DNA from: an uncultured Fibrobacter sp.
Lineage (GTDB): Bacteria > Fibrobacterota > Fibrobacteria > Fibrobacterales > Fibrobacteraceae
Reading direction: 5' to 3'
Length of the DNA stretch: 64,000 bases
Assembly: GCA_946414075.1 (NCBI GenBank)
Contig: CAMKNA010000001.1
Coordinates: 82,210 to 146,209, forward strand
A model generated the notes under the pieces. That model was not told the DNA's origin and did no database searches. It saw only the letters and a list, made by a program, of their open reading frames with translations. This document shows positions 1 through 64,000 of this stretch, piece by piece; within the stretch, counting starts at the first letter, position 1, and each line of letters opens with the position of its first letter. A program made the translations under genes and the position numbers.

Positions 1-690
1 CTCGAGAGCGGAATTTTTCATGAGGAAGGTGAGGAAGGCAAACTCGCTAATCATGTAGCAGAAGATGGGCAGCACCAGATGGTAGCCCAGGTCCGCCACC
101 TTCCCGAAAAAGCTGAAGTCCTCGAAGTCGTCGCTGGTAAGGCCCCCCAGCGGGAAGATGTCCAGGTAGGAGCCCCCCGCAAGGAAAATGATGAGCAAAA
201 TGCCCAGGGCATAACCCGGCATCACATAGCCCGAGAAAATCAGGCCCGAGCTAAGGGAGTCCAGCTTGCTGCCATGATGCACCGCCTTCCAAAGGCCCAG
301 CGGGATGCAAATCAGGTAGCTCAGGAAGAACGAGGTTATCCCGAAAAAAAGCGAAATGGGGAAACGGCTCACGATGACATCCCATACGGGGAGTCCGTAG
401 GTGTAGCTGGAACCCAAATCCAGGTGCAGCACATTCCAGAGCCAGGTCAGGTACCGTTTCCAGGCCGGCTGGTCAAAGCCGAAGTAGGCCTGGATTTGCG
501 CAATCTGGTCCGGCGAGAGCGCCTTGGAAGCGTCCACCCCGCCCTTCATGGCGGCGGCCTGCTGGGCCCTGGAAATCATCTCCTCCACGGGGCCGCCTGG
601 CAACAGCTGGATAAGTATAAAGCATACCAGCGAAATCCCGATGAGGGTCGGGATCATGAGCAGCAGGCGTCGGAGGATGTAGGAGCGCAT
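1..690 (-). CDS. Oligopeptide/microcin-type ABC transporter permease (DppB/YejB-like), 3' end outside window
   Basis: Reverse-strand translation from ATG at 690: MRSYILRRLLLMIPTLIGISLVCFILIQLLPGGPVEEMISRAQ...; typical BPD permease N-terminus (RRLLLMIPTL, LPGGPVE). Confidence 0.8.
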   Translation of the reverse strand, partial: MRSYILRRLLLMIPTLIGISLVCFILIQLLPGGPVEEMISRAQQAAAMKGGVDASKALSPDQIAQIQAYFGFDQPAWKRYLTWLWNVLHLDLGSSYTYGLPVWDVIVSRFPISLFFGITSFFLSYLICIPLGLWKAVHHGSKLDSLSSGLIFSGYVMPGYALGILLIIFLAGGSYLDIFPLGGLTSDDFEDFSFFGKVADLGYHLVLPIFCYMISEFAFLTFLMKNSALE

Positions 691-711
691 TGTTAGGCGA
701 AAGCACCGGTC

Positions 712-1542
712 CTAACGCATTTTGCCGGAACGGAGCACGTCCATCATGTTGAAGGGTTTGGCGGTTCCGTTTGCAAGGTGGCATGCGAGGAAGTTCACCG
801 CGTCCACGGTGCCTTCGGCGTAAATCTTGCGGCCGCAAACATTGTGCTGGAACTCGAAATGGACCGTACCGTCGGCGCTGTCCAGGCTGTAGGTGTGGAA
901 GGCGTGACCGCCCAGGTATTCCTCGGGCACATGCATCCGTTCCATCTGTTCCTTCTCGTTACGGACCTTCTCGATGTCGTCCACGGAGAAGTCAAAACCC
1001 ATCTTCTGGAAGTCCCCCACCACAGCGCGGGCGGTTCCGCTGGTGTCGGCCTTGGTCTTCTGGTGGCTTTCCACCACGGAAAGCTTGTAGCCGTTGAATG
1101 CCGTGGGGAATTCCTTGGCCAAAAACTCGATCATCATCTGGAAAGCCACAATCTGCTTTGCCATATTGGGGGCAATCACGCTGGGGTGGTTGGCATCGGC
1201 CACCAACTTGGCCAGGGCTTCTCGGTCGCCACCGGTAGTACCCATCACAAAGGGGATCTTGTGTTTCACATAGAAGGCGGCGTTGTCGTTCACCGCCGTA
1301 GGGTGGGTATAGTCGATGCAGATCAGGTCGGGGTACTTGGCCAGCACTTCGCCAATGCGTTCTTCGCGGTTGCTGGGCTTCAAGAGCTGAATGGTCTTGC
1401 CGGCCACCTCGGATTCGTTCTCCACGATAATCTCGCCCGTCAGAGAATACGGGACCAGTTCCAAGCCGCGGGCCACGCAAGTTTCGGCCACAATGCGGCC
1501 CATGTTGCCCGGAATTCCATTAACCATCACTTTTACAGACAT
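712..1542 (-). CDS. dapB: 4-hydroxy-tetrahydrodipicolinate reductase, plant-type
   Basis: MVNGIPGNMGRIVAETC, PFVMGTTGGDR, ESHQKTKADTSGTARAV, FEFQHNVCGRKIYAEGTVDAV. Confidence 0.9.
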   Translation of the reverse strand: MSVKVMVNGIPGNMGRIVAETCVARGLELVPYSLTGEIIVENESEVAGKTIQLLKPSNREERIGEVLAKYPDLICIDYTHPTAVNDNAAFYVKHKIPFVMGTTGGDREALAKLVADANHPSVIAPNMAKQIVAFQMMIEFLAKEFPTAFNGYKLSVVESHQKTKADTSGTARAVVGDFQKMGFDFSVDDIEKVRNEKEQMERMHVPEEYLGGHAFHTYSLDSADGTVHFEFQHNVCGRKIYAEGTVDAVNFLACHLANGTAKPFNMMDVLRSGKMR

Positions 1543-1551
1543 TGTCTACTC

Positions 1552-4170
1552 CTATTTTCCATAATTTTCTTTCAGCTCCGTGAGGCGTTGCAGGGCCTGC
1601 AGGGGTGTCATTTCTTCCGGACGCAAGCGGCTGATTTCTTGCTTCAAAAGCGTCAGCGACTCGTCGGGGGCGGCGAACAGGTCCATCTGAGGCTTTTCCT
1701 TGATCTTCTTGTGAATAGCCTCGTCGCTAGGGTCAATCTTCTGCTTCTCTAGACGGAGCAAAATCTTTCGGGCACGGCGCACCACCGTAGAGGGGAGCCC
1801 CGCCATCTCGGCCACGTGAATACCGTAGCTGGAATCGCAGGCCCCAGGGAGAATCTTGTGCAAAAAGATGAGCTTGTCACCCTTCTCCTGAACCGCCACC
1901 TGATAGTTCCCCGCATGTTCCAGGGAATCCACTAGGCCGGTCAGTTCGTGATAGTGGGTGGCGAAAAGGGTCAGCGCCATACGGGAGGGCTCGCTATGCA
2001 AAGTCTCCACGATGGACCAGGCGATGGAAAGGCCGTCGAAGGTGCTGGTTCCGCGACCGATTTCATCCAGCAGCACCAAGCTGTGGGGCGTTGCATTCCG
2101 CAAAATGTTGGCCGTCTCGATCATCTCCACCATAAAGGTACTGAGACCACGGCTCAAACGGTCGCTGGCCCCCACGCGGGTGAAAATCCGGTCCACCACG
2201 CCTATGCGGGCCGATTCCGCAGGCACAAAGCAACCCATCTGGGCCATCAGCACAATCAGCCCCGTCTGACGCAGGTAAGTCGATTTACCCGCCATGTTAG
2301 GGCCTGTAATGAGCATCAAGCGGGTAGCCTCAGGCGAAAGTTCCACATCGTTGGGGATAAAGTCCAGGTCCGGATTCACCGCCACGATGACAGGGTGGAA
2401 ACCGCCCCGAATCTCGATTCCCGTACCAGTATAGACTTCCGGGCACACGTAGTTGTACTTACGGGCGGCACGGGCAAAACTGTAAAGCGTATCCACACGG
2501 GCGATGGCGTCGGCGATTTCTTGAAGCTCGCTGCGCCAGCTGTTCACGCGGTCCCTGAGCTGACAGAAGATGCGGTATTCCAGCTCGTGAATGTTCACCT
2601 CGGCGTTGCTAATGACGGACTCGCATTCCTTCATCTCGGGGGTGATATAGCGTTCCGCGTTGACGGTGGTCTGCTTGCGGATGTATTCGTCGGGAATGGG
2701 CTTGGTGGCCTTGGCCATCTGGGCCCTTGTAATCTCGATGTAGTAGCCGAACACCCTGTTGTAGCCCACTTTGAGGCTGGGTATTTCCAGTCGTTCCCGC
2801 TCACGACTTTCCAGGGAGGCAATCCACTGGCGCTTATCCTTGATGTCGGCATTCATGGCGTCAAGCTCTACGTTGGCGCCCTCGCGAATCATACCACCCT
2901 CGCGGACCGTCAGGGGCAAGTCGTCATTGAAATTCTGGAGAAGTTCCTCTCCCCTGCCGCTGGCCAGTTCCAAAACCTGACGGAACTGTTCGAACAGCGG
3001 GGAATGCAGCTCCCCAAGCACACGGGCCACCTTAGAAGCCTGGCACAGGGAGCGACCCATACCCGAGAGGTCACGAGCGTTGGCGCGACCGCTCCCTACG
3101 CGCCCCATCAGGCGTTCCATGTCCAGAATAGAGGTAAGGGATTCCTTCAGCTCGTCCAGAGCCATGGGGTTACCCACCAGCTCGGACACGGCGGCCTGAC
3201 GTTCCTGAATCTTCGCCACCGAAATCAGCGGGTGGCTTACCCAGTCCTTCAGCACGCGGCCGCCCATGGCGGTAACGGTAAAGTCCAGAACAGAACACAA
3301 GGTGCTAGAATAATCGTCGGCGTTCAGCGGGCGGACCAGTTCCAGGTTCCTGAGGGTGCTGGGGTCCAGGGTCATGTAGTCGTCCAGATTCAAAATCTCG
3401 AGGCCCGTAAAGTGGGACAGCTCGGACTTTTTCTGGTTCATCAGGTACTGGAGAAGGGCTCCTGTCACCGCCGTTTCCCTGTCGCGTCCATCCAGGCCCA
3501 AGCCCACCAGGGATTCCACCTTGAAGTGGGCATACAGCACATCACGGGCCTGTTCCGCCGTAAACAAGAAGGCAGGAATTTCCGTAATCAGGATATTCTC
3601 GGAGCGGATAATGTCCATGATGCCGGTGGGAATCTGGCAGCCTTCGGCAATGACCACTTCCTTGGGCATGCGCCTGCAGAACTCGCACTCGAAGGACTGC
3701 TCCGAACTCCGGCTCACCGCAAGGTAGCCCGTGGTCACATCGGCAAAGGCGAACACCGCCTCCCCCGCCGTTTCCGCCGGCGTGTAGGCACAGAGGTAGT
3801 TGGCCTCCTTGGCGTTCAGGTTGGTCTCGTCCATGGCGGTTCCGGCGCTGATGATTTCCACCACGTCACGCTTCACGATTCCCTTGGCAAGCTTGGGGTC
3901 TTCCACCTGCTCGCAGATGGCTATGCGGTAACCGGCGGCCACCATCTTGGGCACATAGCGGTCCGCAGCATGGTGCGGGAACCCGCACAGGGGTGTCTCC
4001 CCCGCGGCCCCGTTGTTTCGGCTGGTAAGGGTGAGCCCCAAAATCTTGGAAGCAACAACGGCATCTTCTTCGAACAGTTCGAAGAAGTCTCCCATTCTAA
4101 AAAAAAGTATGCAGCCCGGATTCTGTTTCTTGATTTCGTAATACTGCTGCATCAAGGGCGTTGCGGCCAT
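1552..4170 (-). CDS. mutS: DNA mismatch repair protein MutS
   Basis: 872 aa; MMQQYYEIKKQNPGCILFFRMGDFFELFEEDA-type N-terminus, ITGPNMAGKSTYLRQ Walker A, LLDEIGRGTSTFDG. Confidence 0.98.
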   Translation of the reverse strand: MAATPLMQQYYEIKKQNPGCILFFRMGDFFELFEEDAVVASKILGLTLTSRNNGAAGETPLCGFPHHAADRYVPKMVAAGYRIAICEQVEDPKLAKGIVKRDVVEIISAGTAMDETNLNAKEANYLCAYTPAETAGEAVFAFADVTTGYLAVSRSSEQSFECEFCRRMPKEVVIAEGCQIPTGIMDIIRSENILITEIPAFLFTAEQARDVLYAHFKVESLVGLGLDGRDRETAVTGALLQYLMNQKKSELSHFTGLEILNLDDYMTLDPSTLRNLELVRPLNADDYSSTLCSVLDFTVTAMGGRVLKDWVSHPLISVAKIQERQAAVSELVGNPMALDELKESLTSILDMERLMGRVGSGRANARDLSGMGRSLCQASKVARVLGELHSPLFEQFRQVLELASGRGEELLQNFNDDLPLTVREGGMIREGANVELDAMNADIKDKRQWIASLESRERERLEIPSLKVGYNRVFGYYIEITRAQMAKATKPIPDEYIRKQTTVNAERYITPEMKECESVISNAEVNIHELEYRIFCQLRDRVNSWRSELQEIADAIARVDTLYSFARAARKYNYVCPEVYTGTGIEIRGGFHPVIVAVNPDLDFIPNDVELSPEATRLMLITGPNMAGKSTYLRQTGLIVLMAQMGCFVPAESARIGVVDRIFTRVGASDRLSRGLSTFMVEMIETANILRNATPHSLVLLDEIGRGTSTFDGLSIAWSIVETLHSEPSRMALTLFATHYHELTGLVDSLEHAGNYQVAVQEKGDKLIFLHKILPGACDSSYGIHVAEMAGLPSTVVRRARKILLRLEKQKIDPSDEAIHKKIKEKPQMDLFAAPDESLTLLKQEISRLRPEEMTPLQALQRLTELKENYGK

Positions 4171-4877
4171 CAGGTCTCTCCCATGGACAGCTCAATCTGG
4201 TCGGGAACCTCTTCGGGGGCCTTGGGCTCCTCGGGAGCGTTCTCGGGTATGGAATACTGGGGCACCAGATTGCCCGCTTCCAGAAGTTCGCTGAACTCCC
4301 TCAGGCGGGGCAGGTCTTCGGGAATGCGGTTAATCCCGAAGTACTTCATAAACTCTTGAGTGGTAATGTAGGTGTAGGGGTTGCCCACCGTCTCCGCACG
4401 GGCTCCCAGAGAGATAAATCCCTTGTCCAGCAGGTTACGGATTGGGCCATCCACAGAAGCCACACCACGGACCTGCTCTATGGCGGCCTTGGTAATGGGC
4501 TGCTGGTAGGCAATGACGGCCAGGGTTTCCAGGGCCGCCTGGGAAAGCCTACGGGCATTGGCCTCCGGAAAAAGCTTGCGCACCCAGGGGTAATACTTGG
4601 CTCGGGTCCGGAATCGGTACCCACCGGCCTGTTCCACAATTTCGAAGGGAGACTGTATCTTGTTCAGGGAATCGTTGGCGGTAATCAGGGCCTCGGCCAC
4701 GGTACGGGCATCCAGGAAATCCCCCAGGATTTCCTTCAACTTTTTCAGGGTCACAATGTCCGGAGACGCAAAAACCAGGGCCTGGATAATGCGGGCCAGG
4801 TCTTCGCGGCTTTCCACTTTCGGAAGTTCCGCCGATTCCTCGGCAGCTTCTTCCATATTCGATACATTCTCACTCAT
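4170..4877 (-). CDS. scpB: Segregation and condensation protein B
   Basis: ALVFASPDIVTLKKL..., LSQAALETLAVIAYQQPITKAAIEQVRGV. Confidence 0.95.
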   Translation of the reverse strand: MSENVSNMEEAAEESAELPKVESREDLARIIQALVFASPDIVTLKKLKEILGDFLDARTVAEALITANDSLNKIQSPFEIVEQAGGYRFRTRAKYYPWVRKLFPEANARRLSQAALETLAVIAYQQPITKAAIEQVRGVASVDGPIRNLLDKGFISLGARAETVGNPYTYITTQEFMKYFGINRIPEDLPRLREFSELLEAGNLVPQYSIPENAPEEPKAPEEVPDQIELSMGET

Positions 4878-6318
4878 GTTTTCGAAAATAGAAATTTAAG
4901 AACAGAATCAAGGCCAAATCCGCCAAAACAAAGCCCACAAGCCCCGTAAACGTGCCATTCTGGAATCCATAGCTATGGAGCCCCACGCCAAGCAGGTTGA
5001 TCCCGAACCAACACAGGAAGGTAACAATGACATTGAAGGCGTTAAACAGGGCAAAACCCCGGTTCGTGACCAGGCGGCCAGACCGCAGATGCAACCCAAG
5101 CATAGTCCAAAGGATCACGAACAGGGCCCCGCATTCCTTGGGGTCGAACCCCCAGAAACGGCCCCAGGCAAAGTCCGCCCACATGCCCCCCAGCAAGGTC
5201 CCCACCATGGTGAGGGCCGACCCAAAGACCAGCGTGCCGTACAGCAGGGGAACCAGGTGGTCCTCGCCAGGAATCTCCCCGCCCCTAAAGCGAAACAGCG
5301 CCACATGGGCCACAATTCCCGAAAGGATCACCCCCGCAAATCCAAGGGCGATGGTAAACACATGGAGGGTCAAGAACACCGAAGAATTCAGGACCGCGGG
5401 CACGGCACGGAAGGCATCCCCCGTCTCCAAGACAAACCGGTCAAAGAACAGCAGCAGGCTCGACACAAAGGCGATAGGCACCATCAGGGAAAAACTGCGG
5501 TGAGGGCAACGGAAGAACGCCACCACCTCGAAAGATTCCAGCAAAAAGGCCACCCACAGGACAATTTCGTACAAATTAACCATAGGCGGACGCCCGGTAG
5601 CCACAAGCCGCACCACAAGGGTCAAGCCCACTATCCCCGCCGCCACCAGGCCGGCCACATTCGCCCCACGGTCCAGGGCCGTCTTCTTGAAATTCAGGTT
5701 CAAAAGCGAGAGCAAGAACCCCACAAAGGCCGCCACAAAGGCCCACAGCACCGGGTCCACAAGGTAGTACAAAAGTTCCAGCTTCACCCGCCGAACCGTA
5801 GAGCCGCTTTCGGCAAGGCCTGGCTCCGCCAGGGTGAAAAGATCCTTCACCCGGGCACTATCCGCCAGGGTCTCGAAAAGCTGGACATTCCCGTAGAGCC
5901 GTTTCATCTCCAGCGTGGCGGCATGGCCATCTTCCCTGCTGGCGTAAAACTTCAGCAGGTCCTTAGACTTGGAAAGCTCCCCATAGCTCACATACCGGCT
6001 GTCCTTCGGGAGCGAAAGCGCATCCGACACATCGCTGCGCAACACCTTGAAAAGCTTCCAATCCCGAGTCGCGGGCTTTCCACCCATAATTTCTATGACC
6101 ACTTCGGCGGCCTGCATCTTACGGGGGCACCGGTCTGCCTCCCCAACCGCGCAACGGTAAGCCGTTTTTCCCGAAAAACCGTCCAGCACATCCCGGGCAA
6201 AGGAACCGAAGGGCCGCACCTCCCCCTGGTAGACAATAGCCGTCTCAGACGCCCACGCCATCGACGCCACGGCGAGCAAAAGAAGCATGAATATTTTCGG
6301 GAACGGCAGTCGGGTCAT
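4870..6318 (-). CDS. ccsA: Cytochrome c biogenesis protein CcsA-like with N-terminal extension
   Basis: GGMWADFAWGRFWGFDPKECGALFVILWTMLGLHLR WWD-like motif; multiple TM segments. Confidence 0.85.
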   Translation of the reverse strand: MTRLPFPKIFMLLLLAVASMAWASETAIVYQGEVRPFGSFARDVLDGFSGKTAYRCAVGEADRCPRKMQAAEVVIEIMGGKPATRDWKLFKVLRSDVSDALSLPKDSRYVSYGELSKSKDLLKFYASREDGHAATLEMKRLYGNVQLFETLADSARVKDLFTLAEPGLAESGSTVRRVKLELLYYLVDPVLWAFVAAFVGFLLSLLNLNFKKTALDRGANVAGLVAAGIVGLTLVVRLVATGRPPMVNLYEIVLWVAFLLESFEVVAFFRCPHRSFSLMVPIAFVSSLLLFFDRFVLETGDAFRAVPAVLNSSVFLTLHVFTIALGFAGVILSGIVAHVALFRFRGGEIPGEDHLVPLLYGTLVFGSALTMVGTLLGGMWADFAWGRFWGFDPKECGALFVILWTMLGLHLRSGRLVTNRGFALFNAFNVIVTFLCWFGINLLGVGLHSYGFQNGTFTGLVGFVLADLALILFLNFYFRKHE

Positions 6319-6971
6319 ATTTTTTTGCGGTTCCCTATCATAACGCCACCGTAGAAGTAGGCAAGACTCACAAGCAACAAGATCGTAAACAGATACGGCA
6401 CAAAGCGTAAGGGGTCATAGGTCACTGTATAGAGGTCGATGGAAGCCCCAGGCGACATGGGATAGCGGCCACGGTATTCCACATGGTAGGCCCAACTGGT
6501 CTCTTCCAGGGGCAACTGCCGGGCGTAAGTCCCAAGGCTATCCCCTGCCGGGAACATGGTCAACACTCCAGACATTTCAGGGGCCGATTCCGGGGCCACA
6601 TTCTTGTAGCCGTTATACCTTACCTGAACGCCACTTCCCACAAGGCTCCCCACCAAAAGCAAAAGCAGGGCCACATGAATTCCGTAAAGCCCAACATAAC
6701 GCCAGCCCCGAGGCATCCTGAAAATCATGGAAAGAACCAGGTGGATTGCGGCCAACACCGAAAGCCCCTTCATGGCAGGCACGGGAATAACATCAAAAAT
6801 CCAGACGCAAAAACTCCCGAAAAAACGCTCCGTTCCCACATCCATGCCCATGGAGACCTGGCCCAGAACGCCCCAAAAGACCACAAGAAGGAACGCCACC
6901 AGCAAGAACACGGTCACCTTAAGAGACCCGCAGAATCTCGCCACCTGCAACATCAGTTGCCCTCCACCCAC
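6315..6971 (-). CDS. ResB-like cytochrome c biogenesis protein
   Basis: Upstream overlapping partner of ccsA; FCGSLKVTVFLLVAFLLVVFWGVLGQV N-terminal TM typical of ResB/Ccs1. Confidence 0.7.
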   Translation of the reverse strand: MGGGQLMLQVARFCGSLKVTVFLLVAFLLVVFWGVLGQVSMGMDVGTERFFGSFCVWIFDVIPVPAMKGLSVLAAIHLVLSMIFRMPRGWRYVGLYGIHVALLLLLVGSLVGSGVQVRYNGYKNVAPESAPEMSGVLTMFPAGDSLGTYARQLPLEETSWAYHVEYRGRYPMSPGASIDLYTVTYDPLRFVPYLFTILLLVSLAYFYGGVMIGNRKKI

Positions 6972-7936
6972 ACGAACTTGCGGGCATCCAGTTCCGGCTC
7001 CCCGTCAAAGCGGTAGGCCACCATACGGCCATGCCCAAGGAAACTCCCGATGCTGTAATCCAGGCAGCAAACATTCTTACGGATAAGCGCCGGTTCGCCT
7101 TTAAGCCAGTAGTGCCCGAAAAACACGGGGCGTTCACCCGCACCGTAGAACTTGCGGGACCGAATGGACTCGGGAACGGGCTCGGCTGCAAATTCCACGC
7201 CAGGCTGGAGCGCCATTTCCTTCAGGGTGGCGTTCTTCGGGTCCACCCACCAGCGGAGCCGCATCTTCTTGCGCACCACGCCTTCGCCGTCCCGGAACGA
7301 ACGGCCCGCAGGCAGCTCCATCTCGGGCCCCTTCAGCAAGATATCCAGAGGGTGGAACAGGGAATCTTCAAATTCGTTATGGCTGTCGCAGGCCCTGGCA
7401 ATCAGTTCGTCAAAGTTCCCGTCGGCAAAGCTCTCAATGCCCGCATCTCGCAGGGCCTGCACGCACTCCGCGTCATAGCAGGCGTGCTGCGCCCTAAAAA
7501 GGTCCGTTTCCAGGTAGAAGGGCAAGGTCTTCAGAAAGTCCAGCATCTCCCGGAATTCCTGCTGTCGCCCGCGGTAAGATTCCACCGTCCGGGCGAGAAT
7601 CGCCACCTTGTTGAAGGAATGGTCCCGCAGGTACCCGCCCGTAATGGACTTCAAAAAGTGCCCACCGCCCGCGCCGTTCTGTTGCCAAAAACACAAGGTG
7701 TTGAACTCGTGGTTTCCCATAAGGGCGGTGGCATTTCCAGCGTCCCGCATGGCGCGGACCAGGTCCACCGTCTCCCGAGATTCGCACCCGCGGTCGATGT
7801 AGTCCCCAAGGAACACCACCTTCCGGCTACCGCCCGGATAGCGGAACGCGCAGGCGTGTTCCTCGTAGCCCAACTTTTTAAGCAGGGTCCGCAGCTCGCT
7901 ACAATGACCGTGAATGTCACCAATAAAATCAATCAT
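6953..7936 (-). CDS. Metallophosphoesterase (PPP-family serine/threonine phosphatase-like)
   Basis: MIDFIGDIHGHCSEL...VVFLGDYIDRG...LMGNHEFN; ATG at 7936 fits the family start better than the 8029 ORF start. Confidence 0.9.
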   Translation of the reverse strand: MIDFIGDIHGHCSELRTLLKKLGYEEHACAFRYPGGSRKVVFLGDYIDRGCESRETVDLVRAMRDAGNATALMGNHEFNTLCFWQQNGAGGGHFLKSITGGYLRDHSFNKVAILARTVESYRGRQQEFREMLDFLKTLPFYLETDLFRAQHACYDAECVQALRDAGIESFADGNFDELIARACDSHNEFEDSLFHPLDILLKGPEMELPAGRSFRDGEGVVRKKMRLRWWVDPKNATLKEMALQPGVEFAAEPVPESIRSRKFYGAGERPVFFGHYWLKGEPALIRKNVCCLDYSIGSFLGHGRMVAYRFDGEPELDARKFVWVEGN

Positions 7937-7985
7937 AAATCTTTGTTGAATATAACAATAAAAAATCCTATATTTTAACTGAATT

Positions 7986-8819
7986 ATGGAAATCGGCAAA
8001 TACAATCGCGCCCGGGTCGAAAGCATCATGCCCCAGGGCTATTACCTGGAGCTGGAAACCGGCGGAAGGGTACTGCTTCCCGGAAACCGCGAAGAATTTT
8101 CCCTGGAAGAAGGCGAAATCCTGGATGTATTCGTCTATATGGACAGCGAGGACCGCCCCATCGCCACATTGCAAAAGCCTTACGCCCAAGCCGGAGAATT
8201 TGCCGTGCTAGAAGTCAAGGATGTGAACCGCGTAGGCGCCTTTCTAGACTGGGGGCTGAACAAGGACCTGTTTTTGCCCTACAAGCAACAGCTGGGAGAG
8301 CTGCAGCGGGGCGACCGCTGCGTAGTCTATGTCTTGCTGGACGACAAGAGCAACCGCCTGGTGGCCACCGAAAAAATCAAGAGCTTCATCGACACCGACA
8401 CATCGGAGCTGCACATCGGCGAGCGAGTGGAGCTGGCCGCCTACGAAGTCACGCCGGACTATGTGGACTTTCTGGTGAACTACCGCTACACGGGGCGCCT
8501 TATGGTCACGCCCGGCACCAAGCGCATCTACATCGGCGACACCATGCCGGGCTACATCCAGCGCTTTACCAGCGACGGAAAGATCACCCTGAACCTTTCA
8601 CCCGTAGGCTACAAGGGCATCATGAAAAGCGACAGCCCCAGTGCGGTACTCCGCAAGCTTGAAGAAGCGGGAGGGTTCCTGCCCTACGGCGACCACACCG
8701 ACCCAGAGACAATCCAGAAGGAATTCGGCATGTCCAAGAAGACCTTCAAGAAAATTCTCGGGACCCTCTACCGCGAAGGAAAAATCCTAATCCAGGACGA
8801 CGGCATCAAGGCCTGCTAA
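7986..8819 (+). CDS. cvfB: S1 RNA-binding domain protein, CvfB family
   Basis: NRVGAFLDWGLNKDLFLPYKQQ, C-terminal winged helix FGMSKKTFKKILGTLYREGKI. Confidence 0.9.
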   Translation: MEIGKYNRARVESIMPQGYYLELETGGRVLLPGNREEFSLEEGEILDVFVYMDSEDRPIATLQKPYAQAGEFAVLEVKDVNRVGAFLDWGLNKDLFLPYKQQLGELQRGDRCVVYVLLDDKSNRLVATEKIKSFIDTDTSELHIGERVELAAYEVTPDYVDFLVNYRYTGRLMVTPGTKRIYIGDTMPGYIQRFTSDGKITLNLSPVGYKGIMKSDSPSAVLRKLEEAGGFLPYGDHTDPETIQKEFGMSKKTFKKILGTLYREGKILIQDDGIKAC

Positions 8820-9535
8820 AGGTAAAAGGCCAGGTAGGAATACCAGGCGAACAGCTTTGCCGAAGACACCTTCCTAAAGGAATCTGGTTCTTCAAGCTCC
8901 ACTTTTGAGTCACGCTCCAGCCTTGTAAAGTCAAGAACCAGCCGCCCGCCTACATCAATCCGCTTCGTTTTCCCGATAGGCATGTCGAAGCCCCCTCCCA
9001 GAAGGGCTGAAACGCCAAACAGGTTGGGCTCCCAGCCCCCCAATTCTATTTCTTCGTCCTCTCCCAGGGTCCGGTCATCCGCATAGTTCAGGCTAAACTG
9101 CGGACCGGCTTCGATATAAAAGAGTTCACCGAACTTTTTGAAGTACATGATCGGCATGGAGAACCGAAAGAAATCAAGGTTCTCCTGCAAGGTACTCCTT
9201 TCCGCATACCCCATCGCATCATAGGATGTCCGGCCGTAGAGTCCATTATCCATCGAAAGCATGCAAAGGCCGGCGTTTACTTCTACGGCCACGCCCCAAG
9301 AACCAAGCATGTACCGTACCGCCAATCCCAAATCCATCCCTACTCCAGAAGCATCCCTGTAGGGGTCACGACGGTCCACCTTGTCGGCAGGGCTCCCGTA
9401 CTGTACACGAACAGAATTGGTGTTGTACACGCTATACATATTCAGGGACACTCGAGGTCCCCAATAAAAAGACTTGTCCTGGGCAAACAAAGCCACCGAG
9501 CACAACAAGACCAGAATTAGCGCATTCCACTTCAT
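8816..9535 (-). CDS. Outer-membrane beta-barrel-like protein
   Basis: Signal peptide MKWNALILVLLCSVALFAQ, then alternating aromatic/polar strands (outer-membrane beta-barrel style). Confidence 0.6.
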   Translation of the reverse strand: MKWNALILVLLCSVALFAQDKSFYWGPRVSLNMYSVYNTNSVRVQYGSPADKVDRRDPYRDASGVGMDLGLAVRYMLGSWGVAVEVNAGLCMLSMDNGLYGRTSYDAMGYAERSTLQENLDFFRFSMPIMYFKKFGELFYIEAGPQFSLNYADDRTLGEDEEIELGGWEPNLFGVSALLGGGFDMPIGKTKRIDVGGRLVLDFTRLERDSKVELEEPDSFRKVSSAKLFAWYSYLAFYL

Positions 9536-9613
9536 TTTCTACCACAACTAAATATAGCATATAACAAAAAAAATTATGCTTACTATATTTAGCAGGCAGA
9601 AGGTTGTGTCTTT

Positions 9614-10093
9614 ATGAGAAAAATTCTTCGAAAGATTTATCTCTGGATTGGCGCCATATTCTGGAGCCGTCGTTACAGGCTCACAAGCATTATCGCCTCG
9701 TCGTTGTCACTCCAGGCGTTTGCCTGTACCTATGGAACAGACGACTCCTGTAGCGGGGATTTCAAAGACTTAACCCCCGCAGATTGCCAACCGGTCTTTG
9801 AACTACAGACGAATACCGATACAAAGGCCAGCGCCAACTATTCAAGCTGCGAGCAAGAAATTGTCGACCAGCTCACCGTGGCCGAAAAAACGAAAAAGAA
9901 ATATGGCGAAGATTCCGAGATTTTCGTATCTCAATGGAACGCCTCGCTTGAAACGGCCCGCAAAATCGCAGCGGCCTGCGACATGAAGCAACTCAAGGCC
10001 GACGGGACACTAAAGGCCTACATCTGCAACGGACAAACGGTCAGCGTCGAAGAAGCGGAGCGCATTCGCGCCGAAGCCGAACAAGGCAAATAG
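9614..10093 (+). CDS. Hypothetical secreted/lipoprotein-like cysteine-containing protein
   Basis: RRYRLTSIIASSLSLQAFACTYGTDDSC N-terminal TM followed by Cys; CTATATTT promoter-like motif upstream. Confidence 0.6.
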   Translation: MRKILRKIYLWIGAIFWSRRYRLTSIIASSLSLQAFACTYGTDDSCSGDFKDLTPADCQPVFELQTNTDTKASANYSSCEQEIVDQLTVAEKTKKKYGEDSEIFVSQWNASLETARKIAAACDMKQLKADGTLKAYICNGQTVSVEEAERIRAEAEQGK

Positions 10094-10097
10094 GCCG

Positions 10098-11300
10098 CTA
10101 CTTGGACAGCCTTTCCTTCAGTGCCTTGATCTCGTCCTTTTTCAGGCCCAGCTTTTCAAGGTAGCTCTCGGTGGCCTTCGCCAGATCCACATTTTCAAAG
10201 TCCTCGATGTCCACTCCTGCATCACTGTAGGCCATTTTCATGTTGCGGACAATCAAGGCCTGGAACCAGTCCAGCTGCGACTCCGTAAGGCGTTGCTGCT
10301 TGCCGTGCACCACATTGTAGTAGTTGTCGTAGGTCTTCACATAGTCCTTCTCCACCTCTTCGGCAGAAGCCCCCATCAGGGCTTCCAGCACGGCACTCAC
10401 GAATCCGGCACGGTCCTTGCCCATCTGGCAATGCACCAGATAGGGGGCTTCATTTTCTATCATGAATCGGAGTCCCTTTACCAGACCTTCCTTGAAAAGG
10501 TTGGTGGTGAACGACGCCGGCAACGACAGGTAAACCACTTTCTGCGTAGCGTAGTAGGACTTGTCAAAGCCCTCGTAGGCCTTGGCTCCCTTGTCCGTGT
10601 CCGTCAGGTTGATGAAGGTCGCCACCTTGGCCGCCTTGGCCAGGGAATCTGCGTATGTATTGCGGCCATCCACCGGGTCGATAGGGCTAGAAGAACGGTA
10701 GAGCACCCCCTTCCCCATTCCCGTGGTAGCAATTTCCCTGAAGTTGGCAAAATCCGCCACGGACAAGTCCGGATAGTTATCAATGACCAGCCCGTAGTTC
10801 TGGTATTCCAGCATTTCAAGGTTTTCCTTGAAACCGCCCTTGTCCTTCAGGGCAACATTCACCTCGATGGGTAACTTGACATCTTTCAGTCTGTAGGGGT
10901 ATTCCGAACCTGCGGGGGCATTTTCTGCAATGCCTAGGGCTACGGCAAGCTGCCCAAAGTTGATGCCCAGAGTCACATGGGGCTTACCCGACACCACACG
11001 CAGCAAAAGCTCCCCGGGAGAAACGGCGTCGTAGTCCGGCACAACGGGAACTTCCAGGGTGTCGTAACCGTCCACCATCACCGTCACAATGTCCCCCAGT
11101 TCAAATACCGCAAGGAACGAATCCGCCGCCACGTCCAGATTCAGGCTACCAAAGCTCAGCATGTCAATGCCGTCTTTCTTGACGGTGGTGCTGAGCAGCA
11201 CCTGGTCTTCTTCATCGTCTGAGGAACTGGACGCATTGCTACAGGCCACAAAGAACAGGGCCATAGCGAAAGAAAGAAGAATTCTCCATTTTCGTTCCAT
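10098..11300 (-). CDS. Tyrosine-protein phosphatase-like lipoprotein
   Basis: Lipobox ALFFVAC; YLVHCQMGKDRAGFVSAVLEALMG with the CX5R PTP signature. Confidence 0.8.
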   Translation of the reverse strand: MERKWRILLSFAMALFFVACSNASSSSDDEEDQVLLSTTVKKDGIDMLSFGSLNLDVAADSFLAVFELGDIVTVMVDGYDTLEVPVVPDYDAVSPGELLLRVVSGKPHVTLGINFGQLAVALGIAENAPAGSEYPYRLKDVKLPIEVNVALKDKGGFKENLEMLEYQNYGLVIDNYPDLSVADFANFREIATTGMGKGVLYRSSSPIDPVDGRNTYADSLAKAAKVATFINLTDTDKGAKAYEGFDKSYYATQKVVYLSLPASFTTNLFKEGLVKGLRFMIENEAPYLVHCQMGKDRAGFVSAVLEALMGASAEEVEKDYVKTYDNYYNVVHGKQQRLTESQLDWFQALIVRNMKMAYSDAGVDIEDFENVDLAKATESYLEKLGLKKDEIKALKERLSK

Positions 11301-11325
11301 AACATCCTCTTCTTGAAAGGGTGAT

Positions 11326-13302
11326 TTACACCTTCGGCATCTTCACCGTCTTGTTAAATTCTTCGGGCGTAGTGAAGGTGGGTACAATGTGGTGCAGGGC
11401 GGAAATGGCGGTCTTGTCGTCATTTTCCTGCGCAGCACTCTTGAGCTTCCACAGTTCGTTGATAAAGCTGTCGGGGTCTATCTCTATCTGCTTGCCGATG
11501 TAGATGAGCTTGTTCTTGGTCTTTTGCAGGCCTTCTTCGTTCATCAGCAGTTCCTCTAGCAGCTTTTCGCCGGGGCGGAGCCCCGTAAACTTAATTTCCA
11601 CGTCTTTGTAAGGCACCTTGCCGTACATGCGGATCAGGTTTTCGGCCAAGGTTACAATCTTTACAGGCTGGCCCATGTCCAGAACAAAAATCTCGCCACC
11701 ATGGGCAAAGCTCGCCGCCGTGAGAACCAGGTTCACCGCTTCAGGAATAGTCATGAAGTAGCGGATAATGTCCGGATGGGTCACCGTCACGGGCTTTCCC
11801 TGCTCAATCTGGCGCTTGAACAGGGGTATCACGGAGCCGTTGCTCCCCAGCACATTACCAAAGCGGGTGGTCACGAATTCTGTCTTGCAATCCTTCTGCT
11901 GGGCAAAGAACTGTACGATCATCTCGCAACAACGCTTGGACGCTCCCATCACATTGGTGGGGTTCACCGCCTTGTCGGTACTGATCATCACGAACTTCTT
12001 CACATTATGCAGCAGGGAAAGGGTAGCCATGTTGAAAGTGCCCACCACATTGTTCTTGATGGCTTCCATGGGGTTATTTTCCATCAGGGGCACGTGCTTG
12101 TGGGCCGCCGCATGGAACACCACCTGGGGCTCATATTTCTTGAAAATCTGGTTCATGCGGAAATAGTCGCGAACACTTGCAATCAGAGTCACCAGGTTCA
12201 GGCGGTCGCCATACTCCATCACCAGTTCCTGCTGGATTTCGTAGGCGTTGTTCTCGTAGATATCCACGATAATCACCTGCTTGGGCCTGTACTTTGCAAT
12301 CTGGCGCACCAGTTCACTACCGATACTGCCACCACCGCCGGTAACCATGCAGACCTTGTCTTCAATGAACTCGCGAATTTCGGAGTTGTTGAACTTGATA
12401 GGTTCACGACCCAGCAGATCTTCTACCTTGATATCGCGGATCTGGCTTACAAAGCTTGTGGAACCCGTTCCTACCGCAGATGTGTCCAATAGACTACCGA
12501 TAAAGGGCAACACCTTTACAGGAAGCCCCGTCTTTCCGCAAACATCCAGGATTGCCTGGCGGTCCTTGGGTGGGCAACTGGGAATGGCAAAGATGATCAG
12601 CTCAATCCGCAGCTCCCTTACCACCTTGGGAATATCAGAAGCAGTCCCCGCCACCAGCACGCCACCAACAGGCTTACCAATCTTATAGCGGTCGTCATCA
12701 ATCAAGCAGACCGGATTGATATTCTTGGCGGACCCGGTATCCTCCCCATGACTAGCATCTGCCTGGTTGTTCCGGATTTCGTTCAGCAGCAGCTGGGCCG
12801 CATTGCCCGCACCGATAATCATGGTGCGTTTGCGTTCGGCCTCATGCATTCCCGTAGAAACCAATGACACAAAGGTCCTACGGAACAGGTAACGGAATGC
12901 CGATATGCCAACAACGGCCACAAATGCGTGAAGCAGAGCGAATTCCCAGAACAAGTCCTGGTGGAACAAATAGACCAAGCCGTACGCCACGGCCATGCCC
13001 ACCACGATTCCCTTGACGCAGCTTAGATAATCCCGCTTGCTAAAGTAACGCCACAGCTTGTTATAGGCACCAAAGAAAAGCAGGCTGCCAAAACAGCAAA
13101 TGACACTGGTCACAAAAATCAGGAACTGGTCCGGGCGCCCCACCCGTTCCGCAAACAGGGGCAGCGGATAGTTGGCCACCAGGCCTGCAATCACCACAAT
13201 AAGCGCATCCGACAGCGCAAGCACGCGCTTCCGCAGCCTAAAGCTGTTCATCAACGCCTTGAAGTGTGCACTTCCCTTGATCTTTTCCCTAACATTCGTC
13301 AT
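11326..13302 (-). CDS. Membrane-bound nucleoside-diphosphate sugar epimerase/dehydratase (CapD/WbpM/PglF-like)
   Basis: N-terminal TM segments; VCMVTGGGGSIGSELVRQI, HAAAHKHVPLMENNPMEAIKNNVVGT, STDKAVNPTNVMGASKR. Confidence 0.95.
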   Translation of the reverse strand: MTNVREKIKGSAHFKALMNSFRLRKRVLALSDALIVVIAGLVANYPLPLFAERVGRPDQFLIFVTSVICCFGSLLFFGAYNKLWRYFSKRDYLSCVKGIVVGMAVAYGLVYLFHQDLFWEFALLHAFVAVVGISAFRYLFRRTFVSLVSTGMHEAERKRTMIIGAGNAAQLLLNEIRNNQADASHGEDTGSAKNINPVCLIDDDRYKIGKPVGGVLVAGTASDIPKVVRELRIELIIFAIPSCPPKDRQAILDVCGKTGLPVKVLPFIGSLLDTSAVGTGSTSFVSQIRDIKVEDLLGREPIKFNNSEIREFIEDKVCMVTGGGGSIGSELVRQIAKYRPKQVIIVDIYENNAYEIQQELVMEYGDRLNLVTLIASVRDYFRMNQIFKKYEPQVVFHAAAHKHVPLMENNPMEAIKNNVVGTFNMATLSLLHNVKKFVMISTDKAVNPTNVMGASKRCCEMIVQFFAQQKDCKTEFVTTRFGNVLGSNGSVIPLFKRQIEQGKPVTVTHPDIIRYFMTIPEAVNLVLTAASFAHGGEIFVLDMGQPVKIVTLAENLIRMYGKVPYKDVEIKFTGLRPGEKLLEELLMNEEGLQKTKNKLIYIGKQIEIDPDSFINELWKLKSAAQENDDKTAISALHHIVPTFTTPEEFNKTVKMPKV

Positions 13303-13305
13303 ACG

Positions 13306-14814
13306 CTACCACATGAATGATGTTCGGACATTAACCGATTTTTCGTCACCCAAACCAAACTCCCCCATAAAGGCCAAATGGCGTCCACGGTATCCAACCG
13401 AGGGAGTCACCGTATAAACCAGGGGGGCATCATGCACAAACCTTTTGCGAACCGTCTTGTAAGGGTCCTCGATGCCGCTCCCTGCATCGGTCCCCTTCCA
13501 AAGCCACTTCTGATGGACACTCAAGAAGAGCCCGCCCAAGCTACCCATTTCCAGCTGTCCGTATAAAGTCCAGTCCACAGCGAGACTGTTCGGGCCATTG
13601 GGGTTCCCAAGCGGTTCACCCAGGTGGGCCATCTGAGCCTGAGCCGTATCGTAATGGCAGTAGGTAAAGGGTTCCACTCGGGCAATTTCGGCAATGGTCC
13701 CCGCCTGGAGAAGACGCTTGCCTACATGAAAATCGTGCCCAGCCTGCATACCCAGCATGCCAGCCCAACGGTTGTTGCTGTACTTGTTCTCGTACACCGC
13801 ATAGGGGGACTCCATGTCGTCCAAAAGGAACTCCCCATAAAGGCGCACCACGCTAAACAGGCGGTAGTTCATGTCAACAGCCAGGGCACCATTGTTTACA
13901 CGCTCAGTGTAGTTTCCCTTTTCAATAAACAGCGGTACAATAGGAGCAAACAGCCAAGGCTTGTTCTCGTTATAGAGCACCTGGATTTCGCTCATGCCCA
14001 AAGTCAAATTTCCAAGAGCAAGCTCATAGCGATGAGCGTACAGGTTACGGTCGTTCAGATTGTTGCGGCTATAGCTCCAGCTATCCACCCGCAAATCGGC
14101 ATAGACGCTGAAAATCCGGAGAGGGCCCAAAGTCAGGTCCAAAGAAAGCATGTTGTAGGGCAAGGCATACTGGTTCATGGCCAGGTTGTTGTAGTAGCCC
14201 GGGCCCCAGTGGAGCACATCACGGGCCAGCTGGAGCCTTGCCCAGGCATAGTTCAGCGCCATGTGGGCCCTGTAGCGGGAATAACTCACATAGTCGGCGC
14301 CGGCTTTGCCTTCCTTGGTCTGCACATCAAAGACCTCTCCATCAAAACTCTTAGGCTTTTGGGCGGAATGTTCACCGGCGTACATTCGTGCATCCAGGTC
14401 AAAGTCCAGGGAGTCTGCGTAGCCCCGTAGGTAAAGTCCCCCATCAAAAGAAGGCCACAGGGTATCGCCCAGGGACTCTCTTGCCTGGTAGTCAACACCA
14501 AACACCGGCGAAGCCGCCAAGCCAAAGCGATGATCCGTACCAAAGAACTCCCCTGTCGTGTCGGCAAAGAACACCATGGCAGAAGATTCCGTCTTGCTGA
14601 AGTCACGGATAAAATCGTAATTGCGTCTCGGGTAGGTAAAGAACTGACGGGTATCGCCCACCGTCTGCCGATGGTACTCCATGAGCATGGGCATGTAGTC
14701 CAGCTGGCGCAAATTCCGGGTACGCTCAGAACCCACTACGGAGGCCGCCCCCGCAGTTCCGAACATTGCCAAAAGAACGCCCCAGAAGAGCAATATCCGG
14801 AGTCTCATTTGCAT
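13306..14814 (-). CDS. Outer-membrane protein, Wzi/capsule-assembly-like
   Basis: Signal peptide; ARLQLARDVLHWGPGYYNNLAMNQ motif; beta-barrel-like; next to polysaccharide dehydratase gene. Confidence 0.55.
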   Translation of the reverse strand: MQMRLRILLFWGVLLAMFGTAGAASVVGSERTRNLRQLDYMPMLMEYHRQTVGDTRQFFTYPRRNYDFIRDFSKTESSAMVFFADTTGEFFGTDHRFGLAASPVFGVDYQARESLGDTLWPSFDGGLYLRGYADSLDFDLDARMYAGEHSAQKPKSFDGEVFDVQTKEGKAGADYVSYSRYRAHMALNYAWARLQLARDVLHWGPGYYNNLAMNQYALPYNMLSLDLTLGPLRIFSVYADLRVDSWSYSRNNLNDRNLYAHRYELALGNLTLGMSEIQVLYNENKPWLFAPIVPLFIEKGNYTERVNNGALAVDMNYRLFSVVRLYGEFLLDDMESPYAVYENKYSNNRWAGMLGMQAGHDFHVGKRLLQAGTIAEIARVEPFTYCHYDTAQAQMAHLGEPLGNPNGPNSLAVDWTLYGQLEMGSLGGLFLSVHQKWLWKGTDAGSGIEDPYKTVRKRFVHDAPLVYTVTPSVGYRGRHLAFMGEFGLGDEKSVNVRTSFMW

Positions 14815-14848
14815 TTGTCAGAAATATAAGAAAAACATCTACCTAAAC

Positions 14849-14882
14849 GTCATCCTGGAAGGGCAACGCCCTGACGGGATCC
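14849..14882. repeat. GTCATCC...GGGATCC palindromic intergenic element
   Basis: GTCATCCTGGAAGGGCAACGCCCTGACGGGATCC: outer stem ATCCTG/CGGGAT, GA/GA mismatch, inner stem AGGGC/GCCCT. Confidence 0.7.
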
Positions 14883-14965
14883 ATACATTTTGTGCTTTCT
14901 CTAGGATAAAAAATACGGATTCGTTCTCTGAAACAAGTTCAGAGTCAAAAAGACATTTGTTGAGG

Positions 14966-15901
14966 CTAGAATTTAATCGGATACAGCAAGAACCAGTGGT
15001 ATTCCGGATAAACTTGCACCGCCGGTGCCGGTAGCTTGAAATAGTTGAGCCACTTGATCAAAGTACGGGCCAGGCGGCTCTGGGGCCGAAAAGCTTCCAA
15101 GTCATAGTCCAGGGCTATATAAACTTCCCTATGGGGAGTCCCCTCGTAGTGCCTGATGAACACGCCCTCGTCGATACTGAGGCCCGCCGCAATGGCAAGC
15201 CAGCTGGGGTAATACTTCCGTGCCCCTGCAGGCAGCAGGCGATAAGGCTTGAAAGAAGCCCAGAATGTCTGGTTACAGTAGTCGTCCGTGAAAATACCGG
15301 TATCACTTTGTCTGTAATACGCCTTGGTGTTAATCCAGTAACTCCATTTGAGATCCACATACTTGAATAGCGGAATGTAGCGCTCCGCCATGGGGTAAAA
15401 TCCACCCAAAGTACCCGACATCACATCAAAAATGCTAAAGCCCCATTCTGGAGAATACCCATCCTTTACATCAATGGCCACATGGGTCATCATGGCAGAA
15501 AGCCCTGCAAACAGGTAGGACTGGAATTCCGTGGCACCAGCCCAGCGGTAACCCTCGTAAAAGCCCTCTCCCAAGGCCACGCCTGCCGCAAAGTGACCGA
15601 ACTTGTCCAGGTTCAGGGCGTAGTCAAAATCGTTTTCGAAATGGAAATGGCTCTTATCGTCGTCCCACCAGCCTTTTTTGAACACAAGCCAGTATGCCGC
15701 ACCATAGGCACCCAGCGTCAGTGATGCCACCGCCCCCACCTTGACCCAAGAAACCTCGCCGGCCAAGTCCGTAGAGTCTTCGCTACGATAGTCCCAGGTG
15801 GAATCGCGCCAGGTGGGCGGGTCGTAGGGAGCTGCGTACAAAGACACGCTTGCAACCAGCAGAGCCACCATGACTATCGATATGAAGCGAAAATTTTTCA
15901 C
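14966..15901 (-). CDS. DUF2279/YfiM-like putative periplasmic protein
   Basis: Signal peptide; LDKFGHFAAGVALGEGFYEGYRW...DVMSGTLGGFYP. Confidence 0.55.
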   Translation of the reverse strand: MKNFRFISIVMVALLVASVSLYAAPYDPPTWRDSTWDYRSEDSTDLAGEVSWVKVGAVASLTLGAYGAAYWLVFKKGWWDDDKSHFHFENDFDYALNLDKFGHFAAGVALGEGFYEGYRWAGATEFQSYLFAGLSAMMTHVAIDVKDGYSPEWGFSIFDVMSGTLGGFYPMAERYIPLFKYVDLKWSYWINTKAYYRQSDTGIFTDDYCNQTFWASFKPYRLLPAGARKYYPSWLAIAAGLSIDEGVFIRHYEGTPHREVYIALDYDLEAFRPQSRLARTLIKWLNYFKLPAPAVQVYPEYHWFLLYPIKF

Positions 15902-15949
15902 GGGAACAAAGATAAAAAATCCTCATTTTTCATTCTTATTTTTTCATAA

Positions 15950-15986
15950 AAAAAGCCCCGGAGAACAGACTCCAGGAGCTTTTTCT
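15950..15986 (-). terminator. Rho-independent terminator of fabF
   Basis: Minus strand AAAAAGCTCCTGGAG TCTGTT CTCCGGGGCTTTTTTT. Confidence 0.7.
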
Positions 15987-16002
15987 AACATGTAATGTTG
16001 AA

Positions 16003-17232
16003 TTAGTCGCGAGCCAAGAGCAGCACGCTGTTCTGTCCACCGAAACCGAAACCATCGGAAAGGGCGTACTTGAAGCTATGGCTGGTGTTCTTGCCCGCGC
16101 ACACGTCCAGATGGATGCGTTCGTCCTGGTTGAACACGTTCCTCGTGGCATGAACCATCTGGTTCTGCAGGGACTTCACGGTAATGATGGCCTCGAGAGC
16201 GCCGGCGGCACCCAGGGCATGGCCAATCATGCACTTGGAAGAGTTCACCTTCAGGCTGTCGCGGGCACCGAACACCTTTTCCAGGGCGGAGCATTCGGCC
16301 ACATCGCCAAGAGGAGTAGAAGTGCCGTGGGTGTTCACGTAGCCCACGTCATTGGGAGAAATCCCTGCATCGCGGAGCGCCATCTCGATAGCGAGGCGCA
16401 CGCCTTCGCCGTCTTCGCGGGGGGCGGACATGTGGTGGGCATCGGCACTCATGCCGACGGCAGCAACGCGGGCCAGGATGTTGGCACCGCGCTTCTTGGC
16501 ATGGCTCAGGCTTTCGAGCACCAGGATGCCGGAACCTTCGCCCATCACAAAGCCGTCACGGTCCTTGTCGAAGGGGCGGGAAGCCGTTTCGGGGTCGTCG
16601 TTGCGCTTGCTCAGGGCATGCATGTTGGTAAAGCCAGCCAAGGCCAGCGGGTTCACCGTCTCGTCGGTACCGCCAGCCAGCATGATGTCGGCACGGCCCA
16701 GACGGATAGCGTCGAAGGCGGCGGCGATGGAATGGTTAGAAGTTGCGCAGGCCGAAACCACAGCAAAGCAGGGGCCCATCCAACCGGTACGGTTAGAAAC
16801 TTCACCTGCCGGCATGTTGGTAATGGACATGGGGATAAAGAAGGGAGACACGCGGTTAGGACCGCGGGTTCCCCAGGTCACAGCGTTTTCGGTATAGCAG
16901 TTCATGCCGCCGATGCCCGCACCGATAATCACGCCAGAACGGGAAGGGTCTTCGGCCTTGGGGTCAATCCCCGCGTTGGCCAGGGCCTTGTAGGCGGAAT
17001 AGACTGCATACTGGATGCACTTGGAAAAACGGGACTGGTCACGGGCACTGAAAAATTCAGAACCGTCAAATTCCTTCACGGCGGCGGCAATCTTGATGGG
17101 GCATGCGCTTACGTCAAAGCGGTCAATGGCGGCAATGCCGGACTTTCCCTGCAAAAGATTATCCCAAAGCATATCGGGGGTGTTGCCAAGGGCCGAAACG
17201 CAGCCCATACCAGTGATTACGACTTCTTCCAT
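16003..17232 (-). CDS. fabF: Beta-ketoacyl-ACP synthase II
   Basis: VVITGMGCVSALGN, VVSACATSNHSIAAAFDAI, NTHGTSTPLGD, MIGHALGAAGALEAI. Confidence 0.97.
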   Translation of the reverse strand: MEEVVITGMGCVSALGNTPDMLWDNLLQGKSGIAAIDRFDVSACPIKIAAAVKEFDGSEFFSARDQSRFSKCIQYAVYSAYKALANAGIDPKAEDPSRSGVIIGAGIGGMNCYTENAVTWGTRGPNRVSPFFIPMSITNMPAGEVSNRTGWMGPCFAVVSACATSNHSIAAAFDAIRLGRADIMLAGGTDETVNPLALAGFTNMHALSKRNDDPETASRPFDKDRDGFVMGEGSGILVLESLSHAKKRGANILARVAAVGMSADAHHMSAPREDGEGVRLAIEMALRDAGISPNDVGYVNTHGTSTPLGDVAECSALEKVFGARDSLKVNSSKCMIGHALGAAGALEAIITVKSLQNQMVHATRNVFNQDERIHLDVCAGKNTSHSFKYALSDGFGFGGQNSVLLLARD

Positions 17233-17404
17233 AATTGCTCCTATTGGTGTAACAAATTAACGCGGGCTAATATAGAAAATAAAAAGCTTACATTAAATGG
17301 TTTTATTTATCATTTGACGGAACGGCAGAAAAAAACGATAAAAAGATAACATTGGCTCATAATCCGCTCTCAACTATTTGAAAAAAACTAGATTTAACGC
17401 CGTT

Positions 17405-17959
17405 ATGGCAAAGATTAAAAGCGCACCGAACCTGGTGTGGATGGACTTGGAAATGTCGGGGCTATTCCCCGAAAAAGACGTAATCCTCGAAGTGGCTACT
17501 ATCGTCACCGACCCGAACCTGAACATACTTGCCGAAGGACCGGTGCTTGCCATCTACCAGACCGAAAATATCTTCAACGGCATGGACGAGTGGAACTCCA
17601 AGCACCACAAGCAGAGCGGGCTTATCGACCGTTGCCGCAAATCCCGATTTTCCATTGACGATGCCGACCAGATGACCCTGGACTTTATCAAGCCTTTCAC
17701 CCAGGAAAAACTGAACGTGCTTTGCGGAAACTCCATCACGCAGGACCGTAGGTTCATGTACAAGTACATGCCCAAAGTCACCGGCTGGCTCAACTACCGA
17801 AATGTGGATGTCAGCTCCATCAAGGAACTCACCTTCCGCTGGTACCCCGACCTGCCCGAATTCAAGAAGCAGGAGAAGCACCAGGCCCTAGACGACATCC
17901 GCGAAAGCATCGCCGAACTGGCCTACTACCGCAAGACCATCTTCAAGGAATCCCTTTAA
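17405..17959 (+). CDS. orn: Oligoribonuclease
   Basis: LVWMDLEMSGLFPEKDVILEVATIVTD, DDIRESIAELAYYR; internal ATG at 17405 preferred (CTAGATTT motif 9 nt upstream). Confidence 0.95.
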   Translation: MAKIKSAPNLVWMDLEMSGLFPEKDVILEVATIVTDPNLNILAEGPVLAIYQTENIFNGMDEWNSKHHKQSGLIDRCRKSRFSIDDADQMTLDFIKPFTQEKLNVLCGNSITQDRRFMYKYMPKVTGWLNYRNVDVSSIKELTFRWYPDLPEFKKQEKHQALDDIRESIAELAYYRKTIFKESL

Positions 17960-17962
17960 CAG

Positions 17963-19354
17963 ATGCCCATTCAACCCCTGCCCTACGCCCAACGGCTCCG
18001 CAACCGCATCATCGCCCTGGGGATATTCGCGACCCTGTGCTTCATGATAGGCTCCTGCATTTTCGGAGGCGGCAAAAAGCAAGAAGTCTCAAAACTTTCC
18101 GAAACACAAGAAGCGGCCATCGCCACCGTAGACTCTGCTAGCATTGCTGCCACTAGCCCCGTCAACGATAGTGCCACCACCGATTCGGGAGCGCTAGACC
18201 TGGAAACCGCCATGGCAGAGGGCACTCCCCTTAACACCCCCGAGCAAAAGACCGAAGACCTGGCCAACACCCAGGCCACCGTCACCGCAGCAATCACACC
18301 AGAAGTCCCGCCCGAAATCGAGGTCATCGACTCCACCCACATCAAGGCACAGAAGAACGTGTTCCTGGCCGAAAAGATCGACAACATGCTTCGTCGTTTC
18401 AAGCCCATGTACGGCGTCATCTTGGTGGTAGACGTGCAGACCAACGAGATTATCGCCTGGGGCGAACGTAAAGATGAAAAGGTCCAGAGCACGCCGGACT
18501 TTTTCGTGAAGAACACCTTCCCCGCCGCATCGCTAGCCAAGACTATCACCATCGCTGCCGCCATGGAAAGCAAGCGCTACTCCCTGAACACCGCCATTCC
18601 CATGATCGGCTCGTACCACACCCTGTACAAGAACCAGCTTAGGGTCAAAGAGAACTACACCGGCCCCACCATCGAACTGCAAGACGCCTACGCTATGTCT
18701 GCAAACCCGCCTCTCGCCCTCATCGGCATGAACGTAGGGGCAGGCAGGCTAAAAGACGCCGCCAAGAAGCTGGGCTACAACACCAACTTCCCCGGCGGAA
18801 TCCCCGGACGCTCCAGCTACACACCGCCCGACTCGGGTTACGGACTTGCCGAAGTGAGCTGCGGCTTTACGGAATCCACCACCCTGACGCCGCTGCTGGC
18901 GGCAGCACAGGTCCGGGCCATACTAGCAAAGAAGCCTCTTGAAATCCCCTGGGCCGCAAACCTCTCGCCTTATGCTCCCAAGAGCCGTATCGCCCTAGAG
19001 GCAGGCTCCTTCAGCGAGAACACCTACTTCGGGCTCCGTCAGGCTATGATCCGCTCTATTACCAATGGCACCGCCCGCAAGCAGATTTCTACCCGCAACA
19101 TGGCCCGCAAGAACTACAACGCTCTGGACATCGGCGGAAAGACCGGCTCCCTAGACGGGCACGACCCCTACGGCCGTTACGAATGGTTCAAGGGATTCGC
19201 CCAATCCAAGGAAGACCCCAAGAAGGCCATCGTGGTGGTCATCTTGCAGATTCACGACTTGCAGAAGGTCCGCAGCCAGCCGGCCACCCAGGTGGCCGCC
19301 ATGATCATGAACTACTGGGCGCACCAGAATTTGAACACCAAGAAAGGAAACTAA
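17963..19354 (+). CDS. Penicillin-binding transpeptidase-domain protein
   Basis: AASLAKTITIAAAM (SxxK), YAMSANPPLALIG (SxN), GGKTGSLDG (KTG); N-terminal TM and low-complexity linker; no GT51 domain. Confidence 0.85.
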   Translation: MPIQPLPYAQRLRNRIIALGIFATLCFMIGSCIFGGGKKQEVSKLSETQEAAIATVDSASIAATSPVNDSATTDSGALDLETAMAEGTPLNTPEQKTEDLANTQATVTAAITPEVPPEIEVIDSTHIKAQKNVFLAEKIDNMLRRFKPMYGVILVVDVQTNEIIAWGERKDEKVQSTPDFFVKNTFPAASLAKTITIAAAMESKRYSLNTAIPMIGSYHTLYKNQLRVKENYTGPTIELQDAYAMSANPPLALIGMNVGAGRLKDAAKKLGYNTNFPGGIPGRSSYTPPDSGYGLAEVSCGFTESTTLTPLLAAAQVRAILAKKPLEIPWAANLSPYAPKSRIALEAGSFSENTYFGLRQAMIRSITNGTARKQISTRNMARKNYNALDIGGKTGSLDGHDPYGRYEWFKGFAQSKEDPKKAIVVVILQIHDLQKVRSQPATQVAAMIMNYWAHQNLNTKKGN

Positions 19355-19355
19355 C

Positions 19356-20213
19356 ATGGATTTGTCCTGGTGGAACCTGATTCCCACATACTTCGACGGA
19401 ACCGCATTTACGCTGGGGAGTTTCCCCGTGCGCTGGTACGGAATCATGTACATCTTCGCCTTCGCCACGGGCTACCTCACCCTTTTGCACATCAACAAAA
19501 AAGAGAACCTGGGCTACACCAAGGAACAGTTCGACAGCCTGTTCACCTGGATTATCGCGGGCATCATCATCGGTGCACGACTGGGCTACGTGTTCTTCTA
19601 CAAGGCAGACTACTACCTCGCCAACCCCACCGAAATCCTGATTCCCATGAGCAACGGGCACTTCGTGGGCATCTCGGGCATGAGTTACCACGGCGGGCTA
19701 ATCCTTGGCACCGTGTTCACCATCATCGGCATCAAGCGCAACAAGATGGACCTGTGGAAAACCCTGAACCTGTGTTTTTTGCTGGCGCCGCTGGCCTACA
19801 CCTGGGGACGCTACGGCAACTTTATCAACGGGGAACTCTTCGGCGAAGTGACCACAAGCCCCATCGGCATGTGGTTTCCGCTGGCAAAAGACAGCATGGT
19901 GACCCCGCCTGTGCTACACCACCCGAGCCAGCTCTACGAGATGCTTTTCGAAGGCGTTCTTTTGTTCGTAGCGCTGTACAACCTGCGTCGCATCCCCATT
20001 CTCTACGACAAGATGCCCTGCCTGTACCTGATGGGCTACGGCATCGCACGGTTCTTCATCGAGTTCTTCCGCATGCCCGACGCGCACCTGGGCCGTGTGG
20101 ACCTGTTCGGCATGAGCCGCGGCCAGACGCTCTGCAGCCTCATGATTTTGACCGGCCTCATTTGGCTGATCGTGTTGATTGTCCGGCAGAGGAAAGCTGC
20201 CGCTAGGGGTTAG
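19356..20213 (+). CDS. lgt: Prolipoprotein diacylglyceryl transferase
   Basis: VRWYGIMYIFAF, GARLGYVFFY, GRYGNFINGELFGEVT, HPSQLYEMLFEG. Confidence 0.97.
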   Translation: MDLSWWNLIPTYFDGTAFTLGSFPVRWYGIMYIFAFATGYLTLLHINKKENLGYTKEQFDSLFTWIIAGIIIGARLGYVFFYKADYYLANPTEILIPMSNGHFVGISGMSYHGGLILGTVFTIIGIKRNKMDLWKTLNLCFLLAPLAYTWGRYGNFINGELFGEVTTSPIGMWFPLAKDSMVTPPVLHHPSQLYEMLFEGVLLFVALYNLRRIPILYDKMPCLYLMGYGIARFFIEFFRMPDAHLGRVDLFGMSRGQTLCSLMILTGLIWLIVLIVRQRKAAARG

Positions 20214-20260
20214 GTAGTAGGTTGTAGGTATTAGGGCTGCAGGGGGAAGTCTCCCCTTTT

Positions 20261-20287
20261 GTCATGCCGGGCTTGACCCGGCATCAC
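20261..20287. repeat. GTCATGCCGGG-type palindromic intergenic element
   Basis: GTCATGCCGGGCTTGACCCGGCATCAC; 8-bp perfect stem ATGCCGGG/CCCGGCAT. Confidence 0.7.
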
Positions 20288-20401
20288 TTTTTCACACCAT
20301 CATAAAAGTTTTCTTTACAAGGCTTTTTTCGGCCTATACCTCCGTCTTATATGCAGATAAGCACACCAAAAACGGAGGCAACACGCGAAATGAGACAAAA
20401 T

Positions 20402-20467
20402 ACACACAAAAACACTTGCATTTTAAGTGTATTTTATGTAATTTTAATGGATAAAACACACAAAAAC
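20402..20467. promoter_or_regulatory. Putative operator/promoter of RelB-like antitoxin
   Basis: Direct repeats ACACACAAAAAC at 20402-20413 and 20456-20467; inverted repeat ACACTT(7 nt)AAGTGT at 20412-20430. Confidence 0.45.
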
Positions 20468-20486
20468 CACACAATTGAGGTAAAAA

Positions 20487-20768
20487 ATGGCCAACCTGAC
20501 AATCACACTGGACGACGAAGATAAAAAAGGCATTGCCGATTTCTGCGAAAAAGTCGGGATGACCATTTCCGGACTCTACAACGTGTTCACCAAGCAAGTC
20601 CTGCGCGAAGGAAAAATACCCTTCGAAATAGGCATTGACCGCCCAAACCGCGAAACCATCAAGGCCATGAAAGAAGGTGACAAGCTCATCGAGAAATACA
20701 GGAAGAACCCCTCTTCGATAAAGACCTATAACACCGTCAACGACATCATGAGGGCAATGCTCAAGTGA
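20487..20768 (+). CDS. RelB/DinJ-family antitoxin
   Basis: 93 aa, MANLTITLDDEDKKGIADFCEKVGMTISGLYNVFTKQVLREGKIPFEI, RHH-type N-terminus. Confidence 0.85.
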   Translation: MANLTITLDDEDKKGIADFCEKVGMTISGLYNVFTKQVLREGKIPFEIGIDRPNRETIKAMKEGDKLIEKYRKNPSSIKTYNTVNDIMRAMLK

Positions 20769-20873
20769 TTGACTTTCCCAAACAAAACACAAAATAATCT
20801 ATCAGAAAAAGACGACATCCTTATTCTTGAACTGACCCGCACGGGAACACACGCAGACTTGTTTGATTTGTAA
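20769..20873 (+). pseudogene. Truncated YafQ-family toxin remnant
   Basis: Residual C-terminus DDILILELTRTGTHADLFDL* directly after the antitoxin stop; preceding IIYQK lies in another frame, suggesting deletion plus frameshift. Confidence 0.7.
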
Positions 20874-20876
20874 TTC

Positions 20877-22196
20877 CTACCGGTGTTCGTTGGTGGTCTT
20901 CGTTAGGCTGCGGAAAAAGGCAAGCTCTTCAAAGTCATCTTTCAGCAGGTCAATGGCCTCCCCTATCATGTAGAGGGAGCCAGTCACCAGCACAGGCGAT
21001 GTCATTATGTTGTTCAGAACATCTTTTGAAAGAGGACCTGTAGAAGCCACCTTCTGACCCATGTCCGTCAGGATATTCGCAATCTCAGCCGGCTCCCTGA
21101 ATCGCTCGTAAGGAGTCCGCACCAGGTGCCACTCCGAAACGCAGGGCGCCAAAAGCTTGAGCATTTCATCTACATCCTTGTCCTTGAGGGCGCCAAAGAC
21201 GCAAGGGAACTTTTGGCCAGGAAAGTTCTTTTCCAGGGTTTCAGCCAAACGACGGGCCGCGTGGGAATTGTGGGTCCCGTCCAAAATGTAGCGAACCATT
21301 CCGCCGGCACCCTTGAGCAGTTGCATACGCCCTGGCCAGGAACGGGTCTTCAATGCCTTCAGCGCAAGCTTGTCGTCATAGCGGCCCGCCGCGGATCGAC
21401 CCGCAGCAGAGGCGTCGGAATCCAGCACCAACCTCGCCGCCGCCATAGAAAGGCTAGCGTTCTCTACATAATGATGCCCCAGGTTGGGCAGCTCAATGTC
21501 TTCGCGGGTCCCCGGTACCAGAATTTCTGCATTGTCGGCGGCGGCGAACTCCCGAGCCTCCGCAAGCAGGCTTTCAGAGAGCCCGCCAACTACAAAAGTT
21601 TTGGCCCGCACGGTTCCATGCGCAGCTCCTTGTGCATTTGACAATACCGCCATCTTTTCCTTAAGTATGGCACTTTCCGTAGAGCCCAGGACTTCGGTAT
21701 GTTCCAGCCCGATGCTGGTGACCGCCGCCACATTGCCGCAGGCGACAGCGGTAGAGTCCAGACGGCCCCCCATGCCCGCTTCCAGCACGGCCACCTGCAC
21801 GCCCTGCTCCCGAAAATACAGGAAACAGACCACCGTCAAGACTTCAAAGAATGTGGGCTCCACATGAACCGACTCTGCGGCGGCCTTCACCTGCAACAAA
21901 AGCCTATCCAGGTCGGCCTCGCCTATGGTCAAATCATTCACGCGGATGCGTTCCCGCAGGCTTACCAGGTGGGGGCTGGTGAAAAGTCCCGTCTTGATTC
22001 CGTGGGCCTGCAAAATTCCCGAAAGGTAGTAGCTGCAGGAGCCCTTCCCGTTGGTGCCTACCACATGGACGGTGCGGAAAGCCCTTTGCGGGTCGCCCAG
22101 GGCGGCGCAAATCTTGAATGTGGACTCAAGCCCTGGCACCATGCCAAACATCAGCCTTGACTCCAAATATTGCATGCCTGCGGAATTCATGGGCAC
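20877..22196 (-). CDS. folC: Bifunctional folylpolyglutamate synthase/dihydrofolate synthase
   Basis: VHVVGTNGKGSCSYYLSGIL, GLFTSPHLVSLRERI, ILDGTHNSHAARRLAETL. Confidence 0.95.
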   Translation of the reverse strand: MPMNSAGMQYLESRLMFGMVPGLESTFKICAALGDPQRAFRTVHVVGTNGKGSCSYYLSGILQAHGIKTGLFTSPHLVSLRERIRVNDLTIGEADLDRLLLQVKAAAESVHVEPTFFEVLTVVCFLYFREQGVQVAVLEAGMGGRLDSTAVACGNVAAVTSIGLEHTEVLGSTESAILKEKMAVLSNAQGAAHGTVRAKTFVVGGLSESLLAEAREFAAADNAEILVPGTREDIELPNLGHHYVENASLSMAAARLVLDSDASAAGRSAAGRYDDKLALKALKTRSWPGRMQLLKGAGGMVRYILDGTHNSHAARRLAETLEKNFPGQKFPCVFGALKDKDVDEMLKLLAPCVSEWHLVRTPYERFREPAEIANILTDMGQKVASTGPLSKDVLNNIMTSPVLVTGSLYMIGEAIDLLKDDFEELAFFRSLTKTTNEHR

Positions 22197-22231
22197 AAAT
22201 GTAGTTTTTTATCTATATTCAAAATATACCT

Positions 22232-22987
22232 ATGTTTCTTATTTCCACATTCCGGCAGGCGGTGCGGCACTCCATTGCGCTTGCGGTTTTGGCGTTTTCC
22301 ATTTCCCTTGCCGCCGTGGACAAGCCCCCCCCTCCCCAGCACTACAACTACCGGGGAGCCGGCCAGCAGATGAAGCGCATCTACTACGGCGACCTGCAAG
22401 AGACGCTTTATTGCGGCTGCAAGTATAGCGACAAGAAGAAGGTGGACTACAGCACCTGCGAGTTTCAGCCCCGGGACAATCCACGCCGCAAGAGTTTCAA
22501 GCGTGCCGAATCGGTGGAGTGGGAGCATATAGTCACCGCACACAACATGGGGCACTTTATGCCCTGCTGGCAAGAGGGCGGCCGCAAAAACTGCAGCGCA
22601 AACGATACTTTGTTCAAAATCCTGGAAGGGGATTTGCACAACCTCTACCCTGCCATTGGCGAGGTGAACGGGGACCGTAGCAACTTCATGTATTCCCAGT
22701 GGACCAACAACCCTTCCCCTATGTACGGGAACTGCAAGACCATCGTGGATTTCCAGATGAAAAAGGTCCAGCCCAGGGAAGAAATCCGGGGGCTCATCGC
22801 CCGGGTGCATTTCTACATGGAAAAGACCTACGGCATCAAGCTTTCCGGCCAGGACCGCAAGCTTTTCGAAGCCTGGGACAAGATGTACCCCGTCACCGAA
22901 AGGGAATGCGAGCGGGACCGCCGTATTTTCAAGGTCCAGGGGGACCACAACCCCTTCGTCTTTGAAAAATGCCAAGACAAGCCCTAG
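22232..22987 (+). CDS. Endonuclease I (EndA/NucM-like), secreted
   Basis: VEWEHIVTAHNMGHF, DLHNLYPAIGEVNGDRSNF. Confidence 0.9.
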   Translation: MFLISTFRQAVRHSIALAVLAFSISLAAVDKPPPPQHYNYRGAGQQMKRIYYGDLQETLYCGCKYSDKKKVDYSTCEFQPRDNPRRKSFKRAESVEWEHIVTAHNMGHFMPCWQEGGRKNCSANDTLFKILEGDLHNLYPAIGEVNGDRSNFMYSQWTNNPSPMYGNCKTIVDFQMKKVQPREEIRGLIARVHFYMEKTYGIKLSGQDRKLFEAWDKMYPVTERECERDRRIFKVQGDHNPFVFEKCQDKP

Positions 22988-23025
22988 ACAAAAACTTAAT
23001 TTTGAAGGCGTATAACGAGGTTTTC

Positions 23026-26000
23026 ATGTTTCGTGTTTTTTCGTTTTGTCTTGTACTGATTTTAAGCCTGTCCACCACGGCCCTTTCCCAGGTGACCTTC
23101 CCTCTGGGTTCCAACGTCGTCGACGTGACCAAGGCACCCTATGGCGCCAAGGCCGACGGAAAAACCGATGACACGGAGGCCATCCAAAAGGCACTGAACG
23201 ACCACCCCGACGGGGACTATATCATCTATTTGCCCCACGGCATCTACAGGGTCACCAACACATTGACCTGGCCCGCCAGCGAAAAACCCGAACAGGCCTA
23301 CAGCCGCACCATCTTGCAGGGCGCAAGCATCGGCGGCACCATCATCGCCCTGGCCGACGAATGCCAAGGGTTCACTAACCCCGATTTCCCGGCCCCCGTG
23401 CTCTTTACCGGCGAAGGGCCCGGGCTCAAACCCAGAAACTCCATCCGCGACATTACCATCCGTACTGGCAAAAGGAACGCCGGTGCCGTCGGCATCCGTT
23501 TCAACGCCGCCCAACAGGGCACCATCAAGAATGTGAAGGTGTATTCCGGAGATAGCGCGGGCATCTACGGTATTGACCTGGGACATACCGAAAACATCGG
23601 CCCCCTGCTTCTGGAAAACGTAGAAGTCCAGGGCTTCGAGACAGGCGTGTTCATTGCGGGCAAGACCAACAACATAACCATGGAACATGTGACCCTGGGC
23701 GGACAAAAGAAATACGGTCTTGAAAACGACGGACAGATGGTGTCCAACCGCGGGCTCCGTTTTAAGGGCGATGTACCTGCCGTGTTCAACCATGGCGAAG
23801 GCGCGTCTATGGTCCTGGTGGATGCCACCCTGGAATACAACCGGACAAACAAATCCAAGCCGGCCACCGCCATCGAAAATGATGGGCAGCTGTTCGCCCG
23901 CTCCGTCAACACCAGCAGGTTCCAGGAAATCATCAAGAGCGTCCAGAAACCCGCCATTGAAACCTATGTGGGTAACGAGATTGTGGAATTCGTGACCCAG
24001 GCCCCACTCCAGCTCTGCCACAGCCCCAAGCAGTCCATGCGTCTGCCGGTAGCAGAGACTCCCAACCTGAACGACCAGAAGTCCGATTCCTGGACTACCA
24101 TCGCCGGTGACTACGGCGGAAAGATGAACACCGGTTCCGACGACGCCAAGGCTATACAAGACGCTATCGACGACGGTGCCGAGACCATCTACTTCCCGCC
24201 CGGAGGCCGCTGGACCATCAACCGCGACATCTACCTGCGCAACCGTATCCGTCGGGTACTCGGGACCGAAGGCCGAATCGATGGAAAGGGCAAGTTTATC
24301 ATCGAGGATGGCGCCTTCAACGAAATCACCATCGAACGGTTCTCTGAATTCGGAAACGGCATCATCCACAAGTCCAAGCGCGCCGTGCTCCTGAAAAACA
24401 TGATGTTCAAGTCCTTCGAGACCAACGAGCTGGGCGTAGGCGACATCTACATGGAAGACGTTTCCGTCGGTTCTATCCAAATAAACCAGCAGCACCTCTG
24501 GGGCCGCCAGATTTCCATGTTCTCCGACACCAAGGGCGCCAAGATCCAGAACAATGGCGGAATTATATGGATTCTGGGGCTTACTTCCAAGGACGGCAAC
24601 ACCATCCTGCAGAACTACAACGAAGGTGCCGCGGAACTTTTGGGCGTGCAGGTCATCGCCAGCGACAAGGCCAAGACCACCCCCATGTTCATCAACGACA
24701 ACGGGAGCCTTTCCATCGAGGGGCTCAAGGAAGTCCTGACCCGCGGGAACCCCTACAAGAAAATTGTGGAAGAATCCCGCATGGGTTCTGCCATTTTCGC
24801 CCTGACAGACGCCCAGCTTGAAAAGAACAGCACCGGTGGCGTGAACATGGCCCTCTACACGGGCTACGCTCCCAAGCAGGGCCAGAACGAGGCGCCGAAG
24901 GTCTCCTTCGCCGACGAGATGATCGTGGTGCAGCCGGGCAAGATCCACCTGGTGGGAACCGTCGAGGACGACGGTCGTGGCAATGGCCTTTGCAGGGACC
25001 CGGTGCTCTGGCGCAAAGGCGTTGGTCCCGGTAAGGTCATCTTCTCCGACACCGCCGATTACGAGACGGATGTCTCCTTTACCGGTAGTGGCCGCTACAA
25101 CCTGATTTTTAAGGCCGACGACGGAACAAAGACCGGCGCCGACACCGGGAAGGTCTATGTGTTCGACAAGAAGTACACCACCATCGACAACACAGGCGAC
25201 GGTGCTCCAAGCGGCAAGGGCGTGGACACCTGGATCTCCTCTTTCGACAACTTTACCCCCCATAATAACGATGCGGCACTCAGGGTGGCAAACGACACCA
25301 ACGACGCGGGCAAGATTTACCTGAAGTTCGACCTGTCCGCCCTGCCGGGACCGCTCTTCGATGCAGGCCTGAAGCTGGAATACAACGCCGACTCCCTGAA
25401 AAAGCCGGTGCAGTTCAACATATTCGGTCTGAAAGAAACTTCTCGCGAGATGGATTTTGGCGAGGGCAAGCTGGGCGTAGACTGGCGTGGCGACGAACTG
25501 ACCTGGGAAAACGCTCCTGCAAACCTTCCCCAGCCCGGTGGCCACTTCAACATCCGCAAGAACTCCGGCGGTGGCATCGACACCAAGCATGCGGACTTCC
25601 TGGGGCTCATTACGCTTAACCCCAAGGCTCCGCTGGGCGCCTTCCTCAGGACCCCAACCCTGACGGAGTTCTTCAAGAGGAAGCACCCCTCCAACATGTA
25701 CACCCTGATCCTCACCGCCGTGGATCCTGGAGAGACCATCATCCACTCCCACAACCAGAGCAGGGCTCTCGCCCCGGCGCTCTATGTGGGCTATTTCGAC
25801 AACACCCGCTCCGTAAGCGGCGATGTGATGGAAGGTGGCTACACACTCACCAAGGTGCACATCGACATTTACTCCCTGGAATGCGATTTCGACCTGACCG
25901 TAGGGTATCCACAATTCGTGCAGATTGAAATTGTCAACGAATTCGGGCGCCGCATGCTCATGGTGGCCGCCCGTGAACTCGCTGGCGAAAAGACGACTCA

Positions 26001-26100
26001 CTTCAAGTTCAAGGCCCACGAGTTCCCCACGGGAAAGTATACCTTGAAAGTCAACGGCGAAGCCTTTAGTGCAGAACAGAAGTTCTACATCTTGAACTAG
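23026..26100 (+). CDS. Large secreted pectate-lyase-superfamily/GH55-like beta-helix protein with DNRLRE-like and C-terminal sorting-like domain
   Basis: Signal peptide at internal ATG 23026; two repeats YGAKADGKTDDTEAIQKALND and GGKMNTGSDDAKAIQDAIDDGAETIYFPPG; DTWISSFDN...LKFDLSALPG. Confidence 0.75.
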   Translation: MFRVFSFCLVLILSLSTTALSQVTFPLGSNVVDVTKAPYGAKADGKTDDTEAIQKALNDHPDGDYIIYLPHGIYRVTNTLTWPASEKPEQAYSRTILQGASIGGTIIALADECQGFTNPDFPAPVLFTGEGPGLKPRNSIRDITIRTGKRNAGAVGIRFNAAQQGTIKNVKVYSGDSAGIYGIDLGHTENIGPLLLENVEVQGFETGVFIAGKTNNITMEHVTLGGQKKYGLENDGQMVSNRGLRFKGDVPAVFNHGEGASMVLVDATLEYNRTNKSKPATAIENDGQLFARSVNTSRFQEIIKSVQKPAIETYVGNEIVEFVTQAPLQLCHSPKQSMRLPVAETPNLNDQKSDSWTTIAGDYGGKMNTGSDDAKAIQDAIDDGAETIYFPPGGRWTINRDIYLRNRIRRVLGTEGRIDGKGKFIIEDGAFNEITIERFSEFGNGIIHKSKRAVLLKNMMFKSFETNELGVGDIYMEDVSVGSIQINQQHLWGRQISMFSDTKGAKIQNNGGIIWILGLTSKDGNTILQNYNEGAAELLGVQVIASDKAKTTPMFINDNGSLSIEGLKEVLTRGNPYKKIVEESRMGSAIFALTDAQLEKNSTGGVNMALYTGYAPKQGQNEAPKVSFADEMIVVQPGKIHLVGTVEDDGRGNGLCRDPVLWRKGVGPGKVIFSDTADYETDVSFTGSGRYNLIFKADDGTKTGADTGKVYVFDKKYTTIDNTGDGAPSGKGVDTWISSFDNFTPHNNDAALRVANDTNDAGKIYLKFDLSALPGPLFDAGLKLEYNADSLKKPVQFNIFGLKETSREMDFGEGKLGVDWRGDELTWENAPANLPQPGGHFNIRKNSGGGIDTKHADFLGLITLNPKAPLGAFLRTPTLTEFFKRKHPSNMYTLILTAVDPGETIIHSHNQSRALAPALYVGYFDNTRSVSGDVMEGGYTLTKVHIDIYSLECDFDLTVGYPQFVQIEIVNEFGRRMLMVAARELAGEKTTHFKFKAHEFPTGKYTLKVNGEAFSAEQKFYILN

Positions 26101-26112
26101 GACGGCATTACG

Positions 26113-27756
26113 ATGAACAAGTTGTTTTTCACCCTTTTTATCGCGACGATCGTTTCACTGCTTGCCTGCAGTGAGACGTCCCACACCAACAGTTTTTCTG
26201 ACGAAGATGGCGAGTTTGCCGATAGCTCCTTCTACTCCAGTTCAGGTACAAGCAACCGTGCCGACATCGACTACGATAGCGAAATCGTCATGGACGACAC
26301 CACGAACATCTATATCCAACGGCCCGTTGCCGACTCCACTGGAAAAACGGAATGTCCCGAGAAGACCATTTGCATCGATTCCCTAACAAAGGAAATCAAC
26401 CTGTTCCTGGGCAATCTGAAAAAGGGAGACCGTGTGAGCATCGTGACCACCACCAACGGTATGGACAAGGATACCATGCGTGTCATGAGCGAACTTGGGC
26501 AGAACATGCTCCCCATGCTGCCCCGCTGCATTTCCGACAACTGCACCTTTGACAGCTTCGTGATCCCGGGTAGCGGAGACGAGCTGAACAAGAACCTTTT
26601 TGTGATCTTCGAAGACGGCTACTACTATGTGAACCTGAGGGCGGCGTTCAACGATGTCGCCCACATGCGGTTGTTCGCCCATGTGGACAACGGCTATTAC
26701 AAGTACACCGGTGACACGGACAAGACCAATATCACCTTAAAGGAAAACTTCCGGGGTATCTTGAAAATAGGCAATTCGCCTGACAGCATCCGGTTCAACT
26801 TCGCTGCCGCTATTGGCAACAGCGTCACCATCAGGGCCGAAGGCGATTGGATAAACGAGTTAAATCTGTTGCAAGAAGGCAAGTCCATTGCAAAGGAAAA
26901 GGACACGCTGAACAACACCATGCTCACCGACGACTCAACCCATTGGGAACTGGTGATGCTTCCCGAGAAAATTTCAAATTACCAGACCGGTCCGTACGCC
27001 ACCTTTACGCTTCAATCCAGCAGCAGAAAGCTCTCCCAAGGGGAATACTTCGCTCTTCCCGACTCTCTAAAGGGCGCCGGAGAGTTTCTGAAGAAGACCC
27101 GCAAAAAGATAGAAGCCTTTGAACTCCGGCAAGACCAGTATGTCTGGCTCGGCAACTTCAAAAAGGGCGACACCCTGGTGGTGGAGCACCGCTTCAAGGG
27201 TTACGGGGAACGAGCAGCCAAGCCCTTCACGGTCATCGACTACAGCGTCCTAGGCAAGAACGGCAAGCTGCTCAAGGACATCTCCAAGACGAACATGGGC
27301 TACAAGGTGGAAAGCGACGGACCCGTCTACTTCCATTTCCAGATGGTCAACAGCCAAAACACCACAGACGCCAAGGAACTGGAACTTTACACCCTGGTCA
27401 AACGCCCGGGAGCACTCACCAAGTTCAACTTCTATGACAAAAAGGCCAAAAAGGCCATGGATACGCTAAAGGTGGAAGAAGAGCAGTCCCTGAAGCTGGA
27501 CGACTTGGCCTTCGAGTCCGCCCCCACAAGCACCAAAAACGGGGCCGTGAACTGGTTCATCCCCTGCAAGTACGCCCTGATAATAGGCCCCATAGATTAC
27601 GATCTGTGCGTAGGGGAGCAGAAAATCGAGTCCACTGGCAGTGACGATGCCAAGGTCTTGGAGATCTATGGTGGGTCTGGCAGCGAAGCAGAGCTTATTG
27701 CCGAAAGCCTTCTGGACCCCCAAAAACGGGATACTTTGCATATCGTGGTGAAGTAA
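26113..27756 (+). CDS. Hypothetical lipoprotein
   Basis: Lipobox VSLLAC; acidic Ser-rich linker; no recognised domain. Confidence 0.7.
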   Translation: MNKLFFTLFIATIVSLLACSETSHTNSFSDEDGEFADSSFYSSSGTSNRADIDYDSEIVMDDTTNIYIQRPVADSTGKTECPEKTICIDSLTKEINLFLGNLKKGDRVSIVTTTNGMDKDTMRVMSELGQNMLPMLPRCISDNCTFDSFVIPGSGDELNKNLFVIFEDGYYYVNLRAAFNDVAHMRLFAHVDNGYYKYTGDTDKTNITLKENFRGILKIGNSPDSIRFNFAAAIGNSVTIRAEGDWINELNLLQEGKSIAKEKDTLNNTMLTDDSTHWELVMLPEKISNYQTGPYATFTLQSSSRKLSQGEYFALPDSLKGAGEFLKKTRKKIEAFELRQDQYVWLGNFKKGDTLVVEHRFKGYGERAAKPFTVIDYSVLGKNGKLLKDISKTNMGYKVESDGPVYFHFQMVNSQNTTDAKELELYTLVKRPGALTKFNFYDKKAKKAMDTLKVEEEQSLKLDDLAFESAPTSTKNGAVNWFIPCKYALIIGPIDYDLCVGEQKIESTGSDDAKVLEIYGGSGSEAELIAESLLDPQKRDTLHIVVK

Positions 27757-27866
27757 CCCCTTGAAAATACGGCCCCAAGTTTCTATCTTGGGGCTCACTC
27801 TTGCAAACCGCGCCAAGCTCTGCCAGCTTGCAAGCATAACCAAAGAGCTTCCTTACGAGGTACAAT

Positions 27867-28472
27867 ATGTCGTCCTTCCGCGGACCAAAAGGTAAAGTCG
27901 CACGCTCTCTCGGCGTTGCCGTCTCCCCGAAAACACAAAAGGCCCTTGACCGCCGTAACTTCGCCCCTGGCCAGCATGGTCAGAACCGCAAGAAGTCTGC
28001 TTCCGTGTACAAGCAGCAGTTGGTGGAAAAGCAGCGCCTCCGTTTCACCTACAACATTTCCGAAGCCCAGTTGGCCAAAGCCTACAAGGAAGCCAACCGT
28101 CGCGAAGGTTCTGCCGGTGACAACCTGATGATCCTCCTGGAAACCCGCCTTGACGCTCTCGTCTATCGCATGGGTTTTGCCCGCACCATTTTCGCCGCCC
28201 GTCAGTATGTGGCCCACGGTCACTTCTCTGTGAACGGCGTTCGTAGCTTCTCCCCCGCCCGCCTGGTCAAGGCCGGCGACGTGATCGCCGTGCGCGAACG
28301 TTCCAAGGAACACGTGCAGATCAAGGAAGCTATCGCCAACGCTCCTGCCGCTCCGGAATACCTTTCCGTGGATGCCGGCAAGATGGAAGGCACCTTGGTG
28401 AAGCTCCCCCTCCGCGACCAGATTCCGGTTCAGCTGGAAGAACAGCTGGTGGTGGAATACTACTCCAGGTAA
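27867..28472 (+). CDS. rpsD: 30S ribosomal protein S4
   Basis: LETRLDALVYRMGFARTIFAARQYVAHGHFSVNGVRSFSPARLVKAGDVIAV. Confidence 0.97.
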   Translation: MSSFRGPKGKVARSLGVAVSPKTQKALDRRNFAPGQHGQNRKKSASVYKQQLVEKQRLRFTYNISEAQLAKAYKEANRREGSAGDNLMILLETRLDALVYRMGFARTIFAARQYVAHGHFSVNGVRSFSPARLVKAGDVIAVRERSKEHVQIKEAIANAPAAPEYLSVDAGKMEGTLVKLPLRDQIPVQLEEQLVVEYYSR

Positions 28473-28496
28473 TAAGCGTTACATACGCAAGTTTGA

Positions 28497-28526
28497 AACG
28501 TCCGGCGCAAGTCGGGCGTTTTTTTG
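28497..28526 (+). terminator. Rho-independent terminator of rpsD
   Basis: AACGTCCG gcgcaagt CGGGCGTT followed by T run. Confidence 0.85.
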
Positions 28527-28552
28527 TGCACCGATTTTTCTAAATTAGCGGC

Positions 28553-28882
28553 ATGACTCAAAGAAATTCTTTTGCCCGTTTGCTGCTTTTTATCGTACTC
28601 GGCCTGATTATCGGCGGAGTGCTGGGAGAATGCCTGGGACTCCTGTTCGGGGAACTGGGTGAACTGATGAATGCCGGCGGTTACGACAACATCGTCCGCA
28701 ACTTCTTCGTGGCTTCCTTCGACCTGAACCTGGGATTCCTGGGAGACAAGGCGAATCCGGTCATCATCGACCTCTACATGATCAAGTTTGCGTTGGGCCT
28801 TGGGCTCAAGATTAATGTCGTCAGCATCGTAGGCATGGTGCTCGCCATCTACATCATGAAATGGTCCGGAGGAAACAGGTAA
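28553..28882 (+). CDS. DUF4321-like small membrane protein
   Basis: GLIIGGVLGECLG..., DLYMIKFALGLGLKINVVSIVGMVLAIYI. Confidence 0.7.
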   Translation: MTQRNSFARLLLFIVLGLIIGGVLGECLGLLFGELGELMNAGGYDNIVRNFFVASFDLNLGFLGDKANPVIIDLYMIKFALGLGLKINVVSIVGMVLAIYIMKWSGGNR

Positions 28883-30300
28883 TGCACTCCATTCAGGATT
28901 TACAGAAGAAACTTGCAAGCGGCGAGGCCACCGCCGAAAGCCTGGCCAAGGCCGCTCTCGATAAGATTGAATCTACCAAGAATCTGAACGCCTATATTTC
29001 CGTGTTGAACGAGCGCGCCCTCGCAAAGGCCGCCGAGTCCGACGCCCGCCGCGCCCAGGGTAAGTCCCTTGGGGCTCTGGACGGAATCCCGGTGGCCGTC
29101 AAGGACAACATGTGTCTCGAAGGCACCCGCACCACGGTGGCCTCCAAGATTCTCGAAAACTTTGTGGCCCCCTACACGGCCACCGCCCTTCAAAAGCTCG
29201 AAGCGGCGGGCGCTGTCATTGTGGGCAAGACCAACATGGACGAGTTCGCCATGGGTTCCAGCAACGAGACCTCCTTCTTCGGTCCCGTGAAGAACCCCCT
29301 GGACGAGTCCCGCGTACCCGGCGGATCCTCGGGCGGTTCGGCCGTAGCCGTGGCCGCAGGCACGGTCCCCTGTGCGCTGGGCTCCGATACCGGTGGATCC
29401 ATCCGTCAACCCGCCGCCTGCACAGGGGTTGTGGGCCTTAAGCCCACCTACGGCCGCGTGTCCCGTTACGGACTCCTGGCCTACGCAAGCTCCCTGGACC
29501 AGATTGGCCCCTTCGGTTCCACCGTGGCCGACTGCGCAACGCTCCTTTCTGCCATCTGCGGAATCGACCCCAACGACAACACCACCAGCACAAGACCCAC
29601 CGAAGACTTCGGCGCCAAGCTTGATGCCGGCGTCAAGGGCAAGGTCATTGGCATTCCCAAGGAATACTTTGGCGAAGGCCTGGACAAGGACTGCAAGGCC
29701 GCCATAGACGCCATGCTGAAGAAGATGGAACAGGAAGGCGCCACCCTGAAAGAAATCAGCCTCCCCCACATCAGCTACGCCGTCTCCAGCTACTACATCA
29801 TCGCTACCGCCGAAGCCAGCTCCAACCTGAGCCGCTACGACGGCGTGCGCTACGGCTACCGCAGCAAGGAGGCCCGCAAGCTGTTCGACCTTTACGCCAA
29901 GTCCCGTAGCGAAGGGTTTGGCAAGGAAGTCCAGCGCCGCATCCTCCTGGGCAGCTATGTGCTCAGCGCCGGCTTCTACGACGCCTACTATGTGCAGGCC
30001 CAGAAAGTCCGTAGGCTCATCACCGACGACTTCACCGAAGCATTCAAGACGGTGGACGTGATTGCAAGCCCCACCATGCCCGGGCTCCCGCTGAAGTGCG
30101 GTATGAACGAGTCCGACCCCATGGCCGTGTACCTTAGCGACATCTACACCGTAAGCCTGAACCTTTCTGGTCTCCCCGGCATAAGCGTGCCCTGCGGAAT
30201 GGCCGGCGGGCTCCCGGTGGGCCTGCAGTGGATTGGCAAGCCCTTCATGGAAGCGGACCTGCTGAGTGTTGCCGCTGCTACCGAGCGTTTGAACAAGTAA
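28882..30300 (+). CDS. gatA: Asp-tRNA(Asn)/Glu-tRNA(Gln) amidotransferase subunit A
   Basis: GIPVAVKDNMC, VPGGSSGGSAVAVAAG, GSDTGGSIRQPAACTGVVGLKPTYGRVSRYGL. Confidence 0.97.
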   Translation: MHSIQDLQKKLASGEATAESLAKAALDKIESTKNLNAYISVLNERALAKAAESDARRAQGKSLGALDGIPVAVKDNMCLEGTRTTVASKILENFVAPYTATALQKLEAAGAVIVGKTNMDEFAMGSSNETSFFGPVKNPLDESRVPGGSSGGSAVAVAAGTVPCALGSDTGGSIRQPAACTGVVGLKPTYGRVSRYGLLAYASSLDQIGPFGSTVADCATLLSAICGIDPNDNTTSTRPTEDFGAKLDAGVKGKVIGIPKEYFGEGLDKDCKAAIDAMLKKMEQEGATLKEISLPHISYAVSSYYIIATAEASSNLSRYDGVRYGYRSKEARKLFDLYAKSRSEGFGKEVQRRILLGSYVLSAGFYDAYYVQAQKVRRLITDDFTEAFKTVDVIASPTMPGLPLKCGMNESDPMAVYLSDIYTVSLNLSGLPGISVPCGMAGGLPVGLQWIGKPFMEADLLSVAAATERLNK

Positions 30301-30327
30301 GGAAGGTGGCGCGCAAAAGCGCCGCCA

Positions 30328-30939
30328 TCAAAGCGCAAACAGCGCGACGGCCATGAACAGGAATACCGCACCGGAGAACCAGTTCAGGTTGCGGTTCGCC
30401 TTGGGGCTGTTAAGCATGAACTTCTTGACGGCACCCGCCAAAAGCGCGACTGTTCCGAACACGATGAAGGTCGCCACCACGAATTCCGACCCGAGAATCG
30501 CCATCTGGACCGACGGGCTCAAGGGGCTGTCCATCTTCACCGCAGGCGGTATAAAGGACAGCGCGAAAAGTATCGCCTTCGGGTTCGTGAGGTTCATGAT
30601 GATGCCCCGCAGGTAGAGCCTGCGGGCCGACACCACTCCTACACGTCTCTCGTCTAAAGCAACCACACCTGCCCGTACCTGGAAACTCTTGTATGCGAGG
30701 AACAGCAGGTAACTCGCCCCCAGGCACTGGATCACGAAAAAAGCCACAGGACTTGCGGCGATCAGGGCGGACACGCCCACCACCAAAAGGCCCGTCTGCA
30801 CCATTATCCCCGTACACAGCCCCCCAATAATGCAAAAGCCTGCCTTGGCGCCATAGGTGGCGCTTTGCGCCAGTACAAACAAGTTATCAGGACCGGGAGC
30901 GAGAGCCACAACCAGGGCGGCTACAAAAAATTCAAGCAT
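30328..30939 (-). CDS. LysE/RhtB-family amino-acid exporter
   Basis: ALAPGPDNLFVLAQSATYGAKAG, NLTNPKAILFALSFIP. Confidence 0.9.
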   Translation of the reverse strand: MLEFFVAALVVALAPGPDNLFVLAQSATYGAKAGFCIIGGLCTGIMVQTGLLVVGVSALIAASPVAFFVIQCLGASYLLFLAYKSFQVRAGVVALDERRVGVVSARRLYLRGIIMNLTNPKAILFALSFIPPAVKMDSPLSPSVQMAILGSEFVVATFIVFGTVALLAGAVKKFMLNSPKANRNLNWFSGAVFLFMAVALFAL

Positions 30940-31350
30940 CTACAGGCTTTCCAGGAACTTGTCCACATCCATCTCGGCAAGGTCCCTTTGCAACTGCTCC
31001 AGGGCTTCGTCCGTAATGGCAGCGGCACGGCCTTCCCCTTCACGAGAAAGTTCACGCTTTTCTTCACGCTCTTCGGCCAGGGCATTGGATGCATCTACCA
31101 TGCGGCGCAGCGAATCGGCCACATCCTTGACAGAAGAGTCGCTACTGATGACCACATCCAGCACCTTGGACAAGCGCTTCCGAAGCCCAGCAAATTCTTC
31201 CCTATCCAGTTCGGCAGTCTCGCCCCCGTAATACATCAGCGGAGTCTTGCACTTGACGCAAGAAAACACCATCATGCTGGAAGGTTCGCCCTTCACCATG
31301 ACCTGGAAGGACGAGCCGCAATGGGGGCAGTTGATATGCAATTCGCTCAT
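30940..31350 (-). CDS. Zinc-ribbon/MJ0042-like domain hypothetical protein
   Basis: MSELHINCPHCGSSFQVMVKGEPSSMMVFSCVKCKTPL: CxxC...CxxC; ATG at 31350 preferred. Confidence 0.65.
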   Translation of the reverse strand: MSELHINCPHCGSSFQVMVKGEPSSMMVFSCVKCKTPLMYYGGETAELDREEFAGLRKRLSKVLDVVISSDSSVKDVADSLRRMVDASNALAEEREEKRELSREGEGRAAAITDEALEQLQRDLAEMDVDKFLESL

Positions 31351-31383
31351 GCCATACAATGTAGAAATTTTTATTATTTGCCT

Positions 31384-32529
31384 ATGCTTTGCCATTGGCT
31401 CTATCACATTACCAGCATTGATCTTTTCGACGGCCGTCTGTTCCGCGCAGGCGTTGCCGCCATGCTCTCCATCATTCTCGTGCTGTTCCTGATGCCCAAG
31501 TACATCAGGTTCATGCAAAGGCTAGACGCCACCAGCGATTTCGACAAGGACGGGGCCAAAAGTCCCCCTATCATGGGTGGTCTCTTGCTGGTGGTGGTCG
31601 TGGAGGCGGTGTCCCTGGCGGTATGCCAGATGAACAACTACACGGTGCCCACCCTCATCATCCTTGCGGCATTCAGCGCCATCGGCGCCATCGACGACAT
31701 CGCGAAAGTCAAGGCCAAGCGCCTTATCAAGCTTGGCAAGCTCAAGGCTGCCGACTACATGGAAAAGGCCGACGGTATTTCCAGCAGCCTCCGTCTGTTC
31801 CTCTATTTCCTCTTTAGCCTCGTGGTGGCCATCATCTGCTACAAGTTCATCCCCGAACTCAAGGGCAACCTGACCATCCCCTTCTGCCCCATCGATGTCT
31901 TCCAGATCTACCTGCCAAACTGGGCCTTCGTGGGCTTCATGACATTTGTGATTGCAGCATCTGCCAACGGAACCAACTTTACCGACGGCCTGGACAGCCT
32001 GGTCTCCGTACCCATCCTTACCAGCATGGTTTTCGTGGGTCTCGTGGCCTATGTGAGCGGCAACTTTATCTTCAGCCAGTACCTGAGCGTGCCCTACCTG
32101 CCGGGCTGCGACGAACTGTTCCCCCTGGCCACCGCCATCGCAGGCGCCCTGCTTGCCTACCTGTGGTTCAACAGTCCCCCTGCTGAGATCTACATGGGCG
32201 ACGCGGGTTCCGTGGGCTTTGGCGCCGCCATCGGCATCATGTTCATCTTGGTGCAGGCGGGACTGTTCCTGCCTATCGTGTGCATCATCATCATCGCCGA
32301 AGCATTCTCCGTGCTGCTGCAAATCCTGTGGTTCAAGTTTACCCGCAAGACCACCGGCACGGGCAAGAGGCTTTTCCTGTGCGCACCCCTACACCACCAC
32401 TACCAAAAGAAATGGGAAGGCCGTTTCCCCAGCAAGCCCCTGATGAATTCCAAGATCGTGTGGCGCATGCACCTGGTGAGCATCTTCGCCCTTATCTTCA
32501 GCATGGTGGTGTTCTTCGGGATTAGGTAG
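31384..32529 (+). CDS. mraY: Phospho-N-acetylmuramoyl-pentapeptide-transferase
   Basis: SPPIMGGLLLV, NGTNFTDGLDSL, AEIYMGDAGSVGFG, CAPLHHHYQKKWEG. Confidence 0.95.
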   Translation: MLCHWLYHITSIDLFDGRLFRAGVAAMLSIILVLFLMPKYIRFMQRLDATSDFDKDGAKSPPIMGGLLLVVVVEAVSLAVCQMNNYTVPTLIILAAFSAIGAIDDIAKVKAKRLIKLGKLKAADYMEKADGISSSLRLFLYFLFSLVVAIICYKFIPELKGNLTIPFCPIDVFQIYLPNWAFVGFMTFVIAASANGTNFTDGLDSLVSVPILTSMVFVGLVAYVSGNFIFSQYLSVPYLPGCDELFPLATAIAGALLAYLWFNSPPAEIYMGDAGSVGFGAAIGIMFILVQAGLFLPIVCIIIIAEAFSVLLQILWFKFTRKTTGTGKRLFLCAPLHHHYQKKWEGRFPSKPLMNSKIVWRMHLVSIFALIFSMVVFFGIR

Positions 32530-32534
32530 CACTT

Positions 32535-33869
32535 ATGGACATTATCGAAACTCTGAAAGCGGCGGGGCAGCAAGAACTCGTCGCCAAGCTGGAATCCTTG
32601 ACTGGCGAGACTCGCGCCCTTCTAGAGCGTGACATCCAAAGCCAGGACTGGGAAGAACTGAAAACCCTCTACGCCGAAAAGTCCGCCGCCTCTCTCGAGG
32701 ACAATGTTTCCGCCGACCTGAAGCCCATGCCCTTCAAGATTGCTGCCGACGACCTGCGTTACGAATACTGGAAGGAGACCGGCGAAATCCTGCTTGGAAA
32801 GGGCCAGGTGGCCGCATTTCTGGTAGCAGGCGGCCAGGGATCTCGCCTAGGTTTTGACGGCCCTAAGGGAATGTTCGACATCGGGCTCCCCAGCCACAAG
32901 AGTTTGTTCCAACTGCAGGCGGAACGCCTACAAAACCTGTCGGCCCAGGTGGGTCATCCCATTCCCTGGTGCATCATGACCAGCCCGCTGAATCACGAAG
33001 CTACCGTCAACTTCTTTACCGAGCACAAGTTCTTCGGCATGGACCGCGACAACATCCGCTTCTTTGAGCAGGGCACCATCTGCGCCCTGGACCCGAATGG
33101 CAAAGCTGTTGTTGACGAGAACAACCGCCTGGCCTTGGTGCCCGACGGAAACGGAGGCTGCTTCCGCGCCTTGGCACAGAGCGGTACCCTGGCCTGGCTC
33201 GCCGAAAAGGGCGTGCAGTATGTGTTCCTTTACAGCGTAGATAACGCGCTGTGCCGCATCTGCGATCCGGCTTTTATCGGGGCGCTTGCCAGCGAAGGCC
33301 GCAGCATGTCCGCATCCAAGGTGGTCCACAAGGCAGGCCCGAGCGAAAAGGTGGGCATATTCGCCCTGCAAAACGGCAAGCCCGGCGTGGTGGAATACAG
33401 CGACCTTCCCGAAAACTACCGCGACATGACCAATGCCGACGGCAGCCTCACCTTCGATGGCGGCAATATCGCCATACACCTGTTCAAGCTTGCAGGACTC
33501 CGCAAGCTACAGACCAGCAGGCTCCCCTGGCATACCGCCCGCAAGACCGTCTGCGGCATCGAGAAGTGCTGGAAATTCGAGCAGTTCCTGTTCGACGCCT
33601 TCCCGCAGCTAGGGTCCATGCTGCCCTTCGGCGTCATCCGCGAAGAGGAATTCAGCCCCGTCAAGAACGCCGACGGAAACGACTCCCCCAAGACCGCACG
33701 AACCATGATTGGCAAGCTCCACAAGGAATGGCTGAAGAAGGCCCATGTACAGGTCAATGACGACAAGCTCTACGAGATTTCGCCTACCATCAGCTACGCC
33801 GGCGAAGGGCTTTCACGCCGACTGTTCGTCCGTGAATTCGGCCGGAACATCTTGGAGTTTGACGAGTAG
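32535..33869 (+). CDS. UDP-N-acetylglucosamine pyrophosphorylase-like (UAP1/UDPGP family)
   Basis: FLVAGGQGSRLGFDGPKGMFDIGLPSHKSLFQLQAER, LVPDGNGGCFRAL, REEEFSPVKNADG. Confidence 0.93.
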   Translation: MDIIETLKAAGQQELVAKLESLTGETRALLERDIQSQDWEELKTLYAEKSAASLEDNVSADLKPMPFKIAADDLRYEYWKETGEILLGKGQVAAFLVAGGQGSRLGFDGPKGMFDIGLPSHKSLFQLQAERLQNLSAQVGHPIPWCIMTSPLNHEATVNFFTEHKFFGMDRDNIRFFEQGTICALDPNGKAVVDENNRLALVPDGNGGCFRALAQSGTLAWLAEKGVQYVFLYSVDNALCRICDPAFIGALASEGRSMSASKVVHKAGPSEKVGIFALQNGKPGVVEYSDLPENYRDMTNADGSLTFDGGNIAIHLFKLAGLRKLQTSRLPWHTARKTVCGIEKCWKFEQFLFDAFPQLGSMLPFGVIREEEFSPVKNADGNDSPKTARTMIGKLHKEWLKKAHVQVNDDKLYEISPTISYAGEGLSRRLFVREFGRNILEFDE

Positions 33870-33879
33870 TCCCTAAAAG

Positions 33880-34767
33880 ATGTTCCGCTTTAAGGTCACT
33901 ACATACAAACTCTTACTTTTCATCCTGCTGCGCCTGCCGGACGCCTTTTACGAGGTGCTGTTCCAGATAGCCTTTCCCATCTACAAGGCCCTACACACCA
34001 AGCGTGCCTACGGCCGCGTCGAGCGTCTCCTGCAAGAGACTGGATTCTGGGGGAAGAACGCCTACCGCAAGCGCAAGGTTTCCCCCAAAGACGTGTTCGA
34101 AAGCATCTACTGGAACGGCATCGACAGCTACCGCCTGCTGGCCCGGATCCCTTCGGCCACCGCAAGGGTCCGCTTCGAGAACGAATCCATCATGCAAGAC
34201 GCAGCCAAGGCCGGAACCGTAGTGGGCATGAGCATCCACCAGGGTGCCTTTGAGAACATGCACCGCATCCTCTGCCGCTACAGCGACCATGTGCATCTCA
34301 TCACCGATTCCGCCGGCGACGCGGCCCTGCGCAAGTGCCTGGAAGACCTGCGCAGCGACCCCCATCTCACCGAGTACCACCCCGACAAGCTCCAGAGTCT
34401 CATCCGGGGCCTGTTCAAGACCCAGGGAATCCTTGCCATGGTGGTGGACCAGGGGCGCAACACCAAGGGCAACACCGTCTCCCTTTTCGGGAAAGAGGAC
34501 ACCCTTTATTTGCGGCTTCCCATCATAGCGAACCAGATGGGGGCAAGCATCGTCACATTCCGCACCTACAGCGAAACCATCGTCAGGCAAGGCAAGAAGG
34601 TCCGGGAACACGTCATCCGGTTCGAGCACTACTACCCGCCCAAGATGGCCGCCACGCCCGAGGGCGAAACAAAGCTCATCGCCGCCATCGCCGCCGATGT
34701 GGAGCACTGGATCGAGGAGCACCCCGAGCAGTGGACCTGGAACTACCACAAGAATTTCAAGGTATAA
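33880..34767 (+). CDS. Lysophospholipid/lipid A acyltransferase (HtrB/LpxL-like)
   Basis: GMSIHQGAFENMHRIL, MVVDQGRNTKGNTVSLFGKEDTLYLRLPIIANQMGASIV. Confidence 0.85.
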   Translation: MFRFKVTTYKLLLFILLRLPDAFYEVLFQIAFPIYKALHTKRAYGRVERLLQETGFWGKNAYRKRKVSPKDVFESIYWNGIDSYRLLARIPSATARVRFENESIMQDAAKAGTVVGMSIHQGAFENMHRILCRYSDHVHLITDSAGDAALRKCLEDLRSDPHLTEYHPDKLQSLIRGLFKTQGILAMVVDQGRNTKGNTVSLFGKEDTLYLRLPIIANQMGASIVTFRTYSETIVRQGKKVREHVIRFEHYYPPKMAATPEGETKLIAAIAADVEHWIEEHPEQWTWNYHKNFKV

Positions 34768-34769
34768 AG

Positions 34770-35210
34770 ATGGCTTTCAACGAAGAAGAACTTTTCCAGC
34801 TGGAATGGGTCAAGAACCACCACATGGAAGACAAGGACAAGGCACTGGAAGCCGAAAAGGCCGCCGAGGCCCCCGTGAGAACGAGAAACCCCAACGGACG
34901 GAAGGTCCGGAACCCCGCCTCCTGGGACACTCCGCTACCCGAAGACGAAATCGACCTTCACGGAATGACCGCTGACGAAGCCGCAGAGGCGGTGGAACGA
35001 CGCATGTCCCAGATGTCCATCGCCGGACTCAGCGTACTGCGAGTCATCCACGGCGGCGGGAATCCAGCCTACGGGAATGTCAAGAAGATTATTGACCGCA
35101 AGGTCCGCTCCGAATGGCGGAACCGGGTGGTATTCTACCGCACCGAAATCGAAAACGCGGGCTCCAGCATCCTGAAAATCGGGAAACCTGCCCCAAAAAT
35201 CAAAAAATAA
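34770..35210 (+). CDS. Smr-domain protein
   Basis: EIDLHGMTADEAAEAVERRM...LRVIHGGGNPAYGNVKKIIDRKV. Confidence 0.9.
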   Translation: MAFNEEELFQLEWVKNHHMEDKDKALEAEKAAEAPVRTRNPNGRKVRNPASWDTPLPEDEIDLHGMTADEAAEAVERRMSQMSIAGLSVLRVIHGGGNPAYGNVKKIIDRKVRSEWRNRVVFYRTEIENAGSSILKIGKPAPKIKK

Positions 35211-35264
35211 CAGCCCCAGGGGCTTTAAAAATCCACCCTTTTTAACTATCTTTGTGCCACCAAC

Positions 35265-35338
35265 CGGAATATAGCTCAGCCTGGTAGAGCGCTTGCTTCG
35301 GGAGCAAGAGGTCGTGAGTTCGAATCTCGCTATTCCGA
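35265..35338 (+). tRNA. tRNA-Pro (anticodon CGG)
   Basis: CGGAATA...TATTCCG acceptor stem with A73; D-arm AGCTCAGCCTGGTAGAGC; anticodon stem CTTGC-TTCGGGA-GCAAG; T-loop TTCGAAT. Confidence 0.97.
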
Positions 35339-35339
35339 T

Positions 35340-35377
35340 AAAAAGAAGACCACCCTTCAGGGTGGTTTTCTTTTTAT
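35340..35377 (+). terminator. Rho-independent terminator of tRNA-Pro
   Basis: AAAAAGAAGACCACCC TTCA GGGTGGTTTTCTTTTT. Confidence 0.9.
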
Positions 35378-35380
35378 ACG

Positions 35381-35657
35381 CGGAGTAGCGAGACTTAAGA
35401 ACGAGCGACGTAGTCGTGAGTTCGACTGAATCGGCGATGAACGAAGTGAATATAGCCGATTCAGAGATTAAGCCGTAGGCTTAACCCAAAGGGCAAAGCC
35501 TGAATGTAATGAAGGCTTTGTCTAATCTCGCTATTCCAAGTCCTAACCGTACGCTGATTCCGGCTCTGGGGCCGGAATGACTTCTTAGCGAAGGGCAAGA
35601 ACTGAAGCGTAGCAAAGTTCTTGTCTAATCTCGCTATTCCGAGTCCAGGCTATTCCG
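35381..35657. repeat. tRNA-tail-derived repeat and hairpin array
   Basis: Inverted copy CGGAGTAGCGAGA (35381-35393); direct copies GTCGTGAGTTCGA (35413-35425), AATCTCGCTATTCC (35524-35537; 35627-35640), GCTATTCCG (35649-35657); hairpins between. Confidence 0.85.
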
Positions 35658-36471
35658 CCCCACCCCACCTTCGCTTGGGATTTGGGCAATGATCCTCGTG
35701 GCCATCGGGCCACACCCACACCTCGTCTGCAAAGGGGCACTCCGAAGAACTCCCATCGCAATCTATTCCAGCCACAGCACAGGAACCGTCGCGATTCTCG
35801 AAATACAGACTCCCTTCGCAGCGCACCCTGTCGGAATGCAGTCCCTGCCGCAACTGTCCCACCGCGCCTTCGGGCAAAGCAAACCTTTCCCGCAATTCTT
35901 GTGACGCGCAATCCAGAAAGACCACAGGATTCCACTTGATACGATCAATCCCGGCCTGTTCCGCCCACCGCAAAAGTTCCGGCGTTCGCAAGGCATTTTC
36001 CCGATGCAAAGTCACCTGCAGGGAAACGGAAGCCGTGCGCTTTCCCTCCTGTTCAAGGCGGCAGCGAGACTCCAGCAAGCGCCCCACACCTTCTTTCCAC
36101 TCGCCTTCGGTCAATCCGCCCATTTCGTAAGACAATGTGCTCACCTTAATATCACTGCATGCCGCAAGCAAGCTTTCCATTCCTGCGACAGTCCCCCACT
36201 TTCCAGGGAACGACCCATTGGTGGTCAGATTCATGGGAATTCCATATTCCCTACAAATATCCAACAGCTCGCTAAAATGGGAATACAGCAAGGGCTCCCC
36301 CATGGTGGAAGGAATCAGTTCCCGCACATCGGAATACTTGTCAACGGCCCGCCGGGCCACTTCAATGGGCATTTCGCCAAAGCCAGCGCCACAACCCCGC
36401 TGTTTCAAAAAACACAGCGGACAATGTAAATTACAAATGTCCGGATTTGTGAGCAGGGTCAGGCGTTTCAA
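35650..36471 (-). CDS. Radical SAM protein with C-terminal Cys-rich (SPASM-like) tail
   Basis: LTNPDICNLHCPLCFLKQRG (CxxxCxxC), MGEPLLYSHFSELLDIC, tail CPFADEVWVWPDGHEDHCPNP. Confidence 0.88.
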   Translation of the reverse strand: MKRLTLLTNPDICNLHCPLCFLKQRGCGAGFGEMPIEVARRAVDKYSDVRELIPSTMGEPLLYSHFSELLDICREYGIPMNLTTNGSFPGKWGTVAGMESLLAACSDIKVSTLSYEMGGLTEGEWKEGVGRLLESRCRLEQEGKRTASVSLQVTLHRENALRTPELLRWAEQAGIDRIKWNPVVFLDCASQELRERFALPEGAVGQLRQGLHSDRVRCEGSLYFENRDGSCAVAGIDCDGSSSECPFADEVWVWPDGHEDHCPNPKRRWGGAE

Positions 36472-36473
36472 CC

Positions 36474-37370
36474 CTAGCCCCTATTCTCTCTCAAGTACTT
36501 GATTGCCGCAAGGGCCGCACGAGCGCCTTCACCCACAGCAACGGAAACCTGCAAGATGCCACCGGTGCAATCTCCCGCCGCATAAAGCCCAGGGAGGGTC
36601 GTCTGCAAATTTTCGTCCAACACCAGCTTTCCCTGATCGAAGGCGGCTCCCGCCTTCAGGGCCAAGTCCGTAGCGTTGGCACTACCAAGCGCCACAAACA
36701 GGCCGTCAAAGTTTTCCTCCGTGCCGTCTTCGTAGTGCACACCCTGGAAAGTCCCTTCACCTACCAAGCCCTGCAAATGACGCTTATCGATGCGGACCTT
36801 GTCGGGAAAAGGTGCCGTAGGTTCCGCACCGTTAGTCAATAGCGTTACCGAAGCCACCACCTGCAAAAGCTCCTGGGTCTCGTGAAGCGCATATTCACCA
36901 CTGCCCAGCACGGCCACATTCTTGCCGCGGTAAAAGAAGGAATCGCAAACGGCACAGTAACTGACCCCGTGGCCCTCTAACTCCGCCATGCCCGGCAACG
37001 GATGCTTTTTGCGAGCGGCGCCGGTAGCCATGATGCAGACGCGCCCGTGGTAATCTCCCGCAAGGCCCTTGGCCACAAAGTCCTTGCCGTCAAACATCAG
37101 GTCCATCACTTCGTCGTCCACAATCTTCGCGCCCAGTTCCAAGGCCTGCTTCTTGCCAACCTTCAAAAGTTCTTCACCTGTCAGGGGCTTTTCAAGACCG
37201 TAGTAATTCTGGATGGCATGGGCTTTCACCAGGGCGCCACCGTCCTTGCCCACAATCTGCACATCCAAGCCTGCGCGCAAACCGTACAGCGCCGCAGAAA
37301 TCCCTGCCGGGCCGTACCCGAGAACCAAAATGTCAGCAACCGTGTTTTCCATCAGAACCTCCGACGCCAT
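36474..37370 (-). CDS. NAD(P)/FAD-dependent oxidoreductase, thioredoxin-reductase-like
   Basis: DILVLGYGPAGISAALYGLRAG, CAVCDSFFYRGKNVAVLGSGEYAL, GLYAAGDCTGGILQVSVAVGEGA. Confidence 0.9.
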   Translation of the reverse strand: MASEVLMENTVADILVLGYGPAGISAALYGLRAGLDVQIVGKDGGALVKAHAIQNYYGLEKPLTGEELLKVGKKQALELGAKIVDDEVMDLMFDGKDFVAKGLAGDYHGRVCIMATGAARKKHPLPGMAELEGHGVSYCAVCDSFFYRGKNVAVLGSGEYALHETQELLQVVASVTLLTNGAEPTAPFPDKVRIDKRHLQGLVGEGTFQGVHYEDGTEENFDGLFVALGSANATDLALKAGAAFDQGKLVLDENLQTTLPGLYAAGDCTGGILQVSVAVGEGARAALAAIKYLRENRG

Positions 37371-38335
37371 TAAGCCATCGCTTCCTTGATGCGGGCCCAC
37401 CCCTCTTCGGGAATCTGGGCGCCCATGACCTGAACTACTTCGTTGGAGACAATGCTTCCGAGATTGCCGGAACGCTCCATGTCCCAGCCGTTCATGTAGC
37501 CGTACAGGAATCCCGAAGCCCACAAGTCGCCGGCACCCGTGGTATCGATAGCCTTTGCAGAACCTGCCTGAACGCGGGTCACCACGCCGTCCTTGGCAAT
37601 CAGGGCTCCCCGCTTTCCAATCTTTACCACAGCCACTTTCGCCTTCTGGGCAAGCACTTCAAGAGCGGACTCTTCCTTGACTCCGGCATAGGCAAAGGCT
37701 TCGTCCTCGTTGGCGATGATAATGTCGATCATCTTACCTGCAAAGAGTTCATCAAAAGTCTTGCGGCAGGCATCCACCACACCAAAACTGCTAAAGTCCA
37801 GAGCCGTCTCTACGCCAAGACTGCGAGCCAGCGTAAAGGACTTCTTGAAACAATCCGCATTGAAGGCTCGGTAACCTTCGGCGTAAAGCAGGCCCACGCC
37901 ATCATAAAGGGCGGGCACAAAATCGTCGCTTCCCAAAAAGTCAGAAGCCCCCAGGTAGGTCCACATGGAACGCTGGGCATCGGGCGTCACCGCAGAGAAC
38001 ACGCATCCCGTGGCCGCATCAGAAATTCCCAATTTGGATTCCACGCCGTTCCGCTCCAAATGCTTCTGGAAAAGCCTTCCCAAATCGTCATCCCCAATCT
38101 TCGAGATGAACGCAGCAGAACCCCCAAGCCTAGAAAGCCCAACCATGGTGTTGCAGGTGGAGCCGCCCGGCACACGGACCGGATTCTCCAGAGACAGCAG
38201 GAACCTTTCCATCTGCGGCCAATCCACCATGTTCATGCCGCCCTTCTGAACTCCCTGGGATTCAATCCATGCATCGTCCACATTGGCAAGAATATCAACC
38301 AGGGCAGCGCCCATTCCTAGAACTTTCTTCATCAA
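37370..38335 (-). CDS. PfkB-family carbohydrate/adenosine kinase
   Basis: VPGGSTCNTMVGLSRLGG, IDTTGAGDLWASGFLYG. Confidence 0.93.
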   Translation of the reverse strand: MMKKVLGMGAALVDILANVDDAWIESQGVQKGGMNMVDWPQMERFLLSLENPVRVPGGSTCNTMVGLSRLGGSAAFISKIGDDDLGRLFQKHLERNGVESKLGISDAATGCVFSAVTPDAQRSMWTYLGASDFLGSDDFVPALYDGVGLLYAEGYRAFNADCFKKSFTLARSLGVETALDFSSFGVVDACRKTFDELFAGKMIDIIIANEDEAFAYAGVKEESALEVLAQKAKVAVVKIGKRGALIAKDGVVTRVQAGSAKAIDTTGAGDLWASGFLYGYMNGWDMERSGNLGSIVSNEVVQVMGAQIPEEGWARIKEAMA

Positions 38336-39270
38336 AAACCTCTTCTGTGTCGAGCCCTTTCGCTCGCCTTCAACAAAAACTGCCTTTCGGACTCCGTCAA
38401 CGATTGAATTCCCTCGGTACTGACCTTCTTCAGGATCTCATCCATCCGCTTCTGTTCGTCCATGTAAAAGACTTCACCTTCCAGAACTTCGGGTTCCACG
38501 ACGCGGCTCTCTTTTTCTGGCCGCTGCATCTCACGAGCGTCACTATTAAACGGATTATCCCACTTCTTGTAACGGCCGGGATACTTAGAAAACAACCTGA
38601 AGAGCCCCGAAAGTGGCGAATTGTAAAGGAAGCTGGAGGCCTTGGTAAACACATTCTGGTACAGGGCCATATAGATAAAGCCCGCCACCACGCCGCCCAA
38701 GTGGGCAAAATGGGCAATGGCATCGCCGGTATTGGCGAACATGATATCGAAGGCAACCATCACCCACATGGCATGCTTGATTTTCATGGGAATAAAGAAG
38801 AACATCAAGATACGCCGTTCCGGAAAGAACTTGTAGTAGGCCACAAACACACCCATCAGGGCCCCAGATGCTCCAATGATGGGATTATGGGTCAATCCCA
38901 AAATGCTCATAGCAACACTGAAAAGCGCCGCAAAGACACCGCAAAAGAAATACATGGCCGCAAAATGCTTGGCCCCCATCCACTGTCCGACCTCGGCACC
39001 AAACATCCAAAGCATCAGCATGTTGAAGAAGAAGTGCATAAAGTCTACATGGATAAACATGTAGGTGACATAACGCCAGGCTTCCCACGGGACTGTAGGC
39101 AAGAACGAACCAAAATAGAGGATATATTCCTGAAGGGAGCCATAGCCTACACCTGGTAAATTCAGATGCAGTCCCAACATGCCACCCACGATGGCGGCAA
39201 TCCCAAACACCACCGCATTACTAATCAGCAGTACGCGAATGACCTTGGGTAAAAAGCGAAAAGGAATCAT
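38332..39270 (-). CDS. Rhomboid-family intramembrane serine protease
   Basis: HVDFMHFFFNMLMLWMFG, GASGALMGVFVAY, AHLGGVVAGFIY. Confidence 0.93.
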   Translation of the reverse strand: MIPFRFLPKVIRVLLISNAVVFGIAAIVGGMLGLHLNLPGVGYGSLQEYILYFGSFLPTVPWEAWRYVTYMFIHVDFMHFFFNMLMLWMFGAEVGQWMGAKHFAAMYFFCGVFAALFSVAMSILGLTHNPIIGASGALMGVFVAYYKFFPERRILMFFFIPMKIKHAMWVMVAFDIMFANTGDAIAHFAHLGGVVAGFIYMALYQNVFTKASSFLYNSPLSGLFRLFSKYPGRYKKWDNPFNSDAREMQRPEKESRVVEPEVLEGEVFYMDEQKRMDEILKKVSTEGIQSLTESERQFLLKASERARHRRGF

Positions 39271-39272
39271 GA

Positions 39273-39776
39273 CTAGTGGCCAGCTTTTAACAACAGGGGG
39301 ATGATTTCGCCATGGACATAGTTCGAAAGCAATTCGCGGCCATCCATCGTATCCGAAACTCCAGCCTTCAAAAGTTCGCGGACCACGGAGCTACTTAACG
39401 ATAAGTGCTCCGAAGAGCTAGAGAAAATAACCGTCTCACATTCAGGATAAAGGGTTTGATTGTTCCACGCTATGGATTGCTCATATTCAACATCCATAGC
39501 ACCCCGAACACCCCGAACCAGGAACTTCGAACCGACGCTTTGCATAAAATTAACGGTCAGCCCATCAAAAGAAGTTACCTTCACATGCGGGACCCCCGCA
39601 ACAGACTTATTTATGAAGGTCAAGCGATCTTCTTCCGAAAACATGTTTTTCTTTGAAGCATTTACGGCAAGGACAACCCACAGTTCATCGAAGAGCGCGG
39701 CTGCCCGCTTGACAATATCCAAATGTCCCAAGGTAAACGGGTCGAAAGACCCTGCGAATACGGCTATTCTTTGCAT
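39273..39776 (-). CDS. coaD: Pantetheine-phosphate adenylyltransferase
   Basis: AVFAGSFDPFTLGHLDIVKRAA, LVRGVRGAMDVEYEQSIAWNN, SSSVVREL. Confidence 0.96.
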   Translation of the reverse strand: MQRIAVFAGSFDPFTLGHLDIVKRAAALFDELWVVLAVNASKKNMFSEEDRLTFINKSVAGVPHVKVTSFDGLTVNFMQSVGSKFLVRGVRGAMDVEYEQSIAWNNQTLYPECETVIFSSSSEHLSLSSSVVRELLKAGVSDTMDGRELLSNYVHGEIIPLLLKAGH

Positions 39777-39792
39777 GCCGTAAATATATAAA

Positions 39793-40341
39793 TTATCCCC
39801 TGTAAATCACCAGGGACGATTCGCCATAACGACGAATCTGCACCGTCCCCATGTCGGCGGCTTCATTCATCCAGGCCGGCAAATTCCTACTCGGGGCTTC
39901 AAACACGGCCACCCCACCCGGATTAAGCCATTGCCAGAAAGGGCGCAAGTCGGGGTAGTCCATGTCCTTGAAGGGAGGGTCCGCATAAATCAGGTCAAAC
40001 CCACTCCCTGCACACAGTTCTTCCCTTTCCAAAGCCAAGGCGTTCTTTTCGTACAAAGTAAGCTTGCTTTCCAGGGACAAAGCCTTGTAGCCCTGCAGCA
40101 GGAGCCGCGCCTGGGAATGGGCCATTTCTACGGCAACTACATGGGAAGCCCCTCGACTCAAAGCTTCTATGCCCATAATGCCGGAACCCGCAAACAGGTC
40201 CAGCATGCGAAATCCATCGACAGACTGTAAAATATTAAACAACGCCTCTCGGGTCCTGGAACCCGTAGGCCTTGTTTTCAAACTTGGAGGAGAAGGGACC
40301 ATTCGTCCACGGAGATCCCCGCCCGTGATACGAATTGGCAT
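39793..40341 (-). CDS. rsmD: 16S rRNA (guanine966-N2)-methyltransferase
   Basis: RITGGDLRGRMV, RPTGSRTREALFNIL, DLFAGSGIMGIEALSRGA, LIYADPPF. Confidence 0.93.
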   Translation of the reverse strand: MPIRITGGDLRGRMVPSPPSLKTRPTGSRTREALFNILQSVDGFRMLDLFAGSGIMGIEALSRGASHVVAVEMAHSQARLLLQGYKALSLESKLTLYEKNALALEREELCAGSGFDLIYADPPFKDMDYPDLRPFWQWLNPGGVAVFEAPSRNLPAWMNEAADMGTVQIRRYGESSLVIYRG

Positions 40342-40342
40342 A

Positions 40343-41353
40343 CTAGGGAACGACGAACATCACGAGCTGCATTGTGCTCTGGATGTCGCGCTTGGCAAAA
40401 ACCATTTCGACCTTTGTGACGCCCGCGCGTACCGGGGATTCCAACAGGGCCGAAGCGAAGTTCTGCAGCTCTGGGAAATCCGAATTGGCAGACACGGTGT
40501 ACAAATAACGCTTGTACACGCCAAAGTCTTCCACCGCAGGTTTCTCAAGGCCCTTAAGATTCAGCTTGGCATTGGTGGCAAGGGACTTCAGCAACTTCAC
40601 CTCTTCCGCCACCTCACCAGACTTCACGAAATTGGAAACGGCTCCAAGATTTGGTGTCGAGACACTAAACAGACCAAACGCCGTAATGTCCGTAGCCGGT
40701 GCGTTTTCCGGCAGGGGCGGAGTTCTGAAATCGGAGCTCACCGCCTTCAGGCGTTCCAAGAAACTACGCTGGGATGTGGGCTTTGCCGCCACGCCGCGGA
40801 TGTAGTAGTAATTGGGCGTCTGGAAAATACAATCCGAGAATCCCACATCATCGGGCGTCGCCGTGGTAAGGAAAGTGAGGAACTGGGCGCTGGCGGCCTT
40901 CTGGTAAGAAAGCTTCTCCAAGGGCAGGTACGATTCATAGCTCTTCCTGCTATTGTTATACAGCGCCTTGGGGTTGATTTCACCGACCACCTGCTTCACG
41001 GTCATGCCTTCGCGCATCTTGAGTACGGCGCGTTCAGCAGCCGCTTCGGCCTCCAAGACTCCACCAGCCGTGGTGGTCTGTCCTGCACCCAAGGTCAAAG
41101 CCTGGCTCGGGTCTTCGGCACCAATCAAAGAAAGGTAGGCTTCAGGCAAGGCCCCCTGCAAAGGAACGGGAACTCCAAAGACGCTCAAGAAGCAACTAAA
41201 GGCCACCACGACAAAGGCCGCAGCAAGACCAATGGTCAGCAACTTAGACTTGGAAGATTTCCGGGCCGCGCGAACATCGGTAACATGGACCGGGTTCACA
41301 TTCTCCATCAAGGAGGAGCGCTCGGCAGCCTCGATCAAGTTCAAATGAATCAT
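40343..41353 (-). CDS. PilN-like (possibly PilN/O) inner-membrane protein
   Basis: MIHLNLIEAAERSS...KLLTIGLAAAFVVVAFSCFLSV (short cytosolic tail plus one TM), immediately downstream of pilM-like gene. Confidence 0.6.
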   Translation of the reverse strand: MIHLNLIEAAERSSLMENVNPVHVTDVRAARKSSKSKLLTIGLAAAFVVVAFSCFLSVFGVPVPLQGALPEAYLSLIGAEDPSQALTLGAGQTTTAGGVLEAEAAAERAVLKMREGMTVKQVVGEINPKALYNNSRKSYESYLPLEKLSYQKAASAQFLTFLTTATPDDVGFSDCIFQTPNYYYIRGVAAKPTSQRSFLERLKAVSSDFRTPPLPENAPATDITAFGLFSVSTPNLGAVSNFVKSGEVAEEVKLLKSLATNAKLNLKGLEKPAVEDFGVYKRYLYTVSANSDFPELQNFASALLESPVRAGVTKVEMVFAKRDIQSTMQLVMFVVP

Positions 41354-42264
41354 ACTTCCTCCATCAGGTTCAGGGCCGCGCCAATAGCGCCAGCACAACT
41401 GAGAACCGCGGCAGAATCTTCTTCTTCCACCGGAAGTCTAAGGTTAGAGAAGGAATCCATCAAGACAATCTGGTACTCCGGGAGGGCACCCTGCAAGTTC
41501 TTCATGAACAGGGGGTCCGTCGCCAGTTCGCCACACAAGTGGATCTGCTTCACATCAAAGGAGACATCGTCTTCCTTGGCAAACTCAATCTGCTCGCGGA
41601 TCCCGTCGGCCAGGAACCCGTAAGCTTCCTCGGCAGACTTATCCACCAGGGAGAGTGTGGAAACGCAGCGCAAATCCTGGAGCCTATCCTTGGAAACCCA
41701 CAACAGGGTAACGCCGGCAAAATCGGCCTTGATAACGCACTCCAGGCCGTCAATACGGTCTGCGGAATCCATCAAATTCAAAAGAGAAAGGACATCCACT
41801 TCCATGGTCTTGGGCGCTAACCCCTTGTTGCGGAAGCCTTTACGAACACCATCCACCCATTCGCGGCGAACGGCAATCAGAAGAACAGTCTCGCCTACAG
41901 TAGCGTCGCCGCACAGGACCTGGTAGTCCATGATGTAGGAGCCCTTTTCGGCGTTGGTAATAAGCTCAAGGTACCATTCCAGGTAATCTTCGCGGTTGGC
42001 GCACGCCTCGGCAGGAACAAAGACCTGCCTTATGATGGAGCGGAAAGCCGGGATGGAAAGGGATACCGCCTCCACGGATTCCTGCTGAATGGACTCCAAC
42101 CAGCCCTGTAGGACCGTTTCGAAAGTGTAGACGTCATCCAGAGGGCTAGTCCCCGTCTGCAAGATGGCAGTGCGCAAAACCCGCTTTTCGGCGGAGTCCA
42201 ACAGGGCCACTTTCAGGGAAGCATCCCCAACCTCAATACCTAGATAAATCTTCGTATCACTCAT
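41350..42264 (-). CDS. PilM-like actin-fold ATPase/type IV pilus assembly-like protein
   Basis: IYLGIEVGDASLKVALLDSAEKR..., LSIPAFRSIIRQVFVPA; actin-like fold pattern. Confidence 0.65.
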   Translation of the reverse strand: MSDTKIYLGIEVGDASLKVALLDSAEKRVLRTAILQTGTSPLDDVYTFETVLQGWLESIQQESVEAVSLSIPAFRSIIRQVFVPAEACANREDYLEWYLELITNAEKGSYIMDYQVLCGDATVGETVLLIAVRREWVDGVRKGFRNKGLAPKTMEVDVLSLLNLMDSADRIDGLECVIKADFAGVTLLWVSKDRLQDLRCVSTLSLVDKSAEEAYGFLADGIREQIEFAKEDDVSFDVKQIHLCGELATDPLFMKNLQGALPEYQIVLMDSFSNLRLPVEEEDSAAVLSCAGAIGAALNLMEEV

Positions 42265-42299
42265 ATACTCAACGACTTATGAAAATGTACACCCTAAAA

Positions 42300-42770
42300 C
42301 TAATCAAAAATTACCCCCTGTAGGAGACCTTCCATTTTTTTCTTGCCGATTCCAGGTACTTTTTCCAAATCCTGGGGGCCAGAAAAGGGACCATGCTGGG
42401 TGCGGAAGGTCAAAATTTTCTCCGCGAGCTTTGGGCCCACCCCCTTCAGGGCACACAACTCATTCTCATTGGCATGGTTGATATGAACGGGCAAATTTGG
42501 CTTTTTTTGCCTGTTTTTTGCGGATTTGCCTTTTTTCGCCTTCCCTACAGCGGCACCACCGTGAATTACTTTGTCTGTATTCGCAGGAAATGCCGACAAG
42601 GAATCGTGTGCTTTTGAAGCGCTTTCGACTACATATTCCAGATTGGAGTATTCATCCACCTGCCCGATGGCGGGAACGCCCCATGGGAGGTAACGAAAAA
42701 GAAGACCCAAGACCAAGAAGACGAGGGCCGTTCGTAGGATTTGTTTTTCAGGTGCGTTCAGGTTGCCCAT
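42300..42770 (-). CDS. ComEA-like helix-hairpin-helix protein
   Basis: VHINHANENELCALKGVGPKLAEKILTFRTQHGPFSGPQDLEKVPGIGKKKMEGL; N-terminal TM. Confidence 0.9.
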   Translation of the reverse strand: MGNLNAPEKQILRTALVFLVLGLLFRYLPWGVPAIGQVDEYSNLEYVVESASKAHDSLSAFPANTDKVIHGGAAVGKAKKGKSAKNRQKKPNLPVHINHANENELCALKGVGPKLAEKILTFRTQHGPFSGPQDLEKVPGIGKKKMEGLLQGVIFD

Positions 42771-43500
42771 CGGGAAGCCTCTGCATTCTATGTTCATATA
42801 GCAAGGCTTCGACGGCGCTAGCGTCAGAAGGCACATCCACAGAGATGCTCTCGTAGGGACTCTGGACAATGCGGATGGGGCGTATCCCCATAATACGCAT
42901 CTGTTCCAAGGAACGCTCCAACTCAAGCTTGTTCTGGGACAAAGAAGTAAATTCATCGCGGGATCTGCGCGAGTAGGCGTAGATACCCTGGTGCTGGAAC
43001 CAGCGGCCGGCATCATCTGCCGGAATCTCCCTACGGAAATCCACGGCAAAACCGCTCTCCACCAAAACCTTCACCACCGTCTTCAGGGGAACATCCTCCG
43101 GCTTCAGCGGGCAGGCCACCGTCACCCAGCAATCGGGGTTCTCGGCAAGCGCCCGCGCCACCTCACACAAAAGCGTCGGTTCAACGAGAGGTTCATCTCC
43201 CTGCAGGTTCACCACCAGATCAAGGTCCAAGGCGCGGGCGGCGGCGGCCACCCGGTCGGAGCCCGTGGCCGCCTCCCCTGTCAGCAGGAATTCAAACCCT
43301 GCGCGGGACACCACCTCGGCGATTTCATCACTGTCGGTAGCGCAGACAATGCGGTCAAAGCATTCCGCCAGAGCGGCCCGTTCCAGCGTGCGGACAATCA
43401 TCTCCTTGCCGCACAGCTTAAAAAGCGGCTTCCCGGGAAACCGGGAAGACCCCATACGGGCAGGAACGATACAAGAAACGGAAGACATAAATCCAGGCAA
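42748..43500 (-). CDS. kdsB: 3-deoxy-manno-octulosonate cytidylyltransferase
   Basis: CIVPARMGSSRFPGKPL, VCATDSDEIA, LVVNLQGDEPLV. Confidence 0.95.
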   Translation of the reverse strand: MPGFMSSVSCIVPARMGSSRFPGKPLFKLCGKEMIVRTLERAALAECFDRIVCATDSDEIAEVVSRAGFEFLLTGEAATGSDRVAAAARALDLDLVVNLQGDEPLVEPTLLCEVARALAENPDCWVTVACPLKPEDVPLKTVVKVLVESGFAVDFRREIPADDAGRWFQHQGIYAYSRRSRDEFTSLSQNKLELERSLEQMRIMGIRPIRIVQSPYESISVDVPSDASAVEALLYEHRMQRLPDGQPERT

Positions 43501-43509
43501 AGGAGGCTG

Positions 43510-43797
43510 CTAGCCGCCAATGACCTTGGGAATGGCGAAGTGGTCGTTTTCCACCGCCGGAGCATTTGCAAAAGCCTGTTCCAAGGTAAAGCCCTGTACA
43601 GGTACATCTTCGCGGAGAATGGTCTCGCCATTCTCAACGGCAGTCATAGGCTCCACATGAGAAAGATCCAGAGCCTTCAAGGCATCCAGATGGTCAAGCA
43701 TCTTGTCCAGGTGACCCTTGATGGCGGGAATTTCCTCTTCGGAAATGCTCAGGCGGGACAACTTTGCAAGCTTCAGGACTTCTTCACTTTCAAGCAT
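43510..43797 (-). CDS. gatC: Asp-tRNA(Asn)/Glu-tRNA(Gln) amidotransferase subunit C
   Basis: VLKLAKLSRLSISEEEI...HVEPMTAVENGETILREDVP...FAIPKVIGG. Confidence 0.92.
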   Translation of the reverse strand: MLESEEVLKLAKLSRLSISEEEIPAIKGHLDKMLDHLDALKALDLSHVEPMTAVENGETILREDVPVQGFTLEQAFANAPAVENDHFAIPKVIGG

Positions 43798-43866
43798 AGG
43801 AACTCTCCAATCTTTTCGTGCTACAATATAGCAATTTTCCAAAAAGAAAGCATGGATCCCGTCGCC

Positions 43867-46293
43867 TTACCCAACCACTTCCAGGGCGGCGTATTTCAAT
43901 ATAATGGTCCGAACCGTATTGTCGGAACCAAAACGAACATCTACGCGGGCATTGTCCCCCGTACCATAGCAGCGGGTAACCACCCCCATCCCGTACTTGG
44001 AATGCCTAACGCGAGCACCTGGATGGAAGGGATTCTCGCTGTACTCGTCATAGACAATGCGGGGGCCCGATATATCGGCAGACCTTGCAGGAGCGGCCAC
44101 CTTGACAGGATTGCGGAATACAATCCGCCGGTCGTTCTTGCGGACCGACTCCGGAACAGAACTTCTGGAACCCGAAAGGGGACTTCGATTGCGAGCAAAG
44201 GCCGGAGCCTGTTTATAGCGCGGTGCGGCGGGCGCTTCGGGAGTCCAGCCCGAAAAGGCGGGGCGTTCATCTATGCAAGGCGTGAATTCCACCACAGAAG
44301 GGTCCAATTCCTTCAAAAAACGGGACGGCGCGAAGGGGCGGATCGTCCCCTGGAAGAACCGCCGTTCCGCATGGTATAGGTAAAGCTTCTTTTCGGCGCG
44401 AGTACAGCCTACATAAAACAGGCGCCGTTCTTCTTCAAGCTGGTCGTTCGCCTCCTTGACGCTCAGCATGGATGTCTCACGAATCAACGGGAAGATGCCG
44501 TCGTCACAGCCAGCAATGTGGACCGTATGGAATTCCAGGCCCTTCGCCATGTGAATGGTCATGAGAGTCACCTGGCCCTTGGACTCATCCACCTTCTTAT
44601 CGCCATCCGTCAAAAGGGAGATATCCTGGAGAAAGGCATCCAAAGTCGCCCCCGGATGCTCTTCGTCGAATTCGCGGATGGCGTTAATCATTTCATCCAC
44701 GTTGCCGATACGCTCGTCTGCCGAAAGTTCATCATCCTTCCGCAGAAATTCCTTGTAGGCTATATCGTTTACGATACGCTCCGCCAAAAGTGGCAACGGA
44801 GTCTCCCCCGCAGCCACAAGGGCTTTCCATGTTTCAACCAGTTCCACAAAACCTTTCAGCTTGGGTGCGGAGCGAGATGCACCGTTGGCCTCTGCCACCA
44901 GCATCTGCCAGAATGTCCCTTCGCCATGGCGTACTCGGGCAAGGACCGATTCCACAGAAGTCTTTCCGATGGCACGGGGCGGCGTATTGATGACCCGAAG
45001 GTGGGCCGCATCGTCCTTCTCGTTAGAAAGCAAGCGCAAATAAGAAAGGATATCACGGACTTCCTTACGATCCCAGAACCTGGTTCCCCCAAAAATCACG
45101 GAAGGAATGCGGTTGTCATTCAAAGCCTTTTCAATCACACGGGACTGGGCATTGGTGCGGTAGAACACCGCCGTCTTGGAATAATTCTCTTCACCGGCAG
45201 CGGCAATAAAGTCAGCAATCTGCTGGGCTTCAGTGCGGTCGTCCATCATATGCCGCACACGAATGGGGTCTCCCGCTTCCTCCTTGGAGTACACCACCTT
45301 CTGCATTTCCAGCGGGCGAACATTGTTGGCAATGACCGAGCCAGCCCCCTTTACGATGTTGGAGGTGGAGCGGTAGTTTCGTTCCAACTTGACGATGGTT
45401 ACCGGTGCAAAATCCCGGTGGAAGTTGCGGATAATCTTGATGTTGGCTCCGCGCCAGCCGTAGATACTCTGGTCGTCGTCGCCCACCACCGTTACATTCT
45501 TCTGTTCGTTAATCAGCAACTTCAGGAGCTCGTACTGAACATCATTGGTATCCTGGTATTCATCCACCACCACATACTTGTAACGCTCGCTCAACTGGTC
45601 TGCAAGATGCGGTACCTTCTGAAGCATCAGCACCGTATTGAACAACAGGTCGTCGAAATCCATGGCGTTGGATTCCTTAAGGCGCTTCTGGTATTCTGCA
45701 TAGAGACGAGCCTTTCGCTCTTCGTCGGCAAATTCAGCCCGCATCATGGCCACATCGGGGGTCTGCAAAACCGCTTCGCCATTAGTATACAGGATGGTGT
45801 TCTTGTAGCGGGAGATAGCGCCGTGTAATTTCTTCACTTCGGCCGCATCGTAGTTGTCACCCAGTTCTTCCTTGAGAATTTCTTTCAAAATCCTCTTTTG
45901 GTCGTCGTCATCGTAAATGGAGAAATTGCTGTCGTACCAGGAACCGCCCATGGCATGAATCACGAAATCCTTGGTCAGGCAAAGCCTTAAAAGTTTCAGG
46001 CACACAGAGTGGAAGGTTCCCATCCAGTTGAAGGCCAGGCGAACCTGCAAAAGCTTCTGGATACGGTCCTTCATTTCGCGAGCGGCCTTGTTGGTAAAGG
46101 TCACCGCCAGAATCCTATCCGCTTCCACCTGATGGTAAGAAACCAGGTGCGCAATCTTGTAGGTGATAGCGCGAGTCTTGCCCGAACCGGCACCCGCCAA
46201 AATCAACATGGGGCCGTCAATCTTCTTTGCCGCAGCCGCCTGTTCCGGGTTCAGTTCACGATTCAAGACAACATCATCTACCACATTCGCCAT
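43867..46293 (-). CDS. pcrA: ATP-dependent DNA helicase UvrD/PcrA
   Basis: LNPEQAAAAKKIDGPMLILAGAGSGKTRAI, VDEYQDTNDVQYELL, GDDDQSIYGWRGA, TIHMAKGLEFHTV. Confidence 0.95.
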   Translation of the reverse strand: MANVVDDVVLNRELNPEQAAAAKKIDGPMLILAGAGSGKTRAITYKIAHLVSYHQVEADRILAVTFTNKAAREMKDRIQKLLQVRLAFNWMGTFHSVCLKLLRLCLTKDFVIHAMGGSWYDSNFSIYDDDDQKRILKEILKEELGDNYDAAEVKKLHGAISRYKNTILYTNGEAVLQTPDVAMMRAEFADEERKARLYAEYQKRLKESNAMDFDDLLFNTVLMLQKVPHLADQLSERYKYVVVDEYQDTNDVQYELLKLLINEQKNVTVVGDDDQSIYGWRGANIKIIRNFHRDFAPVTIVKLERNYRSTSNIVKGAGSVIANNVRPLEMQKVVYSKEEAGDPIRVRHMMDDRTEAQQIADFIAAAGEENYSKTAVFYRTNAQSRVIEKALNDNRIPSVIFGGTRFWDRKEVRDILSYLRLLSNEKDDAAHLRVINTPPRAIGKTSVESVLARVRHGEGTFWQMLVAEANGASRSAPKLKGFVELVETWKALVAAGETPLPLLAERIVNDIAYKEFLRKDDELSADERIGNVDEMINAIREFDEEHPGATLDAFLQDISLLTDGDKKVDESKGQVTLMTIHMAKGLEFHTVHIAGCDDGIFPLIRETSMLSVKEANDQLEEERRLFYVGCTRAEKKLYLYHAERRFFQGTIRPFAPSRFLKELDPSVVEFTPCIDERPAFSGWTPEAPAAPRYKQAPAFARNRSPLSGSRSSVPESVRKNDRRIVFRNPVKVAAPARSADISGPRIVYDEYSENPFHPGARVRHSKYGMGVVTRCYGTGDNARVDVRFGSDNTVRTIILKYAALEVVG

Positions 46294-46327
46294 CAAAGGA
46301 CTCCTTGCTCAAATGTACAATATAGTA

Positions 46328-46370
46328 AAAAAAAATAAGAACGGCCTCCACAAGGGAGACCGTTCCTAAG
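46328..46370 (-). terminator. Rho-independent terminator-like hairpin
   Basis: Minus strand GGAACGGTCTCC CTTGT GGAGGCCGTTC TTATTTTTTTT. Confidence 0.7.
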
Positions 46371-46543
46371 AAGGAGAAAATATTGAGAAATCAAAAGTAC
46401 TTAGAGCTCATCAGGAGGGGAGCAATGATATAGGTGCCCTAAGATTTACCCATTAATATCCCAACGATCCAAATATACCAAATCTTTGGCTTTTTGGAAC
46501 TTTTGTTTTTCTTATTTAAATTTCTATTTCTTTCTTACAAATC

Positions 46544-47845
46544 CTACTCTTCCCTAAAAATAATTTTGCATTTAGGGACAAAGCGGAAGCCGCCGCGACG
46601 GTGGCGTTCAATTTCAAAGTACTTCTTGACGCCCTCGGTCACGTTACCATCCTTGTCGTCGGTGCCATTGATATGGGCAATAACGCGGTTCAGGCGGCTT
46701 TCAAAATTCGGGCGCAGGGGATCCATGCAAATAGCCGGGTCCCGCTTAAATTCACGGTTTTCGTACTCTTCACGCCCCGTCGCCGTATATTCACGAAGCA
46801 AGTTGCGAAGGATTCGGGCAGGAACGTTGCGCATCAGGTGCTTGCTATTCACCGAGATAGAGTCATCGCTCTTGTAGTAAATGACCGTCACGGAGTCGTT
46901 CATGGCCTCCAGCAACTGCTCCTGGGCCTTCTGGATTGGCTGCCAAGAGTCGAATTCCTGTTTCACCACTGCGCTCATCAATTTGTTGAAGGGCTCGGGA
47001 ACTACTACGTTGGCCTTATAGTCGAAGAAAACGATAGCTGCCGGGGCGCCGTAATAGCACCCCTTGTGGATAAGCACCGCACCCGTTTTCTCATCAACGA
47101 CATTTTCCAGGGCCTTGACACAGGTCATCTTTGTTTCGGCAGATTCATCCCATTCTAGGTCATTCTCCGCGAGACAATCGTCAAAAGACATATTCTGGCC
47201 AACTTTCTTGCCATCCACATAGATAAAGCCGTCATCCTTAGCCTCCGCAGTCATGCGGTTTTCCAAGGCTTCCATGAAGGATGTCTGTGCCGCCTTGAAC
47301 TCCATGTGCTCGTAGGGAGCCGTATCCAAAAGAATCGGGCCAACCTGCACCAATCCGTTGAACCAGCGCATGGGGTTCGTCACCAGCATCCCCGGAGTGT
47401 CAAACCTGAAGGTAAAGAACTCCTTCCTGTTCCCGTCCACCACTTCACGGCGCAGGAACTTGGACTCCTTGAGCAAGGGATAGCGCTTAGGGATAATGTC
47501 CAGGCAAAGTTGACGAACGTCCTGGGTCGAATAGAACTGGGAGATGTAAGGAAGGTAAGAACGCAGGATATTGCGGGCCGGAACCCCTTCAAAGGCCGCA
47601 CAGCGATCAATAATCCGCTGAACAAAGGCGTCCGGATTTTCCCCACGGTCATAAAGCCAGTTAACTACGTTATTCATGGCCAAGCGGTGTACCGATTCAT
47701 CGACAATGGAATCTTCAAAATACATGTCGTTTAAGGTTTTCACCGTAAACCGAGGGTCCCGCTTCACCAAGGTCAAAATGTCCTTGACCGAGTAGGACAT
47801 CAAAAGTTCAATATGAGTCAACTGCAAAAAAAGATTCGATAACAT
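46544..47845 (-). CDS. Uncharacterised protein with C-terminal winged-helix-like region
   Basis: Long ORF with promoter-like motif upstream; C-terminus MRNVPARILRNLLREYTATGREEYENREFKRDPAI...FESRLNRVIAHI. Confidence 0.75.
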   Translation of the reverse strand: MLSNLFLQLTHIELLMSYSVKDILTLVKRDPRFTVKTLNDMYFEDSIVDESVHRLAMNNVVNWLYDRGENPDAFVQRIIDRCAAFEGVPARNILRSYLPYISQFYSTQDVRQLCLDIIPKRYPLLKESKFLRREVVDGNRKEFFTFRFDTPGMLVTNPMRWFNGLVQVGPILLDTAPYEHMEFKAAQTSFMEALENRMTAEAKDDGFIYVDGKKVGQNMSFDDCLAENDLEWDESAETKMTCVKALENVVDEKTGAVLIHKGCYYGAPAAIVFFDYKANVVVPEPFNKLMSAVVKQEFDSWQPIQKAQEQLLEAMNDSVTVIYYKSDDSISVNSKHLMRNVPARILRNLLREYTATGREEYENREFKRDPAICMDPLRPNFESRLNRVIAHINGTDDKDGNVTEGVKKYFEIERHRRGGFRFVPKCKIIFREE

Positions 47846-47913
47846 ACTTCCCTCACTCTTAAAAGAATATAGCAAAAAAAACAGAAAAACGACAAAATAG
47901 CTATATTTTGGCT

Positions 47914-49722
47914 ATGGAAACCGCCAAAATACACATTTTGCCCGATGAAATCATCAATAAAATCGCCGCCGGCGAGGTTATTGAGCGTCCTGCATCGGCA
48001 GTCAAGGAGCTCCTGGAGAACGCCATAGACGCGGGCGCCAGCCGCATCCAGGTGCAAATCGAACAGGGCGGCAAGCAGAAAATCGTGGTTTCCGACAACG
48101 GCAAGGGCATGGGACAGGCAGACCTGGATCTGTGCTACCTGCGGCACACCACCTCGAAACTGAGCTCCGCCGAAGACCTTTTCCACCTACACACCAACGG
48201 TTTCCGCGGAGAAGCGGTGGCCTCTATCGCCGCCGTCTCCAAAATGACCATTACCAGCGCCACGGACCAGGGCGAAAGCAACCGCATTGTGCTTCATGGC
48301 GGGAATGTCGTCGAAAAAGAGGGCGTGGCCGCAAGCCGTGGCACCACATTCCTCATCGAAGACCTTTTTTACAACACCCCCGTCCGCAGGACCTTCCTTG
48401 GAAGCGAAGTGGCGGAGGCATCCAAAATTTTAGATATCGTCCTGAAAATCGCCCTGGCACACCCCGAAATCCGCATTGACTACAAGGTGGGGGAAAAATC
48501 CGTCTTTATCGGTGTTCCTGGCGACCTTCGAACCCGCATCGCCGAAGCCATCGGTTCGGGCATTGCTAAAAAGATGCTCCCCGTGGACTACACCGAGGCA
48601 GGGGTCCATGTGACAGGATTTATCTCGCCTACTTCGGAAGAGAACGGCAAGCGCTATCACCAGTACCTATACCTGCGGAACCGGCCTATCGAGAACAAGG
48701 CCATCGCCAAGGCAATCAGCCAGGCCTACGAACCCTACGGGGTCCAGTGCAAGCCCGTGACAGTCCTATTCCTGGACATGCCGGACATGGAATTCGATGT
48801 AAATGTGCACCCGGCCAAAAGGGAAGTCCGTTTTGCCAACCAAAACTTGGTATTCCTGGTGGTCACACACGCCATCCGGGAAACCTTTAGGGAGGATTTG
48901 GAAAAGAACTCCCCCCTTATCGATTTGAGTTCGGAGATAAACGCCACGCCCAAGGCGACCAACGAAGGCAACCCAAGGACAACAACGCTACGGGCCCTAG
49001 ACAGCGGAACCAATCGCTACACTCCCGACAAAGATGAGATCCAGGACCTGTTTTCACAACCGGAAGCAGGTAAGCTAATCTCTCTAGAAGACTCCATAAG
49101 GGACCCCCTCTGGGACAAGGAAGCTTCCGAACCAGAAGGCACACCTTGGACGCCCCCAGCGGTGTTCCAGACAGCAAACACCTATATCGTAAGCGAAGAC
49201 GCCGAGGGGCTTTTGGTTATCGACCAGCATGCCGCCCATAGCAGGATCCTATACGAACAAGCCCTGGAAACTTTGAGAAACGGCGGTTCCATTGACAGCC
49301 AAGAACTGCTCTTCCCCGAGCTGACTGAATTTTCTAGGATGGAACGGGATGTTTTCGATTCCGTAAAGGACTCCCTGAAGGCCCTTGGGTTTTTCGTAGA
49401 GCCTTTCGGCGGATCAGAATTCCAAATCAGGTCCATTCCCTGCAACCTGCCTATTTCCAGAGCGGCAAAATCCGTCCACGAATTCTTGGAAACCTGCATT
49501 GAAAGCGGCGGGAAAGCGGACCTTACCGTAATCCAGGATTCCATGGCCAAGGCCTGGGCAAGGGCCAACGCCCTCCAAGCCGGAGACAAGCTCAAGCCAG
49601 AAGAAATGTCCAAGCTGGTAAGCCAGCTGATGGCCAGCGAAGATCCGCTGAAATCGCCCTACGGGACCCCTACCCTAATGCGAATATCCTTGGACGAACT
49701 GGCTAAAAAGTTCAGCCGCTGA
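47914..49722 (+). CDS. mutL: DNA mismatch repair protein MutL
   Basis: HILPDEIINKIAAGEVIERPASAVKELLENAIDAGA, GFRGEAVASIAAVS; ATG 47914 preferred over 47908. Confidence 0.97.
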   Translation: METAKIHILPDEIINKIAAGEVIERPASAVKELLENAIDAGASRIQVQIEQGGKQKIVVSDNGKGMGQADLDLCYLRHTTSKLSSAEDLFHLHTNGFRGEAVASIAAVSKMTITSATDQGESNRIVLHGGNVVEKEGVAASRGTTFLIEDLFYNTPVRRTFLGSEVAEASKILDIVLKIALAHPEIRIDYKVGEKSVFIGVPGDLRTRIAEAIGSGIAKKMLPVDYTEAGVHVTGFISPTSEENGKRYHQYLYLRNRPIENKAIAKAISQAYEPYGVQCKPVTVLFLDMPDMEFDVNVHPAKREVRFANQNLVFLVVTHAIRETFREDLEKNSPLIDLSSEINATPKATNEGNPRTTTLRALDSGTNRYTPDKDEIQDLFSQPEAGKLISLEDSIRDPLWDKEASEPEGTPWTPPAVFQTANTYIVSEDAEGLLVIDQHAAHSRILYEQALETLRNGGSIDSQELLFPELTEFSRMERDVFDSVKDSLKALGFFVEPFGGSEFQIRSIPCNLPISRAAKSVHEFLETCIESGGKADLTVIQDSMAKAWARANALQAGDKLKPEEMSKLVSQLMASEDPLKSPYGTPTLMRISLDELAKKFSR

Positions 49723-50881
49723 TTAATTTGTTTATAAAATAGTCAGGAACGAAGCCCTTGCTCAGGCGCTCTGTCAAATCTTTGGACAACTGACACGACA
49801 AAACAGGATCCAAAGACTCCAACGCCCTTAAAATATTGGGTACCATTTTCATGGAACGCCACCCAATAAATTCGGGGACCATTGTTTTACCCATCAAGAT
49901 GTTTGGCATCGCAAAACTCCTTGTTCGGACAAACAGGGCCCCCAGAGCAAAGGTCAACAAATCAGGCTTCGTGGCAACCACCAAGGGTGTTCCCGAAAGG
50001 GCAAGTTCAAGTGTCACCGTTCCTGGAGTTGCCAGAGCCGCCGACGCAGACCCATAAAGTATCCTACGCTCTTCAGAATCCTCGGGAGCCACCTGTACAG
50101 AAACATCGGCAAGGGCACCCCCCCCCATTTTCTGGATGCATTCTTCCAAGGGGCGGACCAGAGACTCCCGGGAAACAATCAGTTTTACATTTCTGCCTTC
50201 ACGCTCTGATTTTTTTTGAAGCCAGCCCCTTGCCACAGCCCCCAAAAAGGGCATATTACGCTTCGCCTGGGACAACCGACTTCCTGGGAAAAGCAAAAGT
50301 GTTTCCAAAGACTGGTCCCTAGATTCAGAATAGGGCAGCGTATGGTATAAATTCTCATGCAACAAGAAAGGATGTAGCAAAAGCTCTGCATCAACGCCCA
50401 TCTTTGCATAGGCGGCCTTTTCAAACTCGAAAAGTACCGCAAGATTCGCACCATGAAGTTTCTTTGCCCGACCCGATTTCCAGGCCCAAATCTGGGGTGG
50501 CGCCACATAAAGAACGGGCTTGCCAATCTTCTGGGCAATCTGGCATAATTTCACATTAAAGCCGGGATAGTCTACAGCCACAAGGGCCCTGCAATTCTTT
50601 GAACAAAGAAGCTTCTTAATCTTGCAATATATCTTGTGCAATCTACAAATGCGGGGCAAGACATCCCAAAAGCCAGAAACCGGAAGTTCATCAAATTCGG
50701 CTATAGGCACAAGCCCCGCATTCTGCATACGGTTTCCGCCAGTGCCCACAGGGTGCAGTCCCCGCTGGACAACAGACTGGACAAAAGCCTCGCCTAGAAC
50801 ATCTCCGGAATCTTCTCCGGCACAAAAAAGGACAAAGGGTTCTTTCACCGCAACTACCTGCGTGGCTTTGCAGAAACCCAT
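49712..50881 (-). CDS. lpxB: Lipid-A-disaccharide synthase
   Basis: LFCAGEDSGDVLGEAFV, LVAVDYPGFNVKL, VLYVAPPQIWAWKSGRAKKL, LLLFPGSRLSQAKRNMP. Confidence 0.93.
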   Translation of the reverse strand: MGFCKATQVVAVKEPFVLFCAGEDSGDVLGEAFVQSVVQRGLHPVGTGGNRMQNAGLVPIAEFDELPVSGFWDVLPRICRLHKIYCKIKKLLCSKNCRALVAVDYPGFNVKLCQIAQKIGKPVLYVAPPQIWAWKSGRAKKLHGANLAVLFEFEKAAYAKMGVDAELLLHPFLLHENLYHTLPYSESRDQSLETLLLFPGSRLSQAKRNMPFLGAVARGWLQKKSEREGRNVKLIVSRESLVRPLEECIQKMGGGALADVSVQVAPEDSEERRILYGSASAALATPGTVTLELALSGTPLVVATKPDLLTFALGALFVRTRSFAMPNILMGKTMVPEFIGWRSMKMVPNILRALESLDPVLSCQLSKDLTERLSKGFVPDYFINKLISG

Positions 50882-53800
50882 GTTTTTAGGGCACCCATGT
50901 CTTGTTTGAGCCAGCTCAACAAGTCTTGAGAATAGGATAGTTTGTATTTGTGAAGAGTCAGCCCGTGCTCGTAATTGGATTCCGTTTCTATGTGCAGAAC
51001 CAATTCACAACTAGACTCTCCTTCAAAAGCCTCAAACTGTTGCATGCCCGCGTCAAGTTTTTTCAGAAAATCTTCAGAAACCATAGAAGAATAGAGAGAA
51101 GCGTGTACATACTTGACCATTTTATCCCGAACATAATCCAGCTGGTAAGCCTCTTCGACCACTACCTGCATCTGTTCCGTGACATTCTTATCCCTATCCC
51201 GCTGGAATTCCAACATTCCCTTTACTAGAATACGGTCATCTTCCGAAATTACATCTCGATAATTTTCCCAAGCGTCTTTCTTGAAAAACAGACCCACTTC
51301 ACCTTGGAAATCCTGCATCTCGCCAAAGCCCACAGTAGCCCCGCGCTTGGTCTCTACGGAGCGCATCCGCGTCACAATTCCACCGACAGCCACCATGCAG
51401 CCTTCTTTCCGACTTAATTCTTCTTGGCCTAGGCTACAGGTGGTAAAGCCCATCAGCTCGGGGCGGAATTCATCCAGCGGGTGTCCAGAAAGGCAAAGGC
51501 CCAGAACTTCGCGCTCCTTGTTGAGCATTTCCACGCTGCCCCATTCTTCCGCTTCTTCCAGGACCTCGGCAATATTTGATATAGAAGAGTCAGCGCCACC
51601 AAGATCAAAGAGAGACATCTGCCCCTTGGACTTGTCTTCTTGATAGCGGGCCGCCACTTCAATGGCCCTGTCCACCGTAGCCATAAGAACAGCTCTGCTT
51701 CCTGGCAGACCATCCAATGCCCCTGCCATTATCAGGCATTCCAAGGTTTTCTTGCTAAGGGGCGGACGCTTTTCTTTCAAGGAACCCTGATACTCCGCCA
51801 CCCGCTTACAGAAATCAAATATGGACTTAAAGGGCCCGCCCTTTTCACGAGCGGCAACTACATCTTCTACCACACCGATTCCCACATTGCGGATTCCTGC
51901 AAGACCAAAGAGGATCTGGTGTTTCGTATTGGCGGTAAAAATTCCCTGAGACGAGTTGATATCCGGAGAAAGCACCGGAATTCCCAGGCGTTTACATTCC
52001 TGAATGATGGTGACGATATCTTCGGTCTTGCCCATCTTAGAAGTCATGGATGCCGCCATGTATTCCGGACCGTAATGGGCCTTCAGGTATGCCGTCTGGT
52101 AGGCCACATAGGCGTATGCGGCAGCGTGGCTCTTGTTGAAGGCATATCCGCAGAACGGGAGCACTGCGTTCCAGACCTTTTGGATCATTGCATGATCGTA
52201 ACCTTTCTTTTCGCACTTCTCGAAAAATTCAGGTTCTAGCTTTGCCATCTTCTCAGGCATTTTCTTGGCCATGATGCGGCGGATATTATCAGCACCACCC
52301 AGGGTGTAACCGCCCAAAATCTGGGCCAGCTTCATCACCTGTTCCTGATAAACGATTACGCCGTAGGTTTCACCAAGGACCTGTTCCAAATCCGGATGAT
52401 AGCAGTCTATCTCTTCCTTCCCCTGCTTGCGGGCAATAAAATGGGGTATCTGCTCCAGAGGCCCCGGACGGTACAGGGCGTTCATAGCGATAAGGTCAAA
52501 AATACGGGTCGGTTTTAACTCGCGCAGGTACTTCTGCATGCCCGGCGATTCAAACTGGAACACCGTAGTGGTCATGCCCTTACCAAGCAAATCAAAGGTT
52601 TCCTTGTCATCCAGCGGGATATGCCCCATGTCCAGGTCAATGCCACGGTTCTTCTTGACCATGTTCACCGTATCCTGGATGATGGACAAGTTGATAAGGC
52701 CAAGGAAGTCCATCTTTAAAAGCCCGATATCTTCGGCGTAGTGTTTGTCGTACATCACCACAGGCGTATCGGCGGGGGCCGCGCGGTACAAAGGGGCAAG
52801 ATTATATATCGGGGTCGGCGTAATCACCACACCGCAGGCATGCACACCCGTCTGACGAGGTAAATCTTCAAGTTTTTTGGCAATGTCCCACAGGTTCTGG
52901 TAACTTGCACGGCTATTGATCATGGCCTGCAAGGGTTCGGGGCTGTAACCGTCCTCGAGGTTGTTCCCCTTCTTGTCCTTACCCGTCCAAGCCTGCTTCA
53001 GGCTAAAATTCAATGTTCGCTGCGGGAACAGCTTGGTGATGGCCTTTGCCTCTTGGGGAGGAATCCCCAAAACTCGGGCCACATCGGTGATCACCGCCTT
53101 GGACTTGAGCATGCCATAGGTGATAATCTGGCCTACGCACTCCTTGCCATACTTTTCGGTCACATAGTCAATCACACGACCACGGTCCCTATCCGAAAAG
53201 TCCGTATCGATATCGGGCATAGATACGCGTTCCGGGTTCAGGAAGCGTTCAAAAAGGAGATCGAATGTTAGCGGGTCAATGTCGGTAATGCCGATAATGT
53301 AGGTCACCAAGGAGCCGGCGGCAGAACCGCGCCCCGGGCCCACGGGAATTCCATGCTCACGGGACCAGTTGATAAAGTCCCACACAATCAAGAGGTAACC
53401 CGCCACATTCATATTGCGGATGCAGTTCAGTTCCTTGTACATGCGGGCTGCCACTTCGGTGTCGTGGGCAGGGAACTTAAAGTCCTCTTTCGGGAAACGC
53501 CACTGGAGGCGTTTGTTACAAAGATGCGTGATATAGATATCCGCATCACCCCCCGGTTTGCACCAACGGTGAATAGCCTTCTCCAAGGCTTTTCGGTCAT
53601 CATCATCAAAAAACTCGGGCTGCGACAGGCGTTCTATTTCAGCATTGTCTTCATCCGTCAAGGCATCGGGTTCTACGCCCTTGTCTGTACAGTACTTTTC
53701 CTTGACTTTTTCCCTTTTGTTTTTAATGATGCCCTTAAGTTCCCGTTCGCGGATAACAGGATATTCCGCATCGTATTCCGCCTTGATAATCGCCTTGATG

Positions 53801-54729
53801 TTCTGGTATTCTTCAGAAGCCAGGAATTCATCGGGAATTTTGAACCTTGGCCAAAAATCATCGCCAATGCCGGTCTTTACCGTAAAATTACAGCGTTCCG
53901 CAATTTTCACCGTATTTTCAATGGCACCCGGAATATTTCCGAATAGCGCCACCATTTCCTGCTCGGTCCGGAAATAGAACTGGTCCGTAGGGAAACGCTT
54001 ATCCTTAAAGTCATTCAGCGTCTCTTTAAGCGAAATACAGCGTAAAACCTTGTGGGCCTGGGCATCTTCCTGCTTGATGTAGTGGACATCGGCCACCGCC
54101 ACCAACTCACGGCCCAGTTCTCCTGCCAATTGGACATTGTAGTCATTTACCCGCTTCTGCTGGGGAATCCCATTGTCACAAACCGACAGGTAAAGGTGAT
54201 CACGGTCAAAAATCTTGTCCAGGGATTCCATGTATTCCCGAGCTTGGCTGTTTCGCCCAGCGGCCACATTTTCACCGTAACGGCTGAAAAAATCACCTGC
54301 AATGGCAATAATGCCTTCTTTATGCTCGTTTACAACGGACAAAGGAACAGCGGGGATCTCGGCCCAACGATCGCCATCTTCGTAGCGGTAGCTCACAATA
54401 CGAAGCAGGTTGTAATACCCCGTTTCATTTTCCACCAAAAGGGTCAGCCGTTCAAAGGTCGTAGGATCCTTTTGATTGGCGCTAGGAGATTCCACATAGA
54501 CATGGCAGCCATAAATGGTCCTTACAGGAGGGAGACCTTGTTCCTTACGGGCCTTGTTCAGGTCCTTTCCGCGAGTCTGGATTTCCAGAATGCCGAACAT
54601 GGCCCCGTGGTCGGTCAGGGCCACAGCAGGGGCATTCTCCGCCGCCGCTGCTTCCAGTATACCATTGAGACGGGCCGACGACTTTAGAACGGAAAACTCT
54701 GAATGAACTTGCAGATGAACAAATGCCAT
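50854..54729 (-). CDS. dnaE: DNA polymerase III subunit alpha
   Basis: FVHLQVHSEFSVLKSSARL (PHP), GPGRGSAAGSLVTYIIGITDIDPL, MPDIDTDFSDRDRGRVI. Confidence 0.98.
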   Translation of the reverse strand: MAFVHLQVHSEFSVLKSSARLNGILEAAAAENAPAVALTDHGAMFGILEIQTRGKDLNKARKEQGLPPVRTIYGCHVYVESPSANQKDPTTFERLTLLVENETGYYNLLRIVSYRYEDGDRWAEIPAVPLSVVNEHKEGIIAIAGDFFSRYGENVAAGRNSQAREYMESLDKIFDRDHLYLSVCDNGIPQQKRVNDYNVQLAGELGRELVAVADVHYIKQEDAQAHKVLRCISLKETLNDFKDKRFPTDQFYFRTEQEMVALFGNIPGAIENTVKIAERCNFTVKTGIGDDFWPRFKIPDEFLASEEYQNIKAIIKAEYDAEYPVIRERELKGIIKNKREKVKEKYCTDKGVEPDALTDEDNAEIERLSQPEFFDDDDRKALEKAIHRWCKPGGDADIYITHLCNKRLQWRFPKEDFKFPAHDTEVAARMYKELNCIRNMNVAGYLLIVWDFINWSREHGIPVGPGRGSAAGSLVTYIIGITDIDPLTFDLLFERFLNPERVSMPDIDTDFSDRDRGRVIDYVTEKYGKECVGQIITYGMLKSKAVITDVARVLGIPPQEAKAITKLFPQRTLNFSLKQAWTGKDKKGNNLEDGYSPEPLQAMINSRASYQNLWDIAKKLEDLPRQTGVHACGVVITPTPIYNLAPLYRAAPADTPVVMYDKHYAEDIGLLKMDFLGLINLSIIQDTVNMVKKNRGIDLDMGHIPLDDKETFDLLGKGMTTTVFQFESPGMQKYLRELKPTRIFDLIAMNALYRPGPLEQIPHFIARKQGKEEIDCYHPDLEQVLGETYGVIVYQEQVMKLAQILGGYTLGGADNIRRIMAKKMPEKMAKLEPEFFEKCEKKGYDHAMIQKVWNAVLPFCGYAFNKSHAAAYAYVAYQTAYLKAHYGPEYMAASMTSKMGKTEDIVTIIQECKRLGIPVLSPDINSSQGIFTANTKHQILFGLAGIRNVGIGVVEDVVAAREKGGPFKSIFDFCKRVAEYQGSLKEKRPPLSKKTLECLIMAGALDGLPGSRAVLMATVDRAIEVAARYQEDKSKGQMSLFDLGGADSSISNIAEVLEEAEEWGSVEMLNKEREVLGLCLSGHPLDEFRPELMGFTTCSLGQEELSRKEGCMVAVGGIVTRMRSVETKRGATVGFGEMQDFQGEVGLFFKKDAWENYRDVISEDDRILVKGMLEFQRDRDKNVTEQMQVVVEEAYQLDYVRDKMVKYVHASLYSSMVSEDFLKKLDAGMQQFEAFEGESSCELVLHIETESNYEHGLTLHKYKLSYSQDLLSWLKQDMGALKTWVSAKPRR

Positions 54730-54754
54730 AACCGCAATTTAGCAATTCCTATTT

Positions 54755-55717
54755 TTATATCGGATAAGTCCTGAGAATTTCACAGACTTTAGTGTCTACA
54801 GCACCAAATTTTTCTCGATACTTTTTACGAGTTGCCATTTCTTCAGGAAGCATTACCAAAGCCTGCAACCAGGCCTTGGCCAGGGCGCAACAGATCGAAA
54901 TTTTCGAAAGTTTTTTCCCATCGCCGGACTGGCCCGGCACCCCGCCCTTCGCCATATTCAAATAGCGAACAAGACCGCGAATCGGCAGTTTCAAGACATC
55001 TCTCACAGGCAACAGGCGAACAGCCGTACGCAAGCGATTGCGTTCCGAATAGAACAACTTTCTGGGCGAGTAACGCACCGTGGTCATGGAACGCTCATGA
55101 TAAACTTTGGCACCTGGGCAAAACACCGTCTTGAATCCCGCTAAATTATGGCGGAAATACCATTCTGTCTCTTCAAAGAAAAGAAAGAAACTGGCATCCA
55201 TCTTTCCCACAGTCTCTAATGTCTTTTTTCTAAAGCTCATCACCGCGCCATAACAACCGAACACTTCTTTTTCGCGTATATCAGCATCGGCAACAGCCAA
55301 GCCACTGGACTCGTTTTTGGCAAACAGATCGGCTCCAAACCGGACTCCCACCGCATTCACCACCCCACTTTTTTCCATCACAAGGCTTGCAATGGAACCC
55401 GCTTCAGGATATCGGTTAAAGCAGTCTATAAGGTTCGCGGCCCAGGCAGGATCAAATTCCAAGTCCATGTTGCAAAGCACTTGAATATCCGCATCCATAT
55501 TTTCGAGAAGCCCGTTGCATGCGCCCGCATAGCCGATATTTTTCGAATTTTCAATAATCCTGCAATCAAGTTTCTGTTCTTTAAGCAGCTGTATAGAATT
55601 GTCGCTGGAAGCATTGTCAAAAACGAAAACACGAACCGGCTCCGTTTGAGCCAAAAGGCTCTTGACACATGTCAATAGTTCCGAACCGCCATTATAATTG
55701 ATAATACCTACATCCAT
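54755..55717 (-). CDS. Family 2 glycosyltransferase
   Basis: DVGIINYNGGSELLTCVKSLLAQT, VFVFDNASSDNSIQLL, FFLFFEETEWYFR. Confidence 0.92.
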   Translation of the reverse strand: MDVGIINYNGGSELLTCVKSLLAQTEPVRVFVFDNASSDNSIQLLKEQKLDCRIIENSKNIGYAGACNGLLENMDADIQVLCNMDLEFDPAWAANLIDCFNRYPEAGSIASLVMEKSGVVNAVGVRFGADLFAKNESSGLAVADADIREKEVFGCYGAVMSFRKKTLETVGKMDASFFLFFEETEWYFRHNLAGFKTVFCPGAKVYHERSMTTVRYSPRKLFYSERNRLRTAVRLLPVRDVLKLPIRGLVRYLNMAKGGVPGQSGDGKKLSKISICCALAKAWLQALVMLPEEMATRKKYREKFGAVDTKVCEILRTYPI

Positions 55718-55798
55718 TTCATTATTCTTTTTCAAAAAATCATCCTATGTAGAATGTAATATTTTATATTGTTAGCAAAACAGAGAACCACCGAAAGA

Positions 55799-56725
55799 AT
55801 GACAAAAATCATATTCAACATTGTAAAGATCTTAGTGACCATAGGTGGTCTCGCCTATATTTTCAATAAAATTCCCTTTGGGGACGCCATCTCCAAATGG
55901 ACCAGCTCCACACTTCCGTGGTTATTGCTGATTCTGGCTTGCACCGTTCTTCTAATGTGCATCCAAGCGAACCGTTGGCGCGGCCTTTTGCTTGACGACG
56001 GAAAAAAAATAAAGTTCCGAACATTTTACGCCTATATCGCTCTCGGCTACTTCTTCAACAACCTGCTTCCCAGCGGATTCGGAGGAGACGCCGTCAAAAC
56101 AATTGCCTTTGGGCGGAAGTTCGGGAACACCGCCAATTCGGTGGCAGCCATTGCCATTTCCCGCATCATGGGACTTATAGCCATGTTCCTGTGCTTTTTT
56201 ATAGCACTCCCATTCGTCCTTGTTCAATACAAAATACCGTTCAGTTACACCATTACGGTTAGCGCTGTCGCCTTAATTGCCGTTGTGGTGATCGTTGGAG
56301 GTTTATTTTCGGACAAAATAAAGATTCCAAGTCCTTTGTCCGCAAGAATACCATTCCTGCTCAAACTACAGCAAGCCTTTGCAATCTACAGGGCCCACCC
56401 CAAGGCATTCTTTCTCTCCGGTCTCGACTCCGTCTGGCTACAAATTGTAACCATCATCATTCACTACGCCTACTTTAGGGCGGTCGGTGTAGAAGTCGAT
56501 ATAGCCGTCATTACCGTGTTTACAACCATCATGGTAACATTTACCATGTTGCCCATTTCAATTAACGGTATTGGAATTCGTGAAAATGTCCAGGTAAGCC
56601 TTTACACAGGGCTTCTTGGAATCCCTGCCGACATCGTACTGGCGTCAACCCTATTGAGCTATTTACCGCTGCTGTTCCAGGCACTACAAGGTGCCGTTGT
56701 ACTGGTTGGAAGTAAGAAGGATTAA
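55799..56725 (+). CDS. YbhN/lysylphosphatidylglycerol synthase TM-region family protein (UPF0104)
   Basis: GYFFNNLLPSGFGGDAVKTIAF, MLPISINGIGIRENVQVSLY. Confidence 0.88.
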   Translation: MTKIIFNIVKILVTIGGLAYIFNKIPFGDAISKWTSSTLPWLLLILACTVLLMCIQANRWRGLLLDDGKKIKFRTFYAYIALGYFFNNLLPSGFGGDAVKTIAFGRKFGNTANSVAAIAISRIMGLIAMFLCFFIALPFVLVQYKIPFSYTITVSAVALIAVVVIVGGLFSDKIKIPSPLSARIPFLLKLQQAFAIYRAHPKAFFLSGLDSVWLQIVTIIIHYAYFRAVGVEVDIAVITVFTTIMVTFTMLPISINGIGIRENVQVSLYTGLLGIPADIVLASTLLSYLPLLFQALQGAVVLVGSKKD

Positions 56726-57753
56726 CCCCAGACTTCTTCCTTGAGTTCGCGGCCCCACATTTCCTTGATAACGTCGTCTATACACTTGCCTTCGAAGAGA
56801 AGGGCATGAACGGCGTTCACAATGGGCATTTCGACACCGAGCTTATCGGCCAGGGCCTTGGTGCTCTTGCAAGTAGGCACGCCTTCGGCCACCATTTTCA
56901 TGCCGGCGAGAACCTGATCGATGGTTTCACCCTTACCAATGTGTTCACCCACATAGCGGTTACGGCTATGCTGAGAAAGGCAGGTCACAATCAAGTCGCC
57001 CATACCGGCAAGACCAGCAAAGGTCTCGGGCTTTGCACCAAGGGCCTTGCCCAAGCGGCACATTTCAGCCTGACCGCGGGTCAGGATTGCAGCGCGGGAA
57101 TTGTCGCCCACCTTGTACTTACCCGTAGCCTCAAGACCGTAAAGCACACCAGAGGCAATAGCAATCACGTTCTTTACAGAACCGCAGAGTTCCACGCCAA
57201 TGATGTCGGTAGAGCTATAAACGCGCAGGTAAGAGCAGCTCATGACCTTCTGCACCAACTTTGCCGATTCTTCGTTCACGCAAGCAGCCACAATAGTCGT
57301 AAAGATGTGGCGGCTCACTTCTTCGGCATGGGAAGGCCCGCTGAAAGCCACCATCTTGTCGTCGGTAAGCCAAGGAACGTTTTCCAAAAGCACTTCGCTC
57401 ATGAGCTGGTTCGTGCCTTCGAGAATACCCTTAGTAGCGCAGACCACCACAGGTTCCTTACCCTTCGCCGGCGTCCACTTGCCAAGATTCTTGGCCACGC
57501 CGCCCATAAACTGGGATGGAACCACGATAAGTACCATATCGCAGCCTTCCAGGGCGGCGTTCATATCCGTGGTGTACTTGAAATCTTCGGGGAAAATCAC
57601 TCCCGGCAGTTTGTCCTTGTACTGGTGTTCCGTAGAAAGCAGGTCCACTTCGGCCTGGGAGTTGGTCCAGAACATCACATCGTTCTTGTTTTCGTAAACC
57701 ACCTGGCCAAGGGAAAGTCCCCAGCCGCCCGTTCCAAGTACAGTAACTTTCAT
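56722..57753 (-). CDS. gpsA: Glycerol-3-phosphate dehydrogenase (NAD(P)+)
   Basis: VTVLGTGGWGLSLGQVV, FSGPSHAEEVSR, ELCGSVKNVIAIASGVLYGL, AGMGDLIVTCLSQHSRNRYVG. Confidence 0.97.
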   Translation of the reverse strand: MKVTVLGTGGWGLSLGQVVYENKNDVMFWTNSQAEVDLLSTEHQYKDKLPGVIFPEDFKYTTDMNAALEGCDMVLIVVPSQFMGGVAKNLGKWTPAKGKEPVVVCATKGILEGTNQLMSEVLLENVPWLTDDKMVAFSGPSHAEEVSRHIFTTIVAACVNEESAKLVQKVMSCSYLRVYSSTDIIGVELCGSVKNVIAIASGVLYGLEATGKYKVGDNSRAAILTRGQAEMCRLGKALGAKPETFAGLAGMGDLIVTCLSQHSRNRYVGEHIGKGETIDQVLAGMKMVAEGVPTCKSTKALADKLGVEMPIVNAVHALLFEGKCIDDVIKEMWGRELKEEVWG

Positions 57754-57789
57754 TGTCTTTATCCCTAATTTTCTAATAATCTACAATAA

Positions 57790-58458
57790 TTAAGCCTTCG
57801 GGGTCTTCCGCTTGCTGCCAAATCCGTTCTCCGTGCCGTTCAAAAGCCGTTTAATGTTGGATTTATGCTTCACAATCACGAAAACCGCTACCACAAGGCA
57901 GGTAATCACCAAGCCCAAGTTAATGTCGTCCGGCGGGAAGGGCAGCTTCAGGTAGCCCATCACCGCAAAAGCCCCCAGGGCAACGCAGGCGCCAATGCTA
58001 CCTACAGAGACATACTTGGTAGAAACCGTAAGGACAATCCACACGCCAAAGGCAGCAAGAGCCGTAATGGGGCAAAGGGCCAGGAAAACACCAAGAGCAG
58101 CGAGCACACCCTTACCTCCACGGAAACCCGCAAAGCAAGTGAAGCTGTGGCCAAGGATCACGAGAAGGCCTGCAACAAGCGGCACCCAGGCCCTGTAATC
58201 GGCACCGCCAGCGGCGACCTGAGCTTCGCACAACTGCATAGCGATCCACGGGCCAAAAAAGCCCTTGAGCAAATCCATGAACACCACGGGGAGAGCAGGC
58301 TTCCAACCCAGCACGCGGAACGTGTTGGTGAGGCCCGCATTCTTGGAACCGTAGTCCCGAATGTCGAAATCCTTACCTTTCGCGATTTTTGCTATCCAGA
58401 TCGCGCTTGGGATCGACCCCAACAAGTACGCTATCGGAAGACTCAGCAAACTGTTCAA
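57790..58458 (-). CDS. plsY: Glycerol-3-phosphate acyltransferase PlsY
   Basis: PIAYLLGSIPSAIWIAKIAKGKDFDIRDYGSKNAGLTNTFRVLG, GHSFTCFAGFRGGKGVLAALG. Confidence 0.96.
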   Translation of the reverse strand: MNSLLSLPIAYLLGSIPSAIWIAKIAKGKDFDIRDYGSKNAGLTNTFRVLGWKPALPVVFMDLLKGFFGPWIAMQLCEAQVAAGGADYRAWVPLVAGLLVILGHSFTCFAGFRGGKGVLAALGVFLALCPITALAAFGVWIVLTVSTKYVSVGSIGACVALGAFAVMGYLKLPFPPDDINLGLVITCLVVAVFVIVKHKSNIKRLLNGTENGFGSKRKTPKA

Positions 58459-59800
58459 GTTCTTCGTCCTTTCTGAGGGTTAACTTCTGGTCAAAATTCA
58501 GGCGGAGGGGCGCCCCCTGCAACTGAAATTCTTCATAAAACTTTTTAAGCAGGTAACGCTTGTAAGATTCATCCACTAATTCCGGCGTACGAGTCTCGAT
58601 GGCAATCACAGGAGGCTCCACCAGAATCTGGCAAGCTCGGGTAAGGGCCACCACACGAGCGTTGTGGCTGGGTGGAGCTTTTTCTTGCAAGAAATTCGCA
58701 AAGCTTTCGGCTACACGATCACGACCAAGCACACGGCGGCAGTTGGCATACACCGTCTGGATAGACTGGATTACCCGGTTAATGCGTAAGCCTTCCTTGG
58801 CACTGATGGAAAGGATAGGCACATATTCCAGCATGGGTTCCCTTTCCAACATTTCCTTGACCATACGGTCAAAGGACTTTTCCGTTTTGTCGGGCAAAAT
58901 ATCCCACTTGTTCAGCACAAGAATCAGGCCTTTACCCGCCTTACGAATTTCGGTAATAATGCGGAAGTCCTGAACCTGCAGGCCACGAGTGCAATCCACC
59001 AAAAGAACGGACAAGTCCGAACGGCGGATGCTTTCCATGGTACGCATGTTACTGAAAATCTCTATCTCGTCGTCTACCTTGGCCTTCTTGCGAAGCCCTG
59101 CCGTATCGGTGACCACGAACTTTTGGCCATTCACCGTAAAAGAGCAGTCGATAGAATCGCGGGTCGTTCCCGGAATGTCGGAAACCACGGCCCGTTCCTC
59201 ACCCATCAAGCGGTTCAGCAAGGTGCTCTTGCCCGCATTGGGGCGGCCAAGAATGGCAAAGCGGATGGGGCGTTCCTCTTTCCGTTCGCCACGCACGGGC
59301 GTGGGAAGCACCGCAATGATTTCGTCCATCAAGGAAAGGCAAGCGTAGCCTGTCAAGGCGCTAATGGTACGGGGCTGGCCAAAGCCAAGCTTCAAAAACT
59401 CGTAACTTTCCTGGCGGTCGCCGAGATTTTCGCTCTTGTTGGCCACCAGAATCACCTGCTTATCCAGCTTGCGGATCAGTCTTGCAAACTGCTGGTCCAG
59501 CTTGGTAATGCCCACACGGACATCCACCATAAAAAGGACCAAATCGGATTCCTCGACGGCATTGAAAATTTGCGTACGGACGCTGTCGGCCAAAACATCA
59601 ATGGTGTCGTCCGGCAAAAAACCACCAGTATCCACCACCGTGAATTCATGGCCCTTGTAATTTGCATTCTGGTAATGCCTATCGCGAGTAACGCCGTCAC
59701 GGTCAGAGACGACAGCCGCCCTACGGCCTAGAATCCGGTTAAAAAGAGAGGACTTCCCGACATTGGGCCGTCCGATAATGCACACCACTGGTAATTTCAT
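58373..59800 (-). CDS. der: Ribosome-associated GTPase Der (EngA)
   Basis: Two GTPase domains: VCIIGRPNVGKSSLFNRILG and FAILGRPNAGKSTLLNRLMG; C-terminal KH-like domain. Confidence 0.97.
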   Translation of the reverse strand: MKLPVVCIIGRPNVGKSSLFNRILGRRAAVVSDRDGVTRDRHYQNANYKGHEFTVVDTGGFLPDDTIDVLADSVRTQIFNAVEESDLVLFMVDVRVGITKLDQQFARLIRKLDKQVILVANKSENLGDRQESYEFLKLGFGQPRTISALTGYACLSLMDEIIAVLPTPVRGERKEERPIRFAILGRPNAGKSTLLNRLMGEERAVVSDIPGTTRDSIDCSFTVNGQKFVVTDTAGLRKKAKVDDEIEIFSNMRTMESIRRSDLSVLLVDCTRGLQVQDFRIITEIRKAGKGLILVLNKWDILPDKTEKSFDRMVKEMLEREPMLEYVPILSISAKEGLRINRVIQSIQTVYANCRRVLGRDRVAESFANFLQEKAPPSHNARVVALTRACQILVEPPVIAIETRTPELVDESYKRYLLKKFYEEFQLQGAPLRLNFDQKLTLRKDEELEQFAESSDSVLVGVDPKRDLDSKNRER

Positions 59801-59830
59801 CGTAGACAAATATAGAAAATGTTCCATAAA

Positions 59831-59855
59831 ACAAAAAACTCCCTTGCGGGAGTCT
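59831..59855 (-). terminator. Terminator of H1-like gene
   Basis: Minus strand ACTCCC GCAA GGGAGTTTTTT. Confidence 0.75.
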
Positions 59856-59877
59856 TTCATTTTCTACAAGAACCTTA

Positions 59878-60189
59878 TTACTTGGAAGCGAATTTCTTGG
59901 ACGCCGCCTTGACCTTGGGGTCGTTCTGGGCATCCTTGATCTTCTGCTTGATACCGTCTTCAATCTGCTTCTTGAGCTTGGCGGCGAGGGCGGGGAAACG
60001 TTCTTCCAGAGAATCACTAAATGCGGAAGGCTTCTTGGCTGCGGGGGCCGGAGCACCCTTGCGCTTGGCACCGGCAGGGCGTTTCTTCTTGGCGGCGCCA
60101 GCGGGAGCCTTCTTTTCCTGAGACTTTTCTTGGGATTTTGTTTCCTGAGGTTTGGTTTCTTGTGTTTTGACTTCTGTTTCTTCTGCCAT
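59878..60189 (-). CDS. Histone H1-like Lys/Ala/Pro-rich protein
   Basis: KKAPAGAAKKKRPAGAKRKGAPAPAAKKPSAF; repeats TKPQETKSQEKSQEKK. Confidence 0.75.
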   Translation of the reverse strand: MAEETEVKTQETKPQETKSQEKSQEKKAPAGAAKKKRPAGAKRKGAPAPAAKKPSAFSDSLEERFPALAAKLKKQIEDGIKQKIKDAQNDPKVKAASKKFASK

Positions 60190-60270
60190 AATAGACCTCT
60201 TGGAAAAATGTGAACTTGACGGGCCAAAGATAGTAAAAATACGGCCCTTCTAGAAAATCGTCATAAAAAA

Positions 60271-62130
60271 TTATGAAAAACGATGGTTTTCCAGCCAATG
60301 GTACAGCATGGTTATGTCGGCAGGACGCACTCCAGGGACCCTGGATGCCTGCCCCAAAGTCATGGGCTTCACAGAATTAAGGCGCTGGCGGCTCTCAATG
60401 CTGATAACCGAGACCTGCATAAAGTCCAGGTCGTCGGGAAGCCGGACCGACTCCATCTTCTTCTGTTCTTCGATCTCGCGGGACTGCCTATCCAGGAATC
60501 CAGCGTAAATTTCTTCGGCGTACATGAACCACTGGTCACGGCGTGGGATATTCCGTTCTGGCATAGCCACGCGGAAAAGCTGTTCGGGGTCTATTCCCGG
60601 ACGGCGAAGCACATTTATCCAGCGGGTGCGGGTATTGGCCAAAGCCTGACCGCACTCAGCTAGAACCAGGTTGGCCTGTTCCGGAGTGGCAGATTCCGCT
60701 TCCATAAAGGAACGGACTTCGCCCATCGCTTTGAGACGACCTTGCCAATCGGCGTAATCTTCGTCGGAAAGCATGCCTATCTGGTGAGCCCGTTCCTTGA
60801 GACGGGTTTCAGCATTGTCGCTGCGGAGGAACAGGCGATATTCCGCCCGACTGGTGAACATGCGGTAGGGTTCGTCCAGCAGGGTGGTCACCAAGTCGTT
60901 GAGCATCACGCCCAGGTAGCTGTCCGAACGACCCAAAATAAAGGGCGGCTCGTTCTTGACCTTGAGAGCGGCATTGATGCCCGCCATAAGGCCCTGTCCG
61001 GCAGCCTCCTCGTAACCACTAGTCCCGCAGACCTGGCCTGCAAAGTAGAGGCCCGGCACATTCTTGCATTCCAGCGTGGGGTAAAGCTGGGTGGCATCCA
61101 CCGAATCATATTCCACGGCATAGCCAATCTGGAGGACTTTCGCACGGGTAAGCCCCGGTATGGTATGGATGGCGGCCAGCTGGATATCCGCCGGCAAGCT
61201 GGAACTGAACCCGTTGATATAGACACGGCCAATGTCGGCTCGTTCCGGCTCCAGGAACAGTTGATGCCCATCCCGGTCACCAAAGCGGTTAATCTTATCC
61301 TCGATACTGGGGCAGTATCGCGGGCCCTTGCCGTGGATTCGTCCACTAAACATGGGGCTGTCCTTGAAGCCGCTCCGCAAAATCTCATGGGTCTTGAGGT
61401 TCGTGCGGGTAATCCAACAGACGCAGTCGTTGCGGACAGGATTGTGATGCCTATCGCTCATGGGCCAAGGGTGAGCATCCCCTTGCTGGACTTCGCATTC
61501 ACCAAAGTCGATGGTATCGGGATCAAGGCGGCTGGGCGTTCCCGTCTTGAGCCTACGGAGACGGATTCCATTCCTAGCAAGACATTCCGAAAGCTTGTCG
61601 GCACTAGGCTCCCCTACTCGACCACCAATGCTGGTATCAAGGCCGGTGAACATGCGGGATGCCAGGAATGTACCGCTGGTAATCACCAGGGCTCGGGTCT
61701 CGTAGCGTTCCCCGTTCAAGAGGGTAAGTTCCAGGCGCCCGTCAGGCAAGCGTTCAAAGGCAGCGAGTTCTCCCTGGATTAAGGTCAGCCCCGAAAGACT
61801 TTCCATCGTTTCACGGGCCACCTCGCTGTAGTAGTTCATGTCACACTGGGCACGGGGGCCCCATACAGCCGGCCCCTTGCTCATATTGAGCATGCGGAAC
61901 TGGATTCCGGCCTTGTCGGTCAGGAGTCCCATCAGACCACCCAAGGCGTCGATGTCGCGAACAATCTGCCCCTTAGCCACCCCACCTACGGCAGGGTTAC
62001 AGCTCATGCGTCCGATGGCATTTATATCCATCGTGAGCATGGCGGTCTTTACGCCGAGTTTCCAGGCAGCATGGGTCGCCTCGATGCCGGCATGGCCGCC
62101 ACCGACGACAACGACGTCAAAGGAGGTCAT
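60271..62130 (-). CDS. mnmG: tRNA uridine-5-carboxymethylaminomethyl modification enzyme MnmG
   Basis: DVVVVGGGHAGIEATHAAWKLG, MSCNPAVGGVAKGQIVRDIDALGG, YEEAAGQGLMAGINAAL. Confidence 0.98.
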   Translation of the reverse strand: MTSFDVVVVGGGHAGIEATHAAWKLGVKTAMLTMDINAIGRMSCNPAVGGVAKGQIVRDIDALGGLMGLLTDKAGIQFRMLNMSKGPAVWGPRAQCDMNYYSEVARETMESLSGLTLIQGELAAFERLPDGRLELTLLNGERYETRALVITSGTFLASRMFTGLDTSIGGRVGEPSADKLSECLARNGIRLRRLKTGTPSRLDPDTIDFGECEVQQGDAHPWPMSDRHHNPVRNDCVCWITRTNLKTHEILRSGFKDSPMFSGRIHGKGPRYCPSIEDKINRFGDRDGHQLFLEPERADIGRVYINGFSSSLPADIQLAAIHTIPGLTRAKVLQIGYAVEYDSVDATQLYPTLECKNVPGLYFAGQVCGTSGYEEAAGQGLMAGINAALKVKNEPPFILGRSDSYLGVMLNDLVTTLLDEPYRMFTSRAEYRLFLRSDNAETRLKERAHQIGMLSDEDYADWQGRLKAMGEVRSFMEAESATPEQANLVLAECGQALANTRTRWINVLRRPGIDPEQLFRVAMPERNIPRRDQWFMYAEEIYAGFLDRQSREIEEQKKMESVRLPDDLDFMQVSVISIESRQRLNSVKPMTLGQASRVPGVRPADITMLYHWLENHRFS

Positions 62131-63468
62131 CTACTTAGCGGCAGGCTTAGCTTCAGGTTTCGCAGGTGCGGCAGGCGCAGGAGCGACGGCCGGGGTGTCA
62201 ACCTTTGCAGAGTCAACAGCCGGAGCTTCCACCTTCCATTCCACGGGCTTTCCGTTCAAGAGTTCGGCGATTTCCTTCTTCAGGTCTTCCTTCTCGCGTT
62301 CGAAGGAAGCGTAGAGCTTGTAGGAGCCGTCGGGATTCACCAGGTAGACCTTGGGAACGTAGCCGTCACTGTAAAGCTCACCAAACTGGCGGGATTCATC
62401 CCACAGCACGCTGATGTTGTCATCAAACTTGGCGTCATCCATAAAGCGACGAATGCCAGACTTGTTGTTTCCACCGCTAGCGATAGCCATGGCGGTCAGG
62501 CCCTTGGGTACAAATTCCTTGGCAATATCCAGAATCTGGGGAGCGGCATGGGCGCAGTGTCCGCAGGTAGCGGAGAAGTAGAACATCAGCAGAGGCTTGC
62601 CAGCATAGGCTTCCAAGTTTTCAGCCTTGGTAGAGATGCCCGTTGCCTTTACCTTGAAGTTGATCTTTGCAGGCATACCATTGGCAAGGGTTTCGCCCTT
62701 CAGTTCGGCAACTTCCGCTTCCAACTTCTTCTGTTCTTCCTGCTGTTTCTTGATGGCGGCCTCGCGGATGGTCTTCATCTTTTCGTTGAAGCGTTCGCCA
62801 ACGGCCTTCAGGGAATCTTCGGGCAGAGCCAAAGCCTTGGTCGTATCACGAACCTTGGCGGCAGATTCACGAACACCCAGCACAAAGTAGTCTGCATCGA
62901 ATTCCGTTTCGAACTGTCTACCGATGGACTGGAACTGGGCACCGACCTGCACACCGATCATGTAAGAGAACTTCTGGTTGTCGCTAGCATCTGCACCCAG
63001 CTTCACAGGAGCCTTGGTGGGGGCAGGAGCGGCTTCGATAGGCAAAGCTTTGGTCACGGAATCCATATAGGCCCGAACCTTGACCGCGTCCCCTTCGAAA
63101 GAGGCGAGGGTGGCGCTATCAGGCCTGGTCTTTTCCATACGTTCACGGGCAATCATAGAGAAACGGACACCCACAGCCTGCATGGAATCAGAGGCTACCT
63201 GCAGTTTGAATGTCGTGTCCTTCTCGGCCTTGATATTGTCGTAAATGCCCTGAACCAACACATCTTCGTTCAGTTCCGAACCCACCTGACGGGGAATCAC
63301 GGTAAAGTTCTGGCCACCGAACTGGGCACCCAACATGTAGGCAAATTTCTGTTCGTCCGTAGAATTGGGACCAATAGCGGCCTGCTTGGGGCCACCCTGC
63401 ATGTCGCAAGCGGCCAAGGCCAAAACACAAGCTCCGAGAGCAAAATATTTGGACTTCATTTCAATCAT
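62131..63468 (-). CDS. Lipoprotein with two FKBP-N-like domains and a C-terminal thioredoxin-like domain
   Basis: Lipobox VLALAAC; repeats SDEQKFAYMLGAQFG and SDNQKFSYMIGVQVG; FYFSATCGHCAHAAPQI thioredoxin CGHC. Confidence 0.85.
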   Translation of the reverse strand: MIEMKSKYFALGACVLALAACDMQGGPKQAAIGPNSTDEQKFAYMLGAQFGGQNFTVIPRQVGSELNEDVLVQGIYDNIKAEKDTTFKLQVASDSMQAVGVRFSMIARERMEKTRPDSATLASFEGDAVKVRAYMDSVTKALPIEAAPAPTKAPVKLGADASDNQKFSYMIGVQVGAQFQSIGRQFETEFDADYFVLGVRESAAKVRDTTKALALPEDSLKAVGERFNEKMKTIREAAIKKQQEEQKKLEAEVAELKGETLANGMPAKINFKVKATGISTKAENLEAYAGKPLLMFYFSATCGHCAHAAPQILDIAKEFVPKGLTAMAIASGGNNKSGIRRFMDDAKFDDNISVLWDESRQFGELYSDGYVPKVYLVNPDGSYKLYASFEREKEDLKKEIAELLNGKPVEWKVEAPAVDSAKVDTPAVAPAPAAPAKPEAKPAAK

Positions 63469-63572
63469 CCTCTAGTTAAAACTAAAAGTGGCAAAACGCC
63501 ATTTTCTTACCGCCAAATCTAGCAAAAAACTGCAAAACAGACCACCCATTTACTATTTTTTAGCCCACGACA

Positions 63573-63590
63573 GGGATTTTGGAAAATCCC
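63573..63590. promoter_or_regulatory. Perfect palindrome in proS leader
   Basis: GGGATTTTGGAAAATCCC between promoter-like CTATTTTTTAG and the proS ATG. Confidence 0.35.
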
Positions 63591-63618
63591 CATAGAATTT
63601 GTCTATAAAGGAAAGACC

Positions 63619-64000
63619 ATGAAACTCTCCAAGTACTTTTATGTGACGCTCCGCGAAACGCCCAGCGACGCCACCATGCCCAGCCACATCTTTTTGATGC
63701 GCGGCGGCTACATCAAGCCCGTCTCTACCGGTATCTATTCCATGATGCCCATGGGCTTCCGCGTGATCCAGAAGATCGTGAACATCATCCGCGAAGAAAT
63801 GAACAAGATTGGCGGTATCGAGGTGGACCTGCCGGTGGTACAGACCGCCGAACTCTGGAGCGAATCGGGCCGTTACCAGGCCATCGGCGAAGAACTGCTG
63901 CGCTTCAAGGACCGCAACAACCACAACATGGTGCTCGCCATGACCCACGAAGAAGCCATGACCGACCTCGTGCGCTACGTGCTCAACAGCTACAAGCAGC
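63619..64000 (+). CDS. proS: Prolyl-tRNA synthetase, 3' end outside window
   Basis: MKLSKYFYVTLRETPSDATMPSHIFLMRGGYIKPVSTGIYSMMPMGFRVIQKI...AMTHEEAMTDLVR. Confidence 0.95.
   Translation, partial: MKLSKYFYVTLRETPSDATMPSHIFLMRGGYIKPVSTGIYSMMPMGFRVIQKIVNIIREEMNKIGGIEVDLPVVQTAELWSESGRYQAIGEELLRFKDRNNHNMVLAMTHEEAMTDLVRYVLNSYKQ

Follow-up and report, generated by a model that had tools for sequence, protein, structure and literature searches.

A candidate RtT-like element trailing tRNA genes in Fibrobacter has arms matched to its own tRNA

The window, a 64,000-nucleotide stretch of DNA from an uncultured Fibrobacter species, carries on its plus strand a gene for tRNA-Pro(CGG) (35265-35338; called by ARAGORN, with 68.2 bits from the Rfam tRNA model), the 3' end of which reads AATCTCGCTATTCCGA. 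The gene runs into a long palindromic, terminator-like hairpin (35338-35377, plus strand, inverted repeat I2) that a consensus scan called on the minus strand only. Directly behind the tRNA and its terminator lies a five-hairpin element on the plus strand (element 1, 35380-35537) that copies the 3' half of this host tRNA, followed on the same strand by a second, truncated copy (element 2) reaching 35642. Element 1 begins with a 5' arm (35380-35393), a near-complement of the tRNA 3' end that forms the 5' side of helix P1 and was placed by folding and by its register across 84 distinct elements. Next come hairpin 1 (35399-35425, direct repeat D17), with a 3' strand, GTCGTGAGTTCGA, equal to the 5' strand and loop of the tRNA T-arm; hairpin 2 (35426-35464), which encloses an ACGAAGT mini-hairpin and comprises helices 3 and 4 of the fold and covariation analysis; hairpin 3 (TTAAGCC GTA GGCTTAA, 35468-35484, helix 5 in the fold); hairpin 4 (CCC AAA GGG, 35485-35493, helix 6; family form CCCGAAGGG); and hairpin 5 (35494-35520, helix 7). 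A direct repeat of the tRNA 3' end (35524-35537) supplies the 3' side of P1. Element 2 retains hairpin 5 (35596-35623, identified from the sequence) and the directly repeated tRNA end (35627-35642), its left part being another palindrome. This palindrome (35557-35578) is GC-rich, has the arms ATTCCGGC/GCCGGAAT and occupies the place where the left part of element 2 was expected; similar ATTCCGGC...GCCGGAATGACG repeats were seen near other arrays (L047, L059, L077 and L078).

The initial annotation had described two tandem hairpin units here, which are present in the sequence as written. The hairpins are real, while the units as delimited turned out to be only the last third (hairpins 4-5 and the tail) of two longer repeats. 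The perfect stems belong to hairpin 5 of element 1 (35494-35520, CAAAGCCT/AGGCTTTG) and of element 2 (35596-35623, CAAGAACT/AGTTCTTG), and the differing inner mini-hairpins, AT-GTA-AT and GC-GTA-GC, were likewise confirmed. The 26-nt 3' flank corresponds to the direct repeat 35518-35543 / 35621-35646 (family D1), whose two copies indeed differ at one position. This constant flank represents the 3' terminus of the neighbouring tRNA-Pro(CGG), where D1 has a third copy at 35317-35342. A search for the flank in the window's own genome found only the two copies.

The right part of the element is a direct copy of the tRNA half, interrupted within the T-loop (58/59) by four hairpins. The left end carries the T-arm/acceptor half in inverted orientation, so that it can splint both halves of the split copy through P1 and hairpin 1. 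Read as its reverse complement, the left end resembles the tRNA T-arm/acceptor half with an altered T-loop; at E. coli tyrT, for example, it reads about AAGGTTCTCACCCTTCCCC compared to AAGGTTCGAATCCTTCCCC in the tRNA.

Covariation was assessed in 34 distinct Fibrobacter copies, using a sequence-based alignment and a hand-written structure of 45 pairs. Over the whole structure 87% of cells pair, a measure on which a structure written from one member sequence is favoured over slid controls, and 29 pairs carry two-sided changes. The covariation score was 0.292, compared to 0.128 in shuffles (0/500 reached the observed value) and at most 0.111 in slid controls, and the region 35378-35660 folds to -117.9 kcal/mol compared to a shuffle mean of -81.2 kcal/mol (z -7.7, 0/200 shuffles as low); because the copies are related, the shuffles overstate significance, and relatedness inflates the fold and covariation statistics alike. 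In helix 7, 94.6% of cells are paired and all eight pairs (8/8) show two-sided changes. The arms therefore do not vary independently, and the proposal in the initial annotation that the stems co-vary, as selection for structure or a copying mechanism would leave them, gains support.

We also found that the element tracks the tRNA it follows. Pairing of the 5' arms with their own 3' copies reached 654 of 840, compared to a mean of 581 and a maximum of 608 when partners were swapped (1000 shuffles), and the difference persisted when one element per distinct tail was used (173 vs 153, 0/5000 shuffles). In addition, the T-arm strand of the element agrees with its own tRNA (51 of 66, compared to 31.6 after shuffling; 0/2000; 11 distinct tRNA contexts). 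Tyr, Ser, Pro and Arg tRNAs, as well as tmRNA, are followed by similar elements, each resembling its own tRNA.

Searching with R1, a covariance model made from the Fibrobacter copies only, matched element 1 at 35384-35536 with 112 bits, this sequence being itself among the 34 in the model, and truncated element 2 at 35543-35639 with 25.4 bits. Within Fibrobacterota, the search space that the initial annotation had suggested, R1 matched 92 of 168 genomes, 91 of the 92 belonging to the window's own family, and homologous units were found in 78 of the 80 genomes of the genus. R1 matched none of the sampled members of one genus of this family (12/12 lacking it); a tRNA-Pro query was recovered in 111/111 family genomes searched. 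The element occurs widely in the genus and is often arranged in tandem units of ~200 nt, each repeating the terminator, the element and the tRNA end. Of the 22 R1 matches in four genomes, 21 lay behind a same-strand tRNA or in an array there, the remaining one being at a contig start, and one genome (G064) has the element behind Pro, Ser-CGA and Gly tRNAs. In the stretches around tRNAs that were compared from the window's own genome, comparable structures trail tRNAs Gly-GCC, Gly-CCC, Arg-TCT, Arg-ACG and Glu-TTC. As R1 matches only the two Gly sites among these, the Arg and Glu structures may be something other than the R1 element. We additionally observed an R1 match of 30.2 bits in a Lachnospiraceae MAG (L153, 613-746), where the 600 bases upstream are without a tRNA.

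To describe the wider distribution, we used a landmark pattern of TGAGAAC, GTTCGA and CCCGAAGGG, which includes no acceptor sequence, GTTCGA itself being T-loop sequence. Applied to genomes from 85,462 species, it recovered 69 stretches. Besides Fibrobacter, their sources are gamma-, zeta-, delta- and alphaproteobacteria, with one Rickettsiales MAG standing for the alphaproteobacteria. Most matches lie 49-79 nt behind a tRNA or deeper in an array, and after most of these the 3' end of that tRNA is repeated. Two lie behind tmRNA (L192 and L199), and at L199 two units exceed the Rfam RtT cut-off. Two matches with no tRNA nearby (L146 and L181) were set aside as probably due to chance, and a match in a Treponema MAG (L164) was not accepted as evidence for spirochaetes, as it is near-identical to the Fibrobacter Ser element and mis-binning is likely.

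The anatomy closely resembles that of RtT RNA (RF00391). Both show, in the same order, an inverted arm, hairpin 1 ending in GGTTCGA, hairpins 2 and 3, CCCGAAGGG, hairpin 5 and a copy of the tRNA 3' end, and both are placed behind tRNAs as tandem units. Moreover, the two are linked by models in both directions. R1 finds the repeats of E. coli tyrT at 45.4 bits (E 3e-12 in 221 kb; E-values from R1 are rough), so that the covarying secondary structure of the Fibrobacter copies is common to the E. coli units, and R1 also matches Ser- and tmRNA-linked proteobacterial copies. Conversely, the Rfam RtT model matches the Fibrobacter Ser element weakly (30.7 bits) and, in a whole-genome search, hits 22 of 80 genus genomes at E<=0.01, with a best score of 37.6 bits; the gathering score of 45 bits was reached in 0/80. 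The ten RtT-matched Fibrobacter loci that were fetched all have tRNA-Ser(CGA) just upstream (10/10), and among 14 control genomes E. coli alone matched. The same model reaches several of the proteobacterial pattern matches at its cut-off; the repeats of the E. coli tyrT/tyrV operon are annotated as rttR, an ncRNA, and E. coli RtT behind tRNA-Ser is annotated already. Unlike the RtT system, the Fibrobacter tRNAs here lack an encoded CCA; the Fibrobacter hosts are Pro, Ser-CGA and Gly tRNAs, and hairpin 2 is longer, with its inner mini-hairpin. At tyrT no terminator separates tRNA and unit, whereas E. coli Ser loci have one. Because the RtT cut-off was tested and missed, we name the Fibrobacter element RtT-like only and do not assign it to RF00391. 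Weak Rfam matches to RNAI, sX4, AaHKsRNA82, MicX, a plastid UTR and others were all below cut-off and were rejected, those to sX4 and the plastid UTR being located on the tRNA itself. A literature search on Fibrobacter tRNA hairpins returned nothing relevant.

Units of this kind vary in their presence. At the E. coli serW locus (infA-serW-clpA), strain A37 has the order tRNA-terminator-element-tRNA end-terminator, compared to tRNA-terminator alone in an O157 strain. Most of the listed E. coli strains match the A37 locus at 87% cover with ~176 nt less, as the empty form predicts, and strain ST38 has 181 nt more, as predicted for an extra unit. Many genomes lack the unit, as do most E. coli serW copies, indicating that it is dispensable there. 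Arrays also differ in copy number. In the serX array of E. coli J3, one unit is cut back to uninterrupted GGTTCGAATCC, and three Fibrobacter loci, in genomes G032 and G065 (L051 and L052) and G073 (L045), contain an extra near-complete tRNA-Pro copy whose T-loop continues straight into the hairpin block; these extra copies are broken tRNAs, with the intact tRNA downstream. Both the J3 product and those of G032 and G065 are expected from recombination through the T-arm.

Such loci recall tRNA-integrating islands with a tyrosine recombinase, and the 3' ends of tRNAs often serve as integration sites. The tRNA 3' end is directly repeated on either side of the element, as islands repeat it at their far side. 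The filled E. coli allele lies between direct repeats composed of tRNA end and terminator, and the genes behind the Fibrobacter arrays vary. The tRNA fragments could accordingly be functionless attachment-site scars of lost islands, by-products of ordinary unequal recombination. Scars would, however, lack the five-hairpin order common across phyla, the compensatory changes and the inverted tRNA half, and the unit itself, unlike an island, is a non-coding 150-200 nt with conserved structure and with no integrase inside the unit. Because the stems covary, we give this explanation very little credence.

The first ORF behind the array, read by eye at 19 arrays, is on the opposite strand in 13, and the hairpins are strong, as would suit a terminator or attenuator block shielding the tRNA from a convergent downstream gene; an attenuator role has been suggested for rtT-like BIME elements (PMC2965389). 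Yet each unit is already preceded by a separate terminator-like hairpin, and in the longer arrays of relatives every unit brings a version of it along. Insulation, moreover, requires neither tRNA-fitted arms nor five ordered hairpins with the GAGAAC, GTTCGA and CCCGAAGGG landmarks, and we consider this role highly improbable. A link between rtT and BIMEs has been reported (PMC2965389) and REP is listed within rttR (PMC12306157). BIME/REP palindromes are, like the element, short, palindromic, intergenic and repeated, but the element differs in its fixed place and orientation behind tRNAs and in arms that fit the local tRNA.

The main and serious rival to a reading as RNA is a selfish non-coding DNA palindrome. 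Such an entity would need its hairpins in single-stranded DNA, either to be copied or to insert at the 3' ends of tRNAs; the stems would stay perfect through fold-back copying, and any RNA would arise only incidentally. Stem change in the Fibrobacter alignment is mostly two-sided Watson-Crick replacement (165 two-sided cells), G-U pairs make up just 4-5% of predicted pairs, and GNA tri-loops, which form very stable DNA mini-hairpins, are numerous. Patchy presence, tandem amplification, the exchange of hairpin blocks and a left arm that has to be rebuilt to suit each tRNA would also fit such an entity. The strand comparison gave 27 G-T vs 32 A-C cells. Against a palindrome of this kind, the copies examined all share the orientation of their tRNA, the sense strand was more stable than its complement in 28/40 and 48/60 elements, members from E. 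coli and Actinobacillus are detected RNAs, no linked enzyme was found and the landmark pattern had no match in viral contigs. We therefore treat the selfish palindrome as a tentative explanation that is on balance unlikely. A broader proposal, which we regard as rather speculative, is a cross-phylum class of tRNA-parasitic elements that would re-template both arms from the local tRNA or tmRNA and spread through a folded single-stranded intermediate inserting at the T-loop.

The explanation we favour, with reasonable though far from complete confidence, is that the element is an RtT-like, tRNA-trailing structured RNA of ~150 nt, whose gain and loss would proceed by recombination through the tRNA 3'-end repeats. 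The folding molecule would be the tRNA-sense strand; the RNA would arise when transcription reads through the tRNA terminator and would be released by processing, as reported for E. coli RtT. As a terminator-like hairpin precedes the element and no promoter-like site was found, expression in Fibrobacter is putative; these two points, together with the dispensability of the unit, count against an RNA function. By analogy with the E. coli and Actinobacillus RtT RNAs, and given the fixed orientation and better sense-strand folding, an RNA function appears plausible. RtT members give Northern signals in Actinobacillus (PMC4986893), and a passage of the same paper, citing Bosl and Kersten 1991, makes a link to amino-acid limitation. 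The Fibrobacter RNA may act as a tRNA 3'-end mimic, probably under amino-acid stress, and its units would come and go by recombination via the tRNA 3'-end and T-arm repeats.

RtT RNA has been an E. coli curiosity, little studied since 1991. This analysis adds the Fibrobacter copies, the reciprocal matches between the two models and the anatomy of a splint whose arms fit the tRNA. An RtT-like architecture that recurs in nearly all genomes of the genus, follows several different tRNAs and has arms fitted to the local one raises the general question of how a non-coding unit stays matched to tRNA genes and what role it has there. The covariation makes stem-swap tests designable, and E. coli strains with empty and with filled loci offer ready pairs.

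Finally, a second hairpin module (GGCGAGTGTCGCG ... CCGAGCCGAAGCCG) was seen in arrays of several genomes (L064, L067, L083 and L084), and a similar module lies behind tRNA-Arg(TCT) in the window's own genome (L016). Hairpin modules seem to be common to different tRNA sites. In G064, we also observed a tandem array of three complete tRNA-Lys(CTT) genes (L090) with a repeat of ~225 nt.
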